Assembly (NCBI GenBank): GCA_017534115.1
Contig: JAFWDD010000009.1
Coordinates: 1 to 34,850, forward strand
Reading direction: 5' to 3'
From: Bacillota bacterium
GTDB taxonomy: Bacteria > Bacillota > Clostridia > Lachnospirales > Anaerotignaceae
DNA length: 34,850 nucleotides
Program-made: the position numbers and the translations under genes
In this document: piece after piece, positions 1-34,850 of the stretch
Layout of the letters: every line of letters starts with the position of its first letter
How positions within the stretch are numbered: the stretch's first letter is position 1
Notes under the pieces: model-generated
What the model was told of the DNA's origin: nothing
What the model saw: the letters and a program-made list of their open reading frames with translations, nothing else
Database searches by the model: none

Positions 1-487
1 TCACAACGGCCCCATAGCTTTGAGATACTCAAGAGGAACATACAAGGATATGGAATATCCTCTGGATGAAATAAAATACGGCAAATGGCAGGTTTTGGAA
101 AAAGGCGAAGATTTTGCGGTAGTATTTGAAGGCTCAATGGCTCAGACGGCTTTGAATGTATATAATAAACTCGCCGAAAAAGGTTTTAAACCGGAGCTGA
201 TAGACGCGAGATTTATCAAACCTGTGGATGAGGAAATGATAAATTCATTCAGAGGGAAATTTGATTATATATTCGTGATCGAAGATAATGTAAAGCATGG
301 GGGACTGACTTCCATGATAGAGGATTTCATGTCCGAAAACGAAATTTATGATGTGAAAATAAAGGGATTCACGATTCCCGATAAATTTATAGAACACGGA
401 AGTGTAGACGAGCTTTTCGCGCGATACGGGCTGGATGCCGAAAGCATATGCGAAAAAATCGAAGAAACAGTAAAAGCATTGGATTGA
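1..487 (+). CDS. dxs: 1-deoxy-D-xylulose-5-phosphate synthase, C-terminal part (5' end outside window)
   Basis: This is the end of the thiamine-diphosphate enzyme that joins pyruvate and glyceraldehyde 3-phosphate in the first step of the MEP isoprenoid pathway. The frame is open from base 2, so the start lies outside the window; 161 codons remain of a protein that usually has about 620. The stretch PIALRYSRG is the DXS form of a motif near the end of the pyrimidine-binding domain. The rest is the C-terminal transketolase-type domain, with DARFIKPVDEE and the EDN...GG segment typical of the family. The next gene, tlyA, starts 6 bases after the stop, so the two are probably co-transcribed. ispD, a later step of the same pathway, is about 10 kb downstream. 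Identification is firm. Confidence 0.95.
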   Translation, partial: HNGPIALRYSRGTYKDMEYPLDEIKYGKWQVLEKGEDFAVVFEGSMAQTALNVYNKLAEKGFKPELIDARFIKPVDEEMINSFRGKFDYIFVIEDNVKHGGLTSMIEDFMSENEIYDVKIKGFTIPDKFIEHGSVDELFARYGLDAESICEKIEETVKALD

Positions 488-493
488 TAAATA

Positions 494-643
494 ATGGCGA
501 AAGAAAGATTGGATGTAGTCCTTGTGAAAAAAGGTCTTGCTTCTTCCAGAGAGCTGGCGAAAGCCTACATAATGGAAGGAAAGGTTTTTGTAAATGACCA
601 GAAGGAAGACAAAGCCGGCAAGCAGGTTTCCGAGGATGCATAA
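494..643 (+). CDS. tlyA: TlyA-family rRNA methyltransferase, N-terminal S4 part (frameshifted gene, 5' piece)
   Basis: These 49 codons encode an S4 RNA-binding domain of the kind that begins TlyA (RLDVVLVKKGLASSRELAKA, then VFVNDQ and KAGKQVSEDA). TlyA proteins are 2'-O-ribose methyltransferases of rRNA. The frame stops at the TAA at 641-643, just where a normal TlyA continues with a short hydrophobic stretch and YVSRGG. That continuation is present in the overlapping frame starting at 640-643 (IIEVKGEKMKYVSRGG). Restoring one base between 637 and 641 would rejoin the two pieces into a protein of about 270 residues, the normal family length. I therefore read this and the next entry as one gene with a one-base loss. 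Loss through sequence error seems likelier than decay, because both halves are intact. Confidence 0.8.
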   Translation: MAKERLDVVLVKKGLASSRELAKAYIMEGKVFVNDQKEDKAGKQVSEDA

Positions 644-1305
644 TCGAAGTAAAAGGCGAAAAAATGAAATACGTAAGCCGGGGCGGATATAAGCTTGAAA
701 AGGCAGTCTCGGAATTTTCCCTGAATCTTGATGGGAAGACCTGCATAGATGTGGGAGCATCCACAGGAGGTTTTACGGACTGTATGCTGCAGAATAACGC
801 GGCAAAGGTTTTCTCCGTGGATGTGGGATACGGACAATTTGCGTGGAAGCTGAGATGCGACGAAAGGGTAGTTGTTTTCGAAAAAACGAATATCAGGTAT
901 CTGGAGCAGGAAAAGCTTGGCGAAAAATGCGATTTTGCTTCCATAGACGTGTCCTTTATATCCCTTACAAAGGTAATTGGACCGGTTTTGAACCTGCTTA
1001 AAGACGACGGAGAAATAGTCGCTTTAATAAAACCGCAGTTTGAGACGGGAAAGGAAAAAGTAGGCAAAAAAGGAGTTGTAAAGGAAAAATCCACACACAT
1101 TGAGGTTATGGAAAAAATAACGGATTTCGCATTTGAAAACGATCTTATTGTAAAAGGCCTGAGCTTTTCGCCCATAAAGGGTCCGGAAGGCAATATAGAG
1201 TACCTAATATATATGGGAAAAGATGGCGAAGGAATGACAAAAGAGGAAGCTCACCAAAGGATTTTGGATATGGCTGAGAAATCCCATTTGGAGTTAAAGG
1301 GGTGA
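643..1305 (+). CDS. tlyA: TlyA-family rRNA methyltransferase, catalytic part (frameshifted gene, 3' piece)
   Basis: This is the FtsJ-like Rossmann methyltransferase domain of TlyA. Visible family signatures are YVSRGGYKLEKA, the SAM-binding loop DVGASTGGFTDCML, DVGYGQFAWKLR, IDVSFISL and LIKPQFE. The first ATG in this frame is at 664, but coding clearly begins upstream: IIEVKGEK precedes it and continues the S4 piece of the previous entry. A start at 664 has no convincing ribosome binding site and would drop the RNA-binding domain. The gene ends 5 bases before the TTG of nadK, and the nadK ribosome binding site overlaps the stop region. In mycobacteria and Brachyspira TlyA affects capreomycin sensitivity; the role in this organism is inferred from family only. 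Confidence 0.85.
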   Translation: MEVKGEKMKYVSRGGYKLEKAVSEFSLNLDGKTCIDVGASTGGFTDCMLQNNAAKVFSVDVGYGQFAWKLRCDERVVVFEKTNIRYLEQEKLGEKCDFASIDVSFISLTKVIGPVLNLLKDDGEIVALIKPQFETGKEKVGKKGVVKEKSTHIEVMEKITDFAFENDLIVKGLSFSPIKGPEGNIEYLIYMGKDGEGMTKEEAHQRILDMAEKSHLELKG

Positions 1306-1310
1306 TATAA

Positions 1311-2165
1311 TTGAAAAAAATAGGAATCATTCCTAATTTTGATACGGATCCTGAATTAAAGGATACAAAAAAAATACTGGAATATATAAAATCAATAGAC
1401 TGTGAACCGGTTATGGCAAACCCGGCGGCTTCAATGCTTGGCAGCGAAAAAGCCGTAGACACGGAGGAATTATTTAAATCATCCGATTTTATTGTTGTAC
1501 TGGGAGGAGACGGCACTCTGCTCAAAGCGGCTGAAAAAGCGTCCATTTATGACAAGCCCATACTGGGAATCAATTTCGGCACAATGGGATTCCTTACGGA
1601 TTCCGAAAAGGCCGGAGCCGAGGAGTCTATTTTAAAGGCTGTCAACGGACAGTGCTGCATAGAAAAGAGAATAATGCTTTCCGGCTCTTTGTGCAAGCAG
1701 GGAATAACGGAGGAACATTACGCGCTCAATGATATATGCTTTTCAAGGGGCGTATTTGCCACAATGACAAAAATGACCCTGTATATTAACGGAGAATATC
1801 TTGAGTCTTTCAGAGGCGACGGAGTTATCATATGCACGCCTACGGGCTCCACGGCATACAATCTTTCTGCGGGAGGACCCATTATAAAGCCGAATACGGA
1901 TGTGGTCGTCATAACTCCCATATGCACCCATACTTTGAATAATAGAAGTATTGTAGTGCCATCTGAGGATGTTATTACCATAGAGATAGACGAAGGACTT
2001 AAAAGCGACGTGCTTCTGGCCATGGATGGAAAGGTTCAGTCCACTCTTAAGGCCAAAGACAGGGTCACAATAACTAAGTCACCCTATAAGGCGTCAATTA
2101 TAAAAACAAACGGGTATGGATTTTATGAAGTTTTAAGGATGAAGATTGAGGGAAAGGAAAGTTGA
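1311..2165 (+). CDS. nadK: NAD kinase
   Basis: ATP (or polyphosphate)-dependent NAD kinase, which makes NADP from NAD in the cytoplasm. The protein has 284 residues, the usual size. GGDGT, the nucleotide-binding loop with its catalytic Asp, is at residues 65-69. ALND and the TPTGSTAYNLSAGGP segment, both family hallmarks, follow. The start is TTG: GGGGTGAT at 1299-1306 sits 4 bases before it, and no ATG near the start fits. It lies 5 bases after tlyA and 3 bases before argR, so it belongs to the dxs–recN transcription unit. Nothing odd was seen in the conserved motifs. Confidence 0.95.
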   Translation: MKKIGIIPNFDTDPELKDTKKILEYIKSIDCEPVMANPAASMLGSEKAVDTEELFKSSDFIVVLGGDGTLLKAAEKASIYDKPILGINFGTMGFLTDSEKAGAEESILKAVNGQCCIEKRIMLSGSLCKQGITEEHYALNDICFSRGVFATMTKMTLYINGEYLESFRGDGVIICTPTGSTAYNLSAGGPIIKPNTDVVVITPICTHTLNNRSIVVPSEDVITIEIDEGLKSDVLLAMDGKVQSTLKAKDRVTITKSPYKASIIKTNGYGFYEVLRMKIEGKES

Positions 2166-2168
2166 CCT

Positions 2169-2624
2169 ATGAAATTAGCAAGACACAGTAAAATTCTTGA
2201 AATAATCGAAACAAATGATATTGAGACACAAGGCGAGCTTGCCGCTAAATTGAAAGAAGCCGGTTTTGACGTAACCCAGGCAACTGTTTCAAGAGATATA
2301 AGAGAGCTCAAGCTCACAAAAATCTCCAACGGCAAGGGCAGTCAGAAATATTCCGCAATGTCCGGCATAGACGCAGAAGCTTCGGAAAGACTCATAAGAG
2401 TTTTCAAGGAAGCTGTTGTTAAAATGGACTTTTCGGAAAACATTATAGTTATAAAAACTCTGGAAGGTATGGGCATGGCGGTAGCTGTTGCTCTTGACAA
2501 TATGCAGAATGATGAAATAGTCGGCACAATTGCAGGCGACAACACTGTATTCTGCGTTGTAAGGAGCCATCACCAGTCTACTGGACTTATTGAAAGACTT
2601 TACAAAATAATTCGTTCAGAGTAA
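2169..2624 (+). CDS. argR: Arginine repressor ArgR/AhrC
   Basis: Hexameric arginine-responsive regulator of arginine synthesis and breakdown. The 151-residue length is typical. An N-terminal winged helix-turn-helix carries the DNA-contacting segment QATVSRDIREL at about residues 37-47. The C-terminal oligomerisation and arginine-binding domain carries GTIAGDNT at about 118-125. Many ArgR proteins have two consecutive Asp in that loop (GDD); here the second position is Asn, which may alter arginine contacts but also occurs in other Firmicutes as far as I recall. The start is an ATG 3 bases after the nadK stop, with GGGAAAGGAAAG upstream. Position between nadK and recN matches other Firmicutes, where it is often called ahrC. 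Confidence 0.95.
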   Translation: MKLARHSKILEIIETNDIETQGELAAKLKEAGFDVTQATVSRDIRELKLTKISNGKGSQKYSAMSGIDAEASERLIRVFKEAVVKMDFSENIIVIKTLEGMGMAVAVALDNMQNDEIVGTIAGDNTVFCVVRSHHQSTGLIERLYKIIRSE

Positions 2625-2650
2625 TATTTGTTTCCTAAGGAGTGTTATTT

Positions 2651-4330
2651 ATGTTGGAATACATAAATATAAAAAATGTTGCCTTAATAGACGAAGCGGA
2701 AATATGTTTCGGAGAAGGCTTGAACATCATAACCGGAGAAACCGGAGCGGGAAAATCCATGCTTATTGATTCCGTTAATTTTGCTCTCGGCGGCAAGGCG
2801 GATAAAAGCTTTGTACGTGAAGGCGCGGAAAAAGCAATGGTGGAGCTGTGTTTTTCAAGCGAAAATGAAGATGTTCGAAAGTTTCTGTTGGAAAATGACA
2901 TTCCTGAGGACGAAAACATACTTATAACCAGAAGTCTGAACGATAAAGGAAGAAGCGTAAACAAAATAAACGGCGTATCCGTTACAGTATCTATGCTTAA
3001 GGAGATTTCAGAAGGACTTATAGACATTCACGGACAGCATGAACACCAGTCTCTTATCAACTCAGACAGGCAGAGACAGATACTGGACAAGTTCTGCGGA
3101 GAGAACTTTGCCTCTGTATTCCGGACATTTTCGGAAAAGTACAGCAGGCTTCTCAAGGTTGAAGATCAGCTTGAAAATCTGCAAAGCGCAGATATGGAAC
3201 AAAGACTGGACTTTATCGGATTTCAGATTAATGAAATAGAATCGGCAAATTTAAAGGAGAAGGAAGACGAAATTCTGTCCGACAGAAAAAAGATTCTTCA
3301 AAACGCGAAAAAGCTGACTAATTCGTTTGGAGAAACCATAGAAATTCTTTATGACGGCAGAGAAAATGTTTCCGACAAACTGGAAAAAGCTCTTTCATTG
3401 CTGGAGGATATAAAGAATATAGACTCCAGCCTCACAGAAAGCTATGAAGCTGTGGAAAGAGCATCCATCGAAATATCCGAGACCATGTATTCTCTGAAGG
3501 ATTATTTCAGAGGACTGGATCTGAATCCGGACGAGCTTTATGCGGTGGATGAAAGGCTGAATCAGATTTTTGTGCTGAAAAGAAAATATGGAAAGACCAT
3601 AGATGATATTTTCGAAAAGCTCAATGCTCTGAAAAAAGAAAAGGAAGAAATAGAAAACAGCCGTGAAAACATAAATTGTCTGAAAAATGAGCAGGAAAAG
3701 CTTATAAAGGAAACGGAAAGTCTTGCGGATGAAATTTCGGATATGCGTATTAAAACGGCAAAGAACCTTGAAGGCAAAATAGAAAAAGAGCTTAAGAGCC
3801 TTGAAATGAAGAATGCCGTTTTCAAAATAAAAGTTGACAGAAAAGAAAATATAACGTCAAAAGGACGGGACGATATAGAGTTTCTGATTTCACCCAATCT
3901 GGGAGAAACGGAAAAGCCTCTGGCTAAAATAGCTTCCGGCGGAGAGATTTCCAGAGTCATGCTTGCCCTGAAAAATGTCCTTTCCTCGGAGGATGACATA
4001 GATACGTTTATTTTCGATGAGATAGACACCGGAGTCAGCGGACGTACGGCCCAGAAGGTTGCGGAAAAAATGAACAGCATAAGCGGGAATAAGCAGGTTC
4101 TGTGCATAACTCATCTTCCTCAGATCGCCGCTATGGCGGATAAGCATTTCCTTATTGAAAAAGAGGTTGAGGGAGAAAAAACTCTGACAAGAGTTAAAGA
4201 TCTTGACAGAAAAGGCTCAGTGAATGAACTTGCGCGGCTTATGGGAGGCGCAGAAATAACGGAAGTTATTATGAATTCTGCGGAAGAGGTTAAAAGCCAG
4301 GCGGAAAACATAAAGAAATCCAAGGCATAA
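2651..4330 (+). CDS. recN: DNA repair protein RecN
   Basis: SMC-like ATPase that acts early in repair of double-strand breaks. The 559-residue length is normal. Walker A (GETGAGKS) is at residues 29-36, followed by a long charged coiled-coil centre from about 150 to 390. The ABC signature (ASGGEIS) is near 430 and Walker B (FIFDEIDTGVSG) near 453. I chose the ATG at 2651 because AAGGAG at 2637-2642 lies 8 bases before it; an in-frame GTG at 2642 overlaps that site and is not plausible. It is the last gene of the dxs–recN run. In Bacillus and many Clostridia spoIVB and spo0A come next; here they do not. No LexA-type box was recognised upstream. Confidence 0.96.
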   Translation: MLEYINIKNVALIDEAEICFGEGLNIITGETGAGKSMLIDSVNFALGGKADKSFVREGAEKAMVELCFSSENEDVRKFLLENDIPEDENILITRSLNDKGRSVNKINGVSVTVSMLKEISEGLIDIHGQHEHQSLINSDRQRQILDKFCGENFASVFRTFSEKYSRLLKVEDQLENLQSADMEQRLDFIGFQINEIESANLKEKEDEILSDRKKILQNAKKLTNSFGETIEILYDGRENVSDKLEKALSLLEDIKNIDSSLTESYEAVERASIEISETMYSLKDYFRGLDLNPDELYAVDERLNQIFVLKRKYGKTIDDIFEKLNALKKEKEEIENSRENINCLKNEQEKLIKETESLADEISDMRIKTAKNLEGKIEKELKSLEMKNAVFKIKVDRKENITSKGRDDIEFLISPNLGETEKPLAKIASGGEISRVMLALKNVLSSEDDIDTFIFDEIDTGVSGRTAQKVAEKMNSISGNKQVLCITHLPQIAAMADKHFLIEKEVEGEKTLTRVKDLDRKGSVNELARLMGGAEITEVIMNSAEEVKSQAENIKKSKA

Positions 4331-4388
4331 TTTTCGGTTATCAGTAATGGAAATCTTATACATAAATCTGATTTGCGAGGTATATGAC

Positions 4389-4417
4389 TTTACGGATAGA
4401 GGTTTTTGGATTATAAT
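4389..4417 (+). promoter_or_regulatory. Probable sigma-A promoter for the P-loop protein / radical SAM pair
   Basis: TTTACG at 4389-4394 (4 of 6 matches to TTGACA) and a perfect TATAAT at 4412-4417 are separated by 17 bases. It lies in the 140-base gap after recN and 54 bases before the next start codon, so the following two genes appear to have their own transcription start. No terminator hairpin was seen between recN and this promoter, so readthrough from recN is possible. Confidence 0.5.
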
Positions 4418-4470
4418 AAAAATAAGAGAATGAAATTATTGCGGTTTTAGATTTAGGAGGATAGATTAAA

Positions 4471-4884
4471 ATGATTCAGATTATTGCAGGTGAAAAGGGT
4501 CAGGGAAAAACAAAAAGACTTCTTGATATGGCTAATGAGGCCGGAAAGGTAGCAGACGGAAATATAGTTTTTATCGATGACGATAAAAGACATATGTTTG
4601 ATTTGAGTTATAATATCCGTTTTGTTGAGACTTCTTCTTTCATAATGGACGACCATAGAATGTTCTATGGCTTCATCAGAGGTATCCTTTCTCAGGACAG
4701 CGATATTGAGAAGATTTTTATAGATGGTATCAATAACATTATAAAGAAGATAACGCTTGAGGACTTTCTCAATTTCATACAAGAGCTTGAAAAGGTTTCT
4801 GTTGAATACGATGTAGACTTTATAATGATTATCAGCATAAAGGTTGAAGACCTGCCCGAAAGTGTTAAGAAGTATTTGATCTAA
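4471..4884 (+). CDS. Small P-loop ATP-binding protein, function unknown
   Basis: A 137-residue protein with a Walker A motif at the very N terminus (GEKGQGKT, residues 7-14) and a probable Walker B (KIFIDGI) near residue 75. There is no further domain, membrane segment or signal peptide. I recall similar short proteins in Lachnospiraceae and relatives that databases label 'twitching motility protein PilT'; that name comes from the P-loop only and nothing here suggests pili. The ribosome binding site AGGAGG at 4456-4461 is strong. The downstream radical SAM gene begins 4 bases after its stop, so the two are probably co-expressed. Whether it hydrolyses ATP is not known. Confidence 0.8.
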   Translation: MIQIIAGEKGQGKTKRLLDMANEAGKVADGNIVFIDDDKRHMFDLSYNIRFVETSSFIMDDHRMFYGFIRGILSQDSDIEKIFIDGINNIIKKITLEDFLNFIQELEKVSVEYDVDFIMIISIKVEDLPESVKKYLI

Positions 4885-4888
4885 GGGT

Positions 4889-5842
4889 ATGGGAAATTTT
4901 TTTTACAGAAAATATTCAGAGTACTTAAAGGAGGTTTACGGAGAAAAGGTTTACAAAATTCCTGTAAACCTTCCTGTTTTATGTCCGAACAGAGTTGAAG
5001 GATCTGGACCCTGCGCGTTTTGCGGAGATGTGGCAACCGGATTTGAAAGCCTTTCCAATCAGCTTTCTGTTTCCCGGCAGATTCAGACTAACATGGAATA
5101 TATCGGAAAAAGGTATAAGGCGGAAAAATTTATCGTGTATTTCCAGAACTTTACCAATACCTATATGCCATTGGAAGAATTCGAAACCTACATGAATCAG
5201 GCTGATTTGCCCAATGTTGCAGGTATTTCCGTTTCTACTCGTCCTGACTGCATAAGAGCAGAATATCTGGATGTACTGGATAATATCCGGAAGGAAAAAG
5301 GCTTTGATATTACCGTTGAGCTGGGACTTCAGACCGTAAACTATAAGGTTCTTAATAAAATCAACCGTATGCATACCCTCGGAGAGTATATAGACGCTCA
5401 TCTTATGGTAAAGAAATACGGTTTCAAGGTATGCACGCACATGATGCTTAATCTTCCCGGAACGGATATTGATGACGCCATAGAGGGAGCCAAAATTCTT
5501 TCTGCGATGAAAACGGATTTTGTAAAGCTGCATTCTCTGTATATACTCAAAGGTACTCCTTTCGAAAAGGACTATTTGTCCGGGGATTTGGAGGTTTGCT
5601 CATTTGAGGAATATACGGAAAGAGTTATTGCTTTCCTGGAGCATTTAGACCCCGATACGGTTGTGGAGAGGCTTTTTGGGCGCGCGCCGAAGGAAAAATC
5701 TGTTTTTGAGAACTGGGGACACAGCTGGAGAAAGCTGCAGGGTATTCTGGAACAGAAAATGTTTGAAGAAGGCAGTTTTCAGGGAAAACAATACAATTAT
5801 CTTAACGGAAAAGCAGTCAAAAAGTTTTTCCAAAATGATTGA
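4889..5842 (+). CDS. Radical SAM protein of the YtqA/YhcC family (TIGR01212 type)
   Basis: A 317-residue radical SAM protein. The iron-sulfur cluster cysteines are C32, C42 and C45 within LCPNR...PCAFCG, the unusual spacing of the YhcC/YtqA family rather than the common CxxxCxxC. The N-terminal YRKYSEYLKEVYGEKVYKIP, VSTRPDCI, and the VELGLQTVN stretch are also family-typical. The Bacillus subtilis member YtqA has been linked to the wobble-uridine side chain of tRNA (an mnm5-type route together with the methyltransferase YtqB); no ytqB homologue is next to this gene, so that role is only an inference. The ribosome binding site is weak (AAGGG directly before the ATG), which suggests translational coupling to the upstream gene. 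Confidence 0.88.
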   Translation: MGNFFYRKYSEYLKEVYGEKVYKIPVNLPVLCPNRVEGSGPCAFCGDVATGFESLSNQLSVSRQIQTNMEYIGKRYKAEKFIVYFQNFTNTYMPLEEFETYMNQADLPNVAGISVSTRPDCIRAEYLDVLDNIRKEKGFDITVELGLQTVNYKVLNKINRMHTLGEYIDAHLMVKKYGFKVCTHMMLNLPGTDIDDAIEGAKILSAMKTDFVKLHSLYILKGTPFEKDYLSGDLEVCSFEEYTERVIAFLEHLDPDTVVERLFGRAPKEKSVFENWGHSWRKLQGILEQKMFEEGSFQGKQYNYLNGKAVKKFFQND

Positions 5843-5852
5843 AATTATATAT

Positions 5853-5884
5853 ACAGGCGGGAGTAAAATTCTGCCTGTTTTTTA
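5853..5884 (+). terminator. Rho-independent terminator after the radical SAM gene
   Basis: ACAGGC at 5853-5858 pairs with GCCTGT at 5873-5878, and the stem can be extended inward by a G·T and a G-C pair. It is followed by seven T (5878-5884). It lies 11 bases after the radical SAM stop codon and closes that unit before the carD promoters. Confidence 0.85.
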
Positions 5885-6011
5885 GGTTTGTATTTTGAAA
5901 AACCCGCGATATTCAGCGCAAAATTAATCTGTATTGAAATTTTTGTTATATTTTTTATGAAAAACAAAAAAGGGGTCGGAAAAAAAGTTTTATAAAATTT
6001 GTATAAAGTAA

Positions 6012-6040
6012 TTGACAAGTAAAACATAAATTGATAAAAT
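6012..6040 (+). promoter_or_regulatory. Sigma-A promoter P1 of carD
   Basis: Perfect TTGACA at 6012-6017 and TAAAAT at 6035-6040 with a 17-base spacer. Transcription would start near 6047, leaving a leader of about 75 bases before the carD start. It is one of the closest matches to the consensus in this window. Confidence 0.75.
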
Positions 6041-6047
6041 TAATCCT

Positions 6048-6076
6048 TTGCTTTATTTTAGAATGTATGTTATAAT
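6048..6076 (+). promoter_or_regulatory. Second, extended -10 promoter P2 of carD
   Basis: TTGCTT at 6048-6053 and TATAAT at 6071-6076 are 17 bases apart, and TG at 6068-6069 makes an extended -10 (TGTTATAAT). It starts 8 bases downstream of P1, so the two promoters lie in tandem and partly exclude each other. Confidence 0.6.
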
Positions 6077-6120
6077 GTACATAGTTATAATAAATTCCTA
6101 AAGAGAAATGAGGTGAGGGA

Positions 6121-6606
6121 ATGTTTGTTGTTGGCGATAGAGTTGTATATCCCATGTACGGCGCGGGAGAAATAGAAGATATAGAGACTAAGGAAATAGA
6201 CGGCGAAGAGAAAGATTATTACGTCATAAATATACCGAACGGAAGCTTGAAAATCCGCATATCCGTAACGAAAGCTCCGTCTCTTGGGCTCAGATATGTA
6301 AACGATATAGATTTTATAGAGAAGTCGATGAGAGATGTTTCCCTGACGCCCGTTGAAATGCACGATAACTGGAATCAGAGATATAAAACAAACATGGAAA
6401 AAATGAAAACAGGAAAGCTCACAGAGGTTGCCACTGTTGTGAGAAATCTTCTTGTGCGGGAAAATGAGAAAGGTCTTTCCGGCGCCGAGAAGAAGATGCT
6501 CAATAACGCCCGCCAGATTGTCATCAGCGAGATCGTATACGCTCAGGACAATATGGAAAAGGACGCGGCCGAAAAATTCATGTCGGAGGCTTTGTTTTCA
6601 AAATAA
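6121..6606 (+). CDS. carD: CarD/CdnL-family RNA polymerase-binding regulator
   Basis: A 161-residue protein of the CarD_CdnL_TRCF family, which binds the RNA polymerase beta subunit and, in characterised members, steadies the open complex at promoters. The N-terminal Tudor-like RNAP-interacting domain begins GDRVVYPMYGAGEIEDIE and contains YYVINIPNGSLKIRI. The C-terminal helical region (about 75-161) is the part that contacts DNA in actinobacterial and myxococcal members. The ribosome binding site is AGGTGAG just before the ATG at 6121. It has two tandem promoters of its own and is followed by the PIN/TRAM gene after 55 bases with no terminator between, so both are likely on one transcript. 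Confidence 0.93.
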   Translation: MFVVGDRVVYPMYGAGEIEDIETKEIDGEEKDYYVINIPNGSLKIRISVTKAPSLGLRYVNDIDFIEKSMRDVSLTPVEMHDNWNQRYKTNMEKMKTGKLTEVATVVRNLLVRENEKGLSGAEKKMLNNARQIVISEIVYAQDNMEKDAAEKFMSEALFSK

Positions 6607-6661
6607 GTACATGGTTTATATAGAGAAAAATTTAATAAGATAGGAGGGAGGTGCGTTAAGC

Positions 6662-7720
6662 ATGTCTAAGCTCTTTCGGGGCGTATTAAGTTTTATTATG
6701 GCTTTGATAGCCTACGGTATTGTATATGTAGTTTTTCACATATTCCCCTTTGAGCTTGAGAGATTGAATTATGACATTGTTTGGTTTGGCATTCCTGTAA
6801 TAGTAGGTATCATATTTTATATATTCTTTTCATCATCCATAACAAATAAATTCTTTGAAGGTTTGTCAAAAACAGTGGAAAATATCAGCAAAATAAATTC
6901 TAAGGAGCTTTTATCCGGAGTAATCGGTGTAGTAATTGGTTTGGGAATAGCGAATCTTCTCGGTCTCGCATTTCACGGTCTGGGTATTGTAGGCACAGTA
7001 ATCGTTATACTTTTAAATATTATTTTCGGATATGTAGGATATAAGGTCGCCACCGCCAAAAAGGACGATATGAACTTTAATATCCTCAAGGAGAGAACAA
7101 AAAAAGCCGCTCAGCCGGCTGTACGGAGCAAAATCCTTGATACAAGCGTAATCATTGACGGGAGGATCAAGGATATTCTTGAAACAGGCTTTGTTGAAGG
7201 CAAAATTATCATTCCCAACTTTGTTCTTGACGAACTAAGGCATATTGCCGACTCGGCGGATTCCATGAGAAGGAACCGTGGGCGTCAGGGACTGGATATT
7301 CTGAAAGAAATTCGGAATAATCCTCATAATACAGTAGAAATAGTTGATTTTAATACCGATGATGATCTGGAGGTAGATGTAAAGCTTCTTAAAATGGGGG
7401 AAAAACTGGATGCGTTTGTGGTTACCAACGATTTTAATTTGAATAAAGTCGCAGAGGTTCACGGGGTCAGAATTCTCAATATAAATGACCTTGCCAACGC
7501 TATCAAACCCATAGTCTTACCAGGAGAAGAGATGAAAATCACTATTGTGAAATCCGGAAAAGAGGCAGGACAGGGTGTTGCCTATCTTAATGACGGAACC
7601 ATGATTGTGGCGGAAGGCGGAGAAAAGCATATAGGCGAAGAAATGAATGTTGTCGTAACAAGCGTTCTTCAGACCTCTGCCGGCAGAATGATTTTCACAA
7701 AACTTCTTGCTTATGATTAA
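6662..7720 (+). CDS. Membrane-anchored PIN/TRAM domain protein (YacL type)
   Basis: A 352-residue protein with about four N-terminal membrane segments (roughly residues 8-28, 40-57, 82-103 and 108-128). A PIN nuclease-like domain from about 155 to 280 follows, with acidic residues in LDTSVIIDGR, VLDELRHIAD and TNDFNLNKVA. The C terminus is a TRAM domain from about 287 to 350. PIN domains are Mg-dependent RNases in many settings and TRAM binds RNA, but the activity of YacL proteins has not been settled as far as I know. In Bacillus subtilis yacL sits directly before ispD; here the same partner is kept but 3.2 kb of other sequence lies between. A strong AGGAGGGAGGTG site precedes the ATG at 6662. 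Confidence 0.92.
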   Translation: MSKLFRGVLSFIMALIAYGIVYVVFHIFPFELERLNYDIVWFGIPVIVGIIFYIFFSSSITNKFFEGLSKTVENISKINSKELLSGVIGVVIGLGIANLLGLAFHGLGIVGTVIVILLNIIFGYVGYKVATAKKDDMNFNILKERTKKAAQPAVRSKILDTSVIIDGRIKDILETGFVEGKIIIPNFVLDELRHIADSADSMRRNRGRQGLDILKEIRNNPHNTVEIVDFNTDDDLEVDVKLLKMGEKLDAFVVTNDFNLNKVAEVHGVRILNINDLANAIKPIVLPGEEMKITIVKSGKEAGQGVAYLNDGTMIVAEGGEKHIGEEMNVVVTSVLQTSAGRMIFTKLLAYD

Positions 7721-7746
7721 CGGCAGGACAAAAATTTCAGAGTATA

Positions 7747-7778
7747 AAACGGTACAGCGGTTGTTGTGCCGTTTTTTT
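7747..7778 (+). terminator. Rho-independent terminator after the PIN/TRAM gene
   Basis: A stem of about ten pairs (AAACGGTACA at 7747-7756 with TGTGCCGTTT at 7765-7774, one G·T) with an 8-base loop, running into seven T at 7772-7778. It separates the carD–PIN/TRAM unit from the accessory unit that follows. Confidence 0.88.
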
Positions 7779-7819
7779 GTATTATATGTATTATAAATGA
7801 ATTTTATGCAGTTTTTGTA

Positions 7820-7848
7820 TTGTATTCATTATCCGGATGTGGTAAAAT
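7820..7848 (+). promoter_or_regulatory. Probable promoter of the surface-protein leader
   Basis: TTGTAT at 7820-7825 and TAAAAT at 7843-7848 are 17 bases apart, with TG at 7840-7841 giving an extended -10 (TGGTAAAAT). The start of transcription would be near 7855, about 205 bases before the surface-protein start codon. No better promoter lies between the hairpin at 7986-8017 and that gene, so its transcript must pass through the hairpin. Confidence 0.5.
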
Positions 7849-7889
7849 GGCTTCGTAAAAATTTTGTTAAAACGACAGGGGATAAGAAA

Positions 7890-7982
7890 ATGTTTGAGAA
7901 TTACGCAGGGGATAGTATGATTTTGACAGAAAGACAGGGTGATTTCTGTTCTTTTTCAGTGTCTGAATTTAATTTAAGTTAA
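7890..7982 (+). CDS. Possible 30-residue leader peptide
   Basis: A short frame encoding 30 residues (begins MFENYAGDSM, ends FSVSEFNLS). AGGGG at 7877-7881 lies 8 bases before the ATG, a good spacing, and a near copy of this signal (AGGGGATAGT) precedes an internal ATG at 7917. The stop codon is 3 bases before a terminator-like hairpin. That arrangement is what a leader peptide controlling attenuation, or a small independent gene with its own terminator, would look like. I recognise no family, and 30 codons could stay open by chance, so confidence is low. Confidence 0.3.
   Translation: MFENYAGDSMILTERQGDFCSFSVSEFNLS
7925..7950 (+). promoter_or_regulatory. Leader stem-loop inside the short reading frame
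   Basis: ACAGAAA at 7926-7932 pairs perfectly with TTTCTGT at 7943-7949, with a flanking G·T and a 10-base loop. It lies 36 bases before the terminator-like hairpin, within the short reading frame. It could be part of a folded leader that decides whether the terminator forms; I found no good alternative pairing with the terminator stem and no known riboswitch class. Confidence 0.3.
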
Positions 7983-7985
7983 TTG

Positions 7986-8022
7986 CACCGTTACCAATGG
8001 TCTTATTTGGTACGGTGTTTTT
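7986..8022 (+). terminator. Terminator or attenuator directly upstream of the surface-protein gene
   Basis: CACCGT-T-ACCAA (7986-7997) pairs with TTGGTACGGTG (8007-8017): eleven pairs with one bulged T and a 9-base loop, followed by TTTTT, A, TTTT. It sits between the probable promoter at 7820 and the ribosome binding site (GAAGGAAAG, about 8044-8052) of the next gene. As a plain terminator it would leave that gene without a promoter, so attenuation or partial readthrough is the simplest reading. Confidence 0.75.
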
Positions 8023-8060
8023 ATTTTGTAAAAAATTTAAGAAAGAAGGAAAGAAATTTT

Positions 8061-10829
8061 ATGAAGAAAAAATTTTTGGCTGTGATTCTTTCCGCTGTGA
8101 TGTTTGCGGGAATAGTTCCAGTATCTGCCTATGCGGAAGAATCCACGTTACAGCAGGTCGTTCAACTTGCGGAAGACGTCTCAGCGGCGAACCAGCCTGA
8201 CGCACAGGTGTTGAATTCGGATGGCATACTGCTCCGGCAGGAGTCGAGCGCCGGTTCTGTAGGTACATTTTCTTTAAACAGCCTGTATACGAAGCTGCTG
8301 GACGGAATTATCAGCACAGCATCCAAAAAAATCGGAACGGCCGCTGCCGATTTTGGAATTGAACATTTCTTACTGCCGGTTGTGGACTATTTTATCGGGC
8401 TTCCCGAAGAAGAGCAGCCTGAGGATCCCAATGTCAAAGAGATCCTTCAGGATCTGGACAAGATCTCGGCACAGCTGGAACTCGTTTTAGCGAACCAGGA
8501 TAAGATGATGGACGACCTGAGCGATATATCGCATATGGTCGAATGCGAACAGCTCAATACTGTTCTTAATAACTTCCAGCAGCTGAAGAATGGCAAAGTT
8601 GCACCCCAAGTTATCTATGACTCGATAAAAAGAGAGGAGAATAACACGGCTCTTTCTGACGAAGATCGTAGTGATCTTATAAAGAGTATTCTATTGGGTG
8701 CTGTGGGTCTCGGTACGGATATTCAGGTATACAACCGCACTGACCTTGCATTTGACAACTATACCTATCAGCTCGGACAGGCCATCATCGGACCTTACCG
8801 CGTCACACTTAAAACCGATTCAACCGTCAAAAATGAGTCCGGTAACATCTTCTGGATCCTCTATGAATTGGAACGCAGAGAGGTCGACTGGGAATTTATG
8901 GCGGATGAAGAAAGGGCAACCTTCCATGCGGATCTTATGAGCCAGTATATGATCGCTGCGTTACTGGACATACAGTCTATGGACGCCAGAATCGCGGCAA
9001 TCGAAAAATATAATGCCAATCGTGATAAGGATAAAGATCCCCTTGTGAGCGACAGCCCCGTAAGGGAAATGCGGGATCAGCTTCTGAAACAGATGGAACA
9101 GGTCAGCAAGCTTGCTAAGCAGTGGGATGTCCAGCCCCATGATTACAGTTTCTTCTGGGTTCCCGGCCATGAGATCAAGATTATGTCCTATGTTAAGTGC
9201 GGCAGTTTCTATGAAAAGCATCAGGCAAATGACGCTGCCGGAATTGACAGTAATCTCGCTTTGGATGACCCGAATTCATACTTCAGCGAATATATGCAGT
9301 ATGATGATTCCCATCCGCTGATGGAAGGGCAAAAACTGGCTGATCTGTATAAATTTGCGTCAAAGTCCGGCAGGCTGAAATCTTACTATACAGGGGACCA
9401 TGCCGATCAGGGTTTTTGGAAGTGGCTTTGCGCAGAGGGCAATATCCAGATCGATCCTAAGGTGGATACCATGAGAGCGCTGTGTGCGCCGATCGGCCGG
9501 GATGCGTCCCAGACATACGGCATGCAGTATAGCTATGACTATAGTATGTATGAAAGACTTTACTACATTGCTTTCGCTCCCCATTGGTATGCGGCCCAGG
9601 ATGAAAAGTATTATGATCAATGGGCTACCGTGCTGAGTTACGGGGAACGAAGGCATGATTATTGGGGAATTTTAACTCCGAAATATGAGTATGATTCCAG
9701 CGAGCTTGACAAATTCAACTTTATGATCATCGGTGCCGTGGCAAACTATGGGGGAACAGAAACAGTCCTGACAGAAATCGAGATTTCATCAGATCCCGCA
9801 AAAACAACTTATAAACCGGGCGAAACCTTCGATCCGGCGGGAATGGTCGTAACAGCGAAATACAGTGACGGCACAGAGAGAGGAATTACCGATTTCACAG
9901 TAACTCCCGACGAACCTCTCACAAAACAGGATGCAATAGTTACAATAAGTTATACCGAAAATGGCAAGACAAAGACAGCGGAGATCCCTATAACTGTTAA
10001 AGAGTCTTCCGGAAAAGGGTCTTCCGGAGGCGGCGGACGTTCCGGCAAAGTAAGCTATACTCTTACATACGATACAAACGGCGGTTCGGAAATCAAGGCT
10101 GAAATCTGCAGCGTGGGCGACAATATAACCCTTGACAAAACACCGGAAAAAGAAGGATATACATTCACAGGCTGGTATGGGGACAAAGAACTCACACAGA
10201 AAATAACGAGCGTTGTTATGAACAGCTCAAAAACTGTTTACGCTGGCTGGGACAACGGCGAACAGCCCGTAATTCCCGATAATCCTGAAACACCCGATGA
10301 AAACGCTCCTTTAATGGTAATCAGAATCGACGACACAAAATATCAGCTGAACGGCAAAAATATGGAATTGGATTCCGCTCCTTTCATAGATGAAAACGAC
10401 AGAACTATGCTTCCCGTAAGGGTTGTTGCAAACGCTTTGGGAATTTCCGACGCTGACATTGTATGGGATGACAACACAAAGACAGCCTCTTTCACAAGAC
10501 CTGACGGAAAGGTTGTTTCCTGCACAGTCGGTTCAAATATCATCAAAATCGGAGATGAGGAAGTTGAAATCGACACAGCTCCTGTAATCAGAAATGACAG
10601 GATTTATCTTCCTATGAGAGCGCTCTTCAATGCATTCAATGTATCTGATGATCACATTGCATGGGACGGCGCAGCACGCAAAGTAACAGTTGCAAAAGAG
10701 GCTCTTGACGACATTAATGCTCTTACAGAGGTGGCACCCGTTGAAGAAGAACCTGTAGAAGAGGTTCTTGATGAGGAAACACCTGCAGCTGAGACTCCTG
10801 TTGAGAAAACACCCGCTGAAGAGGCATAA
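8061..10829 (+). CDS. Secreted modular surface protein (unknown N-domain, Ig-like, InlB-type repeat, copper amine oxidase N-like domain)
   Basis: A 922-residue exported protein. The start is the ATG at 8061, behind GAAGGAAAG; it gives a clear signal peptide (MKKKF, hydrophobic core, cleavage likely after AYA at residue 25). Residues 60-565 form a large domain I do not recognise, with a helical, heptad-like stretch near 125-175. Residues 570-650 look like a bacterial Ig-like (Big_3) domain, and 648-661 a Gly/Ser linker. Residues 664-730 match a Listeria–Bacteroides (InlB B-type) repeat ending in YAGW. Residues 754-885 are a copper amine oxidase N-terminal-like domain, a wall-associated module in Clostridia, not an enzyme. 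The tail is acidic and Pro/Glu-rich. There is no LPXTG or SLH motif. Codon use in the first two thirds differs from neighbours (more CGC/CGT and CTG). An adhesin or toxin-like role is possible but unproven. Confidence 0.88.
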   Translation: MKKKFLAVILSAVMFAGIVPVSAYAEESTLQQVVQLAEDVSAANQPDAQVLNSDGILLRQESSAGSVGTFSLNSLYTKLLDGIISTASKKIGTAAADFGIEHFLLPVVDYFIGLPEEEQPEDPNVKEILQDLDKISAQLELVLANQDKMMDDLSDISHMVECEQLNTVLNNFQQLKNGKVAPQVIYDSIKREENNTALSDEDRSDLIKSILLGAVGLGTDIQVYNRTDLAFDNYTYQLGQAIIGPYRVTLKTDSTVKNESGNIFWILYELERREVDWEFMADEERATFHADLMSQYMIAALLDIQSMDARIAAIEKYNANRDKDKDPLVSDSPVREMRDQLLKQMEQVSKLAKQWDVQPHDYSFFWVPGHEIKIMSYVKCGSFYEKHQANDAAGIDSNLALDDPNSYFSEYMQYDDSHPLMEGQKLADLYKFASKSGRLKSYYTGDHADQGFWKWLCAEGNIQIDPKVDTMRALCAPIGRDASQTYGMQYSYDYSMYERLYYIAFAPHWYAAQDEKYYDQWATVLSYGERRHDYWGILTPKYEYDSSELDKFNFMIIGAVANYGGTETVLTEIEISSDPAKTTYKPGETFDPAGMVVTAKYSDGTERGITDFTVTPDEPLTKQDAIVTISYTENGKTKTAEIPITVKESSGKGSSGGGGRSGKVSYTLTYDTNGGSEIKAEICSVGDNITLDKTPEKEGYTFTGWYGDKELTQKITSVVMNSSKTVYAGWDNGEQPVIPDNPETPDENAPLMVIRIDDTKYQLNGKNMELDSAPFIDENDRTMLPVRVVANALGISDADIVWDDNTKTASFTRPDGKVVSCTVGSNIIKIGDEEVEIDTAPVIRNDRIYLPMRALFNAFNVSDDHIAWDGAARKVTVAKEALDDINALTEVAPVEEEPVEEVLDEETPAAETPVEKTPAEEA

Positions 10830-10871
10830 TATTTAATAGAATGCTTGAAGCAAAATATTAATAAATATAGG

Positions 10872-10905
10872 AAATCAGCTCGGAATAATTCCGGGCTGAT
10901 TTTTT
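10872..10905 (+). terminator. Rho-independent terminator after the surface-protein gene
   Basis: ATCAGC at 10874-10879 pairs with GCTGAT at 10895-10900, continued by a T·G and five more pairs around a 3-base loop (12 pairs in all), followed by six T from 10900. It isolates the surface-protein unit from ispD. Confidence 0.92.
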
Positions 10906-10912
10906 GTCGCAT

Positions 10913-10941
10913 TTGCCGAATCTTCATAAAAAGGGTATAAT
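10913..10941 (+). promoter_or_regulatory. Sigma-A promoter of ispD–rnhA
   Basis: TTGCCG at 10913-10918 (4 of 6) and a perfect TATAAT at 10936-10941 with a 17-base spacer, directly after the terminator. The start of ispD is 34 bases beyond the -10. Confidence 0.65.
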
Positions 10942-10975
10942 GAATATAATCAGATATTCATAAGGAGATATGGGT

Positions 10976-11692
10976 ATGATAAACAATAAAAAATGCGCTG
11001 CCGTGATAACGGCGGCAGGTTCGGGAAAGCGTATGGGCTCCGATAGAAAAAAACAATTTATAGTACTTTACGGAAAGCCTGTAATTGCTTATACTTTAGA
11101 AAAATTTCAAAATACTGATGAAATTGACGATATTGTCCTTGTCGTTTCTGAAGATGACATTGATTTCTGCCGTAGCGAAATAGTAGTGAAATATGGCTTT
11201 TCAAAGGTCAGAGAAATTCTTGCCGGCGGAGCCGAAAGACAGGAATCCGTTTATAAGGGTGTTGTTGCAGCGGCAAAGCTGGGAGAAATAATTCTCATAC
11301 ATGACGGAGTGCGTCCCTTTGTAAAAAGAGATGAGATCGTTAAAACTGCCGAAGCCGCAGACGAAAAAGGCGCCGCGATTCTTGCGGTGAAGGTGAAGGA
11401 TAGCCTCAGAAGCTTTGATGGTACTGAATCCAAATTTGTCCCCAGGGAAAATATGTGGCTGGTTCAGACTCCGCAGTCATTCAGGCGGGATATAATAGTA
11501 AACGCCCACAAAAAAGCGGCAGAGGATGGATTTTCAGGCACGGACGATGCTGTTTTGGCTGAAAGAATGGGATGTAACATATATCTTGTTGAGGGAAGTT
11601 ATGAAAACATAAAAATTACCACGCCGGAAGACCTTGTTTTTTCGGAAGCGATTTTGAAAAAGGAACAGGAGATTGAAAATGAAGAAAGTTGA
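10976..11692 (+). CDS. ispD: 2-C-methyl-D-erythritol 4-phosphate cytidylyltransferase
   Basis: Third enzyme of the MEP isoprenoid pathway; it joins CTP and MEP to give CDP-ME. The CTP-binding loop ITAAGSGKRMGSDRKKQF is at about residues 11-28, and LIHDGVRPFV and the late TDDA segment are also conserved. Two ATGs compete: 10970 is only 2 bases after AAGGAG (10962-10967), while 10976 is 8 bases after it, so I use 10976 (238 residues). It shares the pathway with dxs at the window start. In many Firmicutes ispF follows; here rnhA does, overlapping by 14 bases. The gene keeps its yacL-type neighbour but separated by the surface-protein unit. Confidence 0.94.
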   Translation: MINNKKCAAVITAAGSGKRMGSDRKKQFIVLYGKPVIAYTLEKFQNTDEIDDIVLVVSEDDIDFCRSEIVVKYGFSKVREILAGGAERQESVYKGVVAAAKLGEIILIHDGVRPFVKRDEIVKTAEAADEKGAAILAVKVKDSLRSFDGTESKFVPRENMWLVQTPQSFRRDIIVNAHKKAAEDGFSGTDDAVLAERMGCNIYLVEGSYENIKITTPEDLVFSEAILKKEQEIENEES

Positions 11693-12140
11693 GATATACA
11701 CAGACGGAGCCTGCTCAGGAAACCCGGGAAAAGGCGGATGGGGCGCTGTGTTGATATATAAAGGCATACGGAAGGAACTTTCCGCCGGATACGAAAACAC
11801 AACCAACAACAGAATGGAGTTAATGGCGGCGATTGAAGGCCTTTCAGCACTTAAAGAATCCTGTCAGGTTGATTTGTACAGCGATTCAAAATACCTTGTG
11901 GACGCAATAGAAAAAGGTTGGGTAGACAAGTGGATGGCTAACAACTGGATGCGGGAAAGAAATAAACCTGCATTGAATGCTGACCTCTGGAAAAAGCTTG
12001 TGGCCTTGCTTGATAAGCATGATGTTAAATTCATATGGGTGAAGGGTCATGCCCAGACGGAGGAAAATAACCGATGTGACCAGCTTGCAAGGACTGCCGC
12101 ACAGGGTGACGATCTACTGAAAGACACGGAATATAAGTGA
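11679..12140 (+). CDS. rnhA: Ribonuclease HI
   Basis: Cytoplasmic endonuclease that cuts the RNA strand of RNA–DNA hybrids. The 153-residue length is close to Escherichia coli RNase HI (155). All catalytic positions are present: D9 (YTDGACSGNPG), E47 (NNRMEL), D69 (YSDSKY), H124 (KGHAQ) and D134 (NRCDQLA). The basic handle region with several Trp (about 80-100) is retained, which marks it as the bacterial HI type. The ATG at 11679 has AGGAG 7 bases upstream; an in-frame TTG at 11673 is too close to that site. It overlaps the end of ispD by 14 bases and so is probably translationally coupled. Confidence 0.96.
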   Translation: MKKVEIYTDGACSGNPGKGGWGAVLIYKGIRKELSAGYENTTNNRMELMAAIEGLSALKESCQVDLYSDSKYLVDAIEKGWVDKWMANNWMRERNKPALNADLWKKLVALLDKHDVKFIWVKGHAQTEENNRCDQLARTAAQGDDLLKDTEYK

Positions 12141-12160
12141 TTTTTGTCGATATATGTTTG

Positions 12161-12189
12161 TTGACATGGTTTATAAATTGTGTTACTCT
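12161..12189 (+). promoter_or_regulatory. Probable promoter of the cold-shock gene
   Basis: Perfect TTGACA at 12161-12166, 17-base spacer, then TACTCT at 12184-12189 with an extended TG at 12181-12182. The -10 is poor by itself but the other elements are strong. No terminator was found between rnhA and this site. Confidence 0.5.
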
Positions 12190-12227
12190 AAATTCCGCTA
12201 AGATTGTATTTGTTTAGGAGGTTAAAC

Positions 12228-12428
12228 ATGAAAAAAGGTACTGTAAAATGGTTTAATGCGGAGAAAGGATACGGATTTATTACTGTTCCCGGAGAGAACG
12301 ATGTTTTTGTTCATTTTTCCGCCATCAATGCAGAAGGCTACAAGACTCTTGAGGAAGGTCAGGAGGTCGAGTTCAACGTAGTCGAAGGCGTTAAAGGACC
12401 TCAGGCAGCGAATGTAACACGCTGTTAA
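12228..12428 (+). CDS. Cold-shock domain protein (CspA family)
   Basis: A 66-residue single-domain nucleic-acid-binding protein of the Csp family, which binds single-stranded RNA or DNA and acts as an RNA chaperone. RNP1 (KGYGFI) is at 13-18 and RNP2 (VFVHF) at 26-30, and the usual KWFN start and GPQAANV end are present. The start at 12228 has AGGAGG 6 bases upstream; a longer frame from 12204 would only translate the leader. Promoter and terminator flank it, so it is a one-gene unit. Which paralogue it is (cspA, B, C or D) cannot be told. Confidence 0.95.
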
Positions 12429-12486
12429 TTATATTTTAAGTTCATATATGCTTTTTGTATTTGAAATATAAATTATTAGCTGAAAC

Positions 12487-12526
12487 AAAAGTCTTCTTTA
12501 TGAATAAATTGAGGAGACTTTTTTAT
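12487..12526 (+). terminator. Rho-independent terminator after the cold-shock gene
   Basis: AAAAGTCTTCT at 12487-12497 pairs with AGGAGACTTTT at 12512-12522 (11 pairs with one G·T) around a 14-base AT-rich loop, running into a T-rich tract through 12530. The symmetric A and T tracts mean it could also work in the opposite direction. Confidence 0.85.
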
Positions 12527-12581
12527 TTTTCCCGAATAATAAAAAATATGTTGCAATCTGTATACAATTTGGGAAAAATGA

Positions 12582-12610
12582 TTGATATCAAGCCATAATT
12601 GTGATAAACT
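12582..12610 (+). promoter_or_regulatory. Probable promoter of typA
   Basis: TTGATA at 12582-12587 (5 of 6) and TAAACT at 12605-12610 with a 17-base spacer and an extended TG at 12602-12603. It lies 48 bases before the typA start codon. Confidence 0.55.
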
Positions 12611-12658
12611 TATCTATTAGAATAAATTAAGGAAAGAATTGGTATTGGAGAATAAAAA

Positions 12659-14491
12659 ATGAAGCAAAAAAGAGAAGACATTAGGAACGTGGCTATCATC
12701 GCACACGTTGACCATGGCAAAACAACATTAGTTGATGAGCTTTTAACACAAAGCGGAACTTTCAGGGAAAATCAGGCCGTTCAGGAGCGTGTAATGGACT
12801 CCGGAGACATTGAAAGAGAAAGAGGTATAACCATCTTATCCAAGAATACTTCCGTTCACTATAAAGATTATAAGATAAATATTGTTGACACTCCCGGTCA
12901 TGCTGATTTTGGCGGAGAGGTTGAGCGTATACTGAAAATGGTAGATGGCGTTGTACTGGTGGTGGATTCTTTTGAAGGACCTATGCCCCAAACAAGATTT
13001 GTGCTTAAAAACGCCCTTAATCTGGATCTGCCCGTAGTTGTATGTGTAAACAAGATGGACAGACCGGAGGCAAGACCCGAGGAGGTTACAAACGAGGTCC
13101 TTGAGCTTTTCATGGATCTGGAGGCAAATGATGATCAGCTGGATTCTCCTTTTGTATATGCTTCCGCAAGAAACGGCTGGGCATCTCTTTCGCCCGATGA
13201 ACCCGGCACCAGCATGGAGCCTCTTTTTGATACGATTTTGAACTATATTCCGGCTCCAATGGGAGACCCTGACGGACTTATGCATATGCTTGTATCCACA
13301 ATAGACTACAACGAATATGTGGGCAGGATCGGCATAGGAAAGGTTGAAAGCGGAATCCTGAAAGAAGGCATGGAAGCGGTTCTTCTGAACATCCACGATC
13401 CCGAAAAGAAGAGGAAAGTAAAAATCAGCAAGGTTTTCGTATTCAGAGGACTTTCCAAAGGCGAGGTAAAATCGGCGCAGTACGGAACAATCGTAGCTGT
13501 TTCCGGAATAGATGATATCCATATCGGAGACACTCTCTGTGAAGACGAATCCCAGGGGGCTCTTCCTTTTGTTAAGATTTCCGAGCCTACTCTTTCAATG
13601 ACATTTTCCGTAAACGACAGTCCTTTTGCCGGACAGGAAGGAAAATATGTCACATCCAGACACCTTCGTGACAGGCTTTACAGAGAGCTTAATACAGATG
13701 TCAGCTTAAGAGTCGAAGACGGAGACACAACGGAATGCTTCAAGGTTTCCGGGAGAGGTGAGCTTCATCTTTCAATACTTATAGAGACTATGCGCCGTGA
13801 GGGTTACGAATTTCAGGTTTCCAAGCCCGAGGTTCTTTTCAAGGAAATTAACGGCAAGAAATATGAGCCCATGGAAAGTGTTACGATTGATGTTGATGAC
13901 GAATTCACAGGGGCAATTATAGAAAAGCTGGGCAAGAGAAAAGGCGAGATTACAAATATGTTCTCCGGCGCCAGCGGACGTACAAGAATAGAGTTTTACA
14001 TTCCCGCAAGGGGACTTATCGGATACAGAAGCGAATTCCTTACTGATACAAGAGGAACAGGAATCATAAATTCCGTTTTCTGCGATTACGCTCCCTACAA
14101 AGGAGATATTGCAAGCCGTCAGACAGGCTCCCTTGTAGCGTTTGAAACAGGAGAAGCCGTTGCATACGGACTTTTCAATGCTCAGGAAAGAGGAGTAATG
14201 TATATTGAGGCAGGAACTAAGGTATATGCCGGCATGATAGTGGGCAAAAACGCCAAAGCCGGAGATATTGAGGTCAATGTCTGCAAGAAGAAACAGCTTA
14301 CGAACATGAGGGCTTCGGGCTCCGATGACGCACTGAAGCTTATTCCTCCTATGACTCTTACGATTGAGCAGAGTCTGGCGTTTATAGGCGACGACGAACT
14401 TCTTGAGGTAACGCCGAAAAGCCTCAGAATGAGGAAAGCTATCCTTGATGCCAGATTAAGGAAGAAAGCTATGTTCGGCAACAAGAATTAA
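12659..14491 (+). CDS. typA: Ribosome-associated translational GTPase TypA/BipA
   Basis: EF-G-like GTPase that binds the 70S ribosome and aids 50S assembly and stress adaptation. The 610-residue length is standard. G1 AHVDHGKTT is at 15-23, RGITI (G2) at 55-59, DTPGH (G3) at 77-81 and NKMD (G4) at 131-134. The later EF-Tu-like barrel, EF-G domain III/V-type folds and the BipA-specific C-terminal domain (from PARGLIGYRSEFLTDTRG on) are all present. GGAG 8 bases before the ATG supports the start. It has its own promoter. The SpoVB-like gene follows after 27 bases with no terminator, so these may share a transcript. Confidence 0.97.
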   Translation: MKQKREDIRNVAIIAHVDHGKTTLVDELLTQSGTFRENQAVQERVMDSGDIERERGITILSKNTSVHYKDYKINIVDTPGHADFGGEVERILKMVDGVVLVVDSFEGPMPQTRFVLKNALNLDLPVVVCVNKMDRPEARPEEVTNEVLELFMDLEANDDQLDSPFVYASARNGWASLSPDEPGTSMEPLFDTILNYIPAPMGDPDGLMHMLVSTIDYNEYVGRIGIGKVESGILKEGMEAVLLNIHDPEKKRKVKISKVFVFRGLSKGEVKSAQYGTIVAVSGIDDIHIGDTLCEDESQGALPFVKISEPTLSMTFSVNDSPFAGQEGKYVTSRHLRDRLYRELNTDVSLRVEDGDTTECFKVSGRGELHLSILIETMRREGYEFQVSKPEVLFKEINGKKYEPMESVTIDVDDEFTGAIIEKLGKRKGEITNMFSGASGRTRIEFYIPARGLIGYRSEFLTDTRGTGIINSVFCDYAPYKGDIASRQTGSLVAFETGEAVAYGLFNAQERGVMYIEAGTKVYAGMIVGKNAKAGDIEVNVCKKKQLTNMRASGSDDALKLIPPMTLTIEQSLAFIGDDELLEVTPKSLRMRKAILDARLRKKAMFGNKN

Positions 14492-14518
14492 GGTTTTTAT
14501 TAGTGAAAGGGAAGCAAA

Positions 14519-16141
14519 ATGAGTGAAAACCAGAAACAACTTCCTGATAAAAGCGGGTTTATAAAGCAGGCGTCTATATTGACAGCCGCCAGCCTTTTAT
14601 CAAGATTTTTAGGATTTTTATACAGACTTCCGCTTACCAGACTAATAGGTGATGAGGGAAACTCAATTTACGCGGCCGGTTATAATATATACAATTTCCT
14701 TCTTATATTATCTTCCGCGGGAATCCCTGTAGCAGTGTCAAGGATGGTTTCGGAAAGGCTGGAGAAAAAAGAATATATAAACGCACATCAGGTTTTTAAA
14801 TCATCTCTTATATTTACGAGTACTTTAGGAACAATATTCATGGTAATACTTTTTGTATTTGCCGGACCCATATCGGAGCTGGTAAAGTCTCCGGAAAGCT
14901 TTTACTGTTTGAGGACTCTTGCTCCCACAGTGCTCATAGTTGCGATAATGTCCTGTTTCAGAGGATATTTTCAGGGTATGAATAAAATGATGCCTACGGC
15001 AATATCTCAGATTGTAGAGCAGATTTTCAACGCCATATTCAGTGTTGTGCTTGCATATGTATTTGTTAAGCAGAGCGTATCTCTGGGTGCGGCAGGAGGA
15101 ACAGCCGGAACAGGAATCGGCGCCGCTGCCGGTCTGGGAACAATGATATTCATATATAAGCTTGTGGAGAAGGATCTGGCTTATAGAAGAATGTACAAGA
15201 GCCGTGAAACATATGTTGAGACAAAAAGAGAGGTTCTCAAAAAGGTTATATGGACCGCATTCCCCATTATTGCCGGAACAGCGGTATTCAGCATAACAAA
15301 CTTAATTGATACGAAAATGGTTCTTTCTCTTCTGAATTCTTCAGGAGCATTCACATCTACTGAGGCGCATCAGCTTTACGGACAGCTTTCAGGCAAATAT
15401 GTTGTTTTATCAACACTGCCCGTATCGATTTCAACGGCAGTAGCCACTGCGGCAGTGCCTAATATAGCGGCTGCGATCGTAAAGGGAGAGAAACGATTAA
15501 TTGAAAAGAAAATAAATCTGGCATTGAAGATTTCCATGGTTGTATCCATACCTGCGGCAATCGGAATGGGAGTATTGAGCGATCAGATACTGAAACTGCT
15601 TTTCCCTACATATCCGGCAGGCGGAGCGCTTATCAAACTTGGTGCGGCTTCTATTATTTTCCTTGCATTGAGCCAGATAAACACTGGTATCCTTCAGGGT
15701 ATCGGCAAAGTTAAGCTTCCCGTAATAAGCGCCATTGTAGGAGCTCTTCTGAAAATAGCGTTCAATATGATTCTTATCGGAAGACCTTCCATAAATGTAA
15801 AAGGCGCCATAATTTCAACCACTATCTGCTACGCGGTAGCTTCCCTCATGAATCTCAGATATGTGGTAAGAGAGACCGGAGTAAAACCGGATATAAACGC
15901 CGGAGTTATAAAACCGGCAATAGCCTCAGGAATTATGGGAGTTATCTGCTGGGCATGCTATAAAGGCATATATGCTGCGGTAGGCAGGAACTCCATCAGC
16001 ACAATAGCCGCTATCCTCATAGCCATAGTAGTTTATGCCGTTCTTGTGGTTGTATTCAGGATTATGGATGAGGATGAAATTTTAACGTTACCTAAAGGAG
16101 CTAAAATAAACCGATTGCTAAAGAGAATGAGACTTATTTAA
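14519..16141 (+). CDS. SpoVB/MurJ-like polysaccharide flippase (MOP superfamily)
   Basis: A 540-residue, very hydrophobic protein with about 14 membrane segments. Its start (GFIKQASILTAASLLSRFLGFLYRLPLTRLIGDEGNSIY) is typical of the SpoVB/YtgP branch of the MOP superfamily, which moves undecaprenyl-linked precursors such as lipid II across the membrane. Members include Bacillus SpoVB (spore cortex) and YtgP (a MurJ-type flippase in growing cells), and sequence reading alone does not separate them. A second MOP transporter occurs in this window in the fusion at 23754, so two substrates may be served. GAAAGGGAAG precedes the ATG. It is followed by mutS2 after 18 bases. Confidence 0.9.
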   Translation: MSENQKQLPDKSGFIKQASILTAASLLSRFLGFLYRLPLTRLIGDEGNSIYAAGYNIYNFLLILSSAGIPVAVSRMVSERLEKKEYINAHQVFKSSLIFTSTLGTIFMVILFVFAGPISELVKSPESFYCLRTLAPTVLIVAIMSCFRGYFQGMNKMMPTAISQIVEQIFNAIFSVVLAYVFVKQSVSLGAAGGTAGTGIGAAAGLGTMIFIYKLVEKDLAYRRMYKSRETYVETKREVLKKVIWTAFPIIAGTAVFSITNLIDTKMVLSLLNSSGAFTSTEAHQLYGQLSGKYVVLSTLPVSISTAVATAAVPNIAAAIVKGEKRLIEKKINLALKISMVVSIPAAIGMGVLSDQILKLLFPTYPAGGALIKLGAASIIFLALSQINTGILQGIGKVKLPVISAIVGALLKIAFNMILIGRPSINVKGAIISTTICYAVASLMNLRYVVRETGVKPDINAGVIKPAIASGIMGVICWACYKGIYAAVGRNSISTIAAILIAIVVYAVLVVVFRIMDEDEILTLPKGAKINRLLKRMRLI

Positions 16142-16159
16142 GAAAGAGGACATTATTCT

Positions 16160-17938
16160 ATGAATGAAAAAGCATTAAGAGTTCTGGAATTTAATAAAAT
16201 AAAAGATAAACTTTCCTCATACGCGGTATCGCCTATGGGGAAAGAACTTGCCCAAAAATTGGAGCCAATGAATTATCTTGAGGATGTAAGGTCTGCCCAG
16301 GAAGAAACAACCGCGGCGGCATCCATGATTTTGCGAAAGGGCAATCTGCCTTTAGGCGGGCTTACAGAGGTAAGACCTCAGCTTAAAAGAGTTTCCGTGG
16401 GAGGAGTTCTCAACTGCAAAGAGCTTATTACCATCGGCAACTTCCTTTATGTGTGCACAAAAGTTAAAAGCTACGGTAAAAAAGAGTCCAAAGATGATAA
16501 TTATTCTGTCATCGATGGGCTTTTTGAGCTTGTTCAACCCGTTCCGGAATTGGAAAGAGCAATTAATACCTGCATACTTTCCGATACTGAAATAGCTGAT
16601 GACGCAACTCCGAAATTGCGTGACATAAGACGTGAAATCAAGCGTTCCAACGATAAAATAAGGGACAGCCTGAACTCAGTAATCAATTCTCCAGCATACA
16701 AAAATATGCTTCAGGATAATGTAATCACCATAAGAAACGACAGATACTGCGTTCCCGTAAAGCTGGAATATAAAGGCTCATTTGCAGGTATGGTTCATGA
16801 CCAGTCGAATTCCGGCTCCACAGTCTTCATAGAGCCGGCTTCTGTAGTGGCTCTTAACAACAAAATACGTGAGCTTAAATCCGAAGAACAGGCAGAAATG
16901 GACAGAATACTTGCGTGGCTTTCGGATATGGCCGGAAATAATCTAAATACAATAAACGCGGATCTGGAGATTCTCACAAGACTGGATTTCATATTTGCGA
17001 AGGGCGAACTTTCTCTTTCCATGGAAGGAAGCAAGCCGGAATTCAATAAAAACGGAATAATCGATATAAGACGAGGCAGACATCCTCTCCTGAACAGAGA
17101 TGAGGTTGTTCCCATAGATATAAATTTAGGCGGAGATTTTTCCGCGCTTCTCATAACAGGGCCAAATACAGGTGGTAAAACCGTAGCTTTAAAAACATTG
17201 GGTCTTTTCTCGGTAATGGGACAGTCCGGACTTCATATACCTGCGGGAGATAATTCCCGTCTCAGTATGTTTTCGGAAGTTTTTGCGGACATAGGTGATG
17301 ACCAGAGCATAGAGCAGAGTCTTTCTACATTTTCGGCGCATATGAGCAATATTGTTACTATTCTGGACAGGGCTGATGAAAACTGTCTGGTGCTTCTGGA
17401 CGAGCTTGGAGCAGGCACCGACCCTACGGAAGGCGCGGCTCTTGCAATAGCAATAATATCTTACCTGATGGAAAGAAAGACAAAAATCGCCGTTACGACT
17501 CATTACAGCGAGTTGAAAGTATTCGCTCTTGAAACAGATGGCATTGAAAATGCAAGCTGTGAATTTGATATAGATACATTAAGGCCTACATACAAGCTTT
17601 TAATAGGCGTTCCCGGAAAGAGCAACGCTTTCGCAATATCAAAAAGACTTGGGCTTTCAGATAATATAATAGATAAGGCAAAAGAGGTCATAAACAAGGA
17701 AGCGGTCCGTTTTGAGGATGTGCTCACAGAGCTTGAAATGTACAGAAAAACTGTCGAGACGGAAAAGGAAAAAGCGGAAGAATACAGACAGCAGACAGAG
17801 GATCTGAAAAGAATCTGGAACGCCAGAAAGATATTACAAATAGACAGAAAGAAAGGATTCTGCGGGAAGCTAAGGAAGAAGCCCGTGAAATCATTAAATC
17901 CGCGAAAGAAGAGTCAGACCGACTTGTTAAAGAGATAA
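16160..17938 (+). CDS. mutS2: Endonuclease MutS2, N-terminal and ATPase part (frameshifted gene, 5' piece)
   Basis: MutS2 binds branched DNA and stalled or collided ribosomes in Firmicutes; it lacks the mismatch-recognition domains of MutS. This piece contains the clamp and core region and the ABC ATPase: Walker A (GPNTGGKT) at 334-341, the signature (SLSTFSAHM) near 392-400 and Walker B (VLLDELGAGTDP) near 411-422. From about residue 550 (base 17811) the frame turns into unrelated sequence (RIWNARKI...) and stops at 17938. The expected charged coiled coil continues in the neighbouring frame. Adding one A to the run at 17807-17810 restores a continuous protein of about 789 residues, the normal MutS2 size. 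Confidence 0.9.
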   Translation: MNEKALRVLEFNKIKDKLSSYAVSPMGKELAQKLEPMNYLEDVRSAQEETTAAASMILRKGNLPLGGLTEVRPQLKRVSVGGVLNCKELITIGNFLYVCTKVKSYGKKESKDDNYSVIDGLFELVQPVPELERAINTCILSDTEIADDATPKLRDIRREIKRSNDKIRDSLNSVINSPAYKNMLQDNVITIRNDRYCVPVKLEYKGSFAGMVHDQSNSGSTVFIEPASVVALNNKIRELKSEEQAEMDRILAWLSDMAGNNLNTINADLEILTRLDFIFAKGELSLSMEGSKPEFNKNGIIDIRRGRHPLLNRDEVVPIDINLGGDFSALLITGPNTGGKTVALKTLGLFSVMGQSGLHIPAGDNSRLSMFSEVFADIGDDQSIEQSLSTFSAHMSNIVTILDRADENCLVLLDELGAGTDPTEGAALAIAIISYLMERKTKIAVTTHYSELKVFALETDGIENASCEFDIDTLRPTYKLLIGVPGKSNAFAISKRLGLSDNIIDKAKEVINKEAVRFEDVLTELEMYRKTVETEKEKAEEYRQQTEDLKRIWNARKILQIDRKKGFCGKLRKKPVKSLNPRKKSQTDLLKR

Positions 17939-18528
17939 ACAAAGAAGCCCGTCAGAAAGGAAATCGCGAAAGATTGAACGCCGCGAGAAGCGAGCTTAAG
18001 GGAAGGCTTGAGGAAGCAAATTCTCAGGTTGCCAGACCTGTATTTACAGGCAGCAAGGAACCTTTAACAGACGCTAAAGCCGGAGACAGAGTTTATATAA
18101 CCTCATTCGGGCAAAGCGGTGTCGTTATGTCTCCGCCCGATTCTTCAGGAGATGTGTTTGTACAGACCGGAATGATGAAAATGAAAGTACCTCTCAGAGA
18201 TTTGGTAAAGGATGTTGAGCGTAAGGAAAAGGACGACAATGCCGGAAGAGTTGTTACTAAAGTAAAATCCGGCAAAGCACAGAAAATTTCAACTGAAATT
18301 GACTGCAGAGGCCAGCTTGTGGACGAAGGAATCGGAAACATAGACAAATATCTGGATGACGCATATCTTGCTGGACTTAAGAAGGTTACCATAATTCACG
18401 GAAAAGGCACGGGAGCCTTAAGAAGCGCGGTACAGCAGTATCTTAGGACAAATCCTCATGTAAAGAGCTTCCGCTACGGAATGTACGGCGAAGGTGAAAC
18501 TGGTGTAACCATAGTAGAATTGAAATGA
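17812..18528 (+). CDS. mutS2: Endonuclease MutS2, coiled coil and Smr domain (frameshifted gene, 3' piece)
   Basis: This frame continues MutS2: NLERQKDITNRQKERILREA, then the rest of the coiled coil, a KOW-like region (GDRVYITSFGQSGVV), and a C-terminal Smr domain. In the Smr domain the usual DLRG is DCRG (near 18300) and the HGKGTG motif is intact (near 18400). Smr domains cut RNA or branched DNA. The first usual start codon in this frame is a TTG at 17974, but it has no ribosome binding site and coding clearly runs from upstream, so it is the second half of the preceding gene. The response regulator gene starts 9 bases after the stop. Confidence 0.88.
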   Translation, partial: NLERQKDITNRQKERILREAKEEAREIIKSAKEESDRLVKEINKEARQKGNRERLNAARSELKGRLEEANSQVARPVFTGSKEPLTDAKAGDRVYITSFGQSGVVMSPPDSSGDVFVQTGMMKMKVPLRDLVKDVERKEKDDNAGRVVTKVKSGKAQKISTEIDCRGQLVDEGIGNIDKYLDDAYLAGLKKVTIIHGKGTGALRSAVQQYLRTNPHVKSFRYGMYGEGETGVTIVELK

Positions 18529-18537
18529 GGTATTCTT

Positions 18538-19215
18538 GTGAAAGAAAAAATACTTGTAGTAGATGACGATAAACATATTTCCGAGCTTATCTGTCTGTAT
18601 CTTAATAAAGACGGATATGAAACAAAGGAAATAGACGACGGGAATATGGTTTTGGATACATTGAGAAACGGCGATTTCAAGGCGGTAATTCTGGATGTAA
18701 TGCTTCCGGGCACAGATGGGTTCAATCTTCTTTCGAAAATAAGAAGTTTTTCTGAAATTCCGGTTATAATGCTTACGGCAAGAGGAGAAAATTTTGATAA
18801 GATTCTCGGACTTGAAATGGGTGCCGATGATTATATAGTGAAGCCTTTCGATCCAAAGGAAATGGTTGCCCGTCTCCATGCCGTATTAAGGCGTTACGAG
18901 AAGAAATCCGATGAAAAGGCAAAGACGGTCAGATATGACAATCTTGAGGTCAATATTTCCAATTACAGCGTAACGTATCACGGCAAAACCCTTGATTTTC
19001 CGCCTAAGGAGCTTGAGCTTCTGTATTTTCTTGCGTCTAATCCTAACAGGGTCTATACAAGAGATGAGCTTCTGGACAAGGTCTGGGGATATGACAGAGC
19101 TGTAGATTCCAGAACAGTTGACGTTCACGTTAAGAGGATAAGGGAAAAATTTACTGAGGAAGAAAACTGGAAAATAAAAACAGTGCGTTCCGTAGGATAT
19201 TCATTTTCTGTGTAG
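18538..19215 (+). CDS. Two-component response regulator, OmpR/PhoB family
   Basis: A 225-residue DNA-binding response regulator. The receiver domain (about 3-115) has the acidic pair D9/D10, phosphoacceptor D53 (ILDVMLPG), T80 and K102 (VKPF). The C-terminal winged helix (about 130-225) includes the transactivation-loop region with PKELELLYFLASNPNRVYTRDELLDKVWGY and VDVHVKRIR. The start codon is GTG at 18538, with GAGGT 8 bases upstream that overlaps the mutS2 stop. The paired histidine kinase starts 3 bases (or 12, see next entry) after its stop. The stimulus and target genes cannot be told from the sequence; the PhoB/WalR-like type is common for envelope control. Confidence 0.93.
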   Translation: MKEKILVVDDDKHISELICLYLNKDGYETKEIDDGNMVLDTLRNGDFKAVILDVMLPGTDGFNLLSKIRSFSEIPVIMLTARGENFDKILGLEMGADDYIVKPFDPKEMVARLHAVLRRYEKKSDEKAKTVRYDNLEVNISNYSVTYHGKTLDFPPKELELLYFLASNPNRVYTRDELLDKVWGYDRAVDSRTVDVHVKRIREKFTEEENWKIKTVRSVGYSFSV

Positions 19216-19218
19216 GGT

Positions 19219-20652
19219 GTGATTATTCTGAAAATAAAGTCGCTTTTTAAAAAACAAATACTTTTTTATGTGATTATTATAATAGGGATAACCGTTCTTT
19301 TTACGGCCCTTACATCTGTTGTATACAGAAATGATTATATAGCGAGAAAAGAAGAAAGCCTCATTACTCACGGAGAGAATATAAGCAAGGAATATCAGTC
19401 GCTGCATAATGGCGGAATTGTGAATTATGAAGCCATACTGTACGAGATCAGGGTTTTGAAAAATACTGATAATGCTGATGTTTTCATTATAGGAAGCGAT
19501 GGAACGGTTTATATTACCTCCGATGGTTCTGAAAGCAAATGGATTGGCGTTACGGTGACGAATGAGGTGGTTTCGGAAATTCTGAAGGGTAATGTGGTTA
19601 CTGTGAAGGACGAGAATCTAAATATGTTCTCAGAACCTGTTCTTGCTGTTGGATACCCTATAATCGCGGGTGATAATCTTAACGGCGGCATACTTATGTG
19701 TGTTTCCATGCCTGAGATTGAGGAATCCGTAAGCTCGGTGTTTCAGACGGCTTTGAAGTTAATGATAATAGTTTCCATAATCGTTATTTTCCTGCTCTAT
19801 ATATTCACAAGAAGAATCACAAAGCCTCTTGTTGAAATGAACGAAGCGGCTAAAATCATAGCTGACGGAAATTTTGACAAACGAGTGGCGGTATCCGGCG
19901 AGGATGAAATAGGACAGCTGGGAGAAAGCTTCAACAATATGGCGGACAGTCTTGAAAAGCAGGAGATACTCAGAAGAAATTTCATTGCCAATGTGTCTCA
20001 CGACCTGAGAAGTCCGCTTACATCCATTGGCGGATATGTAAACGCAATGCTGGACGGGACGATTCCCGAAGAAAGCTACGGAAAATATCTTGGCATAGTC
20101 AGTGAGGAAGTGGACAGACTTTCGAAAATAACCAATGACATTGTTGCGCTGAGCAGCGCCCAGACAAGTCCTTTGGATCTGAATCTGGAGAGATTCGATA
20201 TAAACGAGCTGATAAGGGATACGGTGCGGTCCTTTGATAAGACAGCCGCTGACAAAAAAATGTACCTGAAATTAATACTTGAAGAGAAAGAGACCTTTGT
20301 CCTTGCGGACAGAGATAAAATACAAAGAGTGCTTTACAATCTCCTGGATAACGCATTCAAATTTACTCCTGATGAAGGACAGATAACTGTTGAGATTTCA
20401 TCTTTGGAAAATCAGAAAGTCCTTGTTTCCGTGGAGGATACGGGAATCGGCATTCCGGAGGAGGACAAAAAGTACGTATTTAACAGGTTTTACAAAACCG
20501 ACTCATCCAGAGGTATGTATAAAGAAAGCGGAGGCTTGGGACTTTCCATAGCCAGAGAATTCATCAATGCCCACGGAGAGAGCATCGGAATAGTAAAGAG
20601 CGATGAAACCGGAACAAAATTTTTGTTTACACTGAAAAAAGCGGAGGAATAA
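19219..20652 (+). CDS. Membrane sensor histidine kinase with HAMP domain
   Basis: Partner of the response regulator just upstream. Membrane segments lie at about residues 13-34 and 175-195, with an extracytoplasmic sensor of about 140 residues between them. A HAMP domain (about 196-248) comes next. HisKA has the phosphorylated His at about 261 (NVSHDLRSPLTS). The ATPase domain has an N box (LLDNAFKF, about 375-382), a G1 box (DTGIGIPEED) and a G2 box (GGLGLSIAREF). The GTG at 19219 has its Shine–Dalgarno only one base away. A CTG at 19228 lies 4 bases after GTGAT, the same geometry as the nadK TTG start, so CTG may be the real start. The sensor domain gives no clear ligand. Confidence 0.92.
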   Translation: MIILKIKSLFKKQILFYVIIIIGITVLFTALTSVVYRNDYIARKEESLITHGENISKEYQSLHNGGIVNYEAILYEIRVLKNTDNADVFIIGSDGTVYITSDGSESKWIGVTVTNEVVSEILKGNVVTVKDENLNMFSEPVLAVGYPIIAGDNLNGGILMCVSMPEIEESVSSVFQTALKLMIIVSIIVIFLLYIFTRRITKPLVEMNEAAKIIADGNFDKRVAVSGEDEIGQLGESFNNMADSLEKQEILRRNFIANVSHDLRSPLTSIGGYVNAMLDGTIPEESYGKYLGIVSEEVDRLSKITNDIVALSSAQTSPLDLNLERFDINELIRDTVRSFDKTAADKKMYLKLILEEKETFVLADRDKIQRVLYNLLDNAFKFTPDEGQITVEISSLENQKVLVSVEDTGIGIPEEDKKYVFNRFYKTDSSRGMYKESGGLGLSIAREFINAHGESIGIVKSDETGTKFLFTLKKAEE

Positions 20653-20654
20653 AA

Positions 20655-22010
20655 ATGACATATGATGAAGCCGTAAAATTTATTGAAGCCATGGGAGCCA
20701 ATGTTATAAAGCTTGGACTGGAAAGAGTGGAGGAGCTTCTGCATGCCATGGGCGACCCTCAGGAAAACCTGAATGTCATTCATGTTGCCGGAACCAACGG
20801 GAAAGGCTCGTTCTGCGCGTTTATTAGCAGTATCCTTCGGGATGCTGGATACAGAGTGGGTGTGTATACATCTCCCCATCTGGTTTCATATGCGGAAAGA
20901 TACAGTATTAACGGAGAAAACATTTCGGAAAAGGAATTTTCAGATATTGTGGAATATATAAAAGAATCTGCCGGAGATATAGACCCTACGCCCTTTGAGA
21001 TGCTTACAGCTCTTGCGTTTGAGTTTTTCAAGCGTAATAACACTGATTTTGTGATTCTGGAAGTAGGTCTTGGCGGAAGATTTGACGCTACAAACGTAAT
21101 TAAAAAGCCGGTACTTTCGGCAATAGCCCAAATCGGTATGGATCATATGGATTATCTTGGAGATACAGTGGAAAAAATAGCTTTTGAAAAAGGCGGGATA
21201 ATAAAGAAAAACTCACCTGCTGTCCTCTATTTTCAGGACAAATCTGTATATGACGTGATTAAAGGAATTTGCGATGAGAAGAACGCAAAGCTTTACTATC
21301 CGGAATATCAGGACATAGAAGTTGTTTCGCAAAATTTCAGAGAAACCGTATTTAATCTAAAAACAGATTTATATGAATATAAAAGCCTTGCCATAAGACT
21401 TATAGGCAACTATCAGATGGAAAATGCCTCCAACGCTGTCTGCGCGTCTTACGCCCTTCAGCAGTCAGGAATCCCCGTATCTGAGGAAAACATAAGAAAC
21501 GGACTGAAAAACGCCAAATGGGAAGGCAGAATGGAGCTTTTTGACACGAAGCCCATGATTTTGCTGGAAGGAGCCCACAATATAGACGGGATTAGAGAGC
21601 TTCGAAGCTCTCTGGAAACTTATTACAAGGACATTCCCATAACACTTCTTTTGGGTGTTCTGGGAGACAAGGAGTATGAGAAAATGCTTCAGGAAATAGT
21701 ACCTCTTTGCGACAGGATCGTACTTACGAAACCGGAAAACACAAGAGCGCTGGAATTAAGTATCCTGAAGGAAAGGACAGAGAAAATTAAGCCTGTTGAG
21801 TTTGTAAGCGAGAACATAAACGAGGCTTTTGAATATGGATTTACACACACGGAAGAAAACGGCGTGCTTTGCTGTGCCGGCTCCCTTTATCTGGTTGGAG
21901 CTATTAAAAAACACGTTTTAAATGGGAATAATATAGAAAAAATTGTCAAAATGAGAGAAAAAAATGGGAATTTGATTTTTGGAGGGAATTATGTATTACG
22001 AAACTTTTGA
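20655..22010 (+). CDS. folC: Folylpolyglutamate synthase / dihydrofolate synthase
   Basis: Mur-ligase-family enzyme that adds glutamate to folates and, in many bacteria, also makes dihydrofolate. The ATP loop GTNGKGS is at 46-52, with TSPHLVSYAERYSING, EVGLGGRFDATNV and the late LLEGAHNIDGI all conserved. At 451 residues it is slightly long: after the usual ending (LYLVGAIKKHV) it runs on for about 32 residues and overlaps the next gene by 20 bases. The A7 run at about 21957-21963 lies in that tail; with one A fewer the frame would close before the next ribosome binding site, so the tail may be an artefact. GGAGGAAT precedes the ATG, 2 bases after the kinase stop. Confidence 0.94.
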   Translation: MTYDEAVKFIEAMGANVIKLGLERVEELLHAMGDPQENLNVIHVAGTNGKGSFCAFISSILRDAGYRVGVYTSPHLVSYAERYSINGENISEKEFSDIVEYIKESAGDIDPTPFEMLTALAFEFFKRNNTDFVILEVGLGGRFDATNVIKKPVLSAIAQIGMDHMDYLGDTVEKIAFEKGGIIKKNSPAVLYFQDKSVYDVIKGICDEKNAKLYYPEYQDIEVVSQNFRETVFNLKTDLYEYKSLAIRLIGNYQMENASNAVCASYALQQSGIPVSEENIRNGLKNAKWEGRMELFDTKPMILLEGAHNIDGIRELRSSLETYYKDIPITLLLGVLGDKEYEKMLQEIVPLCDRIVLTKPENTRALELSILKERTEKIKPVEFVSENINEAFEYGFTHTEENGVLCCAGSLYLVGAIKKHVLNGNNIEKIVKMREKNGNLIFGGNYVLRNF

Positions 22011-23088
22011 GAGAATGGAAGAATTTATGAAAAAATCCTTTGCGGCGGCAGGAGTACCCGAGGAGGACGCTGCGGTCTGCGCGAAAGTACTGATTGAATC
22101 GGATAAAAGAGGAATCGATTCTCACGGAGTGGGAAGATTCAAACCTATTTATATTGACAGAATAGAAGACGGCATACAGAATCCTGTAACAGAATTCGAA
22201 ATCGTGCGGGATAACAAGGCCACAGCTGTTATTGACGGTCACGACGGAATGGGACATGTTATCGGCACAAGAGCTATGCAGATGGCAATCGATAAAGCCA
22301 AAGAACATGGTCTGGGAATGGTCGTTGTCCGCAATTCAACACACTACGGAATCGCCGGATATTATGCTCTTATGGCATCTGAAAACAATATGATCGGCAT
22401 TACGGGAACAAACGCGAGACCTTCGATCGCTCCCACTTTCGGAGTTGAAAATATGCTGGGAACAAATCCTCTTACAATAGGATTTCCCACAGACGAGGAT
22501 TTTCCTTTTGTAATCGACTGCGCCACATCCATAACCCAGAGAGGAAAAATTGAGCATTATTCAAGAATCAAGAAGAAAATGCCTGTGGGCTGGGTGCTGG
22601 ACAGAGACGGAAACGCCGTAACAGACCCTGATGTTGCTCTTGTTGGACTTCAGAGCGGAGACTGCGCTCTTGCGCCTTTGGGAGGAATCGGAGAAGAGCT
22701 TGCCGGATATAAGGGTTATAGCTATGCGGTTGTTGTAGAGGTATTAAGCGCGGCGCTTCAGGCAGGCAATTATCTGAAAATGCTTTCCGGATTTGATGAA
22801 AACAAGAATAAAATACCTTATAAATTAGGACATTTCTTTATTGCCATAGATATAAACGCGTTTATAGAACCAGATAAATTCAAAAAAACCGCGGGGGATA
22901 TCTTAAGAAAGCTGAGAGAATCCAAAAAAGCAAAAGGCGCAGAAAGGATCTATACTGCCGGCGAAAAGGAATATTTAGCTTATCTTGATAGAAAAGAAAA
23001 CGGTATTCCAATAAATGATGAGGTTAAAAAAGCTCTCACGGAAGTAAGGGATAAGTACGGCATAGATTATAAATTCGTATGGGATTAA
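21991..23088 (+). CDS. Malate/L-lactate dehydrogenase-family oxidoreductase (Ldh_2)
   Basis: A 365-residue NAD(P)-dependent dehydrogenase of the family that includes malate, L-sulfolactate, ureidoglycolate and 2,3-diketo-L-gulonate dehydrogenases, unrelated to Rossmann-type lactate dehydrogenases. Typical features are DSHGVGR near residue 46, the nucleotide/substrate segment RNSTHYGIAGYYA near 112-124, NARPSIAP, GTNPL, DCATS, and KGYSYAVVVEVLSAAL. The start is the ATG at 21991, 4 bases after GGAGGG; a TTG at 21979 lies within that ribosome binding site. The substrate cannot be told from the sequence. It ends this long run of genes; no clear terminator follows. Confidence 0.92.
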   Translation: MYYETFERMEEFMKKSFAAAGVPEEDAAVCAKVLIESDKRGIDSHGVGRFKPIYIDRIEDGIQNPVTEFEIVRDNKATAVIDGHDGMGHVIGTRAMQMAIDKAKEHGLGMVVVRNSTHYGIAGYYALMASENNMIGITGTNARPSIAPTFGVENMLGTNPLTIGFPTDEDFPFVIDCATSITQRGKIEHYSRIKKKMPVGWVLDRDGNAVTDPDVALVGLQSGDCALAPLGGIGEELAGYKGYSYAVVVEVLSAALQAGNYLKMLSGFDENKNKIPYKLGHFFIAIDINAFIEPDKFKKTAGDILRKLRESKKAKGAERIYTAGEKEYLAYLDRKENGIPINDEVKKALTEVRDKYGIDYKFVWD

Positions 23089-23163
23089 TTTTGCGATAAA
23101 CATAAGAAAAAAGGCTGATTATGTAATATTATCTTAAACAGTATTAAATTTTTTTAAAAAATG

Positions 23164-23192
23164 CTGAAATGTTAAAATTGTTGTGGTAATAT
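23164..23192 (+). promoter_or_regulatory. Probable promoter of the surface-polymer operon
   Basis: CTGAAA at 23164-23169 (4 of 6) and TAATAT at 23187-23192 (extended by TG at 23184-23185) with a 17-base spacer. An inverted repeat at 23139-23166 (CAGTATT and AATGCTG arms) overlaps the -35. It has no T tract after it, so it may be an operator more than a terminator; that is speculation. Confidence 0.5.
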
Positions 23193-23229
23193 GAAGTAGG
23201 CAATTTATTCGAAAAGGAGTTTATTTAGC

Positions 23230-23733
23230 ATGAATAAAGGCAAAAAAGCGATTATCGGAATAGTAATAGCCGGCTTGGTTATCGGTGGAGCTGTTTATTC
23301 CATGGCGGCTGCGGGAGATCCCGGATCAGAAGCGGATCCTCTTGTTACAAAAAGCTATGTGGACAGCAAAATCAGCGAGATGTCAGGCGGTTCTGCAAAT
23401 GTAAATGTGGATGAAATAGTATCCAGGGTTTTGGCCCAGGTAAATACTCAGGTTGGCGGAACCACTGAATCCTATACTCCTTTGAACATAAAGGAAGGAA
23501 ACATAATGATTGCCTCTGAAGGAACAGAGATAATATTAAGAAGCGGAATTGCTACTGTCTATGTTCCCGGTGAAAACGGAATTTCAGACGTAACAAGCGG
23601 AAAAGATTTATACAACGGAGAAAATATCGGACAGAACCACCTTCTTATTGTGCCTCGTTCCGACGGCAGAGGCCTTGTTGCCTCAACGGAATGCTGGGTT
23701 CTTATAAAAGGCGGATATAGATTCATGAACTAA
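23230..23733 (+). CDS. Exported or membrane-anchored protein of unknown function
   Basis: A 167-residue protein with a single N-terminal hydrophobic segment (about 6-27), then an exported portion. The segment DPLVTKSYVDSKI (about 37-49) is followed by a short amphipathic helix region and a compact C-terminal core with SEGTEIILRSG, ISDVTSGKDLYNGENI and NHLLIVPRSDGRGL. From memory this arrangement recurs in small Clostridia wall-associated proteins of unknown function; I cannot name the family. AAGGAG at 23214-23219 supports the start. It sits behind a probable promoter and 20 bases before the MurJ–Wzy fusion, so it looks like the first gene of the polymer operon. Confidence 0.85.
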   Translation: MNKGKKAIIGIVIAGLVIGGAVYSMAAAGDPGSEADPLVTKSYVDSKISEMSGGSANVNVDEIVSRVLAQVNTQVGGTTESYTPLNIKEGNIMIASEGTEIILRSGIATVYVPGENGISDVTSGKDLYNGENIGQNHLLIVPRSDGRGLVASTECWVLIKGGYRFMN

Positions 23734-23753
23734 AACGAACACCGGGTGAAATA

Positions 23754-26700
23754 ATGGATTCTAAAGAAATTAATGATTCTAAAGAAATAAATAATGATGA
23801 GATTGCCTCTGAGGAAATAAACACAGAAGAGATCCGGACAAGGGAACCTGACAGCGAAGAATTAAAGGAAAACGTTTCTGACTCAACAGGCGTAAAAACT
23901 GTAAAAACTGTCAGCAACATAATGATAATAACTCTTATCGGCAAGATTTTCGGCCTTCTGCGCGACCAGTTTTTTGCGTGGAACTATGCTACGGGCAAGG
24001 AAGCTTCCGCATTCTTTTCCGCAAGCAGAATTCCAAGAGTATTTTTTGACGCGGTCTTTGCTTCGGCCATAACCTCGTGTTTTATACCTGTTTTCAATGA
24101 ATATCTTGAGAAAAAGGGTAAAAAAGAGGCCTTTGAGCTTGCCAGCAATTTCCTTAACATAGTAGGAATAATTACTATAATACTTACCCTTGTAGGAATT
24201 GTATTTGCGGTACCCATTACGAACTTCATTGCCGATGGATTTGATCCTGAGACTGCGGCTTTATGTGCTTCTCTTCTCAGGGTAATGTTCCCCATAATGA
24301 TAATGACTGCTGTTGCGTTCATATTTGTGGGAATACTGCAGTCCATGGAAAAATTTGCCATACCTGCGGCAATAAGTATTTTTTCCAATCTGGTAATAAT
24401 CTTCTACTATATATTCTTTAACGAAAAATATGGAATATACGGCCTTGCTGTAACATTCCTCATTGCCTGGGGAGTTCAGGCGGCTGTTCAGATACCTTCT
24501 CTTGTGAGAGGCGGATTCAGATATAAATTTATACTGAATTTCAAGGATGAAGGCATCAGGAAAATATTTGTGCTCATGCTTCCCGTAATGGTCGGAACAT
24601 GGATACAGCCCATAAACCTTCTTATAAATACGAAATTTGCCTCTCATCTTTACGAGGGCAGAGGAGTTTCGGCAATGGACTATGCCAACACTCTTTACAC
24701 AATTATTGTGGGAGTTATAGTTCTTGCTGTGGCAAACGTAGTTTTTCCCCGTCTTTCCAAGCTTGCTACAAACGGACAGACTAAAGAATTCAAAATGAAT
24801 GTAAGGAAAACACTGGCTACGCTGATGTTTTTCCTCATACCTCTTTCAGTAGGATTAATGTGTCAGTCCACACCTATTGTAAAGCTTCTTTATCAGTGGA
24901 AGGCATTTGACGCGTTCTCGACCCAGATTACATCCAATGTGCTTACATTCTTTGCGCTGGGTATGGTTGGCTATGCTTTTTATACTATTGTATCAAGAGC
25001 GTTTTATGCATATCAGGACGGAAAAACCCCGTTAATAAGCGGAGTTGTGTCTATTGCAATAAATATTGTTTTATGTCTGACCCTTGTGAACAGATTTGAG
25101 TTCACTGGACTTGCTCTCGCGTCTGTAATAAGCCAGAGCGTAGCGGGAATCGTTCTTACCATATCCTTCAGAAGGAAAATGGGAAGGCTGTTCCCGAAAA
25201 ATTATATATTCAATGTTGTGAAAATGATAGTATGCGCCATAATAATGGGATTTATTGTGCTGGCGGCAAGAAATTACCTTACAGCCCGTGCGGGCGACGG
25301 ACTTATATCCAGAGCCGGAATAGTTCTTATCCCGACAATTATCGGAGTTATTATATACTGCATACTTACTTATATAACCAAAGTTCCCGAAGCCCGAAAA
25401 GCCTTTAATATGATCAAATCCAGACTCGGCGGTACGGGTTCAGGAACTGCAGTAACGGAAGAAGATGCTTCTGCGGAAGCTGTTTTATCCGGGAAAGAAC
25501 CTGTTATGAAAAAAGAAAGAATAAATTATTGGGAGCAAAGCATAATCGGAGGCGCCCTGTCAGATGCATGGAGATGGTTCAAAAACCTTTACTTCGAGTC
25601 CAATCTGTACAGAGTATATCTCATTGTTGCCGCGTTTTTATGGCGGATGATAGACGGAAGCTTTATTATAGGGCTTTTCAGATATAACTGGCTGGCTGTT
25701 GCCGCAGACGGCTCTCTTATCAGCACAGCCGGATACGGTCTTTGGAATTATCCCGCGACAAAATTTAAACGTTCGCAGAACAGAGTTGCCGGAGAAATAA
25801 AGGACAGTATTGTACTTAAGTTTTTTGGTGAGAAATTCATTCTGTTTTTCATCGGACTTATGATATTCGGACTTCCCGTATTGCCTACTATGGCTCTGGC
25901 GGGTCTTGCGGCTGTAATATTTGTCCTCTTCATTATTAATTTGCTCATTGGCAGAATAAAACCGAGAAAATTTGATATATTCGACTGGACTGTACTTCTT
26001 TTCGGCATATGTTACGCAATATCCGGAGCTTTTTCATATAATAAAGCCCAGGGAGTTCAGACTTCGGTGCTGTTTTTGGCGTTTCTGAGTATGTTCTTCG
26101 TTTTGAGGAATATGCTGAATACAGAAAAAAGGCTGAACGTGATGTTGAAGGTATTCCTGTTTTCTGCGCTTTTGGTAGGGCTTTACGGACTCTATCAGTA
26201 CATGACGGGAAATGTTGTAATGAATGAAGCGTGGGTTGATGAGGAATCCTTCGAGAACCTTACGGTCAGAGTATATTCCACATTCTCAAACCCCAATGTT
26301 TTCGGCGAATATCTTGTTGTTGCCATTTCAGTCTGCGTAGGAATGCTCTGGAAGGCAAAAGGAGCCTTCAGAAAAATATACTATGTAATTGTAGCGGCAG
26401 TATTGGTTGGGGCTTTGGCGTGTACAAGCTCAAGAGGAGCTATGCTTGGGCTTATGATAGCCCTTTGTATGTTCGTAATATTCTCAGAGAAAAGACTTCT
26501 TATCCTCATACTATTGGGAGCCATCGCAATGCCTTTTGTATTGCCGGCTTCGGTATGGGAAAGGCTTTCAAGCGCACTTGCGTTTACGGATACATCGTCT
26601 CTTTACAGGATATCCATATATAAAGCAAGTATAAACATTATAAAAGAATACTGGGTAACAGGAATCGGCGTAGGAGCATTTCCTTTGATTTATCCGGAAT

Positions 26701-27044
26701 TTTCCTTCAATGCCGCCAACGCCTACCATTCTCATAACCTGTTTTTGAACGTGTTTATAGAAATGGGTATTCTTGGATTTATACTTTTGATTTTAACCGC
26801 TGTTTTGTTTATGCAGAATCTATATTACGGCATAAAGAAAGGCGTAAGGAAGTACGGATTCCTTTTAGGAGGTATTCTGGGAGGATTTATAGGACTTACA
26901 TTACAGGGAATGACTGACTATATATGGCATGATTACAGCATTGTGCTTCTTTTCTGGATAATTCTTGGAATAGGAGCGGCTGCCGTAAGGACAGGAGTTA
27001 GATTGAATGAGAAAAAAGCTGAAAGTAATTCACATAATAACTGA
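23754..27044 (+). CDS. MurJ-type flippase fused to a Wzy/O-antigen ligase-type polymerase
   Basis: A 1096-residue membrane protein made of two exporters' worth of domains. Residues 1-45 are an acidic tail with short repeats. Residues 46-560 are a MurJ/MviN MOP-family flippase with about 14 membrane segments (KIFGLLRDQFFAW, SASRIPRVFFDAVFASA, ILQSMEKFAIPA). By eye, Escherichia coli MurJ R24 and R52 correspond to W and F here; Firmicute MurJ homologues vary at these sites. Residues about 563-600 are a linker. Residues about 620-1090 carry a Wzy_C/O-antigen ligase domain of about 12 segments, with TFSNPNVFGEYL, SSRGAMLG and the VTGIGVGAFP...AYHSHNLFLNVFIEMGILG signature. The frame is continuous with no sign of a repaired junction. 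The inferred job is to flip and polymerise one undecaprenyl-linked repeat. It overlaps the next gene by 38 bases. Confidence 0.9.
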   Translation: MDSKEINDSKEINNDEIASEEINTEEIRTREPDSEELKENVSDSTGVKTVKTVSNIMIITLIGKIFGLLRDQFFAWNYATGKEASAFFSASRIPRVFFDAVFASAITSCFIPVFNEYLEKKGKKEAFELASNFLNIVGIITIILTLVGIVFAVPITNFIADGFDPETAALCASLLRVMFPIMIMTAVAFIFVGILQSMEKFAIPAAISIFSNLVIIFYYIFFNEKYGIYGLAVTFLIAWGVQAAVQIPSLVRGGFRYKFILNFKDEGIRKIFVLMLPVMVGTWIQPINLLINTKFASHLYEGRGVSAMDYANTLYTIIVGVIVLAVANVVFPRLSKLATNGQTKEFKMNVRKTLATLMFFLIPLSVGLMCQSTPIVKLLYQWKAFDAFSTQITSNVLTFFALGMVGYAFYTIVSRAFYAYQDGKTPLISGVVSIAINIVLCLTLVNRFEFTGLALASVISQSVAGIVLTISFRRKMGRLFPKNYIFNVVKMIVCAIIMGFIVLAARNYLTARAGDGLISRAGIVLIPTIIGVIIYCILTYITKVPEARKAFNMIKSRLGGTGSGTAVTEEDASAEAVLSGKEPVMKKERINYWEQSIIGGALSDAWRWFKNLYFESNLYRVYLIVAAFLWRMIDGSFIIGLFRYNWLAVAADGSLISTAGYGLWNYPATKFKRSQNRVAGEIKDSIVLKFFGEKFILFFIGLMIFGLPVLPTMALAGLAAVIFVLFIINLLIGRIKPRKFDIFDWTVLLFGICYAISGAFSYNKAQGVQTSVLFLAFLSMFFVLRNMLNTEKRLNVMLKVFLFSALLVGLYGLYQYMTGNVVMNEAWVDEESFENLTVRVYSTFSNPNVFGEYLVVAISVCVGMLWKAKGAFRKIYYVIVAAVLVGALACTSSRGAMLGLMIALCMFVIFSEKRLLILILLGAIAMPFVLPASVWERLSSALAFTDTSSLYRISIYKASINIIKEYWVTGIGVGAFPLIYPEFSFNAANAYHSHNLFLNVFIEMGILGFILLILTAVLFMQNLYYGIKKGVRKYGFLLGGILGGFIGLTLQGMTDYIWHDYSIVLLFWIILGIGAAAVRTGVRLNEKKAESNSHNN

Positions 27045-28134
27045 TAAAAATATAGGCGGAGCGGGAAGATGGCTTTTGAATTTTCTTTCATATTATGACA
27101 GAGATAAACTTGACGTAAAGGTCATCCTGCCGGAGGACAGTCTTCTGGCTCCCGAGGTTGACCGGCTTGGAACAGAAAGGATTTCCATAAAGGATTTGAA
27201 GGAATCTTCCTATGACAAGGAATCAGTCAAAAAGTTCAAAGAAGTATTTTTGAAGGAGAATCCCGATGTGGTTCATACCCATGCGTCTCTGGCCGCCAGA
27301 ATGGGAGCAAAGGAAGCAAAAGTTCCTGTTATTGTAAATACAAAGCACTGCATGGAGGACCTTTCCATAGGATTTATCAAGAAACAGGCAAGAAAATCCA
27401 TGTATAAAAAATATACGGATATGATAATTGCAGTTTCTGAGGCTGTTAAGGATTCATTGATTGAAGGAGGATGTCCGCCCGGTTTAGTACGAATGATATA
27501 TAACGGAGTAAAGCCTCTTGAAACGCGTTCTGTGGAAGAAGTTAAAGAGTTCAGGGAAAGCCTTGGATTTTCGGAAACCGATTTTATTGCAGGAATGGCC
27601 GCAAGGCTGGAAGAAATAAAAGATTATGACACATTTATAAATGCAGCGAAAGAAGTAAAATCAAGGGGAGCCGATATAAAATTCGTCATTATGGGCACTG
27701 GCTCGGAGGAAGAAAGACTGAAGGCTCTTGCAAATGAGAAAAACCTTTCGGACACACTGAAATTTGCCGGATTTGTCTCAGATATGGAGCTTGCGATGAA
27801 TGCCATGGATGTGAATGTTCTTACATCCAAATCCGAAGCAATATCCCTTTCCATAGTGGAAGGAATGACTTTGGGACTCCCTGCAGTGGGAACAAAGGCC
27901 GGAGGTATACCGGAAGCTATTGAAGACAAGGTTACGGGAGAGCTTTTTGATGTAGGCGACAGTAAAGCTCTTGCGGATAAACTGATATTTTTACGGGAAA
28001 ATCCGGAAATTCGAAAGAAATATTCGGAAAATGCAAAAGAAATATCTCTGGAGAAATTTTCTCCCGGGAAAATGTGTAGAGAAATAGAAGATCTTTATAT
28101 TGAGCTTTATTTGAAAAAGGGAAAGGAATTTTAG
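27007..28134 (+). CDS. GT4-family glycosyltransferase
   Basis: A 375-residue GT-B-fold glycosyltransferase. The N-terminal acceptor domain begins HIITDKNIGGAGRWLLNFL, the usual GG.. loop of family 4, with VHTHASLAARMG after it. The C-terminal donor domain has MAARLEEIKDYDTFINAA and the nucleotide-sugar E-x7-E type motif SKSEAISLSIVEGMTLGLPAVGTKAGGIPE. No membrane segments, so it should work at the cytoplasmic face on a lipid-linked acceptor. CAGGAGTT precedes the ATG, which lies inside the end of the MurJ–Wzy gene; such an overlap suggests translational coupling. Sugar donor and linkage cannot be read. Confidence 0.92.
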   Translation: MRKKLKVIHIITDKNIGGAGRWLLNFLSYYDRDKLDVKVILPEDSLLAPEVDRLGTERISIKDLKESSYDKESVKKFKEVFLKENPDVVHTHASLAARMGAKEAKVPVIVNTKHCMEDLSIGFIKKQARKSMYKKYTDMIIAVSEAVKDSLIEGGCPPGLVRMIYNGVKPLETRSVEEVKEFRESLGFSETDFIAGMAARLEEIKDYDTFINAAKEVKSRGADIKFVIMGTGSEEERLKALANEKNLSDTLKFAGFVSDMELAMNAMDVNVLTSKSEAISLSIVEGMTLGLPAVGTKAGGIPEAIEDKVTGELFDVGDSKALADKLIFLRENPEIRKKYSENAKEISLEKFSPGKMCREIEDLYIELYLKKGKEF

Positions 28135-28135
28135 T

Positions 28136-28609
28136 ATGAGTAAACCTGTTAAAAGAAAATTCAATATAGTCGACATTATAATTATAGTTATAATAATTTG
28201 CGTTATAGTTGCCGGCGGAAAAGTATTCAGGAAGTTTTCATCCGGTTCCAAGGGCGGAAACGAAACAGTTTATTTTGAGTTCATGGGAACCAAAGTAAGG
28301 TATGAAGGAGCGAACAAGGTTAAGCCCGGAGATAAGGTTTACAACAGTACAAATTCCACTTATCTCGGAGTGGTTGACCATGTGGAGGTAACACCTTACT
28401 ATGAACCCGTTTTTGATCCTACGGAAGGCATATATGAAGAGGTTGAACTTCCCAACAAGTGCAATGTTGACATATTTGTTGAAAGCAATGGTTATGTAAC
28501 GGATTCGGGAGTATTCCCCGAAGGTCAGGAATTAAAGGTCGGACAGGAGTTTTTCCTCAAGGGAAAAGGTTATGCCTTTGAAGGATATATAGTTGGCGTT
28601 GACGAGTAA
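28136..28609 (+). CDS. DUF4330-family membrane-anchored protein, copy 1
   Basis: A 157-residue protein with one N-terminal membrane segment (about 10-28, an unbroken run of I and V) and an exported domain that matches what I know of DUF4330: VRYEGANKVKPGDKVYNS, LGVVDHVEV, then a VDIFVESNGYVTDSGVF strand-rich part. DUF4330 proteins are common in Clostridia wall-polymer clusters; their function is unknown. It starts one base after the GT4 stop, and its ribosome binding site (AAAGGAA) is within that gene. The next gene is a related protein. Confidence 0.82.
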   Translation: MSKPVKRKFNIVDIIIIVIIICVIVAGGKVFRKFSSGSKGGNETVYFEFMGTKVRYEGANKVKPGDKVYNSTNSTYLGVVDHVEVTPYYEPVFDPTEGIYEEVELPNKCNVDIFVESNGYVTDSGVFPEGQELKVGQEFFLKGKGYAFEGYIVGVDE

Positions 28610-28623
28610 AAGAGGTGACTGAT

Positions 28624-29106
28624 TTGAAAAAATTCAAGAAATTAAACGGACTTGATATATTTATTATAGTAATAATTGTAATCGCTGTTATTTTCGGAGC
28701 GTATAAAGCGGTTAACATAAACAGAAACAAAGGCACCGGAAGCGAAGCCAGCTATATTGATGTTGAGTATGACGCATGTGTTGAGCGTGTAAGGATGAAA
28801 ACCGTAGACGCTGTAAATGTTGGGGATTTGCTCTACGATGATACAACGGGAGTCTGCATAGGCGAAATAATAAACAAGGAGTGTTATCCTTATATGGAGC
28901 CTGAAATATCCGAAAACGGAGAAGCTGTTCTTGCTCAGGAGCCTAACTATTATGTTTTGAAAATCACTGTAAAATCCCAGGTTATAGATAAGGAAGACGG
29001 ATATTATCTCAATGGCGTAGTTGAATTTAAATCAAATTCAAAAATGGAAACCTATACAAAATACGCGCAGCCCATTTTTACAATGCTGGATATGAGATTT
29101 GTATAA
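28624..29106 (+). CDS. DUF4330-like membrane-anchored protein, copy 2
   Basis: A 160-residue protein with the same build as its neighbour: a membrane helix (about 9-27) then an exported domain with VRMKTVDAVNVGDLLYDD, CIGEIINKECYPYMEP and a C-terminal strand region. The identity to copy 1 is low but the plan is the same, so this looks like an old tandem duplication. The start is TTG at 28624, 5 bases after GAGGTGA; an in-frame GTG at 28615 lies inside that site. It belongs to the operon between the GT4 gene and the GT4–CsaB fusion. Confidence 0.78.
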   Translation: MKKFKKLNGLDIFIIVIIVIAVIFGAYKAVNINRNKGTGSEASYIDVEYDACVERVRMKTVDAVNVGDLLYDDTTGVCIGEIINKECYPYMEPEISENGEAVLAQEPNYYVLKITVKSQVIDKEDGYYLNGVVEFKSNSKMETYTKYAQPIFTMLDMRFV

Positions 29107-29144
29107 TAGATTTTACATGAATAAACGCTAAAAGGATGATATTT

Positions 29145-31376
29145 ATGAAATATAAGATTCTTATGACCCTTATGGGACTGAATATAGGCGGAGCGGAGAC
29201 CCATGTGGTGGAGCTCAGCAAAGAACTTCATAAAAAAGGCTATGAGATAATTGTTGCCTCCAACGGCGGCGTGTATGAGAAAGAGCTTATGGAAGCCGGT
29301 ATAAAGCATTACAATGTGCCTATGAATAAGCGCAACATTTTTAAAATGAAAAAATCATACAAGCTTCTGAAGGATATTATAGAAAAGGAAAATGTTGATA
29401 TTGTTCACAGCCACGCAAGAATTCCCAGCTTTATATGCGGAAAGCTTCACAAAAAAATGGGATTCCCTTTTGTGACATCTGCCCACTGGGTTTTCTATAC
29501 GGGAATGGGTCTTAAGTACCTTACGGACTGGGGACAAAAGGTAATTGCCGTAAGCGACGATATAAAGCAATATCTTATGGACAATTACAAAATACCGGAA
29601 AGAGATATTTTTGTAACCATAAACGGTATCGATACGGATAAGTTTTCTCCGGAAACGGACGGTAGCAAAATTGCAGATGAATTGTCTCTGAAAGATGACG
29701 AATTAAAGCTGGTATATGTCAGCCGTATGGACGAGTCCAGAGCGTTGGTTGCGAGACAGCTTATAGAGATAACTCCGGATTTGGTAAAGGAAATTCCCAA
29801 TATAAAGCTGATAATCGTAGGCGGCGGAGACGTTTTTGATGATCTTTTGAAAAAATCTCAGGAAGTAAACAAAAAGCTCGGCAGAGATGTAATCGTTATG
29901 ACTGGCGGAAGAACGGATATAAACGAACTGGTATCAGTTGCGGATATATTTGTAGGCGTAAGCCGTGCTGCACTAGAGGCCATGGCAGCCGCGAAACCTG
30001 TAATTATTGCAGGAAACGAAGGATATATCGGTATTTTCGGAAAAGACAGTCTGGATGTGGCTATGAAAACCAACTTCTGCTGCAGAGGCTGTGAGGAGTC
30101 CTCGGAAAGGCTTCTGCTTAGAGATGTAGTTTATCTTCTGAAGGGTATTTCAGACGAAGACAGAAAGCATCTTGGGGATTACGGCAGACAGGTCATATTC
30201 GATAATTATTCCGTAAGCAAAATGGCGGATATATGCATAGAAGCTTATGACGCCGTTATAAGATACAATCAGATGCCAAAGGCTAATATTCTCATGTCCG
30301 GATATTACGGATTCAACAACACAGGCGATGAAGCCATAATGCTGGCCATGCACAAGAATATATCCGAACTCAGCGAGAGAATAAACATAATGGTATTGTC
30401 AAGAAATCCTGCTGAAACTCATGCTAAATACGGCATAAACGCAACAAAAAGATTTAATTTCTTCGGTGTTGCTTCGGCAATATCCAAATGTGACATTCTT
30501 TTGAGCGGAGGCGGAAGCCTTCTTCAGGACAGGACAAGCACACGATCACTTCTGTACTATCTTTCGATAATCTGGCTTGCCAAGTTCAGGGGTAAAAAGG
30601 TTATGCTTTACGCCAATGGAATTGGTCCCGTAATCAAAAAGGCAAACCAGAAAAGAGTTAAAAATATGGTAAATAAAGCGGATGTAGTTACATTAAGAGA
30701 AGAAAATTCTCTTCAGGAGCTTCAGGCAATGGGATTCAGAGGCAAGGAAGTACATGTAACTGCCGACCCTGTATTTACACTTGAAGGAATACCGAAGGAA
30801 AAAGCTTTGGAAATCATGAAAGAATCCGGCATTCCGACTGATAAGCCTATAATCGGTGTTTCCGTGAGAAAATGGTATAATGTAGACAATTTCGCGGAAG
30901 GAATAGCTGCTCTCTGTGATGAAATATATGAAAAATTAGACAGAAATATTGTTTTTATCGTAATGCAGAATCCCAACGACAGAATCATAAGCGAAAGCAT
31001 AAGGAAAAAAATGAGGGAGCCTTCCTATATTCTTAAAGGAAACTGCAGTCCCTATGAGCTTATGGGTATAATCGGCACTATGGAGGCAATTCTGAGTATG
31101 AGGCTTCATACCCTTATATTTGCCGCGAAGCAGAGAGTACCGTCTCTCGGATTTGTTTACGACCCGAAAATCGACTATTATCTTGAAAAGCTTTCAATGC
31201 CCAGCGGAGGCCAGATATCCGATTTTGACAAAGAGCTGTGCTTTGAAAAGGTAAAGGATATTGTGGCGGAAAGAGATAAATATGTGGAGGTTCTGGATAA
31301 GGCAACTACCAGCCTTGAGGAAATGGCTCCGATGAATGATGTTTATTTAATGAAATTGCTTAATGAAAGAAAGTGA
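29145..31376 (+). CDS. GT4 glycosyltransferase fused to CsaB-type polysaccharide pyruvyl transferase
   Basis: A 743-residue two-domain protein. Residues 1-375 are a GT4 glycosyltransferase (GLNIGGAETHVVELSKEL, HSHARIPSF, SRMDESRALVARQL, then SRAALEAMAAAKPVI in the donor domain). From about residue 380 (ILMSGYYGFNNTGDEAIM) to about 725 is a polysaccharide pyruvyl transferase of the CsaB type, with the conserved LLSGGGSLLQDRTSTRSLLYY and AILSMRLHTLIFAAKQRVPSLGFVYDPK. CsaB adds a pyruvate ketal to a wall polysaccharide that SLH domains bind in Bacillus. In most genomes the two activities are separate genes. I chose the ATG at 29145, 9 bases after AAAGG; the ATG at 29136 overlaps that site. The fusion would ensure that sugar transfer and pyruvylation act together. 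Confidence 0.9.
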   Translation: MKYKILMTLMGLNIGGAETHVVELSKELHKKGYEIIVASNGGVYEKELMEAGIKHYNVPMNKRNIFKMKKSYKLLKDIIEKENVDIVHSHARIPSFICGKLHKKMGFPFVTSAHWVFYTGMGLKYLTDWGQKVIAVSDDIKQYLMDNYKIPERDIFVTINGIDTDKFSPETDGSKIADELSLKDDELKLVYVSRMDESRALVARQLIEITPDLVKEIPNIKLIIVGGGDVFDDLLKKSQEVNKKLGRDVIVMTGGRTDINELVSVADIFVGVSRAALEAMAAAKPVIIAGNEGYIGIFGKDSLDVAMKTNFCCRGCEESSERLLLRDVVYLLKGISDEDRKHLGDYGRQVIFDNYSVSKMADICIEAYDAVIRYNQMPKANILMSGYYGFNNTGDEAIMLAMHKNISELSERINIMVLSRNPAETHAKYGINATKRFNFFGVASAISKCDILLSGGGSLLQDRTSTRSLLYYLSIIWLAKFRGKKVMLYANGIGPVIKKANQKRVKNMVNKADVVTLREENSLQELQAMGFRGKEVHVTADPVFTLEGIPKEKALEIMKESGIPTDKPIIGVSVRKWYNVDNFAEGIAALCDEIYEKLDRNIVFIVMQNPNDRIISESIRKKMREPSYILKGNCSPYELMGIIGTMEAILSMRLHTLIFAAKQRVPSLGFVYDPKIDYYLEKLSMPSGGQISDFDKELCFEKVKDIVAERDKYVEVLDKATTSLEEMAPMNDVYLMKLLNERK

Positions 31377-31380
31377 TTAG

Positions 31381-32109
31381 ATGGGAAAAAAGTATAGAAT
31401 ATTAGGCGTTCCTTTCGATGTTCTTACCATGACCGAAGCTGTATTGAAGGTCATGGAAATGATGAAAGGAGACAAACAGAGAATAATCTGCACTCCCAAC
31501 CCCGAAATAGTAGTTGAAGCCCAGAGCGACAAAGAGCTTATGGGAATTCTCAATCAGGCGGACATGGTTGTTATGGACGGCACGGGAATTACATGGGCAT
31601 ATAAAAAGCTCACAGGAGAAAAAGCGCCTAGAATTGCGGGATATGACCTTGTGCAGGAGGTTTTCTCAGCAATGAGCAAAACTGACTATACAGCGTATTT
31701 CTTCGGCGGAAAGCCCGGAGTTGCAAAAAAAGCGGCAATAAATATGCGTAAAAAATATCCTGGACTTAAAATAGTAGGATTCCATGACGGATATTTTACA
31801 TCCGCGGAGGAAATGAAGCTTATTTTAGAGCTCAAAAGACTGTCTCCGGATTTTCTTCTGGTAGGATTGGGTGCACCCAAACAGGAAAAGTGGATATACA
31901 ACAACATCAGACTTACAGGCGCTAAAATCGGCATCGGTGTAGGTGGATGCTTTGACGTTATGTCAGGCGAGGTAAAGAGAGCTCCCGAGACTATGCAGAA
32001 GATGAAATTAGAGTGGTTTTACAGACTTATAAAACAGCCCACGAGAGCCGGACGTATGATGAGACTGCCTAAATTTGTTTCCATGGTAAACAAGTCAAAA
32101 CGGAAATAA
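31381..32109 (+). CDS. TagA/WecG/CpsF-type (GT26) glycosyltransferase
   Basis: A 242-residue transferase of the GT26 family, which includes TagA (adds N-acetylmannosamine to undecaprenyl-PP-GlcNAc in teichoic acid linkage) and WecG. T38 (CTPNPEIV) and D66 (MDGTGITWA) match the TagA residues reported as important. AYFFGGKPGVAKKAA, LLVGLGAPKQEKWI and VGGCFDVMSGEVKRAP are family signatures, and the C-terminal basic tail (EWFYRLIKQPTRAGRMMRLPKF) suits membrane association. The ATG at 31381 is 4 bases after the fusion gene. Product and acceptor are inferred by family: it likely makes the first lipid-linked disaccharide for the polymer in this operon. Confidence 0.92.
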   Translation: MGKKYRILGVPFDVLTMTEAVLKVMEMMKGDKQRIICTPNPEIVVEAQSDKELMGILNQADMVVMDGTGITWAYKKLTGEKAPRIAGYDLVQEVFSAMSKTDYTAYFFGGKPGVAKKAAINMRKKYPGLKIVGFHDGYFTSAEEMKLILELKRLSPDFLLVGLGAPKQEKWIYNNIRLTGAKIGIGVGGCFDVMSGEVKRAPETMQKMKLEWFYRLIKQPTRAGRMMRLPKFVSMVNKSKRK

Positions 32110-32466
32110 ATTTTGGTGATTTATAACAGTATAACAAATTACACAAATAAAAATCGTGAATGTAAAAACCTATTAAAAATATAAGCCTGTATGATTGAGT
32201 TTTATTATATTTTAAACCATGAAAGGGCTTAAACGGGTGTAAAATATTACTTGTACTAAAAAAAGAACAAAAAAATTATCAACTTTTTAAATATTTTTCT
32301 TTATTTTTTTGGTATTTTGTTATAAGATATATGAAGAGCATCCTATTTGGGCATTTTGCCCCATATAGATGAATTGCCATAAAATGTATAGAGTTTTCGA
32401 TATATAATTAAAGAAACTATACAATACATATTGAGCAGTGGGAAAATAAAACCAGAGGTGAACCTG
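32110..32466. other. AT-rich intergenic stretch between the polymer operon and the cdaR-like gene
   Basis: 357 bases without a gene. It is strongly AT-rich. Candidate promoter elements near its 3' end include an extended -10 (TGTTATAAG, 32318-32326) and TCGATA–17 bases–TACAAT (32397-32425). There is a short GGGC/GCCC hairpin around 32349-32361 without a T tract. I see no clear terminator after the TagA gene, no known riboswitch, and no other structure. It most likely holds the promoters of the regulator and ftsEX. Confidence 0.6.
32397..32425 (+). promoter_or_regulatory. Candidate promoter of the CdaR/PucR-like gene
   Basis: TCGATA at 32397-32402 (4 of 6) and TACAAT at 32420-32425 (5 of 6) with a 17-base spacer, 42 bases before the start codon. 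The region is so AT-rich that other -10-like boxes occur, so this is one possibility among several. Confidence 0.35.
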
Positions 32467-33558
32467 ATGATATCTAATCAAATTTTACAAAATACCATTG
32501 ACGGACTTAAGAACATAACCCGAAAAGAGCTTAGTGTTGTTGAAAAAGAAGGAAAAATAATTGCGACAACAGAAGAAAGCATGATAGGCAAGCAAATTGA
32601 CGGAATTGACAATTTTGTTCTGTCCCAGGCAGAAAGCCAGCAAATCCTCGGATATCAGTACTTTAAAGTATATGATAACGGAATAACCGAATATGTAATT
32701 CAGGTTAAAGGAGAGGATGAAGAAGGATACAGGATCGGCAAAATCGCGTCTTTCCAGATTCAGAGTCTTTTGGTTGCCTATAAAGAAAGATATGACAAAG
32801 ACAATTTCATAAAAAATCTGCTTCTTGACAATCTCCTTCTTGTCGATATATACAGCAGAGCAAAAAAACTTCACATTGAAAATAATGTTCACAGAATAGT
32901 TTATCTTATAGAGACAAATTTAGACAAAGAACTTAATACAGTTGAAATAGTAAGAAATATTTTTCCCTCAAAAACAAAGGATTTCGTTACAGCTGTTGAC
33001 GAATACAGCATAATCCTTGTAAAAGAGCTCAAGGAAAAAGAAAATATGGAAGAAATCGAAAAGATCGCCAAAATGATTGAAGAGACATTGAGCGCCGAAT
33101 CCATTGGCAAAGTATACATTTCCATCGGTACGGTTGTTAGCGATCTTAAGGACGTATCCCGTTCATATAAAGAAGCTAAGATGGCTTTGGAAGTCGGCAA
33201 GATTTTTGAAGCTGACAAATTTATCGTTAATTATGAAAAGCTTGGAATCGGAAGACTTATTTATCAGCTTCCTCTTCCTCTTTGCAAAATGTATATCAAA
33301 GAGGTTCTTCACGGACTTACAATGGATGATTTCGATGAGGAAACGCTGGTCACGGTTAATAAGTTTTTCGAAAACAACCTGAATGTTTCCGAAACATCCA
33401 GACAGCTTTACATCCACAGGAATACACTTGTATACAGACTGGATAAGCTTCAGAAAATGACAGGACTGGATCTGCGTAATTTTGACGATGCCATAATCTT
33501 TAAAATCACGCTTATGGTCAGCAAATATATGATGTGTATGGAAAAACTTACATACTAA
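32467..33558 (+). CDS. CdaR/PucR-like transcriptional regulator
   Basis: A 363-residue protein with the plan of the CdaR/PucR family: an N-terminal ligand-sensing part (about 1-135, beginning MISNQILQNTIDGLKNITRKELSVVEKEG, of the sugar-diacid-recognition type), a GGDEF-like central domain (about 140-260), and a C-terminal PucR helix-turn-helix (about 295-355; FFENNLNVSETSRQLYIHRNTLVYRLDKL). CdaR responds to sugar diacids in Escherichia coli; the ligand here is unknown. The start is the ATG at 32467 with AGAGGTGA upstream; an in-frame TTG at 32431 lacks a site. It is followed after 46 bases by ftsE with no terminator, so it may be co-transcribed with ftsEX. Confidence 0.85.
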   Translation: MISNQILQNTIDGLKNITRKELSVVEKEGKIIATTEESMIGKQIDGIDNFVLSQAESQQILGYQYFKVYDNGITEYVIQVKGEDEEGYRIGKIASFQIQSLLVAYKERYDKDNFIKNLLLDNLLLVDIYSRAKKLHIENNVHRIVYLIETNLDKELNTVEIVRNIFPSKTKDFVTAVDEYSIILVKELKEKENMEEIEKIAKMIEETLSAESIGKVYISIGTVVSDLKDVSRSYKEAKMALEVGKIFEADKFIVNYEKLGIGRLIYQLPLPLCKMYIKEVLHGLTMDDFDEETLVTVNKFFENNLNVSETSRQLYIHRNTLVYRLDKLQKMTGLDLRNFDDAIIFKITLMVSKYMMCMEKLTY

Positions 33559-33604
33559 AATTATTCCGGAGTTTTTTGTCTATTCATGAAAGGATTGCAT
33601 AAAA

Positions 33605-34288
33605 TTGATTACTTTAAATAATGTATCAAAAATTTATCCTAACGGAACGGAAGGCCTTAAAAATGTTTCTTTGCACATTGATAAGGGCGAGTTTGTTTTC
33701 GTAGTAGGATTAAGCGGCTCAGGAAAATCAACAATGATAAAACTTCTTACAAAAGAGATAAATCCCGAAGAGGGAGAAATAATCATAAATTCAATCAACA
33801 CAGTAAATATGAAAAGAAGTAAAATTCCTTATCTCAGAAGGAATATAGGCATAGTTTTTCAGGATTTCAGACTTCTTGAAAACAAAACAGTATATGAAAA
33901 TGTAGCTTTTGCCATGCAGGTTGTTGAAGCTCCTCCAAAGATCATTAAAAGGAATATACCTATGGTATTATCACTTGTAGGATTAAAGGATAAAGCTCAC
34001 GTATACCCTAACGAGCTTTCCGGAGGAGAGCAGCAAAGAACCGCTCTTGCCAGAGCCATTGTTAATAATCCGCCCATACTTATAGCGGACGAGCCTACCG
34101 GAAATCTGGATCCGGCTACATCATGGGACATAATGAGTCTTCTTGATGAGATTAATAAAAGGGGAACAACTGTTGTTATTGCAACTCATGCCAAGGATAT
34201 AGTTGACAGGATGCAGAAAAGAGTTATTGCCCTTGATAACGGCGAAGTAGTAAGAGACAGTAAAGGTGGTTACGACGATGAAGCTTAG
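33605..34288 (+). CDS. ftsE: Cell division ATP-binding protein FtsE
   Basis: ABC-type ATPase that with FtsX activates peptidoglycan hydrolases at the division site or along the cell wall. The 227-residue length is standard. Walker A (GLSGSGKST) is at 35-43, the Q-loop (FQDFRLL) near 88, the signature (LSGGEQQR) near 138-145, Walker B (ILIADEPTGNLD) near 157-168 and the switch His (IATHAKD) near 195. The start is TTG at 33605 with GAAAGGATTG upstream. It overlaps ftsX by 11 bases, the usual coupling. In Bacillus FtsEX controls CwlO and needs PcsB-like partners; no hydrolase gene is visible in the window. Confidence 0.96.
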   Translation: MITLNNVSKIYPNGTEGLKNVSLHIDKGEFVFVVGLSGSGKSTMIKLLTKEINPEEGEIIINSINTVNMKRSKIPYLRRNIGIVFQDFRLLENKTVYENVAFAMQVVEAPPKIIKRNIPMVLSLVGLKDKAHVYPNELSGGEQQRTALARAIVNNPPILIADEPTGNLDPATSWDIMSLLDEINKRGTTVVIATHAKDIVDRMQKRVIALDNGEVVRDSKGGYDDEA

Positions 34289-34850
34289 TTCATTTTCATA
34301 TTTAATGAAAGAAGGATTCAAAAACGTTTTCAAAAACAAAACCATGTCCTTTGCTTCCACTGCGACGGTTTGCGCTTGTATCCTTCTTATGATTTTTTCC
34401 TATTGCTTTGAGACAAATATAGCATATATGCTGGAGCAGATAGAGGAATCAATAGGTATAGCTGTTTTCCTTGATGACGGTGTAACAGCAGACGACATTA
34501 TACGAATCAGCGATGAGATAAACACAATTGATTATATATCCAAGGTTGAGTATATATCACCCGATGAAGCTCTGGATGAGCTTGTAGCGGACTGGGGAGT
34601 TGACGAAGGAATTCTTGAAGGTTTTACAGGTTCCAACAATCCTCTTTCAAATTCATTCGAAATAGAGATTTCGGATATAACTCAGCAGAAAAACGTAGTT
34701 GCGCAGATTGAAGCCATAAACGGAGTTAAGAGCGTACGGCACGCGCAGAATGAAACAGATGTTCTCATAAATGTGGAAAGAGTTTTCAGATATGTTGGTA
34801 TTGCCATTTTATTGCTCTGGCTGTAATTTCTGTACTGATAATTATGAACA
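34278..34850 (+). CDS. ftsX: Cell division protein FtsX, partial and apparently frameshifted
   Basis: The permease-like partner of FtsE. It begins LSSFSYLMKEGFKNVFKNKTMSFASTAT, the usual N-terminal helix, followed by the first membrane segment (about 23-43) and the extracellular domain (VFLDDGVTADDI, SPDEALDEL, NPLSNSFEIEI). AAAGGTGGT 7 bases upstream supports the ATG at 34278. After RYVGIAILLL the frame reads WL and stops at 34824-34826, but the neighbouring frame from 34820 continues with AVISVLIIMN, exactly the second membrane segment expected for FtsX. Losing one base between about 34815 and 34820 explains it. The gene runs past the window end, so most of its membrane part is not seen. 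Confidence 0.88.

Follow-up and report, generated by a model that had tools for sequence, protein, structure and literature searches.

A natural single-chain fusion of a MurJ-family flippase and a Wzy/O-antigen ligase-type protein in Anaerotignaceae, encoded in an operon that points to a pyruvylated secondary cell wall polymer

A MurJ-family flippase domain and a Wzy/O-antigen ligase-type half are encoded as one protein of 1096 amino acids in a member of the Anaerotignaceae (Bacillota bacterium, GenBank assembly GCA_017534115.1, contig JAFWDD010000009.1, positions 1 to 34,850; this whole stretch of 34,850 nucleotides is referred to as the window). The same fusion is found in independent isolates and metagenome-assembled genomes of the family, and its gene lies in an operon with genes of the CsaB and TagA families. 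It is likely that the protein acts in a Wzx/Wzy-type pathway, in which a lipid-linked pyruvylated repeat would be flipped by the MurJ half and then polymerised by the covalently joined Wzy half. The kind of pathway and, by profile and fold, the families of its parts are known; the novelty lies in the union of the two halves in one chain. A literature search covering open papers returned no description of a MurJ-Wzy fusion, in agreement with the original prediction, which had been made from the DNA alone and did not know this architecture as a described system. The fusion and its parts are located in the window as follows:

23754..27044, + strand: MurJ-Wzy fusion, 1096 aa, a single open frame from the ATG at 23754 to the stop at 27044
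23895..25427, + strand: MurJ-family flippase domain, residues 48-558, 14 transmembrane segments (TIGR01695; Foldseek 7waw)
25434..25538, + strand: disordered linker, residues 561-595, pLDDT <50, includes Met585
25539..27041, + strand: Wzy/O-antigen ligase-type half, residues 596-1096, with the fold core at residues 690-1085 (25821-27008)
26391-26792, + strand: Wzy_C match within the second half, residues 880-1013
26727..26780, + strand: H992/H994 region, HSHN...G..G, invariant over 51 Wzy rows

The frame is uninterrupted over all of the 1096 codons originally reported. Its first half, which had been described as a MOP-family flippase at about residues 46-560, belongs to the MurJ family and exceeds the curated cut-offs of both models, with 303.7 bits for Pfam MurJ (PF03023; cut-off 27.4; residues 83-509) and 364 bits for TIGR01695 (cut-off 235.55; residues 50-551). 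The second half was likewise found to be Wzy_C-like by profile search, matching Pfam Wzy_C (PF04932) with 72 bits above a cut-off of 31.7; the type of this domain was thus predicted correctly, while the extent given for it, about residues 620-1090, was slightly wide compared to the WaaL-like fold at about 690-1085. Hydropathy analysis of the protein gives 14 plus 12 hydrophobic segments. Residues 596-689 form an additional N-terminal stretch ahead of the WaaL-like core that is also present in separately encoded Wzy proteins. H992, H994, R839, R894, R937 and R952, candidate catalytic residues, are invariant in the 51 Wzy rows, and the HSHN...G..G region may be a counterpart of the WaaL-type motif, which it resembles. 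The fusion is the sole Wzy_C protein in its own genome (G000) and in three relatives (G006, G029 and G035). TIGR01695 matches above the cut-off number at most one per family genome, the fusion being the one in its own genome.

The AlphaFold model of the whole fusion has a mean pLDDT of 86, with values below 50 only at residues 1-43 and 561-595, and a pTM of 0.57, and it contains no confident interface between the domains. In Foldseek, this model matches solved MurJ structures with a TMt of up to 0.90 (7waw), WaaL being found lower in the list. As separate Wzy rows were misaligned over their first ~80 residues in the alignment used for the full-length model, the Wzy half was also folded alone, which gave a pLDDT of 90 and a pTM of 0.90. 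This model aligns with WaaL with a Z-score of 28.9 over 369 residues and with FtsW/RodA with a Z-score of about 13. The modelled Wzy half has the GT-C type fold found in polymerases and ligases, and this fold cannot discriminate between the two. Solved structures matching the Wzy half were recovered by fold comparison alone, a search with its sequence profile having given none.

The fusion was found in about 25 of 57 family genomes (a count that includes G447 with caution, as this copy has stops within the frame), distributed over four of 17 genera (g1, g7, g11 and g17); among the 35 family members examined first it was present in eight. Carriers include Anaerotignum lactatifermentans and A. 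neopropionicum as well as two species with closed genomes, Chakrabartyella piscis (CP092441) and Anaerotignum sp. MB30-C6 (CP133078), in which the fusion was confirmed to be intact by checking the open reading frames. Among 108 loci, 20 are fused, 81 have separate genes on one strand, and seven lack Wzy in the stretch fetched. The remaining family members and Oscillospiraceae encode MurJ and Wzy separately, on the same strand and mostly a few bases apart, often with overlapping stop and start. In 299 genomes across the phylum, no further match spanning both halves was found, the window aside. A wider occurrence of fusions in Clostridia, suggested by the lengths of open frames, was rejected upon reading the open reading frames, most of which proved to be two genes that share a frame but are separated by a stop. 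The genome that contains the window comprises 1.86 Mb in 91 contigs, and the window holds a frameshifted mutS2, so that small errors are possible. That the fusion is an error of assembly or sequencing in a metagenome-assembled genome is nevertheless refuted, with practically no probability left to it, by closed isolate genomes and more than 20 independent assemblies that carry the same fusion. The frame at 25400-25600, where a mis-join had been considered, is genuine.

The fusion gene is followed by genes in a conserved order:

27007..28134, + strand: GT4 glycosyltransferase, its start overlapping the end of the fusion gene by 38 bases; conserved as the next gene in family loci reaching that far
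28136..28609, + strand: DUF4330 protein a (profile match; operon conservation)
28615..29106, + strand: DUF4330 protein b (profile match; operon conservation)
29136..31376, + strand: GT4::CsaB fusion of a glycosyltransferase and a polysaccharide pyruvyl transferase (PS_pyruv_trans, 165 bits)
31381..32109, + strand: WecG/TagA/CpsF glycosyltransferase (204 bits; place conserved)

The order MurJ-Wzy-GT4-DUF4330-DUF4330-GT4::CsaB-WecG is conserved across the family, DUF4330 usually occurring twice. The genome with the window encodes 49 SLH matches and two LCP proteins (LytR_cpsA_psr matches), and in the fused relatives G006, G010, G029 and G035 the LCP genes are located 5-8 kb from the fusion. The gene content of the operon indicates a secondary cell wall polymer that is pyruvylated and bound by SLH proteins, in line with the role in a wall polymer, not named further, that had been suggested for the fusion. 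Nearly every family locus that extends far enough likewise encodes GT4 and CsaB as one protein. For the DUF4330 pair between the GT4 and CsaB genes, a Wzz-like role in chain length would be a guess. The gene directly before the fusion, at 23230-23733 of the window, encodes a protein of 167 aa that has a hydrophobic stretch at its N-terminus and matches no Pfam family; weak relatives of this protein (36-45%) are found near the same operon in other genomes.

Several known systems resemble parts of this arrangement. In Paenibacillus alvei it was shown that TagA and CsaB act on a lipid-linked repeat (PMC6030368), building the pyruvylated repeat of the SLH-bound secondary cell wall polymer (PMC6030368, PMC6801904). 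The export route of the P. alvei polymer was reported to be unknown, while for Bacillus anthracis a Wzx/Wzy model exists (PMC6801904). The window shares with the pathway of these species the TagA and CsaB families and the SLH protein clients (PMC6030368, PMC6801904); however, no fused flippase-polymerase is described for it in the literature covered. The PS-II locus of Clostridioides difficile encodes mviN/murJ1 (CD2781), the polymerase CD2777 and the LCP proteins LcpA and LcpB (PMC5065235, PMC12548448). Knock-down of mviN lowers PS-II (PMC5065235), and it was proposed that MurJ1 serves PS-II and MurJ2 serves lipid II (PMC12548448). This system is alike in that a MurJ-class flippase is proposed to export the repeat of a secondary wall polymer and in having a polymerase and LCP anchoring, but its flippase and polymerase genes are separate and its polymer anchors CWB2 rather than SLH proteins (PMC4973711). 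In the Wzx/Wzy pathways for O-antigen, ECA and capsule, an undecaprenyl diphosphate-linked repeat is also flipped and then polymerised, by a MOP flippase and a GT-C polymerase; in contrast to these, the fusion has a MurJ-class flippase with 14 transmembrane segments that shares one chain with the polymerase. The first half agrees in family and fold with MurJ of E. coli and of Thermosipho africanus, as given by the TIGR01695 match and the TMt values above; the fusion differs in lacking R52 and R270, in having a lysine in place of R18 and in its additional C-terminal Wzy half. That a synthase and a flippase can share one membrane protein is known from MprF (PMC11980842), which is built from unrelated families and has an aminoacyl phospholipid as substrate.

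In the pathway that we propose, the cytoplasmic WecG/TagA, GT4 and GT4::CsaB enzymes of the operon would assemble the pyruvylated repeat on its undecaprenyl diphosphate carrier, after which the MurJ half would move it to the outer face of the membrane and the Wzy half with its WaaL/RodA fold would link the repeats into a chain. The LCP proteins would then attach the polymer to peptidoglycan, and SLH-domain proteins would bind the peptidoglycan-attached polymer. Loss of the stop between the adjacent genes would result in flippase and polymerase being made 1:1 and tethered to each other. While the fusion itself, the folds, the gene order, the distribution and the altered cavity arginines are direct results of the analysis, we infer which substrate is handled, what each half does and any hand-over between them. 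Speaking against the proposed pathway, some relatives (G042, G046 and G049) have SLH repeats and no TIGR01695 MurJ, so that such polymers can use another flippase. A more far-reaching form is a single-polypeptide Wzx-Wzy with substrate channelling, in which the flipped repeat would leave the MurJ cavity and directly enter the active site of the Wzy half, and in which a MurJ-class flippase would have been retuned from lipid II to a pyruvylated repeat; it is put forward tentatively and is rather less likely to hold than not.

The comparison of fused and separate genes indicates that the two genes were neighbours first and became fused when the stop of murJ was lost. Fused proteins retain the N-terminal stretch of the separate Wzy proteins including its Met, and Met585 in the linker aligns with the ancestral Wzy start. 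In many Anaerotignum copies, an in-frame Met is accompanied by a Shine-Dalgarno-like stretch ahead of the Wzy half, so that some free Wzy could be made in addition; in the window, the corresponding stretch before Met585 is weak. In the Wzy tree, the window groups with Anaerotignum, and the separate-gene relative G014 adjoins the window, while in the MurJ tree the window is placed apart from Anaerotignum, an AU test not rejecting a single clade (p-AU 0.142). A single gain followed by a later split and two independent gains appear indistinguishable from these trees. An own and apparently recent MurJ-Wzy fusion of 1015 aa is found in Oscillospiraceae bacterium isolate B83 (locus L106, 3070-6117), in which the Wzy Shine-Dalgarno sequence and start persist within the frame.

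One alternative is that the fusion is a near-neutral read-through, with halves that work independently and with part of the Wzy half made free from the internal start. In favour of this, the fusion is a simple stop loss that retained the ancestral Wzy start Met, Shine-Dalgarno-like sequences precede this Met in many Anaerotignum copies and clearly in L106, and the linker is disordered. It is considered unlikely, although it has the best standing among the alternatives, as the fusion was kept over several deeply diverged genera, whose MurJ halves are 48-52% identical to that of the window, and as the window itself has only the weak stretch ahead of Met585. The same features bear on the physical coupling of the two steps that had been proposed for the fusion: the original reading as a true MurJ/Wzy_C fusion for a wall polymer, which is probably not the peptidoglycan flippase, is upheld, but functional coupling was not substantiated, given the disordered linker, the lack of a confident domain interface and the in-frame Met in relatives. 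A different reading of the second half is that it acts as a WaaL- or PglL-like ligase, moving a finished chain or a single repeat to an acceptor. WaaL is the nearest solved fold, and the matching Pfam model carries the name O-antigen ligase; however, as few Wzy structures are available for comparison, the closeness to WaaL says little. With the fusion as the sole Wzy_C protein in its own genome and in three of the relatives checked, the pathway under a ligase reading would lack a polymerase of the Wzy_C class, and the genome encodes LCP proteins, the class by which Gram-positives attach polymers of this kind. For these two reasons polymerase activity is preferred, and we regard a ligase as improbable.

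Similarly improbable is that the MurJ half is the lipid II flippase of the cell, either alone or shared with the wall polymer, the Wzy half being merely its operon-mate. In favour of this, the MurJ half is the sole TIGR01695 MurJ above the cut-off in each family genome that has it, it has the fold of a lipid II flippase, and Amj, searched as a candidate lipid II flippase, was not found in the family. The window, however, contains a second MOP flippase:

14519..16141, + strand: separate SpoVB/YtgP-type MOP flippase (TIGR02900, 276 bits, below the cut-off of 372)

YtgP-type orthologues (33-57% identity) are present in all 36 relatives tested, including some without TIGR01695 MurJ and without Amj, and lipid II is likely flipped by the protein encoded at 14519. 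Of the cavity arginines, in E. coli numbering, R24 is kept (R70 of the fusion), and R18, R52 and R270 are replaced by K64, F98 and T313, respectively. R18, R24, R52 and R270 of E. coli MurJ were reported as essential (PMC4790310), as were R18, R24 and R270 in a further study (PMC9973255), whereas R52 was dispensable in Burkholderia cenocepacia MurJ (PMC4790310). The changes of R18 to K and of R52 to F are not discriminating, since nearly all clostridial rows sampled have them. The R270 change is particular to the clade: T or N is found at this position throughout the family, mostly N or T in Oscillospiraceae, and mostly K or R in distant members of the class. Together with the location of the gene in the CsaB/TagA operon and the corresponding assignment of MurJ1, encoded in the PS-II locus, and MurJ2 in C. 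difficile (PMC12548448), the R270 change and the 14519-type protein in MurJ- and Amj-less relatives suggest that the fusion is probably not the peptidoglycan flippase, as had been surmised.

The annotation "MurJ, lipid II flippase" is thus probably functionally wrong for such genes. The fusion lends genomic support to a Wzx/Wzy-type export of pyruvylated SLH-binding polymers in which the flippase is of the MurJ class, and a natural single-chain pair bears on how Wzx flippases and Wzy polymerases meet. The fusion occurs in one branch of gut-type anaerobic bacteria, and culturable Anaerotignum would offer a possible target of fixed stoichiometry for structural and functional studies.

Further observations concern the window and a related locus. 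The frameshifted mutS2 lies at 16160-18528 of the window, with MutS domain V in the open reading frame 16160-17938 and the MSSS and Smr domains in another frame (17974-18528); the break is either real decay or an assembly error. At 7983-10829, a 948-aa surface-type protein with a Listeria-Bacteroides repeat, Big_3 and copper amine oxidase N-terminal domains and no SLH match is encoded. In another family of the order (genome G053, locus L069, 282-4208), a protein of 1308 aa carries MurJ, GT4 and CsaB in one frame, which is a different fusion of parts from the same pathway.
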